In this document: positions 1 to 64,000 of the stretch, in pieces
Layout: every line of letters begins with the position of its first letter
Numbering within the stretch: position 1 is the stretch's first letter
Source: an uncultured Flavobacteriaceae bacterium
GTDB lineage: Bacteria; Bacteroidota; Bacteroidia; Flavobacteriales; Flavobacteriaceae
DNA: 64,000 nt
NCBI GenBank assembly: GCA_943842245.1
Contig: CALTAJ010000002.1
Location: forward strand, 955,596-1,019,595
Direction: 5' to 3'
Program-made: the position numbers and the translations under genes
The notes under the pieces: model-generated
Told to the model about the DNA's origin: nothing
Databases searched by the model: none
What the model saw: only the letters and a program-made list of their open reading frames with translations

Positions 1-57
1 TAGAGACATTGTAAAGTTTACTATATTAGATGGGTACTAATTATAAATCAATTAAAA

Positions 58-492
58 ATGAAAAAATTATTTTTAGCAGCCTTAATTTTCTTTGTCAATC
101 ATACATTTGCCCAAGACTTAAAATTTGGGAAGGATGTTTTTCAAGCAAAATTTAATATTGATGCAATTACATTAAAAAAAGATGGAGCAACACTAAATGC
201 TTCAGGTGATGCAAGTGATTATGTAGAGGGAAACTATAACACTGTATATCTTACATATGAAATGACAAATAACTTAAATTTAGAAGATAGAGGAGAGTTT
301 ACCGGATATGTTTGGGCTCAAAATGGAGAAAACTTTTTAAATGTAACGCTACAGGGTATATGGAGACGAAAAGGACAAGTTTTTGAAATTGTAACTCTTG
401 ACCAAGCTACTGACGGCAATACAATTATCGCAAGGGGAATACTAAATTTCGCAAAGAAAACATTAAATTTTGACGCAAGTATTTTAGAATAA
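58..492 (+). CDS. Small secreted protein, unknown function
   Basis: A 144-residue protein that I do not recognise. Residues 1-18 form a clear signal peptide (two lysines, a hydrophobic core, and a T-F-A/Q cleavage site), so it is probably exported to the periplasm or beyond. The mature part is rich in alternating hydrophobic and polar residues and looks like a small all-beta fold. It has no cysteine, no catalytic motif and no lipobox. A GxFxGxxW-like run followed by a W-R-R-K-G step near residues 80-105 recalls small lipocalin-like barrels, but that is only an impression. The ATG at 58 is the only start that keeps the signal peptide. A hairpin terminator follows 31 bases after the stop, so the gene appears to end its own transcript. 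No upstream neighbour is visible. Confidence 0.75.
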   Translation: MKKLFLAALIFFVNHTFAQDLKFGKDVFQAKFNIDAITLKKDGATLNASGDASDYVEGNYNTVYLTYEMTNNLNLEDRGEFTGYVWAQNGENFLNVTLQGIWRRKGQVFEIVTLDQATDGNTIIARGILNFAKKTLNFDASILE

Positions 493-522
493 TATTAAAA
501 ACCATCTTGAAACAAGTTAATT

Positions 523-551
523 AAAACCTTCCCTTGTGGAGGGTTTTTTTT
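523..551 (+). terminator. Rho-independent terminator after the 58-492 gene
   Basis: A ten-base arm AAAACCTTCC pairs with GGAGGGTTTT (one G-T wobble) across a short loop and is followed by a run of T. It lies 31 bases after the stop codon, in the right orientation for the preceding gene. Confidence 0.75.
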
Positions 552-632
552 ATATCATAGTCATATCCTTTTCATTAAGGTATCGTAATAGTTTTCAGAT
601 AATAATTATATTAAAAAATTAATTAAAATTTA

Positions 633-1661
633 ATGAAACGTAGAACATTTGTAAAGGGAACAACAACCGTATTTTCAGGACTTGGACTTTCAGCTATTTC
701 CTCTACTCAAACTCAAATAAAGAAAGCTGAGCAAACTTTTGATACTTACGTAACAATGGAACAGGAAAAAGTCTCTTTTTATAGTGATGCTATTAATGAG
801 AAAATAAAAATAATTCACATTGCAGATACACATTTGTATATGGATGATGATAGAGGAATACCTTTTCTAAATTATAGCAATCGGATGGCGAAAGCATATA
901 ACGAAACAATACATTTTAAAACAAGAGAAAAAACAAATCCTAAAAAGTCCTTTGAGGAAGCACTCGAATTTGCCAAAGGATTAAATGCTGATGTTATTAC
1001 ATTAGTTGGGGATATATTCAGTTTCCCATCTGAACTTGCAATTGAATGGGTGCTATCCAAAATAGAGGCTATCGGTATTCCGTATATTTATATTGCAGGA
1101 AATCATGATTGGCATTATGAGGGCATGACAGGTGAATTAGAGTTGCTACGTGATAAATGGATAGAAAAAAGGTTAATGCCCTTGTATCAAGGGAACAATC
1201 CTTTAATGGCAGCATATGACATAAAAGGAATTAGATTTTTAGCTATCGATAATTCAACGTATGAAATAAATGATGAACAATTGATTTTTTTTTCTGAGCA
1301 AGTTGCTTCTGGATTACCTCTTGTTTTATTAATTCATATTCCAATGTACGCTCCTGGGAAGAAAATTTCTTTTGGCTGTGGGAATCCATTTTGGGGTGCA
1401 TCAACTGATCTTAATTTTGAATTAGAAAGACGTCCTAAATGGCCCGAAAATGGTCATACCAAAACAACATTTGAATTTTACAAAAAAGTTTTTAATTCAT
1501 CTAATGTAATGGGTATTTTTGCTGGGCATATACATCAAAATTCTATTGAAATTATTAATGGAAAACCTCAAATAGTTTCAGACGATAACGCTAATGGAGC
1601 ATACCTAGATATTGATTTTATGCCGTTGGAAGAAAAGCATAAAATAAAAACTATCGATTAA
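633..1661 (+). CDS. Secreted calcineurin-like metallophosphoesterase
   Basis: A 342-residue protein of the calcineurin-like phosphoesterase superfamily, which hydrolyses phosphomono- or phosphodiesters with a two-metal centre. The metal-binding motifs appear in family order: D-T-H at residues 65-67, G-D at 126-127, G-N-H-D at 156-159, an isolated H in L-I-H-I-P-M near 235, and G-H-I-H near 297. The N-terminus K-R-R-T-F-V-K-G followed by a hydrophobic stretch resembles a twin-arginine (Tat) export signal, which would suit a protein that folds with its metals before export. The substrate cannot be read from the sequence. The gene stands alone between a terminator and small lipoprotein genes. 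Its last 11 bases overlap a possible tiny minus-strand gene (1651-1743). Confidence 0.85.
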   Translation: MKRRTFVKGTTTVFSGLGLSAISSTQTQIKKAEQTFDTYVTMEQEKVSFYSDAINEKIKIIHIADTHLYMDDDRGIPFLNYSNRMAKAYNETIHFKTREKTNPKKSFEEALEFAKGLNADVITLVGDIFSFPSELAIEWVLSKIEAIGIPYIYIAGNHDWHYEGMTGELELLRDKWIEKRLMPLYQGNNPLMAAYDIKGIRFLAIDNSTYEINDEQLIFFSEQVASGLPLVLLIHIPMYAPGKKISFGCGNPFWGASTDLNFELERRPKWPENGHTKTTFEFYKKVFNSSNVMGIFAGHIHQNSIEIINGKPQIVSDDNANGAYLDIDFMPLEEKHKIKTID

Positions 1662-1743
1662 AGTACAGATATACAAAGATACCTGTGGCAATCCATAGCA
1701 TAGCAGCAATTAATAGTTTTTGAGTTTTTGTAAGATTATCCAT
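1651..1743 (-). CDS. Possible 30-residue single-pass membrane peptide
   Basis: A complete ATG-to-TAG reading frame of 30 residues on the minus strand. It starts M-D-N-L-T-K-T-Q-K, runs into a hydrophobic segment of about 18 residues (L-L-I-A-A-M-L-W-I-A...), and ends in a short Y-F-N-R tail. That is the layout of a single-span membrane micropeptide with a polar head. It fills the gap after the metallophosphoesterase and overlaps its 3' end by 11 bases. The frame is short enough to arise by chance. The support is the clean membrane segment bounded by polar ends and the lack of any other use for this stretch. Function unknown. Confidence 0.45.
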   Translation of the reverse strand: MDNLTKTQKLLIAAMLWIATGIFVYLYFNR

Positions 1744-1827
1744 CAAATTAAGTTACAAAAAATGATTTAAAAATAAGTTTAGGGAATATATGTTATCCTC
1801 AGTATAGAAATAGTAAATTGAAAATTA

Positions 1828-2061
1828 ATGAAAAAAACAATTTTTTTATTTTTATTTATTGCCATTAGTTGTTCTAAAGAAACAGGCTGTATTGAAATTA
1901 CAAGGAAAGAGAAAAGCGGTGGTAACTTTTTGTTTTTTTGGCAAAATCAAAATTATAGCAATAATACCGTGGTTGACGAATATGGTGCAATCCCATCGGG
2001 TGCAGTAACTGAAGATATATTCAATCAATATGAAATTGGAGATACATACTGTGTAGATTAA
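1828..2061 (+). CDS. Small lipoprotein, unknown function
   Basis: A 77-residue protein with a lipoprotein signal: a hydrophobic stretch ends in A-I-S-C, so Cys15 is the likely lipidated residue. The mature chain is only about 62 residues, with two further cysteines near the start and end (C-I-E-I at the start, Y-C-V-D at the end) that could form a disulfide in the periplasm. I see no family motif. Similar short lipoproteins are common in Flavobacteriia and are usually annotated as hypothetical. It sits between two other short exported proteins on the same strand, with about 97 bases to the next gene, so an operon is possible but not shown. Confidence 0.65.
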   Translation: MKKTIFLFLFIAISCSKETGCIEITRKEKSGGNFLFFWQNQNYSNNTVVDEYGAIPSGAVTEDIFNQYEIGDTYCVD

Positions 2062-2158
2062 AGCCCTGTTTTCCAGATTCAATTTACCAATAGGTTCCAT
2101 TTATTAAGTTAAGTCAGTTTTTTTGTATATTGATTATTAATATTAAAATCAATATAAA

Positions 2159-2668
2159 ATGAAACAAATATTAAGTTTAATTGTAGCTTTTATGATTTTA
2201 TCATGCCAAGGTGTTAAAATAGATCCCGCACCAATGAGTGGAATTATTGATGAAAGCGATGAAAAAACTAAAGTTGTAAAAAAACTTGCTCAAGCATATC
2301 AAGATGGAAATTTTGACATTGCAAAAGATTATTTCACAGAAGATGGTGTCCATTATTTCAATAATGTAGAATATACTACAGAAGGAATTATAGAAGGCTA
2401 TAATTTTCATTCCATCCTTTTTGATGACTTAAAGCATGTTGAACCCCATATTACTACTATGTATTACAATAATGGAGATGTATTTACCAATCATTGGTCA
2501 GATTGGTCAGGCAAGTCAAAAATCACTGGTGAAGTTCAAAAAAATACATTTCATTGCTGGTGGCAATGGGAAGGAGATAAAATCATTTCTACAAAATGTT
2601 ATCTTGACCCAACAGAGCTGATGGAAGAAGTGGCACTATATCAGTCACAAACTGCCCAAGAAAATTAA
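2159..2668 (+). CDS. Lipoprotein with NTF2/SnoaL-like domain
   Basis: A 169-residue lipoprotein: the signal ends in I-L-S-C, making Cys16 the lipid anchor. The mature part reads like an NTF2-like (SnoaL-type) cone fold. A first helix contains L-A-Q-A-Y-Q-D-G-N-F and is followed by A-K-D-Y-F-T-E-D-G-V, the usual helix-to-pocket transition in this superfamily. Four strands rich in W, H and Y follow (N-H-W-S-D-W-S-G, then F-H-C-W-W-Q-W). NTF2-like proteins can be enzymes or simply ligand-binding modules, and the sequence does not decide which. A bidirectional terminator follows 14 bases after the stop. Confidence 0.7.
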   Translation: MKQILSLIVAFMILSCQGVKIDPAPMSGIIDESDEKTKVVKKLAQAYQDGNFDIAKDYFTEDGVHYFNNVEYTTEGIIEGYNFHSILFDDLKHVEPHITTMYYNNGDVFTNHWSDWSGKSKITGEVQKNTFHCWWQWEGDKIISTKCYLDPTELMEEVALYQSQTAQEN

Positions 2669-2681
2669 ATCATGATTTTAT

Positions 2682-2709
2682 AAAAACTCTTCACTTAGAG
2701 GGGTTTTTA
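2682..2709. terminator. Bidirectional terminator between convergent genes
   Basis: An A-rich arm AAAAACTCT pairs, with two G-T wobbles, with AGGGGTTTTT across a nine-base loop. The A run on one side and T run on the other allow it to end transcription from the lipoprotein gene (plus) and from the outer-membrane receptor gene (minus, ending at 2734). Confidence 0.6.
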
Positions 2710-2733
2710 TGTTTAAAGTTTTAATTAACCTTC

Positions 2734-5442
2734 CTATAGCTTATAAATAATTCGAAAAGTTAAAAACCTAGGTTGAATAAAAGTAGAGGAATTTAATACC
2801 GAAACGCTATTAGCACTATTTTGAATTTGGGAACTTATATTTAATATATTGGATGCTTTTAATTCATATTCCCATTTAGCATCCTTGTCTTTTCTGTAAG
2901 CCAAAGAGAAATCCCAAAGCTGAAAAGACTGTGACTCCCCCCCAACCTGTTCTTGAATATTATAACTGTAATTGGTCTTGAAAGTGAATTTTTCAATAAT
3001 GTAAGCATCAAAATCTATAGATGGTGCCTTTGTAATAAATTTTGTTTCACGCGTTCCTTGTATATTATTTGAAATACTATAACGGTATTGTAAGCTTATG
3101 TTTGGTGCTACTCGAAAATTAGTTCTAATTTCAGGAGTATAGACCTGAGTAAAGCCTTCATTAATAGACCTCTGCTTTTGAATAAATTGGTTTATTTTAC
3201 TATAATTAAAATATGTTCTAAGACTAGCTCTGACCTTTCCAAAGGTTCTTTGGACACGCCCAAATAGATTAAAGTTTTCATCAGCAAAATTAGAGTTGAA
3301 ATAAGAACTCGTTCTAATTACATTTTCAAAATTTGTCAAACCACGAATCTGATCAATATTGCTTGAATATGCTGCTCTAGCAAATACATTTGTATAGTTA
3401 AAAAGATTAAAGCTTCTGTAAAGCATACTTATATTATGTGATAAAGCATTCTGTAAGTCAGGTTCTCCAAATTGAATATTGTTGTAACTATTAAATACTA
3501 AACCTCTTGCAAGTCGAGTTACATCAGTAAATTGATTACGCATATTATAATTAAAGGTTAGTGATTCTCCTTTCTTTAATTGGATGCGGGTCTCAAAATC
3601 TGGTAAAAGCTTTACAAAATTATTTTCGACGATTGTTCCAATCTGAGTATTTTTATTCCCGTAGGCGTGAACTGAAAAACCTGGCGTAATTGTAAACTTT
3701 CCAGCTTTAAATCTATAATGAACCCCTAAATACATGTCATTAAACATATAATCAATATCATTCACAGCTAAACCTTCGTTAAACAATGGTGTTGGCTGGA
3801 GTTTTGAATTATTTTCCAAGAATTGAAAAATATTAGAATTGAATTGCTGTCTACTTAAAATTGTTCCCAATGTAAAATTTATATTACTTTTAGACCCAAT
3901 AATGTTATAATAATCCAATTTTGCATCTAACTGATTAGTTTTAATTCTTCGGTTTTGTCCTAAATTATAAGATGCCTGGGATGTATCTAATCCCAAGGCA
4001 CTCGCTGTTGAATCAAAAGGATCTATATCCTGTGGGTTATTTTCCAATATAGCATTGTAAAAAGGATCTTCATCTTTTATTACGCTCTGAGCTTCAAATG
4101 CAAAAATATTATTTTCATTTAGGGTGTAATAATATTTAAGGTTTTGATTAACATTAAAGGGGGTGACTTCGTCAAATTGATTGGTTATACCTAATACTGA
4201 AGATAAATTATTTTTCTGTTGGGAATCATCAGAAGTCCGTGCCAAGATATCATAGTCAATTTGATTGCTGAAATTTGGCTTATATGAAGCACTCAATTTT
4301 ATTAATCCTTGACTTGAAAGCTCTGTATTTGACTGCTCCGTTGATTCATCAGGAATTTCTATATCTGCATTTGTATAACGGATACTGCTAATCTCGTTTG
4401 AAAGAATTCGACTATTGTTATATATCAAAAAACCACTAAAATCCAATGACTTCTTTGGAGAATAACTAAAATTTGCAGAAAAAAGTTTGTTTTCTATTTT
4501 TAGAGCATTCCTTTCATTTGTGAGAAAATTTAGACTGTTATCTCCCAGATTTATGCTTGTACCACTTCTAGAACTGGGAGACTGAAAGCCACCTCCAAAA
4601 CCTCTAATGTCTCGACGGGTTAGGGCCACTTCTCCTATATTATTAATATCACTTATGATATTAATACTATACTTTGGATTGTAATAAAATAATTTAGGCT
4701 GAAGTAAATAAAGTTTATCTTCAGGGGCGTCACCGGCGCCAGCTGTTACATTACCAAACCAAAAACTCTCTTTCCCTTCTTTTAACTTTATGTTAATTGC
4801 AAAATTATCTTGACTGCTTCTTACCCCGCTAAGCTGTCCTACTTCTGAATAATTTCGTAACACTTGAATTTTATCAACAGCACTTGATGGTATGTTTTTT
4901 GTCCCAACCTTTGTATCTCCATCAAAGAAATCTTTCCCATTGACCATTAGCTTATTGACCACCTTCCCTTCTACCTCAATCTGACCACTATCGTTGATTT
5001 CAACACCAGGTAATTTATCAATGATATCTTCTAATTTTCTTTCTGAACCACTTTTAAAAGAATCAGCATTATATATCAAAGTATCTCCTCTTACCTCAAT
5101 AGGTAATTTTACAATAACCTCATCTAATATGATATCTGCACGAAGAGAATAATTCTTCGTAATATCCTCTTTAGAAGTTTCAATGATATCATTTATTGTA
5201 ATTAGACCTAAAGAACTTACTTGAATCTTATAAGAAGTAGATTCTTTCACATCTAGTTTATAGTATCCTTTTTCATCAGTGAGTGCATAAGTTTCTAATG
5301 CATTTGATATTTTATTTATAGCTACAATACTTGCAGCTTCTAGGGGGATTTCTAAGCTATCAGAAACTATACCCTTTATTTTGATCTGACCGAAAGAAAT
5401 AGTGATGGTGAGAAATAGAATAAAAGATATTTTAGAACGCAT
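2734..5442 (-). CDS. TonB-type outer-membrane beta-barrel receptor with carboxypeptidase-regulatory-like domain
   Basis: About 902 residues from the preferred start. A signal peptide (M-R-S-K-I-S-F-I-L-F) leads to a carboxypeptidase-regulatory-like beta-sandwich (roughly residues 20-95, I-K-G-I-V-S-D-S-L then G-Y-Y-K-L-D-V). A plug-like region follows (roughly 105-240, with L-E-D-I-I-D-K-L-P-G-V-E and V-N-G-K-D-F-F-D-G-D), and the rest is a long beta-barrel. This is the layout of Bacteroidetes outer-membrane receptors that resemble TonB-dependent transporters. The open frame begins 8 codons earlier at 5466, but only the ATG at 5442 gives a normal signal peptide. The GLPGLI gene lies 75 bases upstream on the same strand, so the two are probably co-transcribed and may work together. 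The ligand is unknown. Confidence 0.85.
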   Translation of the reverse strand: MRSKISFILFLTITISFGQIKIKGIVSDSLEIPLEAASIVAINKISNALETYALTDEKGYYKLDVKESTSYKIQVSSLGLITINDIIETSKEDITKNYSLRADIILDEVIVKLPIEVRGDTLIYNADSFKSGSERKLEDIIDKLPGVEINDSGQIEVEGKVVNKLMVNGKDFFDGDTKVGTKNIPSSAVDKIQVLRNYSEVGQLSGVRSSQDNFAINIKLKEGKESFWFGNVTAGAGDAPEDKLYLLQPKLFYYNPKYSINIISDINNIGEVALTRRDIRGFGGGFQSPSSRSGTSINLGDNSLNFLTNERNALKIENKLFSANFSYSPKKSLDFSGFLIYNNSRILSNEISSIRYTNADIEIPDESTEQSNTELSSQGLIKLSASYKPNFSNQIDYDILARTSDDSQQKNNLSSVLGITNQFDEVTPFNVNQNLKYYYTLNENNIFAFEAQSVIKDEDPFYNAILENNPQDIDPFDSTASALGLDTSQASYNLGQNRRIKTNQLDAKLDYYNIIGSKSNINFTLGTILSRQQFNSNIFQFLENNSKLQPTPLFNEGLAVNDIDYMFNDMYLGVHYRFKAGKFTITPGFSVHAYGNKNTQIGTIVENNFVKLLPDFETRIQLKKGESLTFNYNMRNQFTDVTRLARGLVFNSYNNIQFGEPDLQNALSHNISMLYRSFNLFNYTNVFARAAYSSNIDQIRGLTNFENVIRTSSYFNSNFADENFNLFGRVQRTFGKVRASLRTYFNYSKINQFIQKQRSINEGFTQVYTPEIRTNFRVAPNISLQYRYSISNNIQGTRETKFITKAPSIDFDAYIIEKFTFKTNYSYNIQEQVGGESQSFQLWDFSLAYRKDKDAKWEYELKASNILNISSQIQNSANSVSVLNSSTFIQPRFLTFRIIYKL

Positions 5443-5517
5443 AGAGATTAAATTATTAAATAACAATTCAGGGATGTTTTGACTATTTGACTTTTATTTT
5501 ATGAAAAAGTTTAATAA

Positions 5518-6327
5518 TTACCCTCTTCTTCTCCCACGATTATTTCTCATCTCTAACATTTTACTTTGAATTATATTATTATAATCCAATTTGTTTGTCT
5601 CTTTACCCTTATCAGGAGTTTTAATTTCTACTTTATCTTTTGGATTAATGACTACTTGAGAACATAACATAGTTGTATCACCTGCACTTACTTCAAGAAT
5701 TAATCCTGGAAGTCCCCAATATTCAGCAGGTCCTTGTTTAAGTGGTATCTGAAGTGTATACCACGCCTCAATCTGAGTTAATTTTACTTCAGGGTTATCT
5801 TTATCAACATTTAAATCACCCCAGGAGAAATTATACCACGTTAATTCTTTTTCTGGAACAACTGCTGTTGCTTTAAAGCACAAGTAATTTCCTACTTGTT
5901 TTGATTCAGACTCCATTTTCCATTTGATAGGTTGTAATTCATCTTTTACCAGAAAACGTTTACCATAAAATTCCTGAGCTTGTATTAGTCTATTATCCTT
6001 AACATTTTTATATTGTTTACCTCTAGCAAAATTACTACCCCAAGAGTCCGTTGCACCTGAAATTGCATCTACCTTTTCTTCTTCATAAAATAAAGATTCA
6101 TTCTTATTGAAAATTAAAACAAACGTTTTTTCTAATCGATTTTTTAACCTGTTCTTAATTTGTTTTTTTTGAGCTTCACTCATTCTGGCTCCCCATGCCC
6201 CAAGCTTCATGTTGGTTTTAGAAAAATAATATGCCTTTCCTTGGAATTCTTGAATGACATCTAATCTCCCTTCAGAATTAATTAAAAAACTAAAAAATAA
6301 TACCGTAACAAAATTGAGTAAATACAT
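5518..6327 (-). CDS. GLPGLI family exported protein
   Basis: A 269-residue protein of the GLPGLI family, named for a motif that is present here almost exactly (E-Y-W-G-L-P-G-L-I-L-E, about residues 202-212). Before the motif is A-W-Y-T-L-Q-I-P-L-K-Q-G-P, also typical of the family. An N-terminal hydrophobic stretch (Y-L-L-N-F-V-T-V-L-F-F) is a probable signal peptide. Family members are restricted to Bacteroidetes, have no established biochemical function, and very often neighbour a TonB-type receptor, as here. The last residues are unusually basic (R-N-N-R-G-R-R-R-G). It is the first gene of a likely two-gene unit; its upstream region is shared with a divergent monooxygenase gene. Confidence 0.85.
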   Translation of the reverse strand: MYLLNFVTVLFFSFLINSEGRLDVIQEFQGKAYYFSKTNMKLGAWGARMSEAQKKQIKNRLKNRLEKTFVLIFNKNESLFYEEEKVDAISGATDSWGSNFARGKQYKNVKDNRLIQAQEFYGKRFLVKDELQPIKWKMESESKQVGNYLCFKATAVVPEKELTWYNFSWGDLNVDKDNPEVKLTQIEAWYTLQIPLKQGPAEYWGLPGLILEVSAGDTTMLCSQVVINPKDKVEIKTPDKGKETNKLDYNNIIQSKMLEMRNNRGRRRG

Positions 6328-6438
6328 AATATGTATAAATTTTTTATTCTATAAAACTAGTGAATATTTAAAGAAGAGATGCTTTTTTAAAGGATATCGT
6401 TTTTAATATATTTTTAGTACACTTTTAAATTAAATTAA

Positions 6439-6446
6439 TAATTTTG
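6439..6446 (+). promoter_or_regulatory. Candidate -7 promoter box for the monooxygenase-symporter unit
   Basis: TAATTTTG is an exact match to the Bacteroidetes TAnnTTTG element. It would place the transcript start near 6451 and leave a leader of about 124 bases that could fold (an 8-bp stem AAATTATA/TATAATTT). No clear -33 TTTG is visible, so the call rests on one element. Confidence 0.35.
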
Positions 6447-6574
6447 ATTATCCTGTGAGGGCTGAGATAAATTATAAATTCGCGGTTGGAGGTTATATAA
6501 TTTAAAAATCCGTTTTTTAAGTTCAACACCGAAAAGTTTTTGGATAGCAAAAATATTTCACCCTTTTTATAAAT

Positions 6575-7720
6575 ATGAAAGAAACCAATCTAATTAATAT
6601 TAAGGGTGCTGAAATATCATGGTTTGCTCCTCTTTGTGATGGAGATGATGATTTTTTAGGTAATCGAAATTCCTCTTATAAGAGTGATTGGAAAAATACC
6701 TCTGAAATTGTAAAGACTGCAGATAATTTTGGTTTTCGTAATGTATTGTGTCCATCGTCTTATCAAGTCGGCCAAGATACCCTTTCCTTTATTGCAGGCA
6801 TGGCTCCTTTAACTAAAAAAATTAATTTCTTAGCAGCAATTCGTTGTGGAGAAATTCATCCACCAATGTTAGCTCGAACTATTGCTACACTTGACCATAT
6901 GTTGAAAGGTAGACTAACAATAAATATTATTTCATCGAATTTACCTGGTACTCAATTATCTTCTTCAGAACGTTATTTACGTTCGCGAGAAGTAATAAAA
7001 ATTTTAAAACAGGCTTGGACAAAAGATTTTATTGATTTTCAAGGAAAATATTACCAACTTAAATTGTCTTCTAATCCTGTAAAAACTTATCAAAAAGATG
7101 GACCACTACTATACTTTGGTGGGTATTCTCCTGATGGGATAGCCCTTTGTGCGGAGTATTGCGATGTGTATCTTATGTGGCCTGAAACAGAAAATAAATT
7201 ACAGGTTCTGATGGACGGAATGAGAAATAAAGCTTCAAGTTATGATCGTGAAGTCCAATTTGGTTTACGTGTTCATGTTATTGTAAGAGAAACTGAAAAA
7301 GAAGCTCGTGCTTATGCAGACGGATTAATTTCAAAACTAAATCTTGATCTAGGCACTAATATTCGAAATCGATCTCAAGATTCAAATTCTTTAGGTGTAG
7401 CAAGACAATCGCAGTTAAGGGAAGAAGCAGATGAAAAATATTATGTTGAACCAAACTTATGGACAGGTATTGGTCTTGCTCGATCTGGATGTGGTGCTGC
7501 TATAGTTGGGAATCCAGACCAAGTAGTTAAGAAATTAGAAAACTATATGGAAATGGGTATTCGATCCTTTATTTTATCTGGCTATCCTCATAAACAAGAG
7601 TGTGAATTATTTGCTAAACATGTTCTTCCAAGAATTAAAACTATTTCACTTCCTGAAGTTTTTGGGAGAATACCAAAAACAACACCTAACAGTCCGCTAG
7701 GAAGAGGGGAAAGAGAGTAA
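6575..7720 (+). CDS. FMNH2-dependent monooxygenase, SsuD/SfnG-like (LLM class)
   Basis: 381 residues, the same length as Escherichia coli SsuD, and similar to it along the chain. SsuD uses reduced FMN and oxygen to release sulfite from alkanesulfonates; the related SfnG acts on dimethyl sulfone. Residues matching the SsuD active site are present: R and H in F-G-L-R-V-H-V-I-V-R-E-T, R in G-L-A-R-S-G-C-G-A-A, and Y and H in L-S-G-Y-P-H. The active-site cysteine of E. coli SsuD (Cys54) has no counterpart: the local segment reads S-Y-Q-V-G-Q-D. Substrate is therefore uncertain. It stops 3 bases before a solute symporter, and no flavin reductase or ABC sulfonate importer is nearby. A catabolic role on an organosulfur or similar compound is an inference. 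Confidence 0.8.
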   Translation: MKETNLINIKGAEISWFAPLCDGDDDFLGNRNSSYKSDWKNTSEIVKTADNFGFRNVLCPSSYQVGQDTLSFIAGMAPLTKKINFLAAIRCGEIHPPMLARTIATLDHMLKGRLTINIISSNLPGTQLSSSERYLRSREVIKILKQAWTKDFIDFQGKYYQLKLSSNPVKTYQKDGPLLYFGGYSPDGIALCAEYCDVYLMWPETENKLQVLMDGMRNKASSYDREVQFGLRVHVIVRETEKEARAYADGLISKLNLDLGTNIRNRSQDSNSLGVARQSQLREEADEKYYVEPNLWTGIGLARSGCGAAIVGNPDQVVKKLENYMEMGIRSFILSGYPHKQECELFAKHVLPRIKTISLPEVFGRIPKTTPNSPLGRGERE

Positions 7721-7723
7721 ATT

Positions 7724-9265
7724 ATGATAGATTTTTTAATTGTATTTACCTATTTTGCTGTTATTTTGATTGTTGCTTTAAGAGGTAAAACTAATATTCA
7801 TAATTCTGCAGATGAGTACTTTTTAAGTTCTCGTAGCCTCCCTTGGTATTCAATTGCATTGTCAACAATAGCAACTAATATTCAGGGTTATCAATTTTTA
7901 GGGATGATGGGTTCTGCTTATCTATATGGTCTTGCACAAGCAAATCTTGAGATTAATGCAGTGCAGGGTATTTTATTAGGGGCTTTTGTATTTGTCCCTA
8001 TCTTTTTGAAAGAGAAAATTATCACGATAACCCAATTTATTGCTAAAAAACTAGGTAAACGTATTGCATTGTTTTATTCCTTAGCAAATATCTCTTTATT
8101 TGCAACTGTAACATTGGGAGCAGCACTTTTTTGGGGTGCCTATGCAGCTGACATGGTTTTTGGAGAACAGCTATTTTTTTTACATAGTAGTCGTATAATA
8201 CGCATCGCTATTCTAATAATTATTTTAGGAATTTTCTCGGCGACATATACATATTTTGGTGGCTTAACAGCGGTTATTAAAACTGATATTATTCAATTTA
8301 GTGTTTTACTTATTGGAGGAATTGTAGTTTGTTTTACAGCTATAAATCAACTTGGGGGATGGGAACAATTATATATTAAAACTCCTGATAAAATGCATCT
8401 TCATCTTCCAGCCAGCCATCCTACATTGCCTTGGACACATTTATTTGGATTATTTTTTTTAAACATAAACTACTGGTGTGCAAATCAAACAGTAATGCAA
8501 AGGGCTCTCGCGGCAAAAAGTATTACACATGCACAAACCGGTTTAATGATGGGTGGGTTAATTAAATTTTTAATGGCAGTAATAATTATTGTTCCAGGCA
8601 TAGCCCTGTATGGAATTCTAGGAGATAACCTAGGCGAGCCTGATTTGGCTTTTCCTTATCTTGTAAAAACCTATTTACCTTCAGGTATAAAGGGAATCAT
8701 TTTATGTAGTTTGTTTGCTTCCTTAATGAGCACAGTAGATTCCACATTCAATTCACTGGCAACACTGTGGTCAACAGATATTTATTCTGTTTATCTAAAC
8801 AAAAATTCTAATGATCAACAAAAAATTAGAGCTGGAAGAAAGGCTATACTTTTTAGTCTTGGAACGTCTTTGATCACGGGTTTGATATTACTTTACTTGA
8901 AATTTGACAACCCCAATTCTGCTTTTACCCACACTCTAAATAATTTGAGATATTTTATCAACTGTGGAATTGTAGTATTAATATGTTGTGCAGTTTTGCT
9001 AAGAAAGCCAAATGTTAAAGTGATTTTATTGGCCTTTATTGCTACTCTTCCAATTAACATCTTACTCCAATTACTCTTACCAGAGATGAATTATTTTGTA
9101 AGAGCCTTTTGGGTTATAATTTGTGGTTTAATAATTGGGTTTTCAGGGAGTAAAGGTAAGCTTAATAGGTTCTTAGAATTATTTCAACCAGCGAATCAGA
9201 TGAGCAAAAATTTTGGGCTTTTATTAGCTCTAAGTTTACTTTGTCTTCATTTTCTTTTTCATTGA
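7724..9265 (+). CDS. Sodium/solute symporter (SSS family)
   Basis: A 513-residue integral membrane protein of the SSS family, which couples sodium entry to uptake of sugars, amino acids, carboxylates and similar solutes. Many hydrophobic segments are visible along the chain. Family features include an early S-R-S-L-P-W-Y-S-I-A-L-S-T-I-A-T-N-I segment, a middle G-G-L-T-A-V-I-K-T-D-I-I-Q-F block and a later F-A-S-L-M-S-T-V-D-S-T-F-N-S block, which carries sodium-site residues in characterised members. It begins 3 bases after the monooxygenase stop, so the two are almost certainly one transcript. The natural inference is that this carrier imports the monooxygenase substrate, replacing the ABC importer of classical ssu operons. 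The substrate itself cannot be read. Confidence 0.88.
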   Translation: MIDFLIVFTYFAVILIVALRGKTNIHNSADEYFLSSRSLPWYSIALSTIATNIQGYQFLGMMGSAYLYGLAQANLEINAVQGILLGAFVFVPIFLKEKIITITQFIAKKLGKRIALFYSLANISLFATVTLGAALFWGAYAADMVFGEQLFFLHSSRIIRIAILIIILGIFSATYTYFGGLTAVIKTDIIQFSVLLIGGIVVCFTAINQLGGWEQLYIKTPDKMHLHLPASHPTLPWTHLFGLFFLNINYWCANQTVMQRALAAKSITHAQTGLMMGGLIKFLMAVIIIVPGIALYGILGDNLGEPDLAFPYLVKTYLPSGIKGIILCSLFASLMSTVDSTFNSLATLWSTDIYSVYLNKNSNDQQKIRAGRKAILFSLGTSLITGLILLYLKFDNPNSAFTHTLNNLRYFINCGIVVLICCAVLLRKPNVKVILLAFIATLPINILLQLLLPEMNYFVRAFWVIICGLIIGFSGSKGKLNRFLELFQPANQMSKNFGLLLALSLLCLHFLFH

Positions 9266-9406
9266 TTTTTAATTTTTAACAAATATTTTTAATCTCATTA
9301 ATGAAAAATTATTTTATATGTGCTCAGATCAAAAACAAAATATTAAATTAGAAATTAAATCCTTTGAAGGCCTAATTAAAGTTATTTAAAATTTATTATC
9401 TAGACT

Positions 9407-10018
9407 GTGCTTCCCAATTTAAAAAAAAGTATAAATAAAATACTAAAGCAAACAATCCCAAAAGAAAGAAAAGCTGTTTTACAAATTCTAATTGATTATA
9501 TTAAAAATAAATGTTTAGAAAATCGAGAGGTTCATCTAAACTTTATATGTACTCACAATTCTCGAAGGAGTCAATTTGCACAAATCTGGGCACATACGGC
9601 TGCAGCTTATTATAACATAAAAGTTTATTGTTATTCTGGAGGAGTTGAAGTTACCGCTTTCAATGAACGTGCTGTAGCTTCAATAGTAAGAAGTGGATTT
9701 GAAATTTCGTCAGAGGGTGGTTATAACCCTATTTATTCTGTTTTATATGAAAAGAATATGAGAAATGTGATCAAGTGTTTTTCAAAATTATATGACGACA
9801 ATATAAATAAAAGTGAGGCGTTTGCTGCAATTATGACTTGTGCTCATGCAGACAAAAATTGTCCATTTATAACAGGAGCTGAGAAACGGATTTCTATTCA
9901 ATATAACGATCCCAAAGGCTTTGATGACACTCCTCAAGAAACGAAAAAATATGATGAACGATCAATTCAAATTGCATCAGAGTTTTTTTATGTTTTTAAT
10001 AAAGTGGCTGATAAATAA
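9407..10018 (+). CDS. Low-molecular-weight phosphatase / ArsC-like protein
   Basis: 203 residues of the low-molecular-weight phosphatase and thioredoxin-type arsenate reductase superfamily. The catalytic loop C-x5-R-S is present as C-T-H-N-S-R-R-S, near residue 49. A later conserved run, I-M-T-C-A-H-A-D-K-N-C-P, carries two more cysteines, as in the Bacteroidetes group usually labelled protein-tyrosine-phosphatase or ArsC. About 45 residues of helical, lysine-rich sequence precede the catalytic domain. The start is uncertain: only a GTG at 9407 is available and no ATG lies in frame close by. Arsenic genes (ArsR, Acr3) are not present in the window, so a detoxification role is possible but unsupported by context. 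Confidence 0.75.
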   Translation: MLPNLKKSINKILKQTIPKERKAVLQILIDYIKNKCLENREVHLNFICTHNSRRSQFAQIWAHTAAAYYNIKVYCYSGGVEVTAFNERAVASIVRSGFEISSEGGYNPIYSVLYEKNMRNVIKCFSKLYDDNINKSEAFAAIMTCAHADKNCPFITGAEKRISIQYNDPKGFDDTPQETKKYDERSIQIASEFFYVFNKVADK

Positions 10019-10088
10019 AAAGGTGATTTTAATAAATTTATAATATATTAAGCAGGTGTCATCCTAATTCCATTTTAATAGCATTAAA

Positions 10089-11042
10089 TTATTTTTCAAG
10101 AACCCTTTTTATAAATTCCAAGGGAGATTCTTGATAAGCACCTGAAAATTCTAAACCTACTTCTATAGCTTTTTTACGCAAAAAATCAGCATGCTTATAG
10201 CTGTGGAATAAAACATTAAAATCAATACTATCATCTTCGCCTATAATGACGTCTTCATATACGGGATTGTAAATATATAAAGGGGGATCATCAGCATCTA
10301 TTTGACTTCTATAATCCAAAAGCTCTGATTTTTCTTTTGTTGGTGTTCCATTATAAAACTTTACAAAAAGATCTTCAAGTTCAGAATAGGTTAATCTTAA
10401 TTCATCTAAAGAAAAATCTGGAAAAAGTTGCTCCCATTGATATAAATCATAACTACTCTGTGCAATAGAAGCAAACACCCCTTTTACTTGGCTATTACTA
10501 GCTTCTCTGAAACCATTCCATTGAGCAATTCCTGCTCCAGCAGATACTCCAGCTAAAATTAATTTATTCTGTGGAAGATTTAAGGGTCCCATGCGATCTG
10601 AAATAAAATCTATTACTGCTGCACCATCTTCCAAAGAAGTTATTACGCCTTGAGAATCTGAATCGTTAATAAATGTGTATTCTGCATTTATCACAGCAAT
10701 TTTTTGTTCTAATAATGATAAAATTATGTCCTGTGTTTCTCCTTCATAAAGGTCTTCTTTAGTTCCAAACAAAAAGGCTCCTCCGTGAAAAAAGATAACA
10801 GTCCCTAGGATTTGATCGTTTTTTGGAAGCAAAATATCAAGTTGATTTCTTTCTTTAACTCCATAGCTAACATCTTTAAAAAAAAAATAATCTCCTTCAA
10901 AAGGGACCTCACTTCCAACAACTCCCAAAACACTCTCAAGATTATTTATGTTAATTGATCCTATATTGTCAGATTTAGAACATCCTGAAAGGAGAAAGTT
11001 CAACAGTATAAAAAGGCTTATGATAAAAGAGTTATATTTCAT
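10089..11042 (-). CDS. Lipoprotein alpha/beta-hydrolase (carboxylesterase-like)
   Basis: A 317-residue lipoprotein. The signal ends in L-L-S-G-C-S, giving a lipid-anchored Cys at about residue 21. The catalytic part belongs to the alpha/beta-hydrolase group with an oxyanion H-G-G motif (V-I-F-F-H-G-G-A-F-L-F-G) and a nucleophile elbow G-V-S-A-G. The early segment Y-G-V-K-E-R-N-Q-L-D-I-L-L-P is typical of esterases and lipases of the BD-FAE / hormone-sensitive-lipase type. A histidine in S-Y-K-H-A-D-F near residue 285 could complete the triad. The likely role is hydrolysis of a short acyl ester at the cell surface or in the periplasm. It is divergent from the MFS gene and not in an operon. Confidence 0.8.
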   Translation of the reverse strand: MKYNSFIISLFILLNFLLSGCSKSDNIGSININNLESVLGVVGSEVPFEGDYFFFKDVSYGVKERNQLDILLPKNDQILGTVIFFHGGAFLFGTKEDLYEGETQDIILSLLEQKIAVINAEYTFINDSDSQGVITSLEDGAAVIDFISDRMGPLNLPQNKLILAGVSAGAGIAQWNGFREASNSQVKGVFASIAQSSYDLYQWEQLFPDFSLDELRLTYSELEDLFVKFYNGTPTKEKSELLDYRSQIDADDPPLYIYNPVYEDVIIGEDDSIDFNVLFHSYKHADFLRKKAIEVGLEFSGAYQESPLEFIKRVLEK

Positions 11043-11226
11043 TGAACTTTTTTTAAAACTATACTAATTTTTGAAAGCTTAAAGATATTATTTTCAAATG
11101 TCAATCTATCACTAATAAAGACATATTCAATTCCTTCTCAGTATTGATATGTTTTTTTATATTGTAGTATAATTTTAAATTATCCAAGATACTCCCTCAA
11201 AAGGTTCATATACCAATATTTTACTT

Positions 11227-12447
11227 TTGATTCTTTCAGGAGAATTAATTTATATTCTCCCCTATTTTTTACCTAGGGTATTTCGTCCAACATTTTTAGC
11301 GGTTTTTGATTTAAACAATGTTGAATTGGGGAGTTTGTTTTCAGTCTATGGATCAGTGGCTTTTTTTTCATATATTTTTGGGGGTACTTTTGCAGATAAA
11401 TTTTTGCCTAGAAAGCTAATTGCAACTTCTCTTATATTGACTTCACTTGGGGGTTTTGTTCTTATGTATTATCCAAGTTTTATGATTTTACAAATTCTTT
11501 ATGGTTACTGGGGGTTTACTACTGTTTTTCTTTTTTGGGGTGCAATGATCAAGGGAACACGAATTTGGGGAGGTAGTCAGAATCAAGGGCAAGCTTTCGG
11601 TTTTTTAGATGGAGGAAGAGGGCTTACCGCAGCCCTAATGGGTAGTGTAGGAGTTCTTATTTTTTCATTTTTTCTTCCAGAAGATGTTATTTCTTCAAGT
11701 ATTAAGGAGCGCCAGGATGCTTTTCAAAGTGTCATTTTATTTTCTTCAATTATGGTAGCACTTATTGGGTTATTGGTGTATTTTTTTATGAAAACTAAAA
11801 CAGAAAAGGGTGTCTTTCAGTCTGATAATACACATTCTTTAAATAATATTTTAGCTGTTTTAAAACTAGAAACAGTTTGGTTATTGATGATAATCATCCT
11901 TTGTGCTTATTTTGGATATAAAGTTACAGATATTTACTCATTGTATGCCTCAGATGTTATGGGATACGATGAAGTAAACTCTGCAAATATTGGCTCTCTT
12001 CAACTTTACCTTAGGCCAATTGCTTGTTTTGCTATTGGTTTTCTAGCAGATAAAACAAATGGAATTTCTTGGATCATAAAAGGCTTTTTTGTGATGCTTA
12101 CTGGATCCGTGCTTTTCGCCAGCGGAATATTAGTGGCAGATCAATATATCCTGTTTTTTATTTCTTTAATCATTTTAGCTCTTGGCACTTATGCTATTAG
12201 AGCACTTTATTTCGCTATTCTCAAGGAAGGTGATATTTCTCTTGCATTAACTGGAACTGCAGTAGGCGTAATTTCTTTGTCTGGATATACTCCTGATATT
12301 TTTGCTGGCCCTCTTATGGGGTATTTTTTGGACAAATTTCCAGGAGTTGAAGGTCATCAATATGTTTATGCTTTTTTAGGACTTTTTTCAATTATAGGTT
12401 TAATCGCATCATCTCGTTTTGCGAGAATTACTAAGAAAATAAAATAA
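11227..12447 (+). CDS. MFS transporter, start codon unresolved
   Basis: About 406 residues in the annotated frame, with a dozen hydrophobic segments and major-facilitator signatures: F-G-G-T-F-A-D-K-F-L-P-R-K-L in the loop between helices 2 and 3, and a second-half counterpart A-I-G-F-L-A-D-K-T-N-G. The substrate is unknown. The only conventional start is a TTG at 11227, which cuts into the first membrane helix. The same frame stays open upstream to 11179 and encodes S-Y-T-N-I-L-L-L, which completes helix 1 and resembles the N-terminus of related transporters. There is no ATG, GTG or TTG in that extension, only ATT/ATC. Either a rare start is used or the 5' end is damaged. It ends 4 bases before a convergent gene. 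Confidence 0.8.
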   Translation: MILSGELIYILPYFLPRVFRPTFLAVFDLNNVELGSLFSVYGSVAFFSYIFGGTFADKFLPRKLIATSLILTSLGGFVLMYYPSFMILQILYGYWGFTTVFLFWGAMIKGTRIWGGSQNQGQAFGFLDGGRGLTAALMGSVGVLIFSFFLPEDVISSSIKERQDAFQSVILFSSIMVALIGLLVYFFMKTKTEKGVFQSDNTHSLNNILAVLKLETVWLLMIIILCAYFGYKVTDIYSLYASDVMGYDEVNSANIGSLQLYLRPIACFAIGFLADKTNGISWIIKGFFVMLTGSVLFASGILVADQYILFFISLIILALGTYAIRALYFAILKEGDISLALTGTAVGVISLSGYTPDIFAGPLMGYFLDKFPGVEGHQYVYAFLGLFSIIGLIASSRFARITKKIK

Positions 12448-12451
12448 GTGT

Positions 12452-13099
12452 TTACCAGTCTTCCTGCTTTATATCTTCAAGAACTTTCTTATAAATAGAC
12501 TGAAAAAAAAGAGTCGAATATTCTTTTAAGGTTTGTTGGTATTCACGGACAACTTTTGGCTGGGATAGGATGTAGATTTCTTTCTTCTTTCTGCTTGTCA
12601 TGTCATAGTAATCCTGATTCATCTCTTCTCTTGCTTTCTCCATAATTTCCTCAAGTTCAGCCATGTCGTAATCCATTTTCGATGAAAAAGGGAGTTTATA
12701 TTGCGTAAGTTGAGAATCTGAATATTTCCCATCCTGATATATCATTTGAATACGATATTTCTCATCTCTAGCCTCAATAATAAGTGTATAATTATGGCTA
12801 TAATCAATATAATCTGTAAGTGATGAATTATTAGGATTCATCAGTTTATATGCGTCTAGAACTGGGACTAGTGCTAGAGCTTTAATGACCAAGAGCTTAG
12901 ACTGATCATCTTTAAATTTAATTACATCTACAGCATCTTCATAAATTAAAGCAATTGCATAATTTAATTTTGAGAATATTTGTTTTGCATCAACCCCTCT
13001 TACTTCATAGACTTCAGAAATTTTATTACCATCAATTTTTTGAGAAAAAAGCGAGGCACATGTAAAGTAAAATAATAAATAGAATTTAATTTTTTTCAT
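12452..13099 (-). CDS. Exported protein, DUF4468-like
   Basis: A 215-residue exported protein with a signal peptide ending near residue 19 (A-S-L-F-S-Q). The first half resembles the DUF4468 group, which adopts a TBP-like fold: an early Y-E-V-R-G-V-D-A-K-Q-I-F, then a strand Y-T-L-I-I-E-A-R-D-E-K-Y-R-I-Q-M-I. The second half is highly charged and helical (residues about 140-215, rich in E, K, Y and M) and may form a coiled coil. Function is unknown for the family. The assignment rests on pattern memory and not on an alignment. A short inverted repeat and a TATATTTA near-match to a -7 box lie just upstream, so the gene may be regulated from the region shared with the HxlR regulator. Confidence 0.6.
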   Translation of the reverse strand: MKKIKFYLLFYFTCASLFSQKIDGNKISEVYEVRGVDAKQIFSKLNYAIALIYEDAVDVIKFKDDQSKLLVIKALALVPVLDAYKLMNPNNSSLTDYIDYSHNYTLIIEARDEKYRIQMIYQDGKYSDSQLTQYKLPFSSKMDYDMAELEEIMEKAREEMNQDYYDMTSRKKKEIYILSQPKVVREYQQTLKEYSTLFFQSIYKKVLEDIKQEDW

Positions 13100-13122
13100 G
13101 ATTAAATATAGTACTTAAAAAG

Positions 13123-13139
13123 AGTCTTTTTAAGACTCC
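13123..13139. promoter_or_regulatory. Inverted repeat between DUF4468-like and HxlR genes
   Basis: GAGTCTT and AAGACTC form a perfect 7-base inverted repeat around TTT, in the spacer between two divergent genes. It lies just upstream of a TATATTTA box for the minus-strand gene. A binding site for the adjacent HxlR regulator is possible; a chance hairpin cannot be excluded. Confidence 0.3.
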
Positions 13140-13285
13140 TCTCCTACTTATTTTTAATATTTAAATTAGATTTCTTACATTTACTAGGCCAGCTAGACTC
13201 AAAAAATTTTATTATACCGTTTTTAAGCCTTGCTAAAGCTCTGAAAGGAAACTGATTATTAGTTTATATTTAATAATTAAAAAAA

Positions 13286-13753
13286 ATGGAAATTATAACA
13301 GATCAAAAACCGAAGATGAAAGTTCGAGATAATAGGTCTTCGTGCCCAGTTAGCACTTGTCTGGAAATTATAGGAGATAATTGGTCACTAGTCTTAATTC
13401 GAGATCTTTTTTTAGAGCGAACAACTTTTACAGAATTCATGAATTCTCCTGAAAGAATTTCAAGTAATATACTTACAGATAGGATAAATAAACTCAGAAA
13501 GTATAATTTGATCGAATATAGGGTCCACCCAAATAATCGAAAGATAAAACAGTATTACCTCACTCAGGCAGGAATTGATCTTTATCCTATAATTTATGAT
13601 TTAATAGTTTGGAGTATAGATCATCTTGATATGAAATTTGATCCAACAGCAGTTGACTGGTATCAAAAAAATGAAAGACTTGATCGAAACCAGAGTACCA
13701 GAAATGATATTGCATCATATAAAGATTTTAAGGCTCAGCTTCTAAGTCTGTAA
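13286..13753 (+). CDS. HxlR-family winged-helix transcriptional regulator
   Basis: 155 residues with the HxlR layout. A leading cysteine pair motif C-P-V-S-T-C-L-E-I-I-G-D-N-W-S is followed by L-I-R-D-L-F, then the recognition-helix region S-S-N-I-L-T-D-R-I-N-K-L and the wing N-N-R-K-I-K-Q-Y-Y-L-T. HxlR proteins bind DNA as dimers and respond to electrophiles or other small molecules. The conserved first cysteine of the family is present here (about residue 14). About 25 residues precede it and 30 polar residues follow the domain. It is 72 bases upstream of the M24 peptidase gene and divergent from the DUF4468-like gene, so either could be a target. Targets are an inference. Confidence 0.88.
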   Translation: MEIITDQKPKMKVRDNRSSCPVSTCLEIIGDNWSLVLIRDLFLERTTFTEFMNSPERISSNILTDRINKLRKYNLIEYRVHPNNRKIKQYYLTQAGIDLYPIIYDLIVWSIDHLDMKFDPTAVDWYQKNERLDRNQSTRNDIASYKDFKAQLLSL

Positions 13754-13811
13754 TCTAAATCTTAATTAATTATTTATCAATTAACTATTCTGACTATTTT
13801 CTACTTATAAA

Positions 13812-13819
13812 TATATTTG
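13812..13819 (+). promoter_or_regulatory. Candidate -7 box directly before the M24 peptidase gene
   Basis: TATATTTG matches TAnnTTTG exactly and ends 6 bases before the ATG at 13826, which would give an almost leaderless transcript. No -33 element is visible. Confidence 0.3.
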
Positions 13820-13825
13820 ATGTGT

Positions 13826-14521
13826 ATGTCAAAAGATTTAAAAGAATTAATAGATGCTGAAAATAATGCAGCAAAACTTTTTCAGGAGATAGAAAACATG
13901 AATCTTATTTCCGCAGGAAAAACAGAAAAAGAGATTAATGATAGTATCTATTCCTTAGCATTCGATTTATTTGGTATAAAAAAATATTGGCATAAACGTA
14001 TCGTTAGATCAGGAGCTAATACTTTATTACCCTACGATGAAAATCCAAAAAATTTATTAGTTAAAGAGGACGACATCCTTTTTATTGATTTTGGCCCTAT
14101 TTTCGAAGCTTGGGAAGCCGATTATGGAAGAACTTTTGTGCTTGGTGAAGACCCTTTAAAACATAAATTAGCAGGGGACATTGAAAAAGCATGGCAGAAT
14201 GCAAATAAATTTTATCACTCACAAGATAATATTACTGGAGCACAACTATATTCTTATTGCTGTAATTTAGCTAAAGAAATGGGTTGGGAATTTGGTGGCC
14301 CTATTGCTGGCCACTTAATTGGACATTTTCCTCATGAAAAATTGGAAAAAGAGGACAAAACCAATTATATACACCCTGAAAATCTAATAAATATGAATAT
14401 GCCAGACAAAAGTGGGGGGCTTAGACACTGGATATTAGAAATTCATTTTATAGATCAAGAAAAGAAAATTGGTGGATTTTTTGAACAACTCTTAATTAAA
14501 AATAATTCTAATATACTTTAA
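13826..14521 (+). CDS. M24-family metallopeptidase (Xaa-Pro aminopeptidase-like)
   Basis: About 231 residues with the pita-bread metallopeptidase fold. The five metal ligands appear in order: Asp in I-D-F-G-P, Asp in A-D-Y-G-R-T-F, His in L-I-G-H-F-P-H, Glu in L-E-I-H-F, and Glu in G-F-F-E-Q-L-L. Family members remove N-terminal residues, often before proline, or cleave related bonds such as in creatine. There is no signal peptide, so it is probably cytoplasmic. It is a single-domain form without the N-terminal creatinase domain. Start choice: the frame opens at a TTG at 13817 with ATGs at 13820 and 13826; the last gives a natural M-S-K-D-L start. Substrate not determinable. Confidence 0.8.
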   Translation: MSKDLKELIDAENNAAKLFQEIENMNLISAGKTEKEINDSIYSLAFDLFGIKKYWHKRIVRSGANTLLPYDENPKNLLVKEDDILFIDFGPIFEAWEADYGRTFVLGEDPLKHKLAGDIEKAWQNANKFYHSQDNITGAQLYSYCCNLAKEMGWEFGGPIAGHLIGHFPHEKLEKEDKTNYIHPENLINMNMPDKSGGLRHWILEIHFIDQEKKIGGFFEQLLIKNNSNIL

Positions 14522-14572
14522 CTTAAAGCTTTCATAAGTATTTTAATTGTTTTAATTATCTAGCTTAAAAAA

Positions 14573-15919
14573 TTAAAGATTTACATTTAATAATTGTCCA
14601 GTAATTTGAATCAATTGTAACTCCGCAAGTTTTGCTTGATATTTTGCAATAGTCCTTTGATTTTGGGCATTAGTTAAATTAATCTGAGCCTGTCTAAACT
14701 CAATAGCCGTTATTGAACCCAACTTATATTGTGCCTTAGAACGATCAAAATTATATGTTGCTGTTTCAACCTGCTTTTTTTGAATATTGAAAATTTCTTT
14801 TGCATTTTTAAAATTTTGAATACTGTTTGTTAAGTCACGCGAAAAGCTTAGCTTAGACTCCTGCTCTAATAAATCTTGATTTTCAAAAGTTAGCTTTGCA
14901 TTCTTAACCCTGGTTAGAGTTTTTCCACCGTCAAAAAGATTCCAACTTAAGCTTGCACCAACTCCAACAGAATAGGATGTATTATTGGTTCCAGGAAAAA
15001 ACGCAGAAGCTGGGCTTTTGTTTAAATTCCAACCATATGATCCTACAAGACCCAATGTTGGTAAATAACCAGATTGACTAATTTTAATATCGTATGAGTT
15101 AATCTGACTGTTACTTTTTTGCTTTAATAGCTCTACATTATTTTCTGCTGCAGTTTCCACCCAAGATTCTATTAAAATAGGAGAAACAAAATCCACATTC
15201 AAGTCAACTCCAAAAACCTTTTCAATAGGTCGATTTAAAAGGAGGTTTAAATCTCTCTTTGAATTATCTAATTGTTGCTTTATTTGAATTAAATTAATGC
15301 TATCATTAGTTACATCTACTTCAGCATTTAAAACTGCCAATTTATTCCCTTGTCCGTGAATAAAGGCCACTTCTGATCGCTTTTGCCTCTCTTTAGATAT
15401 GGATAAATTTTCTTTAAAAATTACATTTGACTCTGTAAGTTGAGCAACATTAAAATAAACTTCAAACAGTTGTAAAATAGTAAACTCTATAGTTTCTCTA
15501 AGCTGTAATTCACTCAAAGCATATTGCTCTTTTAGTCGCTTATAGTTATACTTTCTTCCTAATCCATCGAATAGTGTGTAATTTAAATTAACTCCCGCAT
15601 TGAAGCGTTGAGATTCCTGATCTTCAAAGATACGGTTAGGAATCGGTACTCCATCCTCATCTACTTGTCCAGGAAATGCAATTTCAGCATCAGAACCTGT
15701 ATAATTACTACCTCCTAATACAGATACTGTAGGGAGATATCCAGAATTAAGAACACTACTGTTATTTTTTACAATCTCAGTTACATTTCTTGAAACTTTT
15801 ATTCCGAAATTTTGTTCTAATGCTATAGCTAGAGCTTGTTCTTTTGTTAAATTTTCTTGACCTTCAATTTTAAAAATTAGACCTAAGAATAAAAGAGTAA
15901 AAATATATCTCATTTTCAT
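14573..15919 (-). CDS. TolC-family outer-membrane efflux protein
   Basis: 448 residues with a signal peptide (to about residue 20) and two outer-membrane efflux protein repeats made of long helices and short barrel strands. The first repeat opens with L-T-K-E-Q-A-L-A-I-A-L-E-Q-N-F-G-I and contains Y-T-L-F-D-G-L-G-R. The second contains the matching S-W-N-L-F-D-G-G-K-T, followed by long coiled helices that end in A-K-L-A-E-L-Q-L-I-Q-I-T-G-Q-L. TolC-type trimers form the exit duct of tripartite pumps. The gene is the last of three on the minus strand, beginning 2 bases after the RND pump gene ends, so it is the dedicated exit duct for that pump. Confidence 0.9.
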   Translation of the reverse strand: MKMRYIFTLLFLGLIFKIEGQENLTKEQALAIALEQNFGIKVSRNVTEIVKNNSSVLNSGYLPTVSVLGGSNYTGSDAEIAFPGQVDEDGVPIPNRIFEDQESQRFNAGVNLNYTLFDGLGRKYNYKRLKEQYALSELQLRETIEFTILQLFEVYFNVAQLTESNVIFKENLSISKERQKRSEVAFIHGQGNKLAVLNAEVDVTNDSINLIQIKQQLDNSKRDLNLLLNRPIEKVFGVDLNVDFVSPILIESWVETAAENNVELLKQKSNSQINSYDIKISQSGYLPTLGLVGSYGWNLNKSPASAFFPGTNNTSYSVGVGASLSWNLFDGGKTLTRVKNAKLTFENQDLLEQESKLSFSRDLTNSIQNFKNAKEIFNIQKKQVETATYNFDRSKAQYKLGSITAIEFRQAQINLTNAQNQRTIAKYQAKLAELQLIQITGQLLNVNL

Positions 15920-15921
15920 AA

Positions 15922-18900
15922 TTAAGTGTTTTTTGATTTTTCAGTTACTGCCATTTTTTCTTCTTCTTCTTTTTCAATCATCGCTCTTTCTACAGATTCT
16001 TGGGTTGGAAAATATCCGTAAACCAACCATTTGAAAATTACTTTAGCCTGATTATTCAGTGATATGAAAATTGGTAATAGAATTAGAGTCAATACAGTAG
16101 CAAAAGCGATCCCATAAGAGACGGTAATCGCCATAGGTTTTAACCATTGAGCTTGCCTGCTCTTTTCAAGTAATAACGGTGTTAAACCAGCAACAGTAGT
16201 TGCTGATGTCAGAAAAATAGCCCTGAATCTTGATCTTCCTGCTAAGATTAGTGATTCTTTAAATTTATATCCATCCTTAATGTTTATATTAAATTTCCCT
16301 ATAAAGACTAAGCCGTCGTTTACCATGATTCCCACAAGTGCAATTACTCCAAGTAAAGAAATAATTGAAACAGAAAAGTTATGGATCCAATGTCCCCATG
16401 CAACACCTACTAAACTTACAGGGATCAACAAGAAAAGTAAAATTGGTTGTGAAAAGCTTCTAAAAGCAAAAGCAATAGTGATATAGATTAGAATTAAAAT
16501 AGGTATCCCTGCTCCTGATAGAGAATTGATTAATTTAAAAGCTTCTCTATTTTGTCCTTCATAAGAAGCACTTACAGAGGTATATTTCTCTTGAATTGAA
16601 GGCATAATATTTGATCGAATGTCTGTCATTATGTCTGTTGCAGAGGATTCTTCAGAATTTTTAAGGTCTGCAGAAACTTGAATCTCTCTTCTGCCATCAA
16701 GATGATTGATGGATACATCTCCCCTTTTGATAGAATACGTTGCGATCTCTTTTAAAGCAACCAAATTTCCATTGGGTAAGTCAATCTTCATATCCTCTAG
16801 TTGTGTAATCGAAGAACGATCTTCTTTTTTATAACGAACCCAAACTCTTATTTCATCTTGACCTCTTTGGAAACGTTGTGCTTGGACTCCAAAAAATCCT
16901 GCTCGGACTCGACTCATTAGATATTGAAGATCTAAACCTAAAGAATAGGCATTTTCTTTTAACTCTAGAGTGATCTCTTTAATTCCAGCAGGATCATTAT
17001 CCTCAATATCCTTGAGTAAGGCATTAGAGTTTAGTGCTTCTTTAAGCTCAGTCTTTGCTTTTTTTAATTCTTTAATATTATTAGATAATAATGAGACCGA
17101 AACTGGTTTTCCACCAAAATTTGATCCTGAACCATAAACAACACTTTCAACACCAACCAGGGGGCCTACAAGCTCCGCTATTCGAGAAGACACCATTCTT
17201 GATCTAATTATATCCGGACGTTGTTCTCCTGGCAATAGGTTAATTGTTAAGTTGGCTTTTGAAGCACCATTCCCGAGAGTTTTAATAGTGTTTACAAAAA
17301 GAGTATTATCCGTGTCTTTAAGATATTTATCTGAAAACTCTTTATTTACAATTTTAGAACTCTTTTCAATATGCGAAATAATAGAATCGGTAATTCTTTC
17401 ATTTGTCCCATTGGGCATAATCAAATCAATAGATATTCGGTCTGAAGCGATTGAAGGAAAGAAGGCTGTTCTTATTATTCCTCCACCAAAAGAGCCGAAA
17501 GTAAGTAAAAGCATGCAAATAAAAATTGATATCACCAAAAAACGATTATTTAATGAAAACTTTAAAAAAGGCTCGTAAATATTATCGCGCATTGACTTCA
17601 TAAATCGGTCTCCAAGTTTATTTACTTCCCTGAGTTTAGAAAAAGCTAAGGACACTAAATTCTTTGGCTCTTTTCTATTTTTTAATAAAGCTTTTGAATG
17701 GGCTAAATGCGCTGGAAGTATAATTAATGCCTCTATTAAAGAAATAAACAGAGTTAACATTACTACAACCGATAACTCACCAAAGAATTCACCAATTCTT
17801 CCATCTAAGAACAAGAAGAGTGAAAATGCTAAAATTGTAGTTATAATTGCTGAGACTACTGGGGGAAGCACTTCAAGAACTCCATCTATAGCTGCACGAT
17901 AGGGAGACTTTCCTTTTTCATAGTGTTGATATATGTTTTCAGCAATAACAATAGCGTCATCAACTAAAATTCCAATAACAATAATCATCCCAAAGGTTGA
18001 CAACACATTAATAGTGAGTCCTAAAATTGGTGCAAATATAAACATCCCTAAAAAAGAGACTGGAAGGCCAAAAGCAACCCAAAAAGCCATTCTAGAATTT
18101 AAAAAAATAGAAAGAAATAATAGCACTAAAAGCATCCCTTGGAATATATTTTTTGCCAATAGTTCTGTCCGCTCTGTTAGGGTTATCGAAGCATCATTTA
18201 GGACCTCTAATTTTATATTTTCATTGGTTTGATTGAATTCTTTAATATAATTACGAATCGTTTCTGCTGAAGAAATTACGTCTTCTGAATTAGTTGAACT
18301 TACACTAATATTAATTAAGACTTCATCTTCAAGGTAGCTTCGATTTGGTGTTTCTGAAAAGCGATCCTGAACTTCAGCAACATCTTTCAATAAAATCTGG
18401 GTTCCATCATTAAGAGATAAAACCTCTATGTTGGAAAGCTCATCTGCATAATAGAACTTGTTATTGGCACGAATTAAAAATTCTTCGGCATTTGTCTTAA
18501 CACGTCCTCCAGTTACAATGATATTTGTATTAGCAACAGCTTGAGCTACTTGACTAAAACTTAGTCCATATGCTAAAAGTTTATTTTCATTTACAGCTAT
18601 TTCAATTTCTTCATCTGGATAACCCGAAACGTTTATTTGAGATATCCCCGGTAAAGCCCTTAGGTCATTCTCCACTTGTCGTCCAATTTTTTTAAGATCT
18701 AGAAGACTTGTATTTATAGCAGTTAAAGCAAAATTAATTGTAGAGCGAATTGGTTCACGTTTAGAAACTACTAAAGGCTCCATTCCTGTGGGATAACTTG
18801 GAACTCTATCTACGGCATTTTTAACCTCCAAAAGCATAAAGTTAATATCTAAATCTTCTTCAACTTCAACAGTAATTGATCCTGAATTCTCCCTTGAAAT

Positions 18901-19149
18901 TGACGTAACTCTTTCAACCCCCCTTAAGCCTTTCAAGTTATCTTCGATTTTTAGAATCACTCCTTCTTCTATTTCACCTGGAGATGCTCCAGGATAAATT
19001 GCTGAAATTTGAACAATATGAGATTCAGTAAGTGGAAAATATGAAGACTTTAATGACCTTAATCCTAAAGTTCCGAAAAGCAGAAATGCAATGATAATTA
19101 CGTTTACAGCAACATGATATTTTATAAAATAATTTATGATACTTCTCAT
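15922..19149 (-). CDS. RND efflux pump inner-membrane permease
   Basis: 1075 residues of the AcrB/HAE1 resistance-nodulation-division family, a proton-driven trimeric exporter. Features in order: a first membrane helix near residue 15, porter subdomains with P-G-A-S-P-G-E-I-E-E-G-V near residue 53, and a helix-4 region with I-G-I-L-V-D-D-A-I-V-I-A-E-N, whose paired aspartates carry protons. A second half repeats the plan, ending in I-A-L-V-G-I-M-V-N-D-G-L-V-F. A charged tail of about 25 residues (E-E-E-E-K-M-A-V) is cytoplasmic. The operon order adaptor, pump, TolC is classical. The substrate range (drugs, lipids or metals) cannot be read; the heavy-metal CusA signature methionines were not recognised. 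Confidence 0.93.
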   Translation of the reverse strand: MRSIINYFIKYHVAVNVIIIAFLLFGTLGLRSLKSSYFPLTESHIVQISAIYPGASPGEIEEGVILKIEDNLKGLRGVERVTSISRENSGSITVEVEEDLDINFMLLEVKNAVDRVPSYPTGMEPLVVSKREPIRSTINFALTAINTSLLDLKKIGRQVENDLRALPGISQINVSGYPDEEIEIAVNENKLLAYGLSFSQVAQAVANTNIIVTGGRVKTNAEEFLIRANNKFYYADELSNIEVLSLNDGTQILLKDVAEVQDRFSETPNRSYLEDEVLINISVSSTNSEDVISSAETIRNYIKEFNQTNENIKLEVLNDASITLTERTELLAKNIFQGMLLVLLFLSIFLNSRMAFWVAFGLPVSFLGMFIFAPILGLTINVLSTFGMIIVIGILVDDAIVIAENIYQHYEKGKSPYRAAIDGVLEVLPPVVSAIITTILAFSLFLFLDGRIGEFFGELSVVVMLTLFISLIEALIILPAHLAHSKALLKNRKEPKNLVSLAFSKLREVNKLGDRFMKSMRDNIYEPFLKFSLNNRFLVISIFICMLLLTFGSFGGGIIRTAFFPSIASDRISIDLIMPNGTNERITDSIISHIEKSSKIVNKEFSDKYLKDTDNTLFVNTIKTLGNGASKANLTINLLPGEQRPDIIRSRMVSSRIAELVGPLVGVESVVYGSGSNFGGKPVSVSLLSNNIKELKKAKTELKEALNSNALLKDIEDNDPAGIKEITLELKENAYSLGLDLQYLMSRVRAGFFGVQAQRFQRGQDEIRVWVRYKKEDRSSITQLEDMKIDLPNGNLVALKEIATYSIKRGDVSINHLDGRREIQVSADLKNSEESSATDIMTDIRSNIMPSIQEKYTSVSASYEGQNREAFKLINSLSGAGIPILILIYITIAFAFRSFSQPILLFLLIPVSLVGVAWGHWIHNFSVSIISLLGVIALVGIMVNDGLVFIGKFNINIKDGYKFKESLILAGRSRFRAIFLTSATTVAGLTPLLLEKSRQAQWLKPMAITVSYGIAFATVLTLILLPIFISLNNQAKVIFKWLVYGYFPTQESVERAMIEKEEEEKMAVTEKSKNT

Positions 19150-19158
19150 AAAAATGGA

Positions 19159-20301
19159 TTACTTGGATTTATATGGGATAGGATTTACCTCCATACCCGA
19201 ATAGGCACCTATCATTGGTTGAGCTACAATTTCTTCTCCATCATTTAGTCCTCTTATTATCGCAAGCGTCTCTGTAAAATGAATGGAGCTTACCTTGCGC
19301 AAGCTTAATTTATTGTCTTTTACAACAAATATTTCCTCAGAACCATTAAGTAGTCCTCTATCTAAAGCAAAGACATTGTTAAATTCCATTGCATTAATAT
19401 CAGCTTCCATATACATTCCTTCCTTAAGACTTGAATCGCGCATTCTAATGTAGACCTCAACCGATTGAGTTTGGGTATTTACTCTAGCGTTTATTCGGGA
19501 AACTATCCCAGTATAAATTTGATTAGTATCAATCGATTTTACTTTAACTGGTGCACCCCTGGCTATCTTTGACACGTAAGATTTTGGAAGTGCTACCATT
19601 AATTCATAATCTCCTGGAGCAATAAACTCACCTAATTCTTGTCCAGGTCTTATTATGGAGCCTTCGGTAACATTAGCACTTATTAATACTCCACTAAAAG
19701 GCGCTTTAATCTCATAAAAAGTTAAAGTTTTTTCTAAGTTTTGTAAAGAATAATACGAGGAAATAATCCCACGACCTGATACAAATAATCGTACTTTTTC
19801 TTCCATAACAGGCAATCTAGGAACAGGTTTTTCTAAATCAAATCCCATTAGATAATTATTCCATTGCGTGTAAGATTTAGGAAAATCCAATTGTAAATCT
19901 GGTAATACAGAAGTAATCAAATTATAAAGTGATGCACGTTGAGAAATAACATTTGCACGGTATTCAGAGGGCTCAATTTTAGTTAAAGTTTGTCCTGATC
20001 TATATTCTTGACCTGATTTAAATAGTGGAGTGATGGTTTGCATAACTCCTTGAACCCTGGCTGTAATTCTAATTCGTTTATACGCTTGAAGAACTCCTTT
20101 AGATGGAATTTGTACTTGATAAGGTCCATTTTTCACCTTTAGAGTGAAAACCTCTTTAATGGAGTTTTCTGCTTTTTTTCTTGGTGGGGGGTTACTATCA
20201 ATAATTGTTTTTGAAAGTTGAAATGAGAGAGCTATAATAACAAATCCTAAAACGAATAAGATCCATTTCCGGGCACCCTTGAGCGAAGTGTTTTTTGACA
20301 T
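19159..20301 (-). CDS. RND efflux periplasmic adaptor (HlyD/MFP family)
   Basis: 380 residues. A single N-terminal membrane anchor (about 13-30) is followed by the adaptor domains. The first barrel-sandwich half has G-V-L-Q-A-Y-K-R-I-R-I-T-A-R-V-Q-G and L-F-K-S-G-Q-E-Y-R-S-G-Q-T-L-T-K-I. A helical hairpin follows, then the second lipoyl-like half F-Y-E-I-K-A-P-F-S-G-V-L, and last a beta-barrel (V-K-V-K-S-I-D...). Such proteins bridge the pump and the TolC duct. It is the first gene of the operon, 9 bases before the pump gene. An exact TAnnTTTG box lies about 105 bases upstream. The hairpin is short compared with AcrA, which is common in Bacteroidetes. Confidence 0.88.
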   Translation of the reverse strand: MSKNTSLKGARKWILFVLGFVIIALSFQLSKTIIDSNPPPRKKAENSIKEVFTLKVKNGPYQVQIPSKGVLQAYKRIRITARVQGVMQTITPLFKSGQEYRSGQTLTKIEPSEYRANVISQRASLYNLITSVLPDLQLDFPKSYTQWNNYLMGFDLEKPVPRLPVMEEKVRLFVSGRGIISSYYSLQNLEKTLTFYEIKAPFSGVLISANVTEGSIIRPGQELGEFIAPGDYELMVALPKSYVSKIARGAPVKVKSIDTNQIYTGIVSRINARVNTQTQSVEVYIRMRDSSLKEGMYMEADINAMEFNNVFALDRGLLNGSEEIFVVKDNKLSLRKVSSIHFTETLAIIRGLNDGEEIVAQPMIGAYSGMEVNPIPYKSK

Positions 20302-20405
20302 TTTTTTTAAAATTAAGGCTTATTTATTCAAACACTCTTTTTCGAAAAACTTTGTTGCAAGTTTTAAAATGACATGAATAGCCTATTATGGTTATCAATT
20401 TTTTG

Positions 20406-20413
20406 CAAAGCTA
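20406..20413 (-). promoter_or_regulatory. Candidate -7 box for the RND operon
   Basis: TAGCTTTG (read on the minus strand) matches TAnnTTTG exactly and lies 105 bases before the adaptor start, leaving a leader of about 100 bases. No partner -33 element was identified. Confidence 0.3.
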
Positions 20414-20532
20414 AAATATAATTTCATTTATACCTAGTCAAAGCTTACCTTGGTTTTAATTATTTAAAAATTAGACAGTAAATAATTCCTTAAGTTTAAA
20501 TTATTTTTATCTTTTATTAATAAATTAGATCA

Positions 20533-21528
20533 ATGTCATTTTTTAATTCTTTGTGGAATGAAATAATAGGCTTTTTTGGTGTAAATCAATTTATTGGGAT
20601 ACTTCAAAAACAAGACTATTCATTATTACTTACCTATGATGGAATTGTGGCGCTTATTCTACCCATTATTCCTTTACTTTTATTTTTAGAAGTCTTTTTA
20701 GGTTTTATATATAAAAAACCCCAAACAAAAGTTTACAAGGTTATTTTTTTAATTTATCTATTTAACAGAGTTTTAGGACGGTTTATAGCAATTGGGATGG
20801 TAGCATTATGTATTGGAGCTCTTCAGCCTTTTGCTATTATTAAGACCTCCATGACTTGGTATTGGTTTATTTATGGTTATATAATATGGGAATTTGCCCA
20901 TTTTACATACCATTTTCTAGCTCACAAAGTTCGATTATTTTGGTGTCTTCATGCTACTCATCACAGTCCTGAGGAAATGAATCTTAGTGTTTCTCATGCT
21001 CATTTTTTTCTAGAAGCACCTTACGCAGACTTTATACGTACCTCTATATGTATTTTAATGGGGCTTGACCCCATAATGCTATTTACTATTATGTTCATAG
21101 ACGGAACTTATGGAGCTTTTATTCATGTAGGTGAAAACTTAATAAAGGATGCGCGTTTTGGTTATTTGAATAAAATCATACTTACTCCATCTCATCATAG
21201 AGTTCATCATGCAAGAAATCCTTTATACTTAGATACAAATTATTGTAATCTTTTAAACATATGGGATCGTATTTTTGGAACTTATCAGGAAGAAAATCCA
21301 GATTTAGATATTGATTATGGAATTACTAGACCCATTAACTCTGGAAATTTCATTCATGTCTATTTTGGAGAAATTATTCATCTTACTCGTGATGTAATTA
21401 ATGCTCCTGGCGTATTAAACAAGTTGCGTTATGTATTCTATCCCCCTGGATGGAGTCACGAATCTGATTATCAAACTGCAAAAATGATTAGGGAGTCTTA
21501 TTTAGAAGAACAGGATGCTTCTTTTTAA
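20533..21528 (+). CDS. Sterol desaturase / fatty acid hydroxylase family membrane enzyme
   Basis: 331 residues with several membrane helices and the histidine clusters of the fatty acid hydroxylase superfamily, which bind a di-iron centre: H-F-T-Y-H and H-K in the first, H-A-T-H-H-S in the second, and H-H-R-V-H-H-A in the last. The superfamily includes sterol C4/C5 enzymes, fatty acid hydroxylases and carotenoid hydroxylases. At 331 residues this protein is far longer than CrtZ carotenoid hydroxylase, so a lipid or hopanoid/sterol-like substrate is more likely. It stands alone, divergent from the RND operon. The substrate is not determinable from sequence. Confidence 0.85.
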   Translation: MSFFNSLWNEIIGFFGVNQFIGILQKQDYSLLLTYDGIVALILPIIPLLLFLEVFLGFIYKKPQTKVYKVIFLIYLFNRVLGRFIAIGMVALCIGALQPFAIIKTSMTWYWFIYGYIIWEFAHFTYHFLAHKVRLFWCLHATHHSPEEMNLSVSHAHFFLEAPYADFIRTSICILMGLDPIMLFTIMFIDGTYGAFIHVGENLIKDARFGYLNKIILTPSHHRVHHARNPLYLDTNYCNLLNIWDRIFGTYQEENPDLDIDYGITRPINSGNFIHVYFGEIIHLTRDVINAPGVLNKLRYVFYPPGWSHESDYQTAKMIRESYLEEQDASF

Positions 21529-21607
21529 AAAAGTTTTATTATAAACCTTAAACTAGTTTAATAAAGAAGTTGAAAAAATATTAGTAATTTTAAAAAAATC
21601 AATTTTT

Positions 21608-21841
21608 ATGAAAAAAATAATATTATTCAGTTTAATAATCTTAGCGACATCCTCGCTTTCTTCTTTTATTGATTTTGATGAAGAAATGGTTTTTGTTTGT
21701 GATAGTCCCAGGGTAAAATGTTTTTATTATATGCCTTGTGACTCCTTAAAAAATCAATGCCAAGGAAATAAAATTTTTAGGGTAACTTTATCAAGAGCAA
21801 AACAATTAGGTAAAGAGAATTGTGATTGTGAAAAGAATTAA
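21608..21841 (+). CDS. Small Cys-rich exported protein
   Basis: 77 residues: a signal peptide (to about residue 19), then about 58 mature residues with six cysteines. The pattern V-F-V-C-D-S ... K-C-F-Y-Y-M-P-C ... Q-C, then V-T-L-S-R-A-K-Q-L-G, then N-C-D-C, resembles short flavobacterial proteins of the type with C-D-S-x-x-x-x-x-Y-H and a final cysteine pair. That layout also recalls small zinc-binding modules such as the Ada N-terminal domain, although the histidines are missing. Either disulfides in the periplasm or metal binding would fit. Function unknown. It converges on the PorP/SprF gene with 10 bases between them and no visible terminator. Confidence 0.6.
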   Translation: MKKIILFSLIILATSSLSSFIDFDEEMVFVCDSPRVKCFYYMPCDSLKNQCQGNKIFRVTLSRAKQLGKENCDCEKN

Positions 21842-21851
21842 AAATTTCTGA

Positions 21852-22784
21852 TTAGGTTCCACTTTCATCTTCTGATGTTTTATCAGAAAAAGCTTCACTT
21901 TCACTCTGATTACTCCCGCCACTAAATTTTACTCTTAAAAATATTTCATGATTATTAATACCTAAACTAGAGAGATTTTTATCGATATTTAATTCATAGG
22001 CATATCCAATATCAAAAAACTTTTTTAAAGAAATAAATAATAATGCTCCTGTTCTATTATTTGATCTATAGAAAGAACCGATCTGAATGTTATTTTTAAA
22101 GTCAAGGTTTATGGAAATTTCATGAGACATGGGTAAATATTCTACTTTCCTACTAATAAAACTTGGTTTTAGAATAAAATCGTCTGTTAACTTAATGTTT
22201 GTACCCCCTGAAAAATATGTATGTACTCTGTCAGAGGAAGTATAAATATCGTTGTTATTATTATTTCCAAATAATCTAGGTATTGAAAATGAAATCCAAT
22301 AATTTTTTGATTTAATCAATGTTCCAATACCAAAATTTGGTCTAGTGGAGCTAACTGCTTTTTGAGCGGGATCTGAAACATTATTTGTCGATACCAAACT
22401 TGAAATATCAGCTTTGAAAAAACTTGCTCCTCCTTTAAGTCCAAAGAAAAGTTTCGTTTGTTCAGTTAAATTTAATTTATACGAAAAATCTACATATGCA
22501 ATTGATGTATCTTCAACATAAAATTTGTTTGATATGAAAGAAACGCCTAAACCCACATTCTTTTTTCTCGGAGATGAAAAAATTAGGACCTGAGTTTTAG
22601 GAGCATTTTCAATTGATATCCATTGATTTCTTGAAGTTAAAGAAAGAGTAGTTTCATTTTCTGATCCTGCAAAGGCAGGATTCACAATATTCATATTATA
22701 TCTATATAATGAAAAAAAGGATTCTTGCTGAGAAAATAAAAATAATGGAACCGTTAAAAAAAGAAGATATATGTATTTTAACAT
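21852..22784 (-). CDS. PorP/SprF-family type IX secretion membrane protein
   Basis: About 310 residues. After a signal peptide (L-K-Y-I-Y-L-L-F-L-T-V, cleaved near residue 19), the family hallmark Y-N-M-N-I-V-N-P-A-F-A-G-S is present, followed by N-Q-W-I-S-I-E-N-A-P-K-T-Q. The rest is a beta-barrel ending in a Gly- and Ser-rich tail. In Bacteroidetes, PorP/SprF proteins are coupled to T9SS; SprF is needed to export or anchor the SprB adhesin. This gene starts 7 bases after the giant type-B cargo gene ends, the usual cargo-then-PorP/SprF arrangement. The open frame extends to 22835 inside the cargo gene, but the ATG at 22784 is the one that gives a signal peptide. Confidence 0.9.
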   Translation of the reverse strand: MLKYIYLLFLTVPLFLFSQQESFFSLYRYNMNIVNPAFAGSENETTLSLTSRNQWISIENAPKTQVLIFSSPRKKNVGLGVSFISNKFYVEDTSIAYVDFSYKLNLTEQTKLFFGLKGGASFFKADISSLVSTNNVSDPAQKAVSSTRPNFGIGTLIKSKNYWISFSIPRLFGNNNNNDIYTSSDRVHTYFSGGTNIKLTDDFILKPSFISRKVEYLPMSHEISINLDFKNNIQIGSFYRSNNRTGALLFISLKKFFDIGYAYELNIDKNLSSLGINNHEIFLRVKFSGGSNQSESEAFSDKTSEDESGT

Positions 22785-22791
22785 GAATAAA

Positions 22792-25700
22792 TTATCTTGT
22801 AATGTAAACCCAACCCTTAAAGTCAATGGTTCCATTGTTATCTACATCAATCATGTATAAATAACTTGCTGAAGGGAGGTCTATTCCGTTAAATGTACCA
22901 TCCCAAAGATTTTCATAATTCTCTTTTGAAAACACCAAAACACCAGAAGTATCATAGACCGATACTCTATTACTAGAATATCTTTCGATTTCTCCTATGA
23001 CCCATAGATCATTTATTCCATCTCCATTGGGTGAGAAAAATTCAGGAAAAGTAAGTGGAATAAAATTCTCATTCTCTTCAAAACTCTGATCAGGATTAAA
23101 AAGTCTAGGAGCGTTGTCAAAATTATTAGGTATACCGTCTCCATCAACATCAAAATCTATTGAATCCATAACAAAATCATTATCTAAATCTGGGGGGGTA
23201 TCATTTGAATCTAACGGGTTTGATCCTACAAGGATTTCATCAAAATCTGAATAACCATCATTGTCATTATCCTCATCTTCATTATTTCCAATTAGGTCAT
23301 TATCAGAGTCTAGCCATTCAAACGGATTAAAAGGAAAAGCGTCAACGTCATCATTATATCCATCATTATCATCATCTAAATCTCCATTATCTCCTATTCC
23401 ATCCCTATCAAAATCGGATGTTTCATTTGGATCGTTAGGAAATAAATCCTGAATTAAATAATCTTCTCTCCAATTAACTCCAAGGTCTGGAATACCATCA
23501 TTATCATCATCATAATCTTGATTATCTGGAATACCATCATTATCATTATCAACCCATTCTCTAGAGTTCAATGGATATTGATCATCTTCATTTAAATAAC
23601 CATCATTATCTGCATCACCATCGTAAAAATCTAGAATACCGTCTTGATCAGTGTCTAATGGAAAACTTCTAAAATCAAATTGGTCTGTACCAATTAACAT
23701 TTCATCTGCATCCACAAAGCCATCACCATCAGTATCAATAAACCTAGCATCATAAGGAGGAATTGCCTGTCCATCCTGGACTTCTTCTATAGAAAATAAA
23801 CCGTCATCATCAACTAGTAACTCAAATTGTTTTTCAAAAACTAATCCTTCCCAATCTGTTGCTCTTATTATAATCTGAAGTGGGGTATTTGCCTTACAAG
23901 AAGAACAATTATAATATAATTTTTGATTTTTAATTTGAAATTTATCTGCATTCGGTGAGCTAGAAGGAATTGTTACTTCAATAATATCATCTAAATCGGG
24001 ATCAGTAACAGTTATATTTGATATAAACTGCTCTCCTTTTCTTGAAATTTTGCTGCTACTTACATCATTAAGTATGATATCGGATGGCTTTTCATTAACA
24101 TCAACAACCTCAAAATTATAGGTTGTTTGCGCGGTTTTTGAAGATGCATCATCCCCAGGCTGAATTGCAGATTTAGATGGGAAAGCTGTCTTTTTCTTTT
24201 TAACCTTCCATTTTCCGACATTTTTTCTGGTTTCAAAATTTCCTTTTGATGTTGCAGAATAGTTAGAAGACTTTTGAACAGTTTGTTTTTTTCCACTATT
24301 AGGCGAATATTCAAAGTTTAGAACAGTTTCAATGTAATTTACTAATTGAGCTGTTACTGTTATAAAGTCACCAGTAGTAGAGACGATACCACTTGATGCA
24401 CTCATGTCTGTATCCCAGACAATATCATCTCCCTTAACTTTACCTAAGGCTCCTAACTGTCCAAGTTTTCTATATCCCCAGCCATATGGATTATTATTTT
24501 CATCCAATGCAACCTGAAAACGAAACCCTCCTAAGTTTTTATTCCATTTAATATTTCCTTTAACTTCAGTAGGAACATTTTTATCAGAATAATCTCCTAC
24601 TGCAAGAGTTCCTAGATCATTATCTCCCCAAGCATACATTGTTTTTGATGCAGAAGCCGTTATTGCAAAACTAACTTCAGATGATGCATCTATCTTTGAA
24701 AAAACTGTGGTGCTAACTGTATTTATTAATGTTGGTTGTCCTAATCTACTCCATTCTCCATATGAATTTCCAAGACCCAGTTGTCCTTGGGTATTTGCTC
24801 CCCAACTATATATTTTGCCATTGTCGTCTAACCCGATTGCATGATATAATCCTAATGAAATTTTATCCCAATTGTTTCCAGCGTCAAAAATTGGTGTTAA
24901 ATCACTTACAAAACCAGGATTACAATCTACCGATATATATGTTTGACTTGTAGAGTTTGAAATGGAACTACTTGATGTAGCAGAGTTTTGTAATTCGGTA
25001 GAAATATTAAAATTAGTGTTTTCTATATTCTCAATAAACATTTTTGTAGAAGAAGCTGTGAAAGAATAGCTGAATGAATTAATTCTATTACTATTTTCTA
25101 TGGCTGTTTTTAAATTTGTTATTGCATCTTCGGCTGATGAAGAATAAGCATCAATTCTAATTCCATTTAAAACTATAGTGTAAGTTGTTGATCCCGATAT
25201 ATTCTTAACTGTATCACTAAAACTCATGGCTCCTGTAAAAGAAGCAACAGTAGTGCTTGAAACCCCAATTATAGAATATCCAAATTTATGAGATGTATGG
25301 TTTTTAGCTTCAAATAAAAGTGTTGAACTTCCAGAATTAGTTGGAGTGGTTGTTAATGTAAAGTTATTTTTAAGAGTATTGTTTGCATTAAATTCAGTTG
25401 TTATTTTACTTAGAAGACTTGTAGTATTTGTTACATTTCCAACTGATAGTACAGTTCCCCCAAGGTTAAGAGTAAATGTTGCTATTCCTGCTGACATTGA
25501 AACTTGATATTCAGTTTTTTGTTTTTGAAGTGGATGAGTAACTTCTATAATATCTATCTGATTTCTTGGATCTGGACAAGGATCATCTGTTAATAGGTTA
25601 TGCCAATTAGCTCCAGCTCCCCAAATAGATCCGTCATTTTTTTCAATTAAAATCGCTTGTTCTGTACCTAAAAAATCATGGAAGTGTGACCAATCTGAAT

Positions 25701-28700
25701 ATTTTCCAATTTTAGTAGGTACAGATAAAGGAAACCAAGAACCTGTGTAGAAGTTTGATCCTGCACCCCAAAGCTCACCATTATTTTTTATGTATACAAA
25801 CCCTCCTCTAACAGGTGAAAAATCTTTAATATCACTGAGATTTACTCCTTCAACTTTAGTAGGCGCACTGACATAATCACTTTTTGTGCCAAGACCAAGA
25901 TCAAAGTTTTTGTTTTTACCCCAAGCCCATAATGTTCCATCTGATTTAAATGCATATACATGTTCTGAAATTGCATAAAGCTGTGTCCACCCTTCTTCAT
26001 TAATTTTTTGAGCCTCATAGTTAGATGCCTGAAGAGACCTGTTACCCCTACCAAGTTGTGCATATAAATTATCTCCATAAGCCCATATTTGCTGAGAATT
26101 TGTTAAAATTTGGGTTTCGGTCTCAGTTACTTTTACCTCATTTACATTACTTGTTATTGCGTCCCAGTCCAACTGTTTTGGTGTATTATCATTTGTAGCC
26201 CCTGTTCCTAATTGACCTTGGTCATTTGATCCGATCATTCTTAATTTACCATCAACATTAATAATCCCAGCTTGCTGTTCACCTGCGGTAAGGTCTGTTA
26301 TTTTACCCATGATTATATTTGGACTAGAGAATTTTTCAAATGTTGTTGGTTTTCCCTTTCCTAATTGACTACTTAGATTTCTTCCCCAACTATATAATTT
26401 CCCAGTATCTGAGTGACCAACTCCAAAGTTAAATCCAAGTGCAACATCAGACCAACTTTCATCAATCCTAACCTGTATTGGTGTAGGGATTACATATCCA
26501 TAATTTTCTCCATCCAACCATGTTTCAAGGGACTTAGAATCATGAGTTGGAAGAGACCCATAGTTTAATCCCCAGACATAAAGTTTTTTATCCGTTGTAA
26601 CTGCTGCATATGAGGCACCTGATTGACCATAATTCCATGTGCTTATCTTACTCCAATTTGAACCAGATATTTGATTTAAAGTAAATAATGAAGAATTAAT
26701 TTGATTTTGTGAATTTACTCTTGAATCAAGAGGTAAATAATCTGGTCCATCCAAAACACCGTCACCATCAAAGTCAGGATTCATCTGATCAGTTCCATGC
26801 CATAACTCAAATTGATTATTAATCCCATCGCCGTCCATGTCGTCATCACAATTATCAGCTATAAAGTCAAGGTCTAAATCATTTTGCCCACAAGAACTAT
26901 ACAAAGCAAATTCATAACCATCCGGAGTCCCATCATTATCAGAGTCCTGATCAGCCCAATTTACATCTCCGTCATCATCCCAATCATTATCATCATTTTT
27001 ATTATCCAGTCCGGAGTTTTTATATAATGTAGTAAGATATTGCTCCAAATTATCAGGCATGGCGTCTCCATCAGCATTAGCCGGTAAACTAGGGTTTATA
27101 TCAACACTACTGATTGGCCATTCGTAGTGATCATATACCTTGGAATTAAGATTATATAAATTCTTCTCAGTTCCATAGGTTTCAACAGCATCTGGATAAT
27201 AATCATTATCATCATTATAGTCTTGGTTATCACCCTCTCCGTCAGCATCTGAATCCAACCATTCATTTTTATTAAGTGGGAATACATCTATACCGTCATT
27301 GAATCCGTCTCCATCGGTATCTGCTGATGTATCTTTAGTTCCTATTTTTAATTCATATTCATCTGAGGCCTTGTCATTGTCCTGGTCATTTGATGGATAA
27401 CTGGTGGGGCTTAGAGTATTTGTTTTACTGAAAATTTCATCTAAATCACTAAACCCATCTCCATCATCATCAAAGTCCCAGTTATTTCCAATACCATCAT
27501 TATCCGTGTCAATATGCTCTTGATCCCACCTTGGAAATTCATCTATACCGTCATTATAACCGTCATAATCTGAGTCTGGCCAGTATACAGAAGTTAAAGA
27601 AACATTCTCTTCATGAGTATTTGATAAACCATCTCCATCTATATCAGTATCAACTATAGTAGAAGTATCTTGTCCTGACCAAGGGTCAATCCTACCATCT
27701 CCGTTTAAATCTGTCCATGTCGCATCAGGAATACCGTCCCCATCTGTATCTTCAAAAGAATTTGGATCCAAAGGCATTTGATCCCAATCATCACCAAAGT
27801 CATCCCCATCAGAGTCCCAATAATATGGGTTAGTGCCAAGCTCTGCTTCCTTTAAGTCAGAAAGACCATCATTGTCATCATCGAGATCTTCATTATCAGC
27901 GATATTATCCCAATCCCTATCTTGCCACTCATCTTTATTATTTGGAAATCTATCTTCATTTCTCCAATCACATTCGCTTGTTATAATGCCAATGCTTCCC
28001 CACCAATCCCAGGTTTGTAAATAAATATTAGCTTCAGTATCACTTCCTGTAATTAATAGTGTCGTCCCAGATATGGAGGCTGTTATGGTTTCCGTAGCTG
28101 TAACTTGGTTATTATTAACATAATATTTATATGGTATTTGGCTATAATTATTATTAATCTGGTTTCTGAAGTTTATTAGCATTTCTGAAACTGTATATGT
28201 AGCTGTTTCAGTTGTTAGAGAAACTGTAATTGTATTATCCCAGTTACTTTGTCCCTCAATCATTATTTTGTATTGCTCACCTAACATTGTAGTTGAAGTA
28301 GATGTTGAGGTAATTTTAACGGCTTTTTGCCAGTTTAAATTTGAATCAAACTTTGCAAAGCCTAAACCATAACACCCGTCTGACCAGCCGTCTCCATCAG
28401 AATCAGGATTTTTAGAGTCTAATCCAAGAGAGTTCTCTCTAGAGTCTTCCATCCCATCATTGTCATCATCCCAATCTTGATTGTCGCCCCAATAATCACC
28501 GTCACTATCTAACGTTTCTGTTTTATCCCATGGTATTCCATCTTGTCCATCATTAATTCCATCATTGTCTGAATCTATAAGATACGGATTTGACTTAGCC
28601 CAATATTCATATTCACCATTTGAATTAGGAGCCTCACCAGATGTTCCATTTCCGTCGTAATCGCCAGTTTCAGAAGGACGCTTATTGATCATTTCGAAAG

Positions 28701-31700
28701 CATCGGTAAGCCCATCATTATCATCATCTGTATCGGCATTATCCCCTGTCCCATCATCGTCATTATCTAAGGCCTCATTTGCATTAGTAGGAAATAAATC
28801 CGTAGCGGGAATCATGTATCTTTTATACTGCTCGTTAGTCTCAGCTTGAAATCCTTTAATAAACACGTAATAATCAATTATATGAAGATTCCCACCACTC
28901 ATACCGCTTGTTGATCTAGTTGACATTACACCTGCATCCTCATCTACTAAGTCTGGTGTTTTCCAGCCATCAGTAAAGCCATCATCGTCAGAATCCCAAT
29001 CACTATTACTAGAACCTCTTGAAGTTTCAAAAGAATCAGAAAAACCGTCTCCATCGTTATCCCCAGAAGGGCTTTCATTCCAATCTTTCGAATCTGTTCC
29101 ATTATAAATTTCATCTATATCATAAAACCCGTCTCCATCGTCATCTAAGTCCTTGTTGTCTCCAAATAAATCTTCAATCTCGTCATTTACTTCACCATTT
29201 CCGTGGAGTGAATTTGGATGACCAAAATCTGAATTGGTTGTTTCTGTTGCATCAAGAGGAAAAGCGTCAATTTCAACCCATATATCTAAAAGAGAACCGG
29301 AACTAGTGTTTGAAACTATTTTATAAGCTGAGTCTAAATTACTATATCCAAGACTCCTATAAAGTGTGAAACTTTCTGTAACAGAATAAGCATTTCCGCC
29401 TGAATCATTTCCTGAAGCAACAACATCAAAAGTTTTAGAAACAGCACCTGAAAAATATGGTGCTGAACCATCTGGGAATATATAATTATATGTTGAGTTT
29501 GCTCCAGTGCTAGTTAACGATGTTGAGCTTGTTGTCTTCTCAAAAGTGTACTCAATATCGTCTACTATGTGGTAATTTGTGTAATAACCGGTTCTAGAAG
29601 CAAAATTAAATTCCCAATTTGCTAATTCTGACGGGTTAAACCCTGAAAGTGCCTGGTTTGAAAAGTTTAATCCAAAACCTGAAAAATCAAGTCCATTTTG
29701 ATCATAATTTATGCTAATAGTTGTTGAAGTTGTAAATCCTCCACCATTATTAGAAGCAATTAAGTTTCCTTTCCAAAAAACTTTTTCAGTGTTATTATAT
29801 TCATCAAAGGCAATTGTCAGACCTGTTGAAGGTATTACCTCTTCATAATTAGCATATTGTGAATAGTTTAAGGCTGGCCCAAAATTAAATGCCATTCCGT
29901 CTGCAGTAAGAGCGGTATTGCCACTTGCATTGCTATGTGCCTCACCACCATATTGCCTGTGTTTGAATGATATTGTAAATGTTCCAGTTGCAGAAATACT
30001 CGGATCTACTGAAAACACTCCCCACCTTCCAGTTGACAAATTTGTTAATGATAATGATCCATCACCAACCATTTTTGAATCTGTATTTATTATTGCATCT
30101 CCCTTAAATTGACTTGACAATGGCCTGTTTTCAAAATCTATCTTTTTTGTTATTAAACTTGTTTCATTACCTGATAAGCTAAGATTTGGTGTTGAAGAGA
30201 TGCTCCCAGAGGTTTTAACATAAATTGTTAAAAGATCATTTACTCCGTCATTATCAGAATCTGGGTCAGAATTATCACCAATTCCGTCACCATCTACATC
30301 AGACCATTCATTTGCATTCGTAGGAAAAATGTCCTCTTTCCATGCGTTTTCATTAATCCACCTATCTTCAATTTCATCAAAGACCCAATTACCTCCTTCA
30401 CCTTCACATTGTCGCCAGTTTGGTTCCCACCAAGTATATCCATATGTTGTATCAGTATATTTGACCATTCTATTTGGATCACACGCACAATCTTTATAAC
30501 CATCACCGTCAGAATCCTGACTATTTTTATTGAGTCCATTAGCGTCCTCATATGCATCAGACATTCCATCACCATCGGTATCAGTTATTCCAGAATCAAA
30601 AGTTTGTGTTACAGTCCAGCTTTTTGTTGGAAATGCGTCGTTATAGTCATCAACCCCGTCTCCATCAGTATCTGAAATTGTAGCTGAGGTATTGAGGAAA
30701 ACTTCTTCTTCCCAATCTTCTAATCTATCTTTATCCTGATCCCAAGCGATAGTTGGATCCAAGGGCCAGCTGTCCCAACCATCTGCACTACCGTCTCCAT
30801 CAGTATCATAATTAAAGGGATCCGTACCCATTGACACTTCAAGTCCGTCAGGTAACATATCAAAATCGTTGTCTTCAGGAGTTGAATTCCAATCTTTAGG
30901 GTCAGTCCCTACAGCACTATCTGTCTCATAAATATCAGAGAACCCATCATTATCATCATCAAGGTCAACTTCATCAGCTTCACCATCTCTGTCAGTATCA
31001 AGTGTAAAATTTGCATTATTAGGAAAATCATCTCTTGGAGCTTTATTTTGACATGCAGGGCTGATACCTTCCCATTCTTCCCATGAAACCCAACCATTTC
31101 CATCACAATCATATTTTAAATCATAAAATCTCCAAAAATAAAGCCACTGGTCACATCTGTCCCATCCATTTGAACAATCTAAATTATTTGCTGCCTGTCT
31201 AAATGTTTCAAATTTATCAGCAGCAATTGCATCCATATATCCATCTGAATCAGTATCGCTTGAAGTTGCACTTGTGCCGTTGACTGCCTCAAGAGCATCC
31301 GGTAATCCATCATTATCTGTATCATACTTGTAATGATAGGTTCTTGGGTATTTATCATCTTTATCATCTACTCCATCTCCATCAGTGTCTAATACGCACG
31401 GGTCAGCCCATACCTCCCATTCGTCTTCATCTGCCACACCATCTCCATCACAATCCCATTTTTTCGATGAATCTTGAGGATCTGCATCTTCACCATCTGG
31501 CACTCCATCTCCGTCGGTATCCCAATTGTCATCATTAGGATCTAATTCATATGCTAACCCGTCCTGGTCCTTATCAACTGAATAATCTGAGTTTAGTGGA
31601 AGTTGGTCCTGAGCATCTGTTACTCCATCTCCGTCAGAATCAGCATTTGTTTTGGAAGTTCCAATTTGGTCCTCGATTTTATTAGGTAATCCATCACCAT

Positions 31701-33213
31701 CTGAATCATATTGAAAGGAAGGATCCCATTCAAAAGCATCATCAACATCTGGAACTCCATCATTATCTTTATCTAAAGTTGAAAGGTTTGCTGAGGTTGG
31801 AATATCCATATCAATAGAATACATAGTTCCGTCGTCAGCAATTGCAATTATTGCATCTCCAACCGAAACATCAACCCAAGTTTTTCCAGCGCCTACTTGC
31901 ATAGGTTGATTTAGCAAAAACCCATCCACTATTCCCCATATATATAGGGTTCCTGATGTAGTTATTGCTGCAACAGCAGTATCATAAACATCGTTTAGAT
32001 TATTGTTTGTATTTGGATATTTTGGTGTAGCAAAGTTTTCTGAAATAGCTACTTTTTCCCAATTTATAGTTTGGTCTTGTAATCTGGTTTGTATTTTTTG
32101 TGGCTGATAGTATTTATCATCATTTTGCCAACCCATATTTTTAAAAAGAGTAGGTCCACTGATTGGCTTAGTCCCAATTTGCATTCCATAATGAGTATTA
32201 GATAAAACTGCACTCCAAAGGGCTATTCCCCCGGAAGCAGTTCCCCAGAAATATAAATCTCTAGTGTCTTTTTCGATTGCTAAAACGGCATTTTTTGATA
32301 ATGCAAAATCATGAAAATATAAATCTGTCCCAGTTGCCATTGCGAAATAAAACGGACAAAGAGCGTTGTACATTGTTTCATCCATGTATGGATCATTTGG
32401 ATCTGAGCCAATATGTGTTTCAAAAGCATCAGAGAAATAATCTCCATCTGAGTCAGTAGGTTTTGAATCTTCGTTAGAAGCATTACTTGACCCATAAGTA
32501 GTCTCGTCAATATTCCAGTAACCGTCATTATCTGAATCAATATCAGAATAATTTGGTGGAATGGTTATTTTAACAGGCTCATAAATAACCTGAGATTGAT
32601 TGCAATATTCTGTTATCAATCTTTTTGCATTTCTTCCCCAAGCCCAGAGCGTTCCATCAGTTTTTAAACCAACACTGGTTTTGTAAAATGTTTGGATCTT
32701 TTGCCAAGAGCCGTCAGTGTCATCATATTTTAACTTTCCGATAGTATCTCCAACCTTAAGTCCATCTTCAGGGATTTCAAAAACTTGTAAGGGCAGAACA
32801 TTAAATCCTGTAAGTGTTGTAAAACTTGATGTGCCAGTTTCGGAAGGGCTGTAAAAGGTCCCATTTTCATTTGTTGACAATTGCCATCTGTAGTAATAAG
32901 AAGTATTTGCAGTTAAATTATCTTGAGAGAAAGTGAATTTTTGAAGATAATCTGTTTTGGAATCATAATTTTGTGTTGAAGAAACAGTTGCTACCAATTG
33001 AGTGGTTAGAGAGCTAGTATTTGTGCCAAATGAAATATATAAATCACCACTTAAATTAACACCATGATTAACTTCTAATCCTAATTCTACCCTTTTAGTT
33101 CTAATTTCTGTTTCGGTAAAATCTTGGGATATAATAATGTCCTGTGCATTTATTGAAAAGCACAATAAAAAAACATTTATTAATAAAATAATTCTTTTTA
33201 CCAACATTACCAT
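22792..33213 (-). CDS. Giant T9SS type-B cargo: RCC1 repeats, TSP3 calcium loops, lectin-like and cadherin-like domains
   Basis: 3473 residues. Approximate order: signal peptide 1-23; Fn3-like segment 24-140; scattered RCC1-type motifs 178-200 and 310-470; a first large block of DxDxDGxxD thrombospondin type 3 loops, 475-993; an L-type-lectin/ConA-like beta-sandwich, 1018-1225; TSP3 loops to about 1620; a Ser/Thr-rich beta segment 1622-1748; TSP3 loops 1752-2165; seven RCC1-like units 2178-2552; a second beta-rich segment 2555-2767; three RCC1-like units 2770-2925; a cadherin-like domain 3038-3138 (V-D-V-N-E-K-P-S-D-I); TSP3 loops 3141-3375; and a gliding-motility-type C-terminal sorting domain 3388-3473 (F-F-S-P-N-G-D-G-I-N-D-L-W). 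About fifty calcium loops are present. It is probably exported by T9SS and held on the surface with the PorP/SprF partner, perhaps as an adhesin. The ligand is unknown. The start could also be the Met at residue 3. Confidence 0.93.
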   Translation of the reverse strand: MVMLVKRIILLINVFLLCFSINAQDIIISQDFTETEIRTKRVELGLEVNHGVNLSGDLYISFGTNTSSLTTQLVATVSSTQNYDSKTDYLQKFTFSQDNLTANTSYYYRWQLSTNENGTFYSPSETGTSSFTTLTGFNVLPLQVFEIPEDGLKVGDTIGKLKYDDTDGSWQKIQTFYKTSVGLKTDGTLWAWGRNAKRLITEYCNQSQVIYEPVKITIPPNYSDIDSDNDGYWNIDETTYGSSNASNEDSKPTDSDGDYFSDAFETHIGSDPNDPYMDETMYNALCPFYFAMATGTDLYFHDFALSKNAVLAIEKDTRDLYFWGTASGGIALWSAVLSNTHYGMQIGTKPISGPTLFKNMGWQNDDKYYQPQKIQTRLQDQTINWEKVAISENFATPKYPNTNNNLNDVYDTAVAAITTSGTLYIWGIVDGFLLNQPMQVGAGKTWVDVSVGDAIIAIADDGTMYSIDMDIPTSANLSTLDKDNDGVPDVDDAFEWDPSFQYDSDGDGLPNKIEDQIGTSKTNADSDGDGVTDAQDQLPLNSDYSVDKDQDGLAYELDPNDDNWDTDGDGVPDGEDADPQDSSKKWDCDGDGVADEDEWEVWADPCVLDTDGDGVDDKDDKYPRTYHYKYDTDNDGLPDALEAVNGTSATSSDTDSDGYMDAIAADKFETFRQAANNLDCSNGWDRCDQWLYFWRFYDLKYDCDGNGWVSWEEWEGISPACQNKAPRDDFPNNANFTLDTDRDGEADEVDLDDDNDGFSDIYETDSAVGTDPKDWNSTPEDNDFDMLPDGLEVSMGTDPFNYDTDGDGSADGWDSWPLDPTIAWDQDKDRLEDWEEEVFLNTSATISDTDGDGVDDYNDAFPTKSWTVTQTFDSGITDTDGDGMSDAYEDANGLNKNSQDSDGDGYKDCACDPNRMVKYTDTTYGYTWWEPNWRQCEGEGGNWVFDEIEDRWINENAWKEDIFPTNANEWSDVDGDGIGDNSDPDSDNDGVNDLLTIYVKTSGSISSTPNLSLSGNETSLITKKIDFENRPLSSQFKGDAIINTDSKMVGDGSLSLTNLSTGRWGVFSVDPSISATGTFTISFKHRQYGGEAHSNASGNTALTADGMAFNFGPALNYSQYANYEEVIPSTGLTIAFDEYNNTEKVFWKGNLIASNNGGGFTTSTTISINYDQNGLDFSGFGLNFSNQALSGFNPSELANWEFNFASRTGYYTNYHIVDDIEYTFEKTTSSTSLTSTGANSTYNYIFPDGSAPYFSGAVSKTFDVVASGNDSGGNAYSVTESFTLYRSLGYSNLDSAYKIVSNTSSGSLLDIWVEIDAFPLDATETTNSDFGHPNSLHGNGEVNDEIEDLFGDNKDLDDDGDGFYDIDEIYNGTDSKDWNESPSGDNDGDGFSDSFETSRGSSNSDWDSDDDGFTDGWKTPDLVDEDAGVMSTRSTSGMSGGNLHIIDYYVFIKGFQAETNEQYKRYMIPATDLFPTNANEALDNDDDGTGDNADTDDDNDGLTDAFEMINKRPSETGDYDGNGTSGEAPNSNGEYEYWAKSNPYLIDSDNDGINDGQDGIPWDKTETLDSDGDYWGDNQDWDDDNDGMEDSRENSLGLDSKNPDSDGDGWSDGCYGLGFAKFDSNLNWQKAVKITSTSTSTTMLGEQYKIMIEGQSNWDNTITVSLTTETATYTVSEMLINFRNQINNNYSQIPYKYYVNNNQVTATETITASISGTTLLITGSDTEANIYLQTWDWWGSIGIITSECDWRNEDRFPNNKDEWQDRDWDNIADNEDLDDDNDGLSDLKEAELGTNPYYWDSDGDDFGDDWDQMPLDPNSFEDTDGDGIPDATWTDLNGDGRIDPWSGQDTSTIVDTDIDGDGLSNTHEENVSLTSVYWPDSDYDGYNDGIDEFPRWDQEHIDTDNDGIGNNWDFDDDGDGFSDLDEIFSKTNTLSPTSYPSNDQDNDKASDEYELKIGTKDTSADTDGDGFNDGIDVFPLNKNEWLDSDADGEGDNQDYNDDNDYYPDAVETYGTEKNLYNLNSKVYDHYEWPISSVDINPSLPANADGDAMPDNLEQYLTTLYKNSGLDNKNDDNDWDDDGDVNWADQDSDNDGTPDGYEFALYSSCGQNDLDLDFIADNCDDDMDGDGINNQFELWHGTDQMNPDFDGDGVLDGPDYLPLDSRVNSQNQINSSLFTLNQISGSNWSKISTWNYGQSGASYAAVTTDKKLYVWGLNYGSLPTHDSKSLETWLDGENYGYVIPTPIQVRIDESWSDVALGFNFGVGHSDTGKLYSWGRNLSSQLGKGKPTTFEKFSSPNIIMGKITDLTAGEQQAGIINVDGKLRMIGSNDQGQLGTGATNDNTPKQLDWDAITSNVNEVKVTETETQILTNSQQIWAYGDNLYAQLGRGNRSLQASNYEAQKINEEGWTQLYAISEHVYAFKSDGTLWAWGKNKNFDLGLGTKSDYVSAPTKVEGVNLSDIKDFSPVRGGFVYIKNNGELWGAGSNFYTGSWFPLSVPTKIGKYSDWSHFHDFLGTEQAILIEKNDGSIWGAGANWHNLLTDDPCPDPRNQIDIIEVTHPLQKQKTEYQVSMSAGIATFTLNLGGTVLSVGNVTNTTSLLSKITTEFNANNTLKNNFTLTTTPTNSGSSTLLFEAKNHTSHKFGYSIIGVSSTTVASFTGAMSFSDTVKNISGSTTYTIVLNGIRIDAYSSSAEDAITNLKTAIENSNRINSFSYSFTASSTKMFIENIENTNFNISTELQNSATSSSSISNSTSQTYISVDCNPGFVSDLTPIFDAGNNWDKISLGLYHAIGLDDNGKIYSWGANTQGQLGLGNSYGEWSRLGQPTLINTVSTTVFSKIDASSEVSFAITASASKTMYAWGDNDLGTLAVGDYSDKNVPTEVKGNIKWNKNLGGFRFQVALDENNNPYGWGYRKLGQLGALGKVKGDDIVWDTDMSASSGIVSTTGDFITVTAQLVNYIETVLNFEYSPNSGKKQTVQKSSNYSATSKGNFETRKNVGKWKVKKKKTAFPSKSAIQPGDDASSKTAQTTYNFEVVDVNEKPSDIILNDVSSSKISRKGEQFISNITVTDPDLDDIIEVTIPSSSPNADKFQIKNQKLYYNCSSCKANTPLQIIIRATDWEGLVFEKQFELLVDDDGLFSIEEVQDGQAIPPYDARFIDTDGDGFVDADEMLIGTDQFDFRSFPLDTDQDGILDFYDGDADNDGYLNEDDQYPLNSREWVDNDNDGIPDNQDYDDDNDGIPDLGVNWREDYLIQDLFPNDPNETSDFDRDGIGDNGDLDDDNDGYNDDVDAFPFNPFEWLDSDNDLIGNNEDEDNDNDGYSDFDEILVGSNPLDSNDTPPDLDNDFVMDSIDFDVDGDGIPNNFDNAPRLFNPDQSFEENENFIPLTFPEFFSPNGDGINDLWVIGEIERYSSNRVSVYDTSGVLVFSKENYENLWDGTFNGIDLPSASYLYMIDVDNNGTIDFKGWVYITR
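23090..23790 (-). repeat. Thrombospondin type 3 repeat block, C-terminal
   Basis: Eleven or so tandem calcium-loop units (DTDGDG, DNDNDG, DDDNDG and similar, typically 12-25 residues apart) just before the sorting domain of the giant cargo. On the plus strand they appear as repeated CCATCATTATCATC-like runs. Confidence 0.85.
24440..24910 (-). repeat. RCC1-like repeats, second set (three units)
   Basis: Three units with the RCC1 pattern: hydrophobic-A-hydrophobic, then D-D-N-G, then Y-S-W-G-x-N-x-x-G-Q-L-G-L-G. Three are too few for a seven-bladed propeller, so they may complete an earlier set across an inserted beta-rich segment. Confidence 0.75.
25560..26680 (-). repeat. RCC1-like repeats, main set (about seven units)
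   Basis: Units of roughly 50 residues carrying W-A-W-G-K-N, S-W-G-R-N, I-G-S-N-D-Q-G-Q-L-G-T-G and related cores. Seven units would suffice for one beta-propeller. Confidence 0.8.
26720..27960 (-). repeat. Thrombospondin type 3 repeat block, central
   Basis: Tandem DxDxDGxxD loops separated by short linkers with proline or tryptophan (F-P-R-W-D-Q, P-L-D-P-N), encoding residues about 1752-2165 of the giant cargo. Confidence 0.85.
28360..29190 (-). repeat. Thrombospondin type 3 repeat block after the lectin-like domain
   Basis: Tandem calcium loops (DDDGDG, DNDGDG, DSDDDG, DDDNDG and others), encoding residues about 1340-1618 of the giant cargo, with one non-repeat insert around M-I-P-A-T-D-L-F. 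Confidence 0.8.
30235..31790 (-). repeat. Thrombospondin type 3 repeat block, N-terminal and longest
   Basis: About eighteen DxDxDG loops encoding residues about 475-993 of the giant cargo. Several linkers carry cysteines and many tryptophans (for example W-D-C-D-G-D-G and Y-D-C-D-G-N-G), unlike the plainer loops of the other blocks. Confidence 0.85.
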
Positions 33214-33253
33214 TAATTACAATACGTAAAGTACTAGAAATATACTGTATTAA

Positions 33254-33261
33254 CAAATATA
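33254..33261 (-). promoter_or_regulatory. Candidate -7 box for the giant cargo gene
   Basis: TATATTTG on the minus strand matches TAnnTTTG exactly, 41 bases before the cargo start. A second, imperfect box TATATTTC lies 9 bases downstream, with the first box then acting as a TTTG-type upstream element. Which one is used is unclear. Confidence 0.35.
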
Positions 33262-33283
33262 CAAATAGTTAGTAGTAGCTTAT

Positions 33284-33312
33284 AAAAAAAGCCCCCCAGT
33301 TAATGGAAAGCT
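33284..33312 (-). terminator. Rho-independent terminator after tRNA-Asp
   Basis: Minus-strand AGCTTTCC pairs with GGGGGGCT (three G-T wobbles) around a seven-base loop and is followed by seven T. It lies about 60 bases after the tRNA and before the cargo promoter, so it probably ends the trxA/tRNA transcript. Confidence 0.6.
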
Positions 33313-33372
33313 TCTCATTAGTTGCCGGTAAAGAGTTTTTACTCTTAGCAGCAACACACAACATCTTTAAAG

Positions 33373-33446
33373 CGGTCTGGACGGGACTCGAACCCGCGAC
33401 CCCCTGCGTGACAGGCAGGTATTCTAACCAACTGAACTACCAGACC
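33373..33446 (-). tRNA. tRNA-Asp (anticodon GTC)
   Basis: A full cloverleaf is readable on the minus strand. The acceptor arm GGTCTGG pairs with CCAGACC. The anticodon stem CCTGC/GCAGG encloses the loop CTGTCAC with anticodon GTC (complement at 33410-33412), and the T arm contains GGTTCGAGTCC. The discriminator base is G, the identity base for aspartate. The CCA end is not encoded, which is usual in Bacteroidetes. It lies 70 bases after the trxA stop in the same direction. Confidence 0.97.
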
Positions 33447-33516
33447 CTCATTTGGCGTGTGCAAATATACGCTGCATTTTGAATCTGCCAAACAATTAAT
33501 ACTAAAAAGCTGAAAC

Positions 33517-33834
33517 TTATAAAACCGCGTCTATCGCTTCTGCATATGTGTTTTTCGGAGAAACTCCAACATGTCTCCCCACTAATTCTCCCTTGTCAAA
33601 GACTAGCACAGTGGGTATGTTTCTAACCCCATATTTTGCAGCAAATTCCTGATTTGCATCTACATCGACCTTTCCAATAACTGCCTTACCGTCATAATCC
33701 TTACTCAAATCTTCAATAATAGGCCCTACCATTCTACACGGCCCACACCATGCAGCCCAAAAGTCAACCAAAACAGGTTTATCTGATTTTAAAACAACTT
33801 GATCAAAAGTTGCGTCTGTAATTTCTAATGCCAT
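33517..33834 (-). CDS. trxA: Thioredoxin
   Basis: 105 residues, the standard length for thioredoxin 1. The active site F-W-A-A-W-C-G-P-C-R has the redox cysteines at residues 30 and 33. The cis-proline loop is present as R-N-I-P-T-V-L-V-F, and the family G-V-R and K-V-D-V-D strands are intact. It reduces protein disulfides in the cytoplasm and supplies electrons to enzymes such as ribonucleotide reductase. The gene lies 84 bases after the end of dnaE in the same direction, with its own exact TAnnTTTG box, so it probably has a separate transcript with a very short leader. tRNA-Asp follows. Confidence 0.96.
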   Translation of the reverse strand: MALEITDATFDQVVLKSDKPVLVDFWAAWCGPCRMVGPIIEDLSKDYDGKAVIGKVDVDANQEFAAKYGVRNIPTVLVFDKGELVGRHVGVSPKNTYAEAIDAVL

Positions 33835-33851
33835 TTTATATTTTTAAAATT

Positions 33852-33859
33852 CAAAAGTA
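33852..33859 (-). promoter_or_regulatory. Candidate -7 box for trxA
   Basis: TACTTTTG on the minus strand is an exact TAnnTTTG match, ending 17 bases before the trxA ATG and predicting a leader of about 13 bases. Confidence 0.45.
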
Positions 33860-33918
33860 ATTCTTTTAATTAAAGAACTGACTTTCTTGAAATCAAATTT
33901 CTTTATTTTATAATAGTT

Positions 33919-35267
33919 TTAATTTAATTTATAATGCCATTTATGCTCTTCCAACTCATCTAATAATTCTGGTATTATTTTAACTTTAATTTTTTTACTA
34001 TTCAGTGTAAGCTTAACTTTTTTATCTGAATCATATACATTAAAAAATATCGGTTTATCACCCTTAAATGGTTTCAAGTGATCTTCTAGTGCTTTTATTT
34101 TTTCACTTTGAAGTTTATGAATATCCAGCTGAATTGTTAGTTTTTTAGAATTAGTTTCTACTGTATTTTGAAGCATTTCAAAACTTAAATATTGTATTCT
34201 AGGAGCCCCTACTTTTCCAGTCTCTTTATTAGTCCAACCCGGACGAACCATAGTGCGGATCCTTATGAATTGATTGACAACCAAAAAATGTCTGTACTTT
34301 AAATAATCCTCTCCAAAAATCCTAAACTCATGTTGGTCAGAGAAATCCTCCACCATAAAACGGGCCCATGCTTTTCCATTTCTACTTTCTAAATGCTCAA
34401 CTTCATTTACGATACCACCAATATTTAACTCGCGATTTATCAAATGATCTAAATCCCCCAACTGTGCTAAAGAAATATTTGTAAAGTGCTCCATCTCATG
34501 AGTAAAGTCATCTAAAGGATGGGCCGATATATATATTCCAACCACCTCTTTTTCCTTTTTTAGTCGTATTAAATTTTTCCAAGGTTCACTAGGAGGTATT
34601 GTCAAGTCTTGATAAGTTTCATCGGTTTCCTCTCCAAAAAGACTAGTTTGAGCAGAGTTTAAATTCTCTTGATATTTAGATCCAAAACGTATCACTTTTT
34701 CTAAAAATGTAATCCCGTCTCCATCAGGATTTAAATACTGTGCTCGATGAGTTTCACCAAAAGAATCCATCCCACCTGCCAACAATAAATTCTCAAAAGC
34801 TTTTTTATTAGCAGCTCTTAAATCAATACGTTTTACTAAATCAAAAATTGAATTAAATTTTAAGTCTTTTCGATGTTCTATTATTGTCTCTACAGCACCC
34901 CTTCCAACCCCTTTTACAGCTCCCATCCCAAAGCGAATTTCTTGTTTATCGTTAACTGCAAATTTGTAAAAAGATTCATTAACATCAGGCCCTAAGACCG
35001 TAAGACCCATTCTTCTACATTCTTCCATAAAAAATGAAACCTGCTTAATGTCATTCATGTTATTTGAAAGGACAGCAGCCATATATTCGGCAGGATAATG
35101 TGCCTTTAAATAAGCTGTTTGATAGCCAATCCAAGCATAACAAGTAGAATGTGATTTATTAAATGCATAAGCAGCAAATGCTTCCCAGTCTTTCCAAATT
35201 TTTTCAAGTACCTCCTCAGGGTGTCCGTTAGATTTTCCTCCATCAATAAATTGAGGTTTTAATTTTT
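33919..35267 (-). CDS. dnaE: DNA polymerase III alpha subunit, C-terminal part (second frame)
   Basis: The continuation of dnaE after a one-base frame change. The frame resumes with P-Q-F-I-D-G-G-K-S-N-G-H-P at the disruption and reads through A-Y-A-F-N-K-S-H-S-T-C-Y-A-W, which belongs to the polymerase fingers. It then covers the helix-hairpin-helix region (F-G-M-G-A-V-K-G-V-G), the OB-fold (I-G-G-I-V-N-E-V-E-H) and the C-terminal domain. No start codon lies near the junction; the first ATG in this frame (35082) would omit conserved fingers sequence. It is therefore not an independent gene. Joined with the upstream part and with one A removed, the total is 1439 residues, the expected size for the Flavobacteriia enzyme. 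Confidence 0.9.
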
Positions 35268-38239
35268 GCTAGTAGTGCAAAAATCTTTTTACCCATAGCC
35301 TTTCTTAAAACATCAGCATCACCCTTGGAAAAGCCAGCTAATTTTTGAGATAATAGCATCACTTGTTCCTGATAAACCGTAATGCCATATGTTTCTTTTA
35401 AATACTCGCCCATTACTGGCAAATCATATGTTATATCTTCATTCCCATTTTTTCTATCTACAAAACTAGGAATGTATTCAAGTGGACCAGGTCTATATAA
35501 TGCATTCATGGCTATTAAATCATCAAAAACCGTAGGTTTTAAATCTTTAAGGTATTTCTGCATTCCTGTTGATTCATATTGAAATATCCCTACAGTTTCA
35601 CCGCGCTGAAATAGCTCATAGGTTTTTGAATCATCGAGTGGAAAATTATCAGGATCTAAATCAATATCATACTTATATTTAACTTGTTTGACAGTATCCT
35701 TGATCAAGGTTAAAGTTTTAAGTCCTAAAAAGTCCATCTTTAATAAGCCCGCATCCTCTACAACCGAATTATCAAATTGTGTTACATAAAGATCAGAGTC
35801 TTTAGCAGTAGCAACTGGAACAAATTTCGTGATATCATCTGGGGTAATAATTACTCCACAAGCATGAATTCCTGTATTACGTAAAGAACCCTCTAGGATT
35901 TTAGCTTGTTGTATAGTCTGACCAGAAATTGAATCCTCATCAGCTAAATTCTTGATCTCATTAACCCTTAAAATTTCTTCTGCTCGTAATTTCCCTTTGA
36001 GCTCTTGATCAGAATTACTAAAAATAGTATCAAGTTTGATATTGGGTAATAATTTAGCTATTCGATCAGCTTCACCTAGAGGTAAATCTAACACTCTTGC
36101 AGTGTCACGAATGGAAGACTTGGCAGCCATGGTTCCGTATGTCATGATCTGAGCAACTTGATTTGAGCCATATTTTTCAATGACGTAATCCATTACGCGA
36201 CCTCTTCCTTCGTCATCAAAATCAATATCAATATCGGGCATACTTACTCGATCTGGATTTAAGAAACGCTCAAAAAGTAAATTGTACTTAATTGGATCAA
36301 TATTGGTTATTTTAAGGCAATAAGCCACAACTGAACCTGCAGCTGAACCCCTTCCAGGACCAACGGAAACATCCATATTTCGAGCAGCTGCGATAAAATC
36401 TTGGACAATTAAAAAATATCCTGGGTAACCGGTATTTGCTATAACCTCCAATTCAAAATCAATACGCTCTTTTATATCATCGGTTAATTTTAAATAGCGA
36501 TCTTTAGCACCCTCATATGCAAGAAAACGTAAATAATCATTCTCTCCTTTTTTTTCATCTGAATCATCATTTATTAAATGTTCATTTGGAATTTCAAATT
36601 TGGGCAATAAAACTTCTCGGGCTAAACTAAAAGGCTCAATTTTATCAATTAACTTTTGAATATTTAGTATAGCTTCCTCAAGGTCTTGAAATAATTCTTT
36701 CATCTCGTCACCTGTCTTAAAATAATATTCTTGATTGGGGAAGCCATATCGGAATCCTCTGCCTCTTCCAATTGGTGTTGCCTGCTTTTCACCTTCCTTT
36801 ACACATAGTAAAATATCATGAGCATTAGCCTCTTCCTTTTTAGTGTAATAAGTATTATTAGTCGCAATAATAGGAATATTGTATTTACTTGAAAAATCGA
36901 TAAGCACATCGTTCGCGCGATCTTCTCCTTCTTCACCATGGCGCATCAACTCGATATAAAAGTCATCTCCAAATTGATTATGCCACCATTTTAATGCTTC
37001 TTCAGCTTGACGATCCCCCATATTTAGAATTTTCGAGGAAACTTCACCATATGTATTTCCACTAAGCACAATCAAATCATCTTTATAGTGTTCAACTAAT
37101 TTTCTATCGATACGGGGTACATAATAGAATCCATCTACATAAGCTGCAGAAGTAAGTTTTGCCAAATTGTGGTATCCAGCTTTATTTTTAGCTAAAAAGA
37201 CTATTTGATAGCCGTCATCTCTCCGGGTTTTGTCTTTATGGTCACCACAAACATAGAATTCACAACCCACTATCGGTTTGATTTTTTTATCCTCTTCTAC
37301 ATTAATATTATGTTTATCAATAGCCTTAATAAAATGAAATGCTCCCATCAAGTTTCCGTGATCAGTTATAGCTATTGCAGGCATATTGTCTGCCGCAGCT
37401 GCCGCAACCAATTGATTAATACGTGAAGTTGCTTGTAAAACCGAGAACTGAGAATGGTTATGTAAATGAACAAAAGGAGCATTCGCTAGGCCACTACTTA
37501 TTCCTGAATGTAAAGTCGATTTTTTTATATCAACTTTATCTTTTTTTAATACTGCTGATGCTTCTTTTAAATTTTGATGAGACAAGCCAATTAACTTAAA
37601 AGGAGTGCTTATCTCTCTTATTTCTAACGTTTGAGCTTGTTGATTTTCAAATACCTCAGGGTGTAAATTGTCTTTTCGCAGTAATTCCAAAAAAATACGG
37701 GAAGTTGCTTCCACATCAGCTGTTGCATTGTGGGCTTCTTCAAAACTTTGCTTAAAAAGGAAATTATAAAGTTCACCGAGAGTGGGTAGTTTGAATTTTC
37801 CCCCACGTCCTCCAGGCAGTTTACATAAATTTGCCGTTTCTTCTGTGCAAGTGTCAATTACAAGCTTTCCTTCTAACGCATCATCCAAATCTGACCGTAA
37901 AAATTCAGCCCCAATGATATTGCGATCAAAAGACACATTATGTCCTACCACAAAATTTACCTTATTTAAGGCTAATTTAAATTTATTCAACACTTCCAAT
38001 AATGGAGATCCTTGATCTTGAGCTAAAGCTGTTGAAATACCGTGTACTTGTTCAGAATCAAAAGGAATACTAAAGCCATCAGGACTAATCAAATAATCTT
38101 CATGGCTAATAACTGAACCTTTAGGATCATGAATTTGCCATGCAATTTGAATACAACGAGGCCAGTTTTCACTATCACTTAATGGCGCTTTCCAACGTTT
38201 GGGTAATCCTGTTGTTTCGGTATCAAATATTAAATACAT
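35243..38239 (-). CDS. dnaE: DNA polymerase III alpha subunit with fused exonuclease, N-terminal part
   Basis: 998 residues of the replicative polymerase. An N-terminal DnaQ-like 3'-5' exonuclease domain (about 1-200: D-T-E-T-T-G at 6-11, H-N-A-T-A-D-V-E near 170) is the Flavobacteriia arrangement. A PHP domain starts near 256 (H-L-H-N-H-S-Q-F-S-V). The polymerase core follows, with G-P-G-R-G-S-A-A-G-S and the catalytic P-D-I-D-I-D-F-D-D near 671. After A-M-G-K-K the frame runs a further 14 residues and hits a stop, because an A5 tract (35263-35267) has one base too many. The correct protein continues in the next frame to 33919. Sequencing or assembly error, real mutation, or recoding are all open; the gene is essential, so an error is the simplest explanation. 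Confidence 0.93.
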   Translation of the reverse strand: MYLIFDTETTGLPKRWKAPLSDSENWPRCIQIAWQIHDPKGSVISHEDYLISPDGFSIPFDSEQVHGISTALAQDQGSPLLEVLNKFKLALNKVNFVVGHNVSFDRNIIGAEFLRSDLDDALEGKLVIDTCTEETANLCKLPGGRGGKFKLPTLGELYNFLFKQSFEEAHNATADVEATSRIFLELLRKDNLHPEVFENQQAQTLEIREISTPFKLIGLSHQNLKEASAVLKKDKVDIKKSTLHSGISSGLANAPFVHLHNHSQFSVLQATSRINQLVAAAAADNMPAIAITDHGNLMGAFHFIKAIDKHNINVEEDKKIKPIVGCEFYVCGDHKDKTRRDDGYQIVFLAKNKAGYHNLAKLTSAAYVDGFYYVPRIDRKLVEHYKDDLIVLSGNTYGEVSSKILNMGDRQAEEALKWWHNQFGDDFYIELMRHGEEGEDRANDVLIDFSSKYNIPIIATNNTYYTKKEEANAHDILLCVKEGEKQATPIGRGRGFRYGFPNQEYYFKTGDEMKELFQDLEEAILNIQKLIDKIEPFSLAREVLLPKFEIPNEHLINDDSDEKKGENDYLRFLAYEGAKDRYLKLTDDIKERIDFELEVIANTGYPGYFLIVQDFIAAARNMDVSVGPGRGSAAGSVVAYCLKITNIDPIKYNLLFERFLNPDRVSMPDIDIDFDDEGRGRVMDYVIEKYGSNQVAQIMTYGTMAAKSSIRDTARVLDLPLGEADRIAKLLPNIKLDTIFSNSDQELKGKLRAEEILRVNEIKNLADEDSISGQTIQQAKILEGSLRNTGIHACGVIITPDDITKFVPVATAKDSDLYVTQFDNSVVEDAGLLKMDFLGLKTLTLIKDTVKQVKYKYDIDLDPDNFPLDDSKTYELFQRGETVGIFQYESTGMQKYLKDLKPTVFDDLIAMNALYRPGPLEYIPSFVDRKNGNEDITYDLPVMGEYLKETYGITVYQEQVMLLSQKLAGFSKGDADVLRKAMGKKIFALLAKIKTSIY

Positions 38240-38350
38240 TAAAACGAAAATAACAAATAATTAAAGGGAATAGAAAAGGAGTTATTGCCTTTTATTAACC
38301 ATATGATTTTTGACCTTTTTTGTACCTTCCCCTTGAAAAAGAAAATACGC

Positions 38351-39352
38351 ATGCCACTTCTTGAGTTTACTTCAAAAGGAATTTACTGTTCCCAAGCTGG
38401 TGTCTATTTAGACCCTTGGAAGGGAGTTAATAAAGCCCTTATTTCTCACGGCCATTCTGACCATGCGAGATGGGGCAGTAAACATTATATAACTCATGAA
38501 ATTAATGTCCCTATAATTAAACACCGTTTAGGAAAAATTTCGGTGAATGGAAAGAAATATGGTGAAATATTTAATATTAATGGAGTAAACTTCTCTTTTC
38601 ACCCTGCTGGGCATGTTCCAGGATCTTCGCAAATCCGTGTTGAATTCAAAGGGGAAGTTTGGGTATTCACTGGTGACTATAAAACCCAAGAAGATGGAAT
38701 CTCAACTCCATTTGAATCAGTTAAATGTGATACTTTTATAACTGAATGTACCTTTGGTATTCCAGTTTTTCAGTGGGAAGAACCTAATAAAGTCCATGAT
38801 AGTATTAATAATTGGTGGGCTATTAATAAAAATGATAAAACCACTAGTTTGTTAATGGGTTACTCGCTAGGAAAGGTCCAAAGACTTTTAAAAAATCTTG
38901 ACCCATCTATAGGAAAAATATATACCCATGGTGCAACCGAAAAAATGACTGAAGTATTACGACAGTTCATCGACTTTCCAGAGACTGAACTTATTACTCG
39001 GGAAACCACTAAAAAAGAATTGGAAGGGAATTTAGTACTTGCACCACCTGCAGTTTTAGGAAGTGCATGGGTGAAAAAATTAGGAAGACTCTCAACGGGC
39101 TATGCCTCCGGATGGATGTCTTTTCGTGGGGCAAGAAGAAGACGTGCTGTCGATCGAGCATTTGTTATGTCTGACCATGCCGATTGGCAAGGACTATTAT
39201 CAGCTATCAAAGCAAGTGGCTGCGAAAATATAGTTACCACTCATGGATATACCGAAATATTTGCACAATATCTTAGAGAACAAGGATGGAATGCTAGGAC
39301 TGAAAAAACTCAATACGAGGTTGAAATGCACGAAACGATCAGTAACCAATGA
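38351..39352 (+). CDS. Ligase-associated DNA damage response exonuclease (metallo-beta-lactamase fold)
   Basis: About 333 residues with the metallo-beta-lactamase and beta-CASP arrangement of SNM1/Pso2-like nucleases. The metal site is S-H-G-H-S-D-H-A-R, followed by F-H-P-A-G-H-V-P-G-S and F-T-G-D-Y-K-T; the beta-CASP part ends with M-S-D-H-A-D-W. It is the first gene of the four-gene ligase-associated repair operon, and its stop overlaps the ligase start by 4 bases. The open frame extends upstream to 38285, but the ATG at 38351 begins the family-typical P-L-L-E-F-T-S-K-G sequence. Related enzymes process damaged or cross-linked DNA ends. The upstream region is shared with divergent dnaE. Confidence 0.9.
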   Translation: MPLLEFTSKGIYCSQAGVYLDPWKGVNKALISHGHSDHARWGSKHYITHEINVPIIKHRLGKISVNGKKYGEIFNINGVNFSFHPAGHVPGSSQIRVEFKGEVWVFTGDYKTQEDGISTPFESVKCDTFITECTFGIPVFQWEEPNKVHDSINNWWAINKNDKTTSLLMGYSLGKVQRLLKNLDPSIGKIYTHGATEKMTEVLRQFIDFPETELITRETTKKELEGNLVLAPPAVLGSAWVKKLGRLSTGYASGWMSFRGARRRRAVDRAFVMSDHADWQGLLSAIKASGCENIVTTHGYTEIFAQYLREQGWNARTEKTQYEVEMHETISNQ

Positions 39353-40935
39353 AACGTTTTGCCAAATTAATTGAAAAATTGGATAGTACAAATAAAACCA
39401 ATCAAAAGGTTGCTGCCTTGACTCAATATTTTTTAGAGGCACCAAAAGAAGATGCTCTATGGTCGGTAGCGCTTTTATCCCACCGCCGGCCACCTAGACC
39501 CGTTACTACAAAATTAATGAGATCCTGGGCCTCAGAGATTACTAAGTTGCCTGAATGGTTATTTGAAGAATCCTACCACATCGTTGGTGATTTAGCTGAA
39601 ACTATAGCCCTTTTGGTCCGTCAAGAAGCTAAAGAAAAAGTCCCCTCTCTATCCCAATGTATTGATGAAATAATAAATCTAAAACCAAAACAGGAAAGTC
39701 AAAAGAAAGAATACATTTTTAAACGCTGGAAAAGTTTAAATAATTTTGAACGGTTTGTCTTCAATAAAATTCTTACGGGGGGGTTTCGTATTGGAGTAAG
39801 TCAAAAACTTATGACTCGAGCATTGTCAAAGGCAGTAAAAATAAACGAAAACATCTTGGCACATCGTTTGATGGGTCAATGGTCACCAAAAACTATAACC
39901 TTTGAGGAATTGATCCTAAATCCTAATCCTCAAGATCAGATTTCACAGCCCTACCCCTTCTTTTTAGCTTATGCTCTGGAAGAAGATTTTCAAGGAAAGG
40001 AAAAAGTTATTAATTGGCACATCGAACACAAATGGGATGGTATGCGAGCTCAATTAATCATCCGAGAAAGAAAGTCTTTTTTATGGAGTAGAGGGGAAGA
40101 GTTGATTACTGATAAATTCCCTGAATTGGATTGTCTAGCTAATATCCTTCCAAACGGGACTGTATTAGACGGGGAACTCTTGCCTTATAAAGACGGGCAA
40201 ATAGGAAACTTTAATGACCTACAAAAACGTATTGGTCGAAAAAGTGTTTCTTCAAAACTAAAACAGCAAATTCCGATTGTCATAATGCTATATGACATCT
40301 TAGAATGGGAAGGGAAAGATATTCGAAGTTATCCACTTATGGATCGCCAAGATTTATTGGCCCAGCTTTTTGAAAAATATGATGGTGAAAAAATTCCAAT
40401 CCTATTATCTGAAGTGCTTAAGTTTTCTTCTTGGGAGCAAGTCGCTGTCGAACGAGAAAAGGCTGAAGATAAGAGAAGTGAAGGATTGATGCTAAAAGCC
40501 AAAAAATCTTCTTACGGCGTTGGACGAAAAAAAGGTAATTGGTGGAAATGGAAATCAAACCCAAAAACAATCGATGCCGTTTTGACTTATGCCATGCGAG
40601 GACATGGGAGAAGAACTAATATGTATACTGATTACACATTTGGCCTATGGGAAGATAACAACCTAGTTACCTTTGCCAAAGCTTACTCAGGACTTACTGA
40701 TGCTGAAATCAAAAAAGTAGACCAGTTTATAAAACAAAATACTTTAGAAAGATTTGGTCCAGTTCGTCAAGTCAAACCTGAACTTGTATTTGAAATAGCT
40801 TTTGAAGGTATTGCTCCTTCATCACGTCACAAAAGTGGAGTAGCGGTCCGGTTTCCAAGAATATTACGTTGGCGTCACGATAAAAAAACAAATGATGCTA
40901 ACAGCTTAGAAGACCTTAAACAGTTACTGCCATGA
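39349..40935 (+). CDS. ATP-dependent DNA ligase of the ligase-associated repair operon
   Basis: 528 residues. An N-terminal helical DNA-binding domain (about 1-200) precedes the nucleotidyltransferase core. The AMP-accepting lysine is in motif I, E-H-K-W-D-G-M-R (about residue 227). Later motifs follow: L-D-G-E-L-L-P, E-G-L-M-L-K-A, and W-W-K-W-K, the last leading into the OB-fold. This type of bacterial ATP-dependent ligase is separate from the NAD-dependent replicative LigA and is found together with the exonuclease, helicase and PdeM genes that flank it here. It overlaps both neighbours by 4 bases, which indicates coupled translation. It probably seals breaks after processing by its partners. 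Confidence 0.93.
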   Translation: MKRFAKLIEKLDSTNKTNQKVAALTQYFLEAPKEDALWSVALLSHRRPPRPVTTKLMRSWASEITKLPEWLFEESYHIVGDLAETIALLVRQEAKEKVPSLSQCIDEIINLKPKQESQKKEYIFKRWKSLNNFERFVFNKILTGGFRIGVSQKLMTRALSKAVKINENILAHRLMGQWSPKTITFEELILNPNPQDQISQPYPFFLAYALEEDFQGKEKVINWHIEHKWDGMRAQLIIRERKSFLWSRGEELITDKFPELDCLANILPNGTVLDGELLPYKDGQIGNFNDLQKRIGRKSVSSKLKQQIPIVIMLYDILEWEGKDIRSYPLMDRQDLLAQLFEKYDGEKIPILLSEVLKFSSWEQVAVEREKAEDKRSEGLMLKAKKSSYGVGRKKGNWWKWKSNPKTIDAVLTYAMRGHGRRTNMYTDYTFGLWEDNNLVTFAKAYSGLTDAEIKKVDQFIKQNTLERFGPVRQVKPELVFEIAFEGIAPSSRHKSGVAVRFPRILRWRHDKKTNDANSLEDLKQLLP

Positions 40936-43349
40936 CAACAGTTCAGAAATGGTTTGAAAATAAGAAATGGACACCTCAAGATTTTCAAAAAAAGTGCTGG
41001 AAGGCCTATTCTGAGGGAAAGAGCGGGATGCTGCATGCGCCAACAGGAAGCGGAAAAACATTTGCTCTTTGGGGTGGAATCTTAAACGAAGCTCGATTGA
41101 GAAAAAAACATCCTGCGGGTATCCAGGCAATTTGGATCACTCCTCTTCGAGCATTAGCGGTTGAGATTCAGCAGGCAACTCAAAGCATTACTGATGATCT
41201 CAACACTGATCTCAAAATTTCATTACGTACAGGAGACACCTCTCAAAGTGAGCGTGCAAAACAAAAACGAAAACCTTCATTTGGTCTAGTTACAACTCCA
41301 GAAAGTCTTCATGTCCTAATAAGTGCTAAGGATCACCAGAAAAGCTTTAATCACCTAAATGTAATCGTAGTAGATGAATGGCATGAACTATTAGGAACAA
41401 AAAGAGGTGTTCAGATTGAGCTTGCTATAGCTTATTTAAGAGCCCTACTGCCTAATCTTAAAGTCTGGGGAATTTCTGCTACCCTTGGAAACAAAAATCT
41501 ATCCAGAGAAATATTATTGGGATCAATTAAAAATTACATTATAATAAACGCAAAAATTAAAAAGAAGATTAAAGTAAAGTCTATTTTACCAAAAAACATG
41601 GAGAGTTTCCCTTGGCGAGGACATTTGGGAATTCACCTATTACCCCAAGTTTTAAGACTAATAAGAAAAAATAAGACAACCCTCATTTTTACCAATACCC
41701 GAGCGCAATGTGAAATTTGGTTCTATCAAATTCTAGACTCTGATCCTAAATTAGCAGGAGAAATAGCTATGCATCATGGAAGTATCGACAAAAAAATTCG
41801 TCTATGGGTTGAAGACGCATTACGTAATGAAAAACTCAAAGTAGTAGTTTGTACCTCTAGCCTTGATTTAGGTGTGGATTTTAGTCCTGTCGAAAACTGT
41901 ATCCAAATTGGAAGCCCCAAAGGGGTTGGGCGCTTTATTCAAAGAGCTGGCAGAAGTGGTCATAATCCTAAGGCTGGAAGTACGATTCATTTTCTACCTA
42001 CACATGCTATAGAATTGATTGAATCGGTTGCATTACAACGTGGAATTGAACATCAAAAAATCGAAGATCGTATCCCTTTTTTAAATTCATATGATGTCTT
42101 GTTGCAATTTTTAATGACTCTAGCTGTTGGCAGTGGTTTTTATCCCCAAAAATTATTCCCCATAATTCAAAGCACTTTTTGCTTTCAAACATTAAACAAA
42201 GAGCGCTGGAAATGGATTATTAATTTCCTTGTGAAAGGAAGTCAAAGCCTTGAACATTATGATGAATATAAAAAAGTAACTATCCTTGAAAATGGTTTAT
42301 TAAAAGTGCTAAACAAAGGTATTGTTATGCGACACCGCCTTTCAATGGGCACTATAATAAGCGATTCTTCATTAAAAATTCGTTATCAAAAAGGGGGTTA
42401 CTTAGGTTCTATTGAAGAGTGGTTTGTAACTAAACTGAAAAAGGGTGATGTCTTTACCTTCTCTGGTCGTAACTTAGAATTGATTCGCTTACATAATATG
42501 GAAGTGATTGTTCGGAAATCAAAATCAAAAAAAACTCGTATACCATCTTGGATAGGTGGACGGATGAGCTTCAGTGCAAATCTAAGTGAATTATTAAAAA
42601 AAGTTCTGTATGAAAAAGCTAGTTATAATACTCCTGAATTTAAAGCCTTGGCCCCAGTATTTTTTCAACAACAGCTGGAATCCATTATTCCCAAGTCAAA
42701 TCAATTTTTAATTGAGCGTTTTCAAACAAAAGAAGGTTTTCATACAGTTTTTTATCCTTTTGAAGGGTATGCAATTCATGAGGCTATGGCAAGTTTAATG
42801 GCCTATCGAATTAGTCTTTTATTACCAATAACATTTAGCATGTCGTTTAACGACTATGGTTTTGAGCTTTTATCTGATAAACCTTTTTTGAAAGAAGCTT
42901 TTTTAGATAATAATCTATTAACAAAAGATCACCTAAATGAAGATTTGGAGAAAAGTATAAATATATCTGAAATGGCAAGACGTCGATTTAGAGATATTGC
43001 TGTCATTTCAGGGTTGGTTTTTCAGGGTTTTCCAAATAAACCAATTAAAACAAAGCATTTACAAAGTGGTTCCCAGTTATTTTATGATGTTTTCAAAGAT
43101 TATGAACCAAAAAATCTGTTATACCAACAGGCTTTAGAAGAGACATTTGACCATGGAATGGAGCATGGACGTATGAATCGAGTATTTGAAAAAATTTCTA
43201 TTCAGAAAATCGAATGGAAACAATGCAGCCAGCCCACTCCATTTTCTTTTCCTTTAATCACAGATCGAATCCGATCTAAACTTTCCTCTGAAAGGGTTGA
43301 AGACCGTATAAAAAAAATGTATCTCCAACTTGAAAAATTAGGGAAATGA
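40932..43349 (+). CDS. Ligase-associated DEXH-box helicase (Lhr-like)
   Basis: 805 residues of the Lhr-type superfamily 2 helicases. Motif I is A-P-T-G-S-G-K-T (about residue 35), motif II is D-E-W-H (about 145, the DEXH form), motif III is S-A-T, and motif VI is Q-R-A-G-R-S-G-H. After the two RecA domains come the winged-helix and Lhr-specific beta-rich regions. It is the length of the short Lhr-core form, without the long C-terminal extension of E. coli Lhr. Such enzymes translocate 3'-5' on single-stranded DNA and unwind DNA or RNA-DNA duplexes. Four-base overlaps tie it to the ligase upstream and PdeM downstream. Confidence 0.93.
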   Translation: MTTVQKWFENKKWTPQDFQKKCWKAYSEGKSGMLHAPTGSGKTFALWGGILNEARLRKKHPAGIQAIWITPLRALAVEIQQATQSITDDLNTDLKISLRTGDTSQSERAKQKRKPSFGLVTTPESLHVLISAKDHQKSFNHLNVIVVDEWHELLGTKRGVQIELAIAYLRALLPNLKVWGISATLGNKNLSREILLGSIKNYIIINAKIKKKIKVKSILPKNMESFPWRGHLGIHLLPQVLRLIRKNKTTLIFTNTRAQCEIWFYQILDSDPKLAGEIAMHHGSIDKKIRLWVEDALRNEKLKVVVCTSSLDLGVDFSPVENCIQIGSPKGVGRFIQRAGRSGHNPKAGSTIHFLPTHAIELIESVALQRGIEHQKIEDRIPFLNSYDVLLQFLMTLAVGSGFYPQKLFPIIQSTFCFQTLNKERWKWIINFLVKGSQSLEHYDEYKKVTILENGLLKVLNKGIVMRHRLSMGTIISDSSLKIRYQKGGYLGSIEEWFVTKLKKGDVFTFSGRNLELIRLHNMEVIVRKSKSKKTRIPSWIGGRMSFSANLSELLKKVLYEKASYNTPEFKALAPVFFQQQLESIIPKSNQFLIERFQTKEGFHTVFYPFEGYAIHEAMASLMAYRISLLLPITFSMSFNDYGFELLSDKPFLKEAFLDNNLLTKDHLNEDLEKSINISEMARRRFRDIAVISGLVFQGFPNKPIKTKHLQSGSQLFYDVFKDYEPKNLLYQQALEETFDHGMEHGRMNRVFEKISIQKIEWKQCSQPTPFSFPLITDRIRSKLSSERVEDRIKKMYLQLEKLGK

Positions 43350-43984
43350 AGCAAATAAAAATTCAGCAACAGAATTTTGTCTTACATTCAAGTGGCGCCA
43401 TATACTGGATTGAAAAAGCTACCTTGATGTTGGCAGATCCTCATCTTGGAAAAATTGCACATTTCCGAAAAAATGGCATCGCTGTTCCAAGGAAAGCCGA
43501 AGGTGTTTTTTATAATAAAGTAGCTCGCATTGTTGATCAATTTGAAATAAAAAGATTTCTATTTTTAGGAGATCTTTTTCATAGTTACCAAAATAACGAG
43601 TGGTATATGTTCCGCTCTTGGGTAAAGAATCAAAAGGCAAAAATAATTTTGGTGGAAGGTAATCATGATGTAATTCCTGCATATAAATTTGAAAAAATAG
43701 GAATAACTGTAGTCAAACAATTAATCGAAGAATATTTTTGCTTTAGTCATTTTCCTTCCAAAAAAGAAGGTTACTTTACCTTTTGTGGGCACGTGCATCC
43801 TGGAATTAAACTAAAGGGGAGTGGATTACAAAAACTTAAAATGCCCTGCTTTTTTAATTCAACTTACCAAATGATTCTGCCTGCTTTTGGCGCCTTTACT
43901 GGTTTACATATACTTATTCCCAAAAAGGAAGATAAGATATACGTAACAACAGGTAAAGAAGTGATAGAAATTGGGGAGAATTAA
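43346..43984 (+). CDS. pdeM: Ligase-associated endonuclease PdeM (metallophosphoesterase)
   Basis: 212 residues with the calcineurin-like metal motifs in order: A-D-P-H-L-G, G-D-L-F-H-S, E-G-N-H-D-V, a lone H in F-S-H-F-P, and C-G-H-V-H-P-G. PdeM-type proteins are the fourth member of this operon; related enzymes are manganese-dependent phosphodiesterases and DNA endonucleases. The protein is cytoplasmic, without a signal peptide, unlike the exported phosphoesterase at the window start. It overlaps the helicase gene by 4 bases. A near-immediate TATATTTG box and the mfd frame follow. Confidence 0.92.
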   Translation: MKQIKIQQQNFVLHSSGAIYWIEKATLMLADPHLGKIAHFRKNGIAVPRKAEGVFYNKVARIVDQFEIKRFLFLGDLFHSYQNNEWYMFRSWVKNQKAKIILVEGNHDVIPAYKFEKIGITVVKQLIEEYFCFSHFPSKKEGYFTFCGHVHPGIKLKGSGLQKLKMPCFFNSTYQMILPAFGAFTGLHILIPKKEDKIYVTTGKEVIEIGEN

Positions 43985-44110
43985 GGTCAAGAGATTATAT
44001 TTGCAAAAAAAAATATCAATCCGTTACTAAACGCTTTTGATAACCTTGTTTCACAGAAGAAACTTCAATTAGCTTTTTCTGAGAAGCGATGTGCCCAAAT
44101 CAAAGGTTTA

Positions 44111-47100
44111 GTGGGTTCGGGTTTATCATTTAGATTAGCAGCGGCTTTCCAGAAACAAGATAATTCACTCCTATTAGTAAACGAAAATGCTGAACAAGCT
44201 GCATACTTTTTAAATGATTTTGAACGTTTACTTAATCCTTCCGATGTTTTATTTTTTCCTGCGAGTTACCGACAACCCTATGCACAGGAAACAACTGATA
44301 ATGCTAATATTTTATTACGTGCAGAGGTATTAAAAAAGCTAAGTACTTCTAAAAAGCCTCGTATCGTAGTAACATACCCACAAGCAATTTTTGAAAAGAT
44401 TATTTCACAGCATACTCTAAAACGTATTGCTTTAAAGCTAAAAAAAGATACAGAGGTTTCCCTAGGGTTTATCAACGAGCGCCTATTTGAAATGGGTTTT
44501 GAAAGAGTAGATTTTGTTTCGGGTCCAGGAGAATTTGCAGTCCGGGGAGGAATTATCGATGTTTTTTCTTTTGCATATCAACATCCATATCGTATAGAAT
44601 TTTTTGATGACCTTATAGAGCGATTATCTAGTTTTAACGTTAGTAATCAGCTTTCTATAACAGCTTTTGACGAAATTGAGCTGCTTCCAAATACCTCAAA
44701 TCACGACTTTACAGATAAGCGTAAAACTATACTTTCTTTCTTCTCTTCAGAAAGTTGTTTTGTTTTTTCGGATACTGATAAAATTACGCATCGTTTGGAA
44801 AACCTTTATAAAAAAGCAGAGGAGGCCTATAAAAGTTTAGATACAACAACTCAATATCCTCCAGTAAAATTATTTGTTCAGCCTCAAGAATGGATTTCAG
44901 ATTGTCAAAATAGATCCATTATTGTCCTTGAAAAAACAGATCAATTAAAAATTAAAGAAAAACTATATATCAATCAGAGTCCACAGCCTGCTTTTAATAA
45001 AAAATTCGACTTATTAGTTTCTCACCTCAACAAAAATAAAGAACAGGATTATGAAAATATCCTCTTCTGTAGTAATGAACAACAAGCAAAACGCTTCAAT
45101 GATATTTTTGAGGATATGGAGAAAAAAGTATCCTACAAAACTGAGGTTCTTCCCATTTATATGGGTTTTGAAGATTTTGAGGCAAAAATAGCATGTTTTT
45201 CAGATCATCAAATTTTTGAACGATACCACAAATATCGACTTAAATCAGATCACCGAAAAAAAGAAGCCCTTAATCTAAAGGAATTGACACAAATGGAGGT
45301 GGGTGATTATATTACCCACATAGACCATGGAATTGGAAAATTTGGAGGTTTACAACGTATAGAAGTGGAAGGTAAATGGCAAGAAGCTATTAAGCTTTTT
45401 TATGGCGAACGGGATATTCTCTATTTAAGTATCCACTCTTTACATAAAATTAGTCGTTATGCGGGAAAAGAGGGATCAATTCCCAAAATATACAAGTTGG
45501 GCTCTAAAGCCTGGAAAGTTCTCAAACAAAAAACAAAGTCTAAGGTTAAAGAGATAGCCTTTAACTTGATTGAGCTATATGCAAAACGCAAACAAAAAAT
45601 AGGTTTTGCATTTGATCCAGATAGCTATTTACAGTGGGAGTTGGAAGCCTCATTTTTATTTGAAGACACTCCAGATCAAGAAAAAACTACCAAAGCTATA
45701 AAAACAGATATGGAATCTAGTCGACCTATGGATAGATTGGTCTGTGGGGATGTTGGTTTTGGAAAAACTGAGGTTGCTATTAGAGCAGCCTTTAAAGCTG
45801 TTGACAATAGTAAGCAGGTAGTAGTTTTGGTTCCTACTACAATTTTAGCTTTTCAACATTTTAAAACCTTTTCTAAACGCTTAAAAGATTTACCTGTTCG
45901 GGTAGATTATCTCAATCGTTTTCGTAACACAAAAGATAAAAACAAAATTTTAAAAGATCTTGAATCAGGAAAAATTGATATACTTATTGGAACTCATAAA
46001 TTGGTTAGTAAAAGTGTTGTTTTTAAAGATTTAGGTCTTCTAATTGTTGACGAAGAACAAAAATTTGGTGTAACAGTAAAAGAGCGGATTCGATCCTTAA
46101 AAGCTAATATTGATGTACTTACACTTACAGCTACCCCTATTCCAAGAACACTTCAGTTTAGTTTAATGGCTGCGAGAGATTTATCAGTAATTGCCACCCC
46201 TCCTCCCAATCGATATCCTATAGAAAGTGAAGTGGTTCGATTTAGTGAAACACAAATTAGAGATAGTATTCTCTATGAACTTCAAAGAGGAGGACAGGTA
46301 TTTTTTATTCATAATCGCGTTGAAAATATAATTGAAATTGCCGGTTTAGTTCAACGCCTAGTTCCTGATGCTCGAATTGCAATCGGACATGGACAAATGC
46401 AGGGCAGAAAACTTGAACAGACCCTTTTAAGTTTTATGAATGGTGATTATGACATATTGATTGCCACAACTATAATTGAAAATGGATTAGATGTACCTAA
46501 CGCCAATACAATTTTTATTAATAATGCTAATCAATTTGGGTTAAGTGATTTACATCAAATGCGAGGCCGAGTTGGGAGAAGTAATAAAAAAGCTTTCTGT
46601 TATTTTATTACACCTCCATACAGTGCAATTAGTCCAGATGCCAAAAAAAGAATGAAAACCATAGAACAGTTTTCTGCTATTGGTTCTGGGATTCAAATTG
46701 CTATGAAGGATTTAGAAATAAGAGGTGCCGGTGATCTATTAGGTGGAGAACAAAGTGGTTTTATAAATGAAATGGGATTTGATACTTATCAGAAAATTCT
46801 TCAACAAGCCATAGAGGAGTTAAAAGAAAATGAATTCAAGAGTCTGTACAAATCGGACGAAAATGATAGTGTTAAAACTTATGTCAGAGACGTCCAAATT
46901 GACACTGACTTGGAGATTTTTATACCAAATGACTACGTAAATATTGTTAAAGAGCGTTTAGCGCTGTATCAAGAATTAAGCAGCATTAAAACTGATGAGG
47001 AACTTAATGCTTTTGAGGTAAATCTTAAGGATCGTTTTGGAACTCTTCCATTGCCCGCTAAAGAACTCCTAGAAAGTGTTCGCTTAAAGTGGGTTGCAAC

Positions 47101-47362
47101 CCAACTTGGTATTGAGCGTTTAATTCTCAAAAAAGGCAGCTGCCTTTGTTATTTCCTTTCAGATCAAAATAGTGATTTCTTCAAGAGTAAGTATTTTATT
47201 TATTTAATAAATCAAATTCAAATGACTCCAGATCGTATGGTATTGAAAGAAAAAATTACACAAAGTGGCCCGAGACTTTTCTTGTCAATTGTCGAAATTA
47301 AAGAAGTAAAAAGTCTGATTACATTACTTACCCAATTAGTTTTGAAAACTAAAGCCCCTTAA
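44111..47362 (+). CDS. mfd: Transcription-repair coupling factor, start codon unresolved
   Basis: At least 1083 residues of Mfd, the ATPase that removes stalled RNA polymerase and recruits UvrA to lesions. Visible parts: UvrB-like N-terminal domain with F-F-P-A-S-Y-R-Q-P-Y; the polymerase-interacting domain G-D-Y-I-T-H-I-D-H-G-I-G-K-F-G-G-L; Walker A G-D-V-G-F-G-K-T-E-V-A; D-E-E-Q; Q-M-R-G-R-V-G-R-S; and the C-terminal TRCF domain. The GTG at 44111 is the only conventional start, but the frame is open from 43985 and encodes family-like sequence (R-C-A-Q-I-K-G-L-V-G-S-G-L-S) before it. About 30 residues of real protein therefore probably lie upstream, next to an A9 tract (44005-44013). It ends in a 14-base overlap with the convergent ACT gene. 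Confidence 0.93.
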   Translation: MGSGLSFRLAAAFQKQDNSLLLVNENAEQAAYFLNDFERLLNPSDVLFFPASYRQPYAQETTDNANILLRAEVLKKLSTSKKPRIVVTYPQAIFEKIISQHTLKRIALKLKKDTEVSLGFINERLFEMGFERVDFVSGPGEFAVRGGIIDVFSFAYQHPYRIEFFDDLIERLSSFNVSNQLSITAFDEIELLPNTSNHDFTDKRKTILSFFSSESCFVFSDTDKITHRLENLYKKAEEAYKSLDTTTQYPPVKLFVQPQEWISDCQNRSIIVLEKTDQLKIKEKLYINQSPQPAFNKKFDLLVSHLNKNKEQDYENILFCSNEQQAKRFNDIFEDMEKKVSYKTEVLPIYMGFEDFEAKIACFSDHQIFERYHKYRLKSDHRKKEALNLKELTQMEVGDYITHIDHGIGKFGGLQRIEVEGKWQEAIKLFYGERDILYLSIHSLHKISRYAGKEGSIPKIYKLGSKAWKVLKQKTKSKVKEIAFNLIELYAKRKQKIGFAFDPDSYLQWELEASFLFEDTPDQEKTTKAIKTDMESSRPMDRLVCGDVGFGKTEVAIRAAFKAVDNSKQVVVLVPTTILAFQHFKTFSKRLKDLPVRVDYLNRFRNTKDKNKILKDLESGKIDILIGTHKLVSKSVVFKDLGLLIVDEEQKFGVTVKERIRSLKANIDVLTLTATPIPRTLQFSLMAARDLSVIATPPPNRYPIESEVVRFSETQIRDSILYELQRGGQVFFIHNRVENIIEIAGLVQRLVPDARIAIGHGQMQGRKLEQTLLSFMNGDYDILIATTIIENGLDVPNANTIFINNANQFGLSDLHQMRGRVGRSNKKAFCYFITPPYSAISPDAKKRMKTIEQFSAIGSGIQIAMKDLEIRGAGDLLGGEQSGFINEMGFDTYQKILQQAIEELKENEFKSLYKSDENDSVKTYVRDVQIDTDLEIFIPNDYVNIVKERLALYQELSSIKTDEELNAFEVNLKDRFGTLPLPAKELLESVRLKWVATQLGIERLILKKGSCLCYFLSDQNSDFFKSKYFIYLINQIQMTPDRMVLKEKITQSGPRLFLSIVEIKEVKSLITLLTQLVLKTKAP

Positions 47363-48008
47363 GATTTTTAATGACTTTAAAAGCGATATCTACCTCATCC
47401 TCATTTACTAGAATAGTAAATTCATTTGAAGTAGAAATAACTTCTGTGATATTAACACCCTCCCAAGATAAGCGCTGAAAAATAAAGTAATATATTCCTG
47501 GAACCTTGACATTATCTGTTGGAAGTTTAATTGTAATCGAGGATAAATTCTCAAGTTTAGTGTGGCAAACTTCATTTTTAAAAAGTTCATCGACCAGGGA
47601 AACAATGTTTTGACTCACTACAATATTACTTTCTGCAACACCTCTTGAAGATGTATAAAAAACATCTTTTTTATTTTCAATTTGTTTAAGTAAATTGGCC
47701 TGAGTTAATAATAAAGTTTCAGAAAGTAGAAAGCCATAATCTACCAGTGAAGATCGAACTGTTATATCTCCTAAATTCTTTAAAATCCTAATTATTTTCT
47801 TTGTTAGCGTAAAACCAGCATCATCTGAAACTCTTTTAAGAGCCATAATAATGGCTCCCTGATTAATAGATTTGTTCATCATGGACTCAATATCTCCATG
47901 AATATTTCTTGCTAAAGAAGTCAGATTAATAATACCATCTCCTAATGCAGATGCTAGGTAAGGTTTTGTCTTAATATATTCTGTAACTGCTGAAGCTATA
48001 GTTTTCAT
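47349..48008 (-). CDS. ACT-domain protein, conserved in Flavobacteriia
   Basis: 219 residues. The first part (1-70) is helical, with A-V-T-E-Y-I-K-T-K-P-Y-L and L-T-S-L-A-R-N-I, a helix-turn-helix-like pattern. The middle contains a repeat-like V-D-Y-G-F-L-L-S-E region. The last 70 residues (S-S-I-T-I-K-L-P onward, with W-E-G-V-N-I-T-E-V-I-S-T-S-N-E-F-T-I-L-V) read like an ACT domain, as in aspartate kinase regulatory regions. Homologues in this phylum are often labelled aspartate kinase, but no kinase domain is present, so that label would be wrong here. ACT domains bind amino acids; a small regulator is a reasonable inference. It overlaps mfd tail to tail by 14 bases. Confidence 0.7.
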   Translation of the reverse strand: MKTIASAVTEYIKTKPYLASALGDGIINLTSLARNIHGDIESMMNKSINQGAIIMALKRVSDDAGFTLTKKIIRILKNLGDITVRSSLVDYGFLLSETLLLTQANLLKQIENKKDVFYTSSRGVAESNIVVSQNIVSLVDELFKNEVCHTKLENLSSITIKLPTDNVKVPGIYYFIFQRLSWEGVNITEVISTSNEFTILVNEDEVDIAFKVIKNLKGL

Positions 48009-48166
48009 AAATAAAAAGAAAGGTGGTAATAATATTTGATAAAAGTAGTTATTTAAAACAAAATGTTACAAATAAAACATTCTTCTAACTTAACGGTGTT
48101 GTATAGTTTCAAAATATTTTGCTAGATTATAATAAGCTTAGGTCACAAAAAAGATAGAGTTTTGCT

Positions 48167-48174
48167 TACTTTTG
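48167..48174 (+). promoter_or_regulatory. Candidate -7 box for metG
   Basis: TACTTTTG matches TAnnTTTG exactly and ends 20 bases before the metG ATG, giving a predicted leader of about 15 bases. No convincing TTTG -33 element is present. Confidence 0.45.
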
Positions 48175-48193
48175 AAGTAAATTAACTGTTTAA

Positions 48194-50242
48194 ATGCCCA
48201 AACGCTATACCATTACAGCAGCCCTACCCTACACCAATGGGCCCATTCATATTGGACACTTAGCAGGAGTTTATGTACCGGCAGACATATATGCTCGTTA
48301 TTTAAGAATAAAGGGGGAGGATGTTGCTTTTATTTGCGGAAGTGATGAACATGGGGTTGCAATTTCTATAAAAGCAAAAAAAGAAAGAAAATCTCCTAAA
48401 CAGATAATAGATCATTACGATCAATTGATTCGAGATTCTTTTGAAACTTTTGGAATAACATTCGATAACTATTCTAGAACCTCACGTAATATTCACCACG
48501 AAACAGCCCAAGAGATTTTTAAAGATTTACACCTAAAGGATATTTTTGAGGAAAACGAATCCGAGCAGCTTTTTGATCCCGAAGCAAATCAATTTTTGGC
48601 AGATCGTTTTGTTAAAGGAAAATGCCCAATATGTCAAAATACAGAAGCTTATGGAGATCAATGTGAGAGTTGTGGAAGTAGTTTAAGCGCTAATGAGCTA
48701 ATCAATCCTAGATCTACTATTAGTGGATCTCAACCGGAAATGCGTAAAACTAAACACTGGTATTTACCATTAAATCGTTACGAATCTTTTTTAGAAAAAT
48801 GGATTATAAAGGGGCATAAGTTGGATTGGAAGCCAAATGTATATGGACAAGTAAAGTCATGGATCGATAACGGTCTGAATGCTCGAGCAGTAACTCGTGA
48901 TTTGGATTGGGGAATTCCAGTTCCTGTAAAAGGTGGGGAAAATAAAGTCCTATATGTTTGGTTTGACGCACCTATAGGATATATTTCATCAACCAAAGAA
49001 TGGGCGGCAAAAAAAGGGGTTAATTGGGAGCCATATTGGAAAGATGACCAGACTAAATTAGTTCATTTTATTGGGAAAGATAATATTGTTTTTCACTGTA
49101 TTATTTTTCCAGTAGTTCTTCATGCGAGTGGATCTTATATTTTACCTGAAAATGTTCCAGCAAATGAATTTTTAAATCTAGAAGGTCAAAAAATATCCAC
49201 TTCTAATAATTGGGCTGTATGGCTTCATGAATATCTAGATGAATTTCCAGATCAACAAGATGTATTAAGATATGTTTTGACTGCTAATGCACCTGAGACT
49301 AAAGACAATGATTTTACTTGGGAAGAATTTCAATCACGAAATAACAATGAACTTGTAGCTATTTATGGAAACTTTATAAATCGGGTAGTAGTTTTAACTC
49401 ACAAATACTATGAGGGTAGTGTTCCAAAAGCAAAAGAATTTTTGTCAGAAGACACAGAGGTTTTGAACAAAATGGCACAAATACCCGAAAAAATAAGCAC
49501 AGCTTTAGAGAATTATCACTTTAGAGAAGCCAGTCAAATATTAATGCAATTGGCTCGCCTAGGAAATAAATATTTAGCAGATGCTGAGCCTTGGAAATTA
49601 ATAAAAAGTAATTCAGATCGAGTTGCATCCATAATGCACACAGCTCTTCAAATTTCAGCGGGACTTGCAGTTATTAGTGAGCCATTTTTACCCTTTACTA
49701 CAAAGAAATTAAACGATATGTTAAATCTAAAACCAGCAAGTTTAAATTGGGAAGATGTACGTTTAAAAAAGGTGTTAATTCCTGCCGGACATCAAATAAA
49801 AAAGGCTAAACTTTTATTTCAAAAAATTGAGAATTCTCAAATAGAATATCAACGCTCTAAACTTAATAACAGTGAAAAAGAAAATCAATTAAAATCTATT
49901 CGTGCTGTTAAACCCACGACATCATTTAAGAATTTCGATTCTTTAGACCTTCAAGTTGCAGAAATCATTGATGTTAAAAAAGTGAAAAAAACAAAAAGAT
50001 TAATGGAACTCAAGGTTAAACTTAGAGATGAAGTACGAACTATAGTTTCGGGTATTGCAAATGATTTCAAAACCGATGAGCTTATTGGAAAAAAGGTGAC
50101 ACTATTGACTAATCTAGCTCCTAGAACACTTAAAGGAGTTGAAAGTAATGGAATGATTTTACTTGGAGAAAATGAAAAAGGAAATTTTATTTTTGTGTCT
50201 CCAGAAGATAAAAATATTCCAAACGGCACACCCATAAGTTAA
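48194..50242 (+). CDS. metG: Methionyl-tRNA synthetase
   Basis: 682 residues of class I methionyl-tRNA synthetase, which charges tRNA-Met with methionine using ATP. The HIGH signature is P-I-H-I-G-H-L-A-G (16-24). A zinc knuckle follows, C-P-I-C ... C-E-S-C-G (about 146-163). The KMSKS loop is the variant K-I-S-T-S (about 331-336). A C-terminal EMAP/Trbp-type tRNA-binding OB-fold starts near 580 (L-D-L-Q-V-A-E-I-I-D-V). The length is normal for the form with a fused tRNA-binding domain. It has its own -7 box, and the HDAC-like gene follows after 5 bases, probably in the same transcript. Confidence 0.97.
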   Translation: MPKRYTITAALPYTNGPIHIGHLAGVYVPADIYARYLRIKGEDVAFICGSDEHGVAISIKAKKERKSPKQIIDHYDQLIRDSFETFGITFDNYSRTSRNIHHETAQEIFKDLHLKDIFEENESEQLFDPEANQFLADRFVKGKCPICQNTEAYGDQCESCGSSLSANELINPRSTISGSQPEMRKTKHWYLPLNRYESFLEKWIIKGHKLDWKPNVYGQVKSWIDNGLNARAVTRDLDWGIPVPVKGGENKVLYVWFDAPIGYISSTKEWAAKKGVNWEPYWKDDQTKLVHFIGKDNIVFHCIIFPVVLHASGSYILPENVPANEFLNLEGQKISTSNNWAVWLHEYLDEFPDQQDVLRYVLTANAPETKDNDFTWEEFQSRNNNELVAIYGNFINRVVVLTHKYYEGSVPKAKEFLSEDTEVLNKMAQIPEKISTALENYHFREASQILMQLARLGNKYLADAEPWKLIKSNSDRVASIMHTALQISAGLAVISEPFLPFTTKKLNDMLNLKPASLNWEDVRLKKVLIPAGHQIKKAKLLFQKIENSQIEYQRSKLNNSEKENQLKSIRAVKPTTSFKNFDSLDLQVAEIIDVKKVKKTKRLMELKVKLRDEVRTIVSGIANDFKTDELIGKKVTLLTNLAPRTLKGVESNGMILLGENEKGNFIFVSPEDKNIPNGTPIS

Positions 50243-50247
50243 CGAGT

Positions 50248-51159
50248 TTGACTTCTTTAATTCCTATTGCATTTGATCCTACCTATCGACTACCACTGGC
50301 AGAAAATCATCGTTTTCCTATGGAAAAATATGAGTTATTACCTCAGCAATTATTACTTGAAGGGACTTGTGAACCAGAAGATTTTTTTGTCCCCCAAGCT
50401 GCAAAAATGAATCAAGTATTACGAGTACATTTAAAAAAATATGTTGATCGTCTATGCAATTTAGAACTTTCAAGAAATGAGATTAGGAGTATTGGATTTC
50501 CCCTAAGTGAAGCTCTAATAAAAAGAGAATTTTTAATTGCTGGAGGAACTATTATGGGAGCAGAAAAAGCACTAGATTTTGGGATTGCAATGAATATAGC
50601 GGGTGGAACCCATCACGCTTTTTCAGATCGGGGAGAAGCTTTTTGTCTTCTAAACGACCAAGCCATTGGGGCAAAACACTTGTTAGATAAGGGGTATGCA
50701 AAAAAAATTTTGATATTAGATTTGGATGTGCATCAAGGCAATGGAACTGCATCGATCTTTAAGAATTATCAAGATGTTTTTACCTGTTCAGTACATGGAA
50801 CTAAAAACTATCCCTTCAAAAAAGAAATAAGTAACCTTGACATAGAGATGGAGGATCAATGTTCCGATAAAGCTTATATTGATCAGATTAAAAATCTTTT
50901 GCCTAAGCTTTATAAACAGGTTAATCCGGATTTTATTTTTTACCTCTGTGGTGTAGATATATTAGAATCCGATAAACTTGGCCGTCTGAGTGTGAGTATT
51001 GACGGATGCAAGAAAAGAGACGAACTTGTACTTAGCTTTTTTAAAGAAAAAAATATACCCATACAGTGCAGTATGGGAGGAGGATATTCAAAAGATTTAA
51101 AAGTCATTATAGATGCTCACGCCAATACTTATAGGGTAGCTAAGAACTTATTTATTTAA
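50248..51159 (+). CDS. Histone deacetylase-like amidohydrolase
   Basis: 303 residues of the arginase/deacetylase fold. The paired histidines are in A-G-G-T-H-H-A-F (about 120-125). The zinc ligands lie in D-L-D-V-H-Q-G-N-G-T-A (about 157-165), with a later aspartate in F-Y-L-C-G-V-D-I-L. The catalytic tyrosine may be missing, or supplied by the G-G-G-Y-S segment (about residue 282). Bacterial members deacetylate acetylated polyamines, acetoin-related compounds or small amides; the physiological substrate here is unknown. The start is a TTG at 50248, because the next ATG would remove the conserved N-terminal F-D-P-T-Y-R-L-P-L segment. It follows metG by 5 bases and overlaps the CBS gene tail to tail by 8 bases. 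Confidence 0.87.
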   Translation: MTSLIPIAFDPTYRLPLAENHRFPMEKYELLPQQLLLEGTCEPEDFFVPQAAKMNQVLRVHLKKYVDRLCNLELSRNEIRSIGFPLSEALIKREFLIAGGTIMGAEKALDFGIAMNIAGGTHHAFSDRGEAFCLLNDQAIGAKHLLDKGYAKKILILDLDVHQGNGTASIFKNYQDVFTCSVHGTKNYPFKKEISNLDIEMEDQCSDKAYIDQIKNLLPKLYKQVNPDFIFYLCGVDILESDKLGRLSVSIDGCKKRDELVLSFFKEKNIPIQCSMGGGYSKDLKVIIDAHANTYRVAKNLFI

Positions 51160-51622
51160 TTCTCCAAGTTTGACTTTTCATATTGATAGCGGCAATAACA
51201 ATGTCTTTTCGACTTACTTGTCCGACTAGACGCCCCTTCTCAAGGACAGGGTACCTCCTTCTGCTGGATTTTGAAAATTTAGCTGCTGCATCAAAAATAC
51301 TCATGTTAGATTCAATGGTATCTACTTTTTCTGTCATAAAATGTCCCACAGACTTGTCTAAAATAGGCATATTAAAGTAACGACTATCGGATATTTCTTT
51401 CATGCAGTCTGCTTCAGAAATAACTCCAATCAAAACCCCCTTATGATCCACTACAGGACCTCCTGAAATCCGATACTTAATAAAAGACTGCATTACTTCA
51501 TGTATGCTTTGTTTGGGTGTAAATAACACCAATTGGGTAGTCATAACATCAGATACAGTTAATTTACTGGGAGTGACTCTTTTTTTTTGAGCCCGCTCTC
51601 CTTGAAAACTTTTTACGGGCAT
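51152..51622 (-). CDS. CBS-domain pair protein
   Basis: 156 residues composed almost entirely of two CBS motifs. The first has S-D-V-M-T-T-Q-L-V-L-F-T and then G-G-P-V-V-D-H-K-G-V-L-I-G-V-I-S-E-A-D. The second has H-F-M-T-E-K-V-D-T-I and then R-R-R-Y-P-V-L-E-K-G-R-L-V-G-Q-V-S-R-K-D. CBS pairs bind adenosine nucleotides and often act as energy or ionic sensors for a partner protein. About 25 basic residues (K-R-V-T-P-S-K) precede the first motif. No catalytic domain is present and the partner is unknown. It overlaps the HDAC-like gene by 8 bases at the 3' ends. Confidence 0.9.
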   Translation of the reverse strand: MPVKSFQGERAQKKRVTPSKLTVSDVMTTQLVLFTPKQSIHEVMQSFIKYRISGGPVVDHKGVLIGVISEADCMKEISDSRYFNMPILDKSVGHFMTEKVDTIESNMSIFDAAAKFSKSSRRRYPVLEKGRLVGQVSRKDIVIAAINMKSQTWRIK

Positions 51623-51662
51623 AATTAATAATTTTAATTTATTCTAATATAAGTTTTTTTGA

Positions 51663-51681
51663 ATAGAATATTATATTCTAT
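51663..51681. promoter_or_regulatory. Short inverted repeat between divergent CBS and epimerase genes
   Basis: ATAGAATAT and ATATTCTAT are perfect inverted arms around a single T. The spacer is very AT-rich, so chance is possible; placement between divergent genes would suit an operator. Confidence 0.25.
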
Positions 51682-51737
51682 ATGATAAATAGGGAATTCA
51701 ATAAAAATATATTGTTATAATTGTGAAAAATTCAATT

Positions 51738-52532
51738 ATGTCCTCACTGGGAATTTTAGGTTGTGGTTGGTTAGGTGTACCTCTTGGGAAACATTTACAA
51801 ACACTTAATTATAATATTAAGGGCTCATGCAGATCAAAGGAAGGGATTTCTTATCTCAATAATAAAGGAATTAAAGGTTATCAAGTTGTTTTAGAAGAAA
51901 ATCAAACTAAAGGCGTCAAATCGTTTATTAATAACCTTGAAACTTTAATAGTTTCTATTCCGCCTGGTAGAAAATTTAAAGAGGGGGTGTATGTCAAAAT
52001 GATTAAAAACCTTTTGGAGAATATTGAACCAACTCCTTTAAAGCGGATTATATTTTTAAGTAGCACATCTGTTTATGGTTCAAGTGAAGGTGTTTACAAT
52101 GAATCTAGTTTTGTTAATCCTGAAACATCAAGTGCAAAAGCTCTTCATATCTGTGAAAATTTAATAATTAATTTTCCCCTACCCTCTGTAATTGTCCGTT
52201 TAGGTGGGCTTATAGGGGAAGATAGAAATCCAATTTTTCAATTACAAGGTAAAGCTATAGGCAATCCTCTAGGTTGTATAAATTTTATACATCAAGAAGA
52301 TGCAATAAATGGTATTTCAAATTTGATTATCAATTCAAAATTAGAGGGTATTTTTAATTTGGTTTCACCTCACCACCCCCTTAGAAAAAAATACTATAAT
52401 TATAGTGCTTTAAAATTTAATCTCCCTACTCCAAAATATACGTCAGAGCCTGCTGCAATTAGAATTGTAAAAGCTTCTAAAATAATTGAATTAACTTCTT
52501 TTAAATATAATGTAGATAACATGTTGATATAA
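51738..52532 (+). CDS. NAD(P)-binding epimerase/dehydratase-like protein
   Basis: About 264 residues of the extended short-chain dehydrogenase superfamily, in the small YeeZ-like group. The nucleotide-binding motif is G-I-L-G-C-G-W-L-G-V-P-L-G at the N-terminus. A later S-S-T-S-V-Y-G-S block carries the S-x(n)-Y pattern of the active site (F-L-S-S-T-S-V-Y-G), and I-V-R-L-G-G-L-I-G follows. It is probably a cytoplasmic sugar-nucleotide or related oxidoreductase; substrate unknown. The frame also opens at a GTG at 51723, but the ATG at 51738 begins directly at the first strand of the Rossmann fold. It stands apart from its neighbours with short AT-rich spacers. Confidence 0.82.
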   Translation: MSSLGILGCGWLGVPLGKHLQTLNYNIKGSCRSKEGISYLNNKGIKGYQVVLEENQTKGVKSFINNLETLIVSIPPGRKFKEGVYVKMIKNLLENIEPTPLKRIIFLSSTSVYGSSEGVYNESSFVNPETSSAKALHICENLIINFPLPSVIVRLGGLIGEDRNPIFQLQGKAIGNPLGCINFIHQEDAINGISNLIINSKLEGIFNLVSPHHPLRKKYYNYSALKFNLPTPKYTSEPAAIRIVKASKIIELTSFKYNVDNMLI

Positions 52533-52592
52533 TATTATCGTATTCTGTTTAAGCAAAGTACTATTCCTTTAAATTGAGACAATAAATAATTT

Positions 52593-53033
52593 ATGTCCAA
52601 AAAAAGTCAACATATTGCATTAATGGAAAAACTCCTAATGCATTTAAAAAATGCTAAGTTAGAGTACTTAAAGGCTTCAGATCATGTAAATTATTCTGAA
52701 GAGAAACGTTTTTTTAATCAACAAGCTTTGATTCGAAATCGCTTTTTTCAAGATGTATTAAGCGAAATACAAGCACTTGGAGTAACCTTTGATGACTTAA
52801 TAATCAGTCGATTTAACTTTGATCAATTGCTAGTATCTACTATAGACACACTTAAAGCAACAGCTGTCGAAAAATGTTTGGAAGCTGACAAAGTATTATT
52901 CAAATTATACAAAGAATTTATTGATTTGGATGAATATAAAAATTCTGAATTTATTGAACATTCATCTATTATTCAAAATGCTATCAATAAAAATCAAGTT
53001 TTAGTTGATAGCTATTTTTTAATAAACAAATAA
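52593..53033 (+). CDS. Four-helix-bundle protein, DUF2383-like
   Basis: 146 residues, entirely helical, resembling the DUF2383 (PA2169-like, ferritin-like four-helix bundle) group. Helix 1 has A-K-L-E-Y-L-K-A-S-D-H-V; helix 2 has F-F-N-Q-Q-A-L-I-R-N-R-F-F-Q-D-V-L-S-E-I; helix 3 has D-T-L-K-A-T-A-V-E-K-C-L-E-A-D; helix 4 has S-S-I-I-Q-N-A-I. Few of the paired E-x-x-H metal ligands of true ferritins are apparent, so iron binding is doubtful. No signal peptide. Function of the family is not established. The assignment rests on the repeated helix pattern and could be wrong. It converges on a lipoprotein gene 11 bases away. Confidence 0.6.
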   Translation: MSKKSQHIALMEKLLMHLKNAKLEYLKASDHVNYSEEKRFFNQQALIRNRFFQDVLSEIQALGVTFDDLIISRFNFDQLLVSTIDTLKATAVEKCLEADKVLFKLYKEFIDLDEYKNSEFIEHSSIIQNAINKNQVLVDSYFLINK

Positions 53034-53043
53034 ATTCTGATTA

Positions 53044-53571
53044 CTAAGGAATAATCAAAGTATTTGATATTACAGCTGTCTGTTCTTGTTTAAGAATAAT
53101 CATTCTATAAATTAAAGCATTGTAATGACCGTACAAAGCTTTTAAAGATGGGATCAAAGAGTCTTTTTTATAATGCCTCGTGAAATACCTTGATTTTTGG
53201 GATTGCATTTTAACAACTTTCAATCGGCTTCGGATTTGAGGAGTTTCAAATTCCTCGGGAAGATTTCCTGAAATCAAATCCTTTAAAAGACCAGAAAGTC
53301 CAATAATATTGACTTCAACATCTCTTAAATCCAATTCTTTTAAACGATCCATAGTTTCATATAAACTCCGAAATTCATCCCATCCTTCCAATCCGTTTTC
53401 CTTTAAAAAATCTTCTGGATAATCAACTAATTCAAAGCTAACCTTAATTATAGGGTCCTCATCAGTAAAATTTTCAACAGTTGATGATTCGGTTTCCCTT
53501 GATTCATTTCCACCAGTACATGAAGTAAATGAAAATATTATTAAAATAAAGATACGAAAGCTACAATGCAT
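53044..53571 (-). CDS. Lipoprotein, unknown function
   Basis: 175 residues with a lipoprotein signal ending in F-T-S-C-T-G-G, so Cys18 is the likely anchor. An acidic, serine-rich linker follows (E-S-R-E-T-E-S-S). The rest is mostly helical and charged, with no recognised motif. It is 10 bases after the CruF-like gene in the same direction, so it is probably the last gene of the crtA-like/crtD/cruF transcript. A role linked to carotenoids or the envelope is suggested only by that position. It converges on the four-helix-bundle gene. Confidence 0.65.
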   Translation of the reverse strand: MHCSFRIFILIIFSFTSCTGGNESRETESSTVENFTDEDPIIKVSFELVDYPEDFLKENGLEGWDEFRSLYETMDRLKELDLRDVEVNIIGLSGLLKDLISGNLPEEFETPQIRSRLKVVKMQSQKSRYFTRHYKKDSLIPSLKALYGHYNALIYRMIILKQEQTAVISNTLIIP

Positions 53572-53581
53572 ATAATTTTAT

Positions 53582-54235
53582 TTAAATTCCTAAAGTATTT
53601 ATTTTTAGTAAAAGTATTGTGAAAAAAAGAAATTGAAGAAAATATAGATGAAAAGCAAAAGATCCATCAGTGTGAAGTTTTACTTTATGGAAAATAAATT
53701 GCAAAGGAAAAGCAATAACTGCCCATCCTATATAGTTATTAAATGATGCAAGCCCAGACTCAAAACTCCAAAAATCTAATATTGGTGCTACAGGTTCCAT
53801 AACTAAGTCTAGAAATAGCATCAGGCCAATCCCGACTATTATTCTTGCCCAAGTTGTTTCAAAAAAAAGTTGGACAATAAATCCTGTAATAAAAACTAAA
53901 ATACACCAGACGATTCCCATCATAAATGGTACTTGCATAAATTTTGGTCCTAAAGCTTCACCATAGTTGTATTTACCAAAAATAAATCCATATTTCACAC
54001 CAATAATCTCTGCTAACATTCCAACAAAAAAACATAATAGTACCAAGAATAATGTCTTTTTACTTCTTTCGATATTTAATAATAATAGAATGAAACTTAA
54101 CATCAAGTTTAATGGTGTAGCTTTTATGAACCAAGAGGCATCACTATAGATTATTCCGATGATTCCCGAAACATGAAATAACCAAATTAACCCTAAAGAA
54201 ATATTTTGATTTGTAAATATTTTAATTTGAGTCAT
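53582..54235 (-). CDS. cruF: Carotenoid hydratase-like membrane protein (CruF family)
   Basis: 217 residues with about six or seven membrane helices. The segment V-K-Y-G-F-I-F-G-K-Y-N-Y-G-E-A-L-G-P-K is the family hallmark of the carotenoid biosynthesis (CruF) group, which adds water at the C-1',2' double bond of acyclic carotenoid ends. M-E-P-V-A-P-I-L-D-F-W is a second typical block. The gene begins 3 bases after crtD ends, fitting the known sequence of 1,2-hydration followed by 3,4-desaturation when monocyclic carotenoids such as myxol or saproxanthin are made. The specific substrate is inferred from neighbours. Confidence 0.85.
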   Translation of the reverse strand: MTQIKIFTNQNISLGLIWLFHVSGIIGIIYSDASWFIKATPLNLMLSFILLLLNIERSKKTLFLVLLCFFVGMLAEIIGVKYGFIFGKYNYGEALGPKFMQVPFMMGIVWCILVFITGFIVQLFFETTWARIIVGIGLMLFLDLVMEPVAPILDFWSFESGLASFNNYIGWAVIAFPLQFIFHKVKLHTDGSFAFHLYFLQFLFFTILLLKINTLGI

Positions 54236-54238
54236 TTT

Positions 54239-55708
54239 TTATTTAGCGGGTATAAGTTCATCGACAATTTTAGCGGAAAGTAAACAAAGTGGAATTCCTC
54301 CTCCTGGATGAACGCTTCCCCCACAAAAGTAAAGATTTTTAATACGATTAGAAAAATTTGGATGGCGTAAAAAAGCCGCCATAGTATCATTACTTGAAGC
54401 TCCATAAAGAGCACCCATATATGACTGAGTTTTAGATTCTATATTAGGAGGAGTTAAAACTTCCTCGCATACAATCAGATTCTTAAGATTTACATTAAGA
54501 CGTTTAGATATATTAGTAATTATATGTGATCTGAGCCTATTTACTATTTGAGTCCAGTCTTGTCCATGATCTGCAGGAGTATTTATCATAATAAACCAAT
54601 TTTCACATCCTTTAGGAGCATCTCCAACAACTTCTTTTGATGTAATATTAATGTAAATAGTTGGATCTTCTGAGACTGTTTTATCTTTAAAAATTGCTTG
54701 AAATTCTTTTTTATAATTTTTTGAAAAAAAGATATTGTGTAAGTCTAAATCAGGAAAACTTTGTTTAATTCCCCAATAAAAAATAACTGCAGAACTTGAT
54801 CGCTCTTGTTTAAGTCTATTTATAGGGAGTATTTCATTAGGTAAAAGTTTTTTATAGGTATGGAAAACATCCATATTGGAAATAACATAATCTGACGAAA
54901 ATGAGCCTGATTTAGTTTTTATACCTGATATTACTCCTAATTCAACTTTTATTTCTTTAACAACTGTCTCAAAAGAAAACTTAACTCCAAGTCGTTTAGC
55001 TAACCCAAAAAGTGATTCAGTAATTGAGACCATTCCTTTTTTTGGAACAAATGTTCCATAAGCACTTTCTAAATGCTGTATCAAGGTCATAATCCCAGAA
55101 GTCTGATAAGGATCAGATCCATTATAAGTTGCATAACGATCGAAAAGTTGAATCAAATGTGGAGACGAAAAAGATTGAGCATTAGCTTGATGTAATGACT
55201 TTTGAAGCTCAAAAGTTTTAAGTTGAAATAATGCTTTTAAAGTATCTAAAGAAATAAAGGTTTTTACTTTATGTAATGATTGCTCCAGAAATAAAGATGA
55301 GGTTAAATCGTATTTTTTTTTAGCCTTTTTTAAATATTTATCAACATTATATTGGGGCTCACCAAAGATTTTCTCTACTTCTTTCAAGAATTTTTTTCTT
55401 TCTCCATAGGCTGTGAAACTAGTCCCATCTTGCCAGAAATAATTACATGCTATTTCTTTTTTAGAAAACTCAAAATAGTTTTTAACATCTTCGCCCGCTA
55501 GTTTAAAAAGTTCGGTTACAAGATGAGGCATAGTAAATAATGAAGGCCCTGCATCAAAACGATAGTCTTTAATGCTAAAGCTCGAAAGTTTTCCTCCAGG
55601 ATATGAGTTTTGCTCAAAAACTTGAACATTATAACCTTTCAATGCTAAACGAATACTTACTGCTAGACCAGCAATTCCTGAACCTATCACTATAACTTTC
55701 TTCATCAT
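54239..55708 (-). CDS. crtD: Carotenoid 3,4-desaturase (CrtD-like)
   Basis: 489 residues of the CrtI/CrtD flavoprotein desaturase family. The FAD-binding fold begins V-I-V-I-G-S-G-I-A-G-L-A, and the family motif Y-P-G-G-K-L-S-S-F follows near residue 37. The middle contains R-F-D-A-G-P-S-L-F. The C-terminal FAD segment is Y-F-C-G-G-S-V-H-P-G-G-G-I-P-L, with the proline-glycine pattern of this subfamily. It is closer in pattern to the 1-hydroxycarotenoid 3,4-desaturases of Flavobacteriaceae than to the CrtI gene at 58057, which is consistent with its position next to cruF. The ATG overlaps the crtA-like stop by 4 bases. A second Met three bases later is an alternative start. Confidence 0.88.
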   Translation of the reverse strand: MMKKVIVIGSGIAGLAVSIRLALKGYNVQVFEQNSYPGGKLSSFSIKDYRFDAGPSLFTMPHLVTELFKLAGEDVKNYFEFSKKEIACNYFWQDGTSFTAYGERKKFLKEVEKIFGEPQYNVDKYLKKAKKKYDLTSSLFLEQSLHKVKTFISLDTLKALFQLKTFELQKSLHQANAQSFSSPHLIQLFDRYATYNGSDPYQTSGIMTLIQHLESAYGTFVPKKGMVSITESLFGLAKRLGVKFSFETVVKEIKVELGVISGIKTKSGSFSSDYVISNMDVFHTYKKLLPNEILPINRLKQERSSSAVIFYWGIKQSFPDLDLHNIFFSKNYKKEFQAIFKDKTVSEDPTIYINITSKEVVGDAPKGCENWFIMINTPADHGQDWTQIVNRLRSHIITNISKRLNVNLKNLIVCEEVLTPPNIESKTQSYMGALYGASSNDTMAAFLRHPNFSNRIKNLYFCGGSVHPGGGIPLCLLSAKIVDELIPAK

Positions 55709-56391
55709 TTTAAGTTTTTAGTAATATCCGAAACAAGATGAAATCGAGAAAAAAGATCTTCTTTATACCATTTTTTTTGACGTGTTTTTTTAACTATTTC
55801 TGCATGAACTTTATCTTTATATGCAAAAGCATTAACAGATTCAAAGTTTTCCCATATACTAACAGTTGCTTGTTGAATAAAAGGCCATTCTCCAATACCT
55901 TTGTAATAATGAATTCCATCAGCTTTCTCAATTGCCTTACTAGCCGCTGGTACAGATTTCCAAAATGAAAATAATCTATTCCAACGAAGGGTAGCTCTTG
56001 TTATGACAACAGCTTTTTTATTGGAATCTTTTTCTTCTTTACTTGGAGTTGTATTCGAAAAAGGATTTTTACCATTCCATAAGCCATGACTCTTTATGGG
56101 ACTTAAAACCAAATCTCGTTGAGTTATTGCTTTCTTTTGGTATTCAACAAAAACAGGATGTGAATTAATACAATTGTTGTATGCAGAAAAATTATCCCAA
56201 ACTCCAAGGAAAGCATATGTAGAAAAATCAGGTTTTAAACTAAATCCTTGACCTCCACCTGTTCCAAGAAATTTAAAGAATTGTATTCCCTTAGTATTTT
56301 TCAAAAGCACTGGAGCTGAAGCCATCTGACTAAATGCCCAAAACTTGTTGGATTCAAAAGAAAAAAAAGTGAGTGTGGTCAACTGCTTCAT
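55705..56391 (-). CDS. crtA: Spheroidene monooxygenase-like protein (CrtA family)
   Basis: 228 residues matching the CrtA group, which inserts a keto group at C-2 of acyclic carotenoids in purple bacteria. Typical segments are visible: K-F-W-A-F-S-Q-M, F-F-K-F-L-G-T-G-G-G-Q-G-F-S-L-K-P-D-F, Y-A-F-L-G-V-W-D, then R-A-T-L-R-W-N-R-L-F-S-F-W-K-S-V-P and Q-Q-A-T-V-S-I-W. It heads the minus-strand carotenoid transcript, overlapping crtD by 4 bases. In a likely non-phototrophic flavobacterium, the product would be a ketocarotenoid different from spheroidenone; which one is unknown. Upstream lies a perfect 40-bp palindrome. Confidence 0.8.
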   Translation of the reverse strand: MKQLTTLTFFSFESNKFWAFSQMASAPVLLKNTKGIQFFKFLGTGGGQGFSLKPDFSTYAFLGVWDNFSAYNNCINSHPVFVEYQKKAITQRDLVLSPIKSHGLWNGKNPFSNTTPSKEEKDSNKKAVVITRATLRWNRLFSFWKSVPAASKAIEKADGIHYYKGIGEWPFIQQATVSIWENFESVNAFAYKDKVHAEIVKKTRQKKWYKEDLFSRFHLVSDITKNLK

Positions 56392-56465
56392 TAATCTAAT
56401 AAATGAATTATTGATTAATGACTAAGGTAATTTTTTTTAATTACTGAAATATTATTTATTAGTAT

Positions 56466-56505
56466 TATTTTTAAGATAAATATTTAAATATTTATCTTAA
56501 AAATA
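56466..56505. promoter_or_regulatory. Perfect 40-bp palindrome between divergent genes
   Basis: The 20-base arm TATTTTTAAGATAAATATTT is followed directly by its exact reverse complement with no loop. It sits between the crtA-like gene (minus, starts 56391) and the potassium channel gene (plus, starts 56552). It is not placed to be a terminator because both genes point away from it. A bound dimeric regulator or a cruciform are possible. Confidence 0.6.
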
Positions 56506-56551
56506 TACCATTCTATTTAACAAAAACTTTTTTAATTAAATTCTATTCATT

Positions 56552-57250
56552 ATGAAAAAATTTAGTCGTTTAGATGTCTTCATATATTTTTTAATTATTG
56601 CCAATATTTTTGCAATGATTCTTGAATCGCATTCTTTTATGAAAGATCGGTTTGGCTATATTTTTTCATATTTTGAATTGATTTCAATCTTAATATTTAC
56701 TGTAGAGTACTTTTATAGGGTGTTCAATAGCTACAAGGAAAATAAATGGAAGGGCGTATTTTCTTATGTTTTTAGCTTCTTTGGGTTTATTGACTTCATA
56801 TCCATTCTTCCTTTCTATATCAAGCAATTTGTATTAATCGACGGTCGATTCTTTAGAATATTGCGTTTGTTTAGACTCTCGCGTATTTTTAAATTAGGGA
56901 GAGATAGTAAATCTTTAAAACTTTTTATTAAAGCTCTTTCCGCTGTTAAGAATGAATTGAAATTTACATTCTTCCTTTCCTTATTGTGTATTTTATTTTC
57001 AGCTTCTGCAATATATTTTTTAGAAAACGAAGCCCAGCCTGAAGTGTTTTCTAGTATTACAGCTTCTCTTTGGTGGGCTACAGTTTCTCTCGCCACAGTT
57101 GGGTATGGAGACGTTGTACCCATGACAGTTTGGGGAAAAGTTTTTGCAGGATTTATTTCATTGATTGGAATTGGTGTTGTGGCAATTCCTACTGGTATTA
57201 TTAGTGCCTCGTTTGTAGAAGAGATTCATCACTTTAGAAAAAAAAGATAA
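56552..57250 (+). CDS. Voltage-gated-type potassium channel
   Basis: 232 residues with the six-helix layout of voltage-gated cation channels. The selectivity filter T-V-G-Y-G-D-V-V-P lies near residues 181-190, with the pore helix S-L-W-W-A-T-V-S-L before it. An arginine-rich S4-like helix (R-F-F-R-I-L-R-L-F-R-L-S-R-I-F) lies near 98-112, so voltage sensing is likely. The protein is short, with no cytoplasmic RCK or cyclic-nucleotide domain. It would conduct potassium across the inner membrane. The stop overlaps the ThuA gene start by one base (TAATG), indicating co-translation. Confidence 0.92.
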   Translation: MKKFSRLDVFIYFLIIANIFAMILESHSFMKDRFGYIFSYFELISILIFTVEYFYRVFNSYKENKWKGVFSYVFSFFGFIDFISILPFYIKQFVLIDGRFFRILRLFRLSRIFKLGRDSKSLKLFIKALSAVKNELKFTFFLSLLCILFSASAIYFLENEAQPEVFSSITASLWWATVSLATVGYGDVVPMTVWGKVFAGFISLIGIGVVAIPTGIISASFVEEIHHFRKKR

Positions 57251-57996
57251 TGCCTTATCATTCTTTAAGAATTTATTGTCATTTAATCTTATTTTTTCTA
57301 TTTGTAAACTTTGGGATTGCTCAAAAAAATACTGCTGATCTAGAAGATAAAAAAGTATTGATTGTATATGGTGGATGGCAAGGGCATGAGCCTAAAATTT
57401 TTGCCGAAAAAATAGCAAAGTGGTTGCTTGAACAAAAAGCAGAAGTAAAATTATTTGAAGGCACAGCTATATATGCTAATCCAAAAGTTATGAAAGATTT
57501 AGACTTAATTATTCAACACATAACAATGGATGAAATAACTCTTCAAGAATCTGAAGGTCTTGTTAAAACTATAGCTGGAGGCGTAGGTCTTGCTGGTTGT
57601 CACGGAGGTTTAGGTGACTCTTTTCGTGAAAATACCGAATATCAATATATGGTTGGAGGACAATTTGTTAAACATCCAGGAGGGCAAGTATCATATACCG
57701 TTCAGATAGATGCAAAAAAGGATCCAATAACCAAAGGGATAAATGATTTTAGTCTATATTCTGAACAATACTATATGCATGTTGACCCTGCATTGGATGT
57801 TCTAGCCTCAACTAAGTTTTCTGGAGTTCATGATCCATGGATTAATGGAGCTATTGTTCCTGTTGTATGGAAAAAGTCATTTGATAAAGGTCGGGTGTTC
57901 TATATTTCCATTGGTCATTCAAAAGACAACTTCGAAATCCCTGAGGTTTGGACTTTAATTACAAGAGGTATTAGTTGGGCCGCTCAAAAGGAGTAA
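57250..57996 (+). CDS. Exported ThuA-domain protein
   Basis: 248 residues. A signal peptide (L-I-L-F-F-L-F-V-N-F-G-I-A-Q) precedes a glutamine-amidotransferase-like ThuA domain. Hallmarks are V-L-I-V-Y-G-G-W-Q-G-H-E-P-K, the G-L-A-G-C-H-G-G-L-G-D block near residue 116, and Y-M-V-G-G-Q-F-V-K-H-P-G-G near 135, with F-Y-I-S-I-G-H-S near the end. ThuA proteins are linked to sugar (trehalose) utilisation, but the exact reaction is not settled. Its translation is coupled to the potassium channel gene by a one-base overlap, an association I cannot explain. Confidence 0.87.
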   Translation: MPYHSLRIYCHLILFFLFVNFGIAQKNTADLEDKKVLIVYGGWQGHEPKIFAEKIAKWLLEQKAEVKLFEGTAIYANPKVMKDLDLIIQHITMDEITLQESEGLVKTIAGGVGLAGCHGGLGDSFRENTEYQYMVGGQFVKHPGGQVSYTVQIDAKKDPITKGINDFSLYSEQYYMHVDPALDVLASTKFSGVHDPWINGAIVPVVWKKSFDKGRVFYISIGHSKDNFEIPEVWTLITRGISWAAQKE

Positions 57997-58041
57997 GTCA
58001 TTGTTAAGAGTAAATTCATTTTTTCTCATAGCTTTATGTAA

Positions 58042-58049
58042 TATCTTTG
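58042..58049 (+). promoter_or_regulatory. Candidate -7 box just before crtI
   Basis: TATCTTTG is an exact TAnnTTTG match ending 8 bases before the crtI ATG, which would make the mRNA almost leaderless. Confidence 0.4.
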
Positions 58050-58056
58050 CTTTGTT

Positions 58057-59523
58057 ATGAAAAAAACTATTTCAATTTTAGGGTCTGGATTTTCTTCTCT
58101 TTCTGCAGCTTGTTATTTAGCTAAAATGGGATATGAAGTAAGTGTTTTTGAAAAAAATGCTGAGTTTGGTGGAAGAGCTAGACAATTTAAAGAAAGTGGG
58201 TTCACCTTTGATATGGGTCCAAGCTGGTATTGGATGCCAGATGTATTTGAAAGATTTTTTAATGACTTTGATAAAACAAGTGCTGATTTTTACAATCTGA
58301 AAAAATTAAATCCTGCTTACCATGTTTATTTTGGAGAAAATAATTACATAGCAATTCCGGATGAAATAGAAAAAATTTGTAACGTATTTGAAAAGGAAGA
58401 AAAAGGCAGTTCAATAGAGTTATTGAAATTTATGAAAATGGCAAAAGAGAATTACAAAATAGCTGTTACGGATATGTTGTATAAAATGCCTGGAATTTCT
58501 CCGCTTGAATTAATTACTACTGATACTGTTAAGAGAGTAGGTTATTTTTTTACCAACATAAAAAAACAAGTCCATAAAAGATTTAAAAATCCAAAATTAA
58601 GATCAATTATGGAATTCCCTGTATTATTTTTAGGGGCGGAATCGTCTAACACACCCGCATTTTACAATTTTATGAATTATGCAGATTTTGGATTAGGAAC
58701 CTGGCAGCCTGATAATGGTTTTTATGACGTTGTTAAAGCTATGATTAAAATTGGAAAGTCTTTTGGAGTTAAGTATTACAACAACTCTAATGTTACGCAA
58801 ATTGTAACAAAAAATGCTTCTGCAACGGGAATTATGGTAAACAATAAAATAATAAACAGTCTATATATTTTATCTGGAGCTGATTATAATCATACTGAAA
58901 CATTACTTCCTGAATCAAAACGGCAGTACTCACAAAAATATTGGTCAAATAAAACCCTAGCTCCTTCATCGCTTTTATTTTATTTAGGTTTTGACAAAAA
59001 ACTCAAAAACTTAACTCATCATAATTTATTTTTTGATACAGATTTCAATTTACACTCTAAAGAAATTTATAAAGATCCTAAGTGGCCCTCAAAACCATTA
59101 TTTTACGCAAATTTCACATCTATGACTAATAATCATACCGCACCTGAAGGATGTGAAAATGGTTTTATATTAGTCCCCATAGCACCTGATTTAAAGGATA
59201 ACGAAATTTTACGAGAAAAATATTTTAACATTGTTATCGATAGAATTGAAAATATAACTAAGCAAACAATTAAAGAAAATATTATTTATAAAAAATCTTT
59301 TTGTGTTAATGACTTTGTAGGTGAATATAATTCTTATAAAGGTAATGCATATGGCTTAGCAAACACGTTGCTTCAAACCTCATTTTTAAGACCAAAATTG
59401 AAAAGTTCTAAAGTAAAAAATTTATTTTTTACTGGACAATTAACTGTCCCTGGACCAGGAGTACCCCCCAGTATTATTTCTGGAAAACTCGTGGCAGATT
59501 TAATTGACAATACTAATCCTTAG
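58057..59523 (+). CDS. crtI: Phytoene desaturase (CrtI)
   Basis: 488 residues of the bacterial phytoene desaturase family, which converts phytoene stepwise to lycopene using FAD. The N-terminal dinucleotide-binding motif is I-L-G-S-G-F-S-S-L-S-A, followed by F-E-K-N-A-E-F-G-G-R-A-R-Q. Next is F-D-M-G-P-S-W-Y-W-M-P, with the tryptophan-rich variant common in Bacteroidetes. The end is L-F-F-T-G-Q-L-T-V-P-G-P-G-V-P-P-S, the CrtI signature. Unusually for Flavobacteriia, no phytoene synthase gene (crtB) follows; the next gene is convergent and overlaps by 11 bases. An exact -7 box just upstream gives it a separate transcript. Confidence 0.92.
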   Translation: MKKTISILGSGFSSLSAACYLAKMGYEVSVFEKNAEFGGRARQFKESGFTFDMGPSWYWMPDVFERFFNDFDKTSADFYNLKKLNPAYHVYFGENNYIAIPDEIEKICNVFEKEEKGSSIELLKFMKMAKENYKIAVTDMLYKMPGISPLELITTDTVKRVGYFFTNIKKQVHKRFKNPKLRSIMEFPVLFLGAESSNTPAFYNFMNYADFGLGTWQPDNGFYDVVKAMIKIGKSFGVKYYNNSNVTQIVTKNASATGIMVNNKIINSLYILSGADYNHTETLLPESKRQYSQKYWSNKTLAPSSLLFYLGFDKKLKNLTHHNLFFDTDFNLHSKEIYKDPKWPSKPLFYANFTSMTNNHTAPEGCENGFILVPIAPDLKDNEILREKYFNIVIDRIENITKQTIKENIIYKKSFCVNDFVGEYNSYKGNAYGLANTLLQTSFLRPKLKSSKVKNLFFTGQLTVPGPGVPPSIISGKLVADLIDNTNP

Positions 59524-60451
59524 GATTCAGTACCCACCAAATAAATTCAAACTCACTATTTCTTACAGAAATTACAGAATCTAACATTTTCGTACTCTCA
59601 ACTAGAGACGTTTTATATTGTTGTAATTGCTCTTTAATACTATATTCCCATAAATCTACTCTTTTATATAGATTGTATTTTATGAATTTATCATTTTGTA
59701 TATATTTTCTGTTTTCTATCCAAAACTCATTGTAATCCACATCTACCCATGGTAAGTCGTAAACCCATTTATTAGCTATTCGATTACTAAATTGGTTAAC
59801 ATATGTCTCTTCATTTTTACCAGTATTTTCAATTAAATACTTCAATTCTGTTCCATCATAAATTTCAGTCATCTTTAAGCCAACTTCCTTGGGCATTAAT
59901 CGAAAGGTTCCATCCAACTTTATAGCATCAAAATTTACTCTTGGTGGATCAAATGGATCTCTTTGAACATACATTCCCATTGGGGCAAAATGAAATTTCC
60001 CATCTGGCTCCTCGTCATCATCCTGAAAATCGATGAAAATACTGTCATTATCTATTTCCCATTTATCATATTGTTTTTGATATAGTGCTGCTACCCAATC
60101 GACTTGTTCAATATAAGTATTTGTATATGCAATCATTTTATCAATTTCTTCCCTTAAATTTAAAAGGTTTTCGATTCCGTCTGCACGATTATCAGATTCC
60201 CCGCCTTGTTGTTCGATTCCAAAAGAAACTGTTACCCCAAAAACCAAAATAACAAACTCAACAATAGATTTTTTTAATCGATCCCAAAAGTCTCTAATAT
60301 CAAAACGATCACCAATTGTAATTACCCTTAGAAACCAATTAAGTTTTTCTTTTTTGACTCCAGCCGATTTGTCTGCATTAGCATACTCTTCTCTTGAAAT
60401 AAACCCATCTTTATTGGAGTCTATTTTATCGAAATCGTCTTGCTTAGCCAT
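59513..60451 (-). CDS. Membrane protein with N-terminal EF-hand, DUF6090-like
   Basis: 312 residues. A canonical EF-hand loop, D-S-N-K-D-G-F-I-S-R-E-E, occupies residues 11-22, with every calcium ligand position filled. After a linker comes a short amphipathic segment (D-R-F-D-I-R-D-F-W-D-R-L-K-K) and one membrane helix (about 62-80). The remaining 230 residues are helical and acidic, resembling the flavobacterial DUF6090 group of single-span proteins, which usually begin at the membrane helix. The EF-hand at the cytoplasmic end is an unusual addition. The frame overlaps crtI tail to tail by 11 bases. Function unknown. Confidence 0.75.
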   Translation of the reverse strand: MAKQDDFDKIDSNKDGFISREEYANADKSAGVKKEKLNWFLRVITIGDRFDIRDFWDRLKKSIVEFVILVFGVTVSFGIEQQGGESDNRADGIENLLNLREEIDKMIAYTNTYIEQVDWVAALYQKQYDKWEIDNDSIFIDFQDDDEEPDGKFHFAPMGMYVQRDPFDPPRVNFDAIKLDGTFRLMPKEVGLKMTEIYDGTELKYLIENTGKNEETYVNQFSNRIANKWVYDLPWVDVDYNEFWIENRKYIQNDKFIKYNLYKRVDLWEYSIKEQLQQYKTSLVESTKMLDSVISVRNSEFEFIWWVLNPKD

Positions 60452-60551
60452 TTTTTAATTTATAACTAGATAAAATATTTTTTAGTAAATGTAAAAAAAA
60501 TGAAATTAACCTTTTTATAAAACTTGACCATATTTATGAATCTTTAAGCTG

Positions 60552-63269
60552 CTAGGTTATTTCTTGGAATGGAATTAATGGGTCAAAAATTTCATTTACC
60601 AATTCAAATAATTCTTTTTCAAAATGAATTAAAACCTCTTCTTTCATTTTTAGAATATTTTTATTTCTTATATTTTCCTTTTGTGTAACAGCTAAAAAAC
60701 TATTTTTAAATGTCTTCAACGGAATTACCCCAGCTATAACATCCTTTTGTTTGAATTCATTTTTTAACATGTATGCATAAAGTAATACTTGGAATAAGGC
60801 ACTCTTTTTAGTTTTTAATCTTAACTCTTCCCACAAAGTAAATGACAAATCTGACTCATTTATATTCCCTGTTTTATAATCTATAATTCTTAAAGTGTCA
60901 TTCAATATATCAATCCTATCAATAGTTCCTTTAAAATTTATTTTTTTATCAAGAGTTTTTACATAAATAGATCTTGAGAATTTATATTCTAGTGATATGA
61001 TTTGAATTTGATTTCCCTTCGAAACTTGTTGTTTTTCGGCTATCAAAAATCGTTTTAGGACTTCCTCTATTACTTTAAATACTAGAGCATTTTTACCTGT
61101 TAGCTTTTTTCTATTTTTGATTTTTTCAATAAACAATTGTTCTAATACGTTAGGAAGATTTTTAAGCATCTTATCATAAGATTCTGTCTTCATTATTAAA
61201 GAGATATAGGGTTTATACAAATTTTCTAATACTTCGTGCATAAGTGTCCCTTTATCCATAACATTAAGTTGATGATTTACATCAATCTTAGGATACACTT
61301 TTAACATACGCTGCACATAAAAATCATATGGGTTTCTTATGTATTGAGCAAGAGAGGAAGGTGAGAAACCCTCTTTACCGATAAGTGTAAGATGATTTAG
61401 AATCGTCTTTGTTTTATTTATTATTTTTCCTTGATTATTTAACTTGGGAATTGCTAATTCCAACTGTTTATTTTTTAAGTTATGCAAGGGCTTATTGAAT
61501 AATTTGATTTGTCTTAAGAAACGACTAGGTTCTCCAGAAAAAAGACCGTCTACAGTCGCATTATATATTAAAAAAATATTTTTTGCCCGCTGTAATAATC
61601 TAAAAAAATGATAAGCAAAAAGATGGTCCTGTTCAATAAAAGTATTCATCTTAAACTTTTTTCGAACATCAAAAGGTATCCATGAAAAAGCAGTCTTTCC
61701 AAAAGGTAAAATTCCTTCATTAACATTGGTAATTATTACATTGTCATAATCCAACAGCCGAGATTCTAATAGTCCCATAATCTGAACTCCTTCACCCAAT
61801 GCATCTCCTTTAATGTTAAAACTTTCTTGTTCAACTAATAACTCGAAAATAATTTTTATATCGGTCAGAGAATTCATAAAATTAAATTGATGAAAACGAT
61901 TCAAAAGAGAATTAAAAACTGAGAGGAATTGATTGCACGTTTCTATTTGGAAATCATGCTCGTGCTGCTTTAGGAATTGTACTTTCAAACTTGAAGTGAT
62001 TTTTATAATCCTCTTAAGAAAGTCTTCAACTCCTTTAAAAGTAGAAAACAATAAAGATCCTATTGAATTTTTATTAATCAATTCTTCAGAAGTAATGAAA
62101 TTAAGATTTGAATTTTCAATCCAATGATCTATTCTAGGTTGATTAAATTTTAAGAGGTCTAAAGAATGAGTTGTTTTGCAAAATTCATAAGCATCATCAA
62201 ATGGGAATCCGTATTCACCATGATTTTCATGTAATTCAAAAAATAATTTGAAAAAGCTATATAAAGTTGTTTCTTTTAAAGGATAGCCCATAGTAATATT
62301 CCATGGAAATTCTTTTTCAGGAAGGAAAGATAATATAGGTAGTAAAAGACTTTCATCTCCTAACACAATAACTGTTGACTTTGTGGGATTTTTCTTATAA
62401 AGATCTGAAGCAATTTGAACTGCTGTTTTAGCTTGAATACTATTTTTAGCAGTGCTAATAATTTCAATTTTTTTTGGAGATGAAAATAAACTTTGAAATT
62501 GAGGCTTTTTCTCCTTATTCAATACTTTCCATTGATTGTAGTATTTTCGTATAAAGTGACCCGCACTGTGATAAGGATCCTCATAAAAGGTTTTATCAAT
62601 ATCCCAAATAATTTCTGCTTTTTCTTCTGAAATCAACTCTTGTATGATAGTTTCTTCTGCTTTAGTTAGAGCATTAAAGCCAACAAAAAAATGATAAGGA
62701 AGGTCCTGCGCTGAATAGAAAGCTAAGTTTCGAACAGCTTCTCTTAATTGTAAGCCAGGATAGCCTTTTTGTTTTTTTAACAAAGTTTTGTAAAGCAAAT
62801 TATAATAACTAGGGACCTTTTTCTGAAGCTTAAAATGATACTTACTCAAATCTCCTTTTCCTGAGGTTCCCCAAGTTTGAATTGAATCAATAGCATTCAT
62901 AAAATTGAAAAGCTCTTTTGGATTTACAAGCTGGTTATCAATCTCATTAAATTCCTTTAAAAGAGTGGGAGCCCAACTAAAAAATTCATTAAGAGATTCT
63001 AAAGTTGATTCTGGGGTTAACTCTTTATGAATCTGATAAAACATATATATTAAATCAGTTTTAGAAAGAGACTCTATTTCCGAAAGTTCAGCTATAAAAT
63101 CAGATATAGTAACAATCTCAGGAGCTATAAGTGGTTTGATAATGAATTTTTTTAAAGATTCCTTTAAAAAAGTTACTGCACGAATATTAGGAACAATAAT
63201 CTTGACCTGATCCATTTTTGATTTGGAGGCAATAATTTTTTTAGCTACGTTATCTAAAAAAGGTTTCAT
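60552..63269 (-). CDS. AddB-like PD-(D/E)XK nuclease protein
   Basis: 905 residues. Long helical N-terminal regions resemble the inactivated helicase half of AddB/RecB-nuclease-family proteins, and the C-terminal 250 residues hold a PD-(D/E)XK nuclease: the metal-binding pair is in F-K-G-T-I-D-R-I-D and I-I-D-Y-K-T-G, with the usual Q-x-x-x-Y helix (L-F-Q-V-L-L-Y-A-Y-M). Such proteins pair with a UvrD-like helicase-nuclease to process double-strand ends for recombination. The partner lies 15 bases upstream at the window edge. I did not see the cysteine cluster of iron-sulfur AddB, which is absent in many Bacteroidetes forms. Assigned by family; not proved as AddB. Confidence 0.83.
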   Translation of the reverse strand: MKPFLDNVAKKIIASKSKMDQVKIIVPNIRAVTFLKESLKKFIIKPLIAPEIVTISDFIAELSEIESLSKTDLIYMFYQIHKELTPESTLESLNEFFSWAPTLLKEFNEIDNQLVNPKELFNFMNAIDSIQTWGTSGKGDLSKYHFKLQKKVPSYYNLLYKTLLKKQKGYPGLQLREAVRNLAFYSAQDLPYHFFVGFNALTKAEETIIQELISEEKAEIIWDIDKTFYEDPYHSAGHFIRKYYNQWKVLNKEKKPQFQSLFSSPKKIEIISTAKNSIQAKTAVQIASDLYKKNPTKSTVIVLGDESLLLPILSFLPEKEFPWNITMGYPLKETTLYSFFKLFFELHENHGEYGFPFDDAYEFCKTTHSLDLLKFNQPRIDHWIENSNLNFITSEELINKNSIGSLLFSTFKGVEDFLKRIIKITSSLKVQFLKQHEHDFQIETCNQFLSVFNSLLNRFHQFNFMNSLTDIKIIFELLVEQESFNIKGDALGEGVQIMGLLESRLLDYDNVIITNVNEGILPFGKTAFSWIPFDVRKKFKMNTFIEQDHLFAYHFFRLLQRAKNIFLIYNATVDGLFSGEPSRFLRQIKLFNKPLHNLKNKQLELAIPKLNNQGKIINKTKTILNHLTLIGKEGFSPSSLAQYIRNPYDFYVQRMLKVYPKIDVNHQLNVMDKGTLMHEVLENLYKPYISLIMKTESYDKMLKNLPNVLEQLFIEKIKNRKKLTGKNALVFKVIEEVLKRFLIAEKQQVSKGNQIQIISLEYKFSRSIYVKTLDKKINFKGTIDRIDILNDTLRIIDYKTGNINESDLSFTLWEELRLKTKKSALFQVLLYAYMLKNEFKQKDVIAGVIPLKTFKNSFLAVTQKENIRNKNILKMKEEVLIHFEKELFELVNEIFDPLIPFQEIT

Positions 63270-63284
63270 CTTTAAATATAAAAA

Positions 63285-64000
63285 TCAATTTGCTCTAACA
63301 ACTTGAATCTCAGAATTGATATAGATTAAATAACTATCTATTTGATTATATCCAAGACCTTGTAAACTCGATTCATACGTTTTGATTTGCTCGATGTCTG
63401 AGTTTTTTGGACTCCCTGTTTTATAATCCAAGATACTCACCTTACCACTTTTTGAAAAATTTAAACGGTCCGGTCTTAAAGTAAGCCCACTTGGCATCAA
63501 AAGCTCCTTTTCACATAGCACACGGTCTTTTCCTTCATAAAACTTCTTTAATTTAGGGTGCTTAGCTATCTCCCAAAGTTTTTCCTCAACTAAGTTTTTA
63601 AGTTCCTCTGTAAAGTTGTTTTCTTCCTTAGCTTTTTGAATAATATCAGGTATTAAATCTGAAGTAGTGACCTTTGCCAAAAGATTATGAATCAATATAC
63701 CCCAATCCTGAGCTTTTCTAATTTCATCTGTTGAAGAGGCTAAATAAAGACGCTTTTTCCAAGCTACATTTAAAGAAAGAGTTAAATCTTTATTTTTAAA
63801 ATTTGCTTCAGTTTCGCTGCCTATGATTTGCTTTTTTAATACGAAAACCCCTTGTTCGAAAGAATTTAAAGCATCAAGAGATTTACCTTGAGCACAAACA
63901 TAATTTTTAAAATAATGTGCGTAAGTTGAACCTTCACTGTCCACTTCTTTTGTAATTACAAACAAAGCATCAACTGCACGAGTCATAGCCACGTAAAGTA
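63285..64000 (-). CDS. UvrD/AddA-like helicase-nuclease, C-terminal part (cut by window end)
   Basis: The gene runs off the window, so only the last 238 residues or so are visible. At the edge is Y-V-A-M-T-R-A, motif VI of UvrD-family helicases, and the frame remains open to base 64000. The C-terminal part carries a second PD-(D/E)XK nuclease: L-R-P-D-R-L-N-F, then V-S-I-L-D-Y-K-T-G-S-P, then Q-I-K-T-Y. This is the arrangement of AddA: an SF1 helicase with a C-terminal RecB-type nuclease. Its stop lies 15 bases before the AddB-like gene, so the two form one transcript. Everything before motif VI is outside the window. Confidence 0.87.
   Translation of the reverse strand, partial: LYVAMTRAVDALFVITKEVDSEGSTYAHYFKNYVCAQGKSLDALNSFEQGVFVLKKQIIGSETEANFKNKDLTLSLNVAWKKRLYLASSTDEIRKAQDWGILIHNLLAKVTTSDLIPDIIQKAKEENNFTEELKNLVEEKLWEIAKHPKLKKFYEGKDRVLCEKELLMPSGLTLRPDRLNFSKSGKVSILDYKTGSPKNSDIEQIKTYESSLQGLGYNQIDSYLIYINSEIQVVRAN

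Follow-up and report, generated by a model that had tools for sequence, protein, structure and literature searches.

What a single gene of more than 10 kb contributes to an uncultured marine flavobacterium, how its product would be held at the cell, and which of its parts would select a target are the questions raised by the locus described here, which lies on a 64,000-nucleotide stretch of Flavobacteriaceae DNA (the window). Marine flavobacteria live on algae and particles, and the determinants of their targets are hardly known; in these bacteria, TSP3 and similar repeats have been proposed to help cells adhere to algal mucilage and to particles (PMC2668756). The reading favoured below, to which we give a probability of about 0.7, is that the giant protein is a surface adhesin that is shuttled by a PorP-family partner, stiffened by calcium, and furnished with exchangeable binding modules.

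Layout of the giant gene and its sorting signal

The giant gene occupies window positions 22792-33213 on the minus strand, as do all of its features listed below by window position, and reads as 3,473 codons without interruption. These coordinates and this length agree with the initial annotation, from which the strand was absent. The protein begins with a signal-peptide-like, hydrophobic stretch that by eye ends in SINAQ (MVMLVKRIILLINVFLLCFSINA, residues 1-23, 33145-33213), followed by a putative FN3-like beta-sandwich (residues 24-165, 32719-33144) that is suggested by a weak PF16656 match (0.016) and by the pattern of strands in a low-confidence model. Four RCC1 blades then lead into a TSP3 rod of approximately 1,700 residues, which bears a lectin-like module and a module termed M, and the rod in turn leads into ten further blades. 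The second RCC1 block is followed by a linker and conserved beta domain (residues 2930-3150, 23764-24426), then by one more TSP3 rod, and finally by the sorting domain. The beta domain has no profile match, and its earlier description as cadherin-like (approximately residues 3030-3140) is not supported, there being no Pfam or NCBIfam cadherin match in either the window protein or six orthologues.

The rod is divided by its loop positions into four segments, at residues 481-990 (30244-31773), 1346-1630 (28324-29178), 1751-2180 (26674-27963) and 3160-3378 (23080-23736). A count of 49 DxDxDGxxD loops, as compared with a mean of 0.7 and a maximum of 4 when the sequence was shuffled 200 times at constant composition, bears out the initial estimate of about fifty, and the protein matches the TSP3 model PF18884 above its cut-off (27 versus 25 bits). 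The calcium-loop rod is thus well supported by sequence, with binding of Ca2+ predicted. Matches to the NCBIfam models MtsC (56 versus 350 bits) and CglD (50 versus 400) reflect common TSP3 loops, and at scores so far under the cut-off they indicate no kinship. Two other type-B cargos of the window genome (G000) are TSP3-rich as well: L059:5089-9843 has 59 calcium loops and L060:4883-8917 has 21, and a separate PorP gene lies downstream of each.

At the very C-terminus, residues 3388-3473 (22795-23052) match two models of the T9SS type-B sorting domain (CTD) well above cut-off (TIGR04131, 68 versus 35 bits; PF13585, 81 versus 27). The adjoining gene (21852-22784) belongs to the PorP/SprF family (TIGR03519, 191 versus 90.6 bits); its listed reading frame starts at 22835, but the likely start is position 22784, about 8 nucleotides past the stop codon of the giant gene. 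A PorP/SprF gene lies directly 3' of the giant gene in every relative with a readable 3' end, an arrangement that type-B cargos often but not always show. In addition, the divergence of the PorP proteins tracks that of the C-terminal end of the cargo (r = 0.95 over 28 non-independent pairs), as is expected for a cognate pair. In Flavobacterium johnsoniae and Porphyromonas gingivalis, cognate PorP/SprF proteins pick up type-B cargos and hold them, and these cargos are either known adhesins or predicted to be so (PMC12618676; PMC9143113). The assignment of the giant as a type-B cargo with a partner of its own, which the initial annotation had drawn from the final domain and its neighbour, is therefore upheld by curated models, by conserved synteny, and by these published pairs.

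Six type-B CTD matches and six PorP-family genes, one weak in each set, are present in the window genome, where they form five adjacent pairs. The unpaired members are an HYR-repeat cargo (L062:5810-9403, on G000:C2) and a PorP gene (G000:C4:17669-18520) with no CTD match adjacent to it. By analogy with the orphan cargos and Fjoh_1677 of F. johnsoniae, these two orphans may be partners.

Export and pairing of this kind could also suit a protein with a different fate. For instance, the giant could be an SprB-like gliding adhesin that is carried over the surface by the gliding machinery, and the type-B CTD, the cognate PorP/SprF gene, and the presence in the window genome of GldJ and of the T9SS translocon SprA (TIGR04189, 2,600 bits) are in keeping with this. 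However, GldJ is the one member of the gliding set that was examined, and some type-B substrates of F. johnsoniae are static, not all of them reaching the gliding machinery (PMC12618676), so that we consider such a role unlikely. To a similar degree improbable is a secreted scaffold or matrix protein that is released to the medium, a possibility raised by the fact that TSP3 rods alone are no surface signal and that the PorP pairing is the only anchor visible in the sequence. Here, in the cases that were tested, type-B proteins were bound at the surface to their PorP partners (PMC9143113), and profile searches of the giant against Pfam and NCBIfam found no enzyme family, both of which argue for a surface adhesin over a released product.

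RCC1 blades and a possible split propeller

The RCC1 repeats proposed in the initial annotation are matched above curated cut-offs by three Pfam models (PF25390, 2.2e-67; PF00415, 1.4e-31; PF13540, 1.3e-25), and they fall into two blocks. The N-terminal block of four blades (residues 166-480, 31774-32718) had been overlooked; it is matched by PF13540 (6.1e-08), and by a profile built from the C-terminal blades only at 24.7 and 10.1 bits, the higher score being that of blade 1, with blades 2-4 weaker. TSP3 loops sit between blades 1 and 2. The second block, of ten blades at residues 2184-2926, consists of blades 5-7 (residues 2184-2356, 26146-26664), 8-11 (2357-2550, 25564-26145) and 12-14 (2779-2926, 24436-24879), all placed by RCC1 profiles. 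Blade 11 is split by two beta-rich domains (residues 2551-2778, 24880-25563) that belong to no known family.

Both blocks were modelled with AlphaFold2 from six or seven sequences. In the model of residues 2170-2940 (mean pLDDT 55, pTM 0.45), residues 2355-2916, which comprise blades 8-14, align with the UVR8 propeller over its full extent (chain residues 15-367), the alignment passing over the inserted domains (298 residues, Z 21.5, rmsd 4.0). The low-confidence model of the N-terminal block (pLDDT 52, pTM 0.46) gives a partial match to RCC1 propellers, with a Z of 13.8 for UVR8. If blades 8-14 form one ring, blades 5-7 are left over, and together with the four N-terminal blades they suggest a second propeller built across the rod. 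Blades 1-4 and 5-7 would then make up a single seven-bladed ring, and the rod of approximately 1,700 residues would be a hairpin-like loop with both ends clamped at one propeller, exposing the lectin along its length or at its far end.

Arithmetic is consistent with such a split propeller, in that 14 blades are twice seven and 4 + 3 is seven, and the blocks of four and ten are conserved in the orthologues. Against it, a blade-to-blade profile comparison gives no clean pairing of blade i with blade i+7, and closure of blades 5-11, together with 12-14 and 1-4, is arithmetically possible too. Moreover, with mean pLDDT values of only 55 and 52, and pTM values of 0.45 and 0.46, which blades close is weakly determined by the models. 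We regard the split ring as a tentative reading, at rather less than even odds. Somewhat more doubtful is the fuller picture of a clamped loop, in which a calcium-stiffened rod would leave and re-enter one propeller, with a glycan-binding module as a cassette that is swappable among unrelated T9SS cargo genes. A truly split propeller would be an uncommon means of fastening both ends of a long rod. The RCC1 propellers could also serve intramolecular roles only.

The repeats are of the same family as those of UVR8, HERC1/2 and RCC1, with which the giant shares a seven-blade ring in the low-confidence model. The giant differs from these proteins in being exported and bacterial, and in having 14 repeats in two blocks with rod, lectin and other modules between them. 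A ligand-binding domain inserted in a beta-propeller is familiar from the integrin alpha-I domain. The resemblance extends to insertion into a propeller, the split in the giant being a model-based idea; there is no sequence relation, and the part inserted here would be a rod of approximately 1,700 residues.

A lectin-like module that recurs in a second cargo

Relatives of the RCC1 region were found in 12 congeneric marine genomes besides the window genome, although in one of them, G223, the gene mostly reads as N. The compared genomes are metagenome-assembled and single-cell assemblies, many of them incomplete. Five orthologues are full-length, with open frames of 3,758-3,930 codons (SI034_bin153, AG-325-O11, NorthSea HE361, AG-892-D16 and AG-461-O21). 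Among 199 genomes sampled from the family, the only relatives from beyond the genus are RCC1 proteins of lesser length and a single fragment, at a contig end, with 52% identity. Neither the RCC1 region nor the lectin has a relative on the viral contigs searched.

Along the rod and blades, the window protein is mostly 50-85% identical to the five full-length orthologues. In the segment at approximately residues 1001-1340, identity drops to about 20%, and the orthologues are longer there by about 290 amino acids. This is the site of the lectin module (residues 1021-1232, 29518-30153), which is inserted in a host beta-sandwich whose 5' part (residues 991-1020, 30154-30243) was positioned by visual comparison with the G215 orthologue and whose 3' part (residues 1233-1345, 29179-29517) matches that orthologue by BLAST (34% over 94 amino acids, E 2e-9), the BLAST support extending to the 3' part only. 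The G215 protein thus has the host sandwich without the lectin, and the lectin is missing from all seven giant orthologues that are readable at the module site. What the five full-length orthologues have instead are M modules, in four copies in L032-L035 as opposed to the one copy of the window protein (residues 1634-1750, 27964-28314). Module M has no Pfam match; by eye it had been suspected to resemble flagellin IN domains, for which Pfam gave no support.

The lectin is found elsewhere in the genus, in a type-B cargo with HYR repeats and TSP3 loops, in G230 and G231 (55% identity) and in G225 (43%). Among the HYR orthologues that are readable at the corresponding loop, three of 16 hold the lectin and 13 do not, the window genome's own among the latter, and the readable giant genes of G225 and G230 are without it. 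The lectins of both hosts form a single clade against relatives from other families, with support of 100/100. Absence from the giant orthologues and presence in the HYR cargo of congeners indicate one lectin module in two different cargo hosts, and from sequence the binding part of the adhesin therefore seems exchangeable between cargo genes. The lectin segment does not differ in base composition from the sequence around it, and direct repeats flanking it are not above chance. The HYR gene of G217 (L101:359-4366) has a different and longer filler in the loop that holds the lectin in three congeners, and the loop thus looks like a general point of module insertion.

The two hosts have in common their class of secretion signal and their TSP3 loops, as judged from the congeneric HYR cargos (L057 and L058) and that of the window genome (L062), and they share the lectin module by way of the three congeners. 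The HYR cargo differs in having no RCC1 repeats, another N-terminus, and no adjacent PorP gene, and in carrying the lectin in a loop after the start of an HYR-type domain.

A difference confined to one module might instead come from faulty alignment or assembly, or from comparison of paralogous giant genes. At least one frameshift is apparent in the window assembly, in dnaE (33919-38239, minus strand), and several are seen in G230. In contrast, the giant frame is open through the lectin module and both of its junctions, both flanks align at 50-80% in five relatives, and the same PorP gene follows, with several relatives sharing the wider neighbourhood as well. In addition, each lectin-bearing genome has a single lectin copy, and 16 genomes allow the HYR site to be read. 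We consider an artefact very improbable, and take the module to differ between true orthologues.

With respect to dnaE itself, the gene reads as frames of 998 and 387 amino acids, with the change of frame near A/T-rich runs, and almost all congeners have it as one long uninterrupted frame; the split probably stems from an error of sequencing in this assembly. In G230, the giant gene (L045, on G230:C3) is broken into several frames, as are other long genes of that genome, and for this reason its breakage is likely an assembly error rather than gene decay.

Whether the module is a lectin is a question for distant relatives. The segment alone has no match in Pfam, NCBIfam, PHROGs, or the PDB, the last searched with both the single sequence and a four-member profile. 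A class-wide profile search uncovered relatives in other families, and one distant relative (L114) scores 27.3 bits with PF03388, above the cut-off of 24. Several relatives match PF18483 below its cut-off, for instance the close relative L058 (27.3 versus 78.3 bits). An eight-member profile has 12 matches in the PDB, 11 of which are L-type lectins (E 0.0065-0.19), with VIP36, Emp47 and ERGIC-53 at the head of the list (best E 0.0065). In the L-type lectin family, ADG and FDxxxN are motifs for sugar and metal. Here, the four close members show no variation in ADG (within ADGM.FNFGP) or in FDxYxN, and ADG is kept in all eight. The PF03388 match, the eight-member profile and the motifs together make an L-type lectin fold likely, and we infer sugar binding from it. 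The lectin-like sandwich of the initial annotation is thus supported by way of distant relatives, with no direct Pfam or PDB match to the module itself. Profile similarity and the ADG and FD-x-N motifs are common to the module and to VIP36, ERGIC-53, Emp47 and the legume lectins, from which it differs in being bacterial and in its insertion into a beta-sandwich that is part of a giant protein.

Proposed mode of action and relation to known systems

In the mechanism that we propose, the giant would be exported through SprA and then taken over by its own PorP-like shuttle, which, by analogy with F. johnsoniae and P. gingivalis, would keep it on the surface. Calcium would compact and stiffen the TSP3 loops and thereby turn the chain into a rod, in which RCC1 propellers may act as rigid nodes, and the lectin would bind a glycan of algae, particles or neighbouring cells. 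On a conserved scaffold, modules along the rod could be gained, lost or exchanged: the window species has one M module and the lectin, its relatives have three more M modules, and congeners have the lectin in another type-B cargo. Such an exchange would alter what the cell sticks to and leave the parts for export and anchoring unchanged.

The closest precedents for export and anchoring are SprB/SprF of F. johnsoniae and PG1035/PorP of P. gingivalis, which are likewise type-B cargos with a PorP/SprF protein that collects and anchors them; the accessible parts of these reports do not describe RCC1 blades, TSP3 rods or an L-type lectin in them (PMC12618676, PMC9143113). THC0290_2385 of F. psychrophilum has RCC1 repeats, is exported by the T9SS, and is found in the surfome, as proposed for the giant, but has a type-A CTD (TIGR04183), and no giant TSP3 rod is reported for it (PMC5682007). 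RCC1 cargo of the T9SS is therefore already known, as is the joining of TSP3 loops to a type-B CTD, which is common in the window genome. On both counts the initial description of domain types rarely seen together was too broad; it stands for RCC1 with TSP3 in a single giant chain, and the apparent exchange of the lectin is likewise unusual.

Giant adhesins whose modules vary are well known as a class. To our knowledge, the combination of RCC1, TSP3 and lectin has not been described, nor has the occurrence of a single lectin module in two cargo hosts that are unrelated, and no report of either was found in the open-access literature. What sets the locus apart is a conserved export-and-anchor scaffold that keeps its PorP partner, together with a binding module that varies among close relatives and recurs in another cargo gene. 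Binding specificity could thus be tracked as a module-borne trait.

Overall divergence of these genes is also of note. The giant is approximately 56% and its PorP approximately 50% identical to the counterparts in G225 and G222, although Mfd is 84-85% identical, and the HYR cargo of the window genome is 87% identical to that of G227 and 46% to that of G225. Judged by these identities, the predicted surface cargo genes in the genus do not follow the species background.
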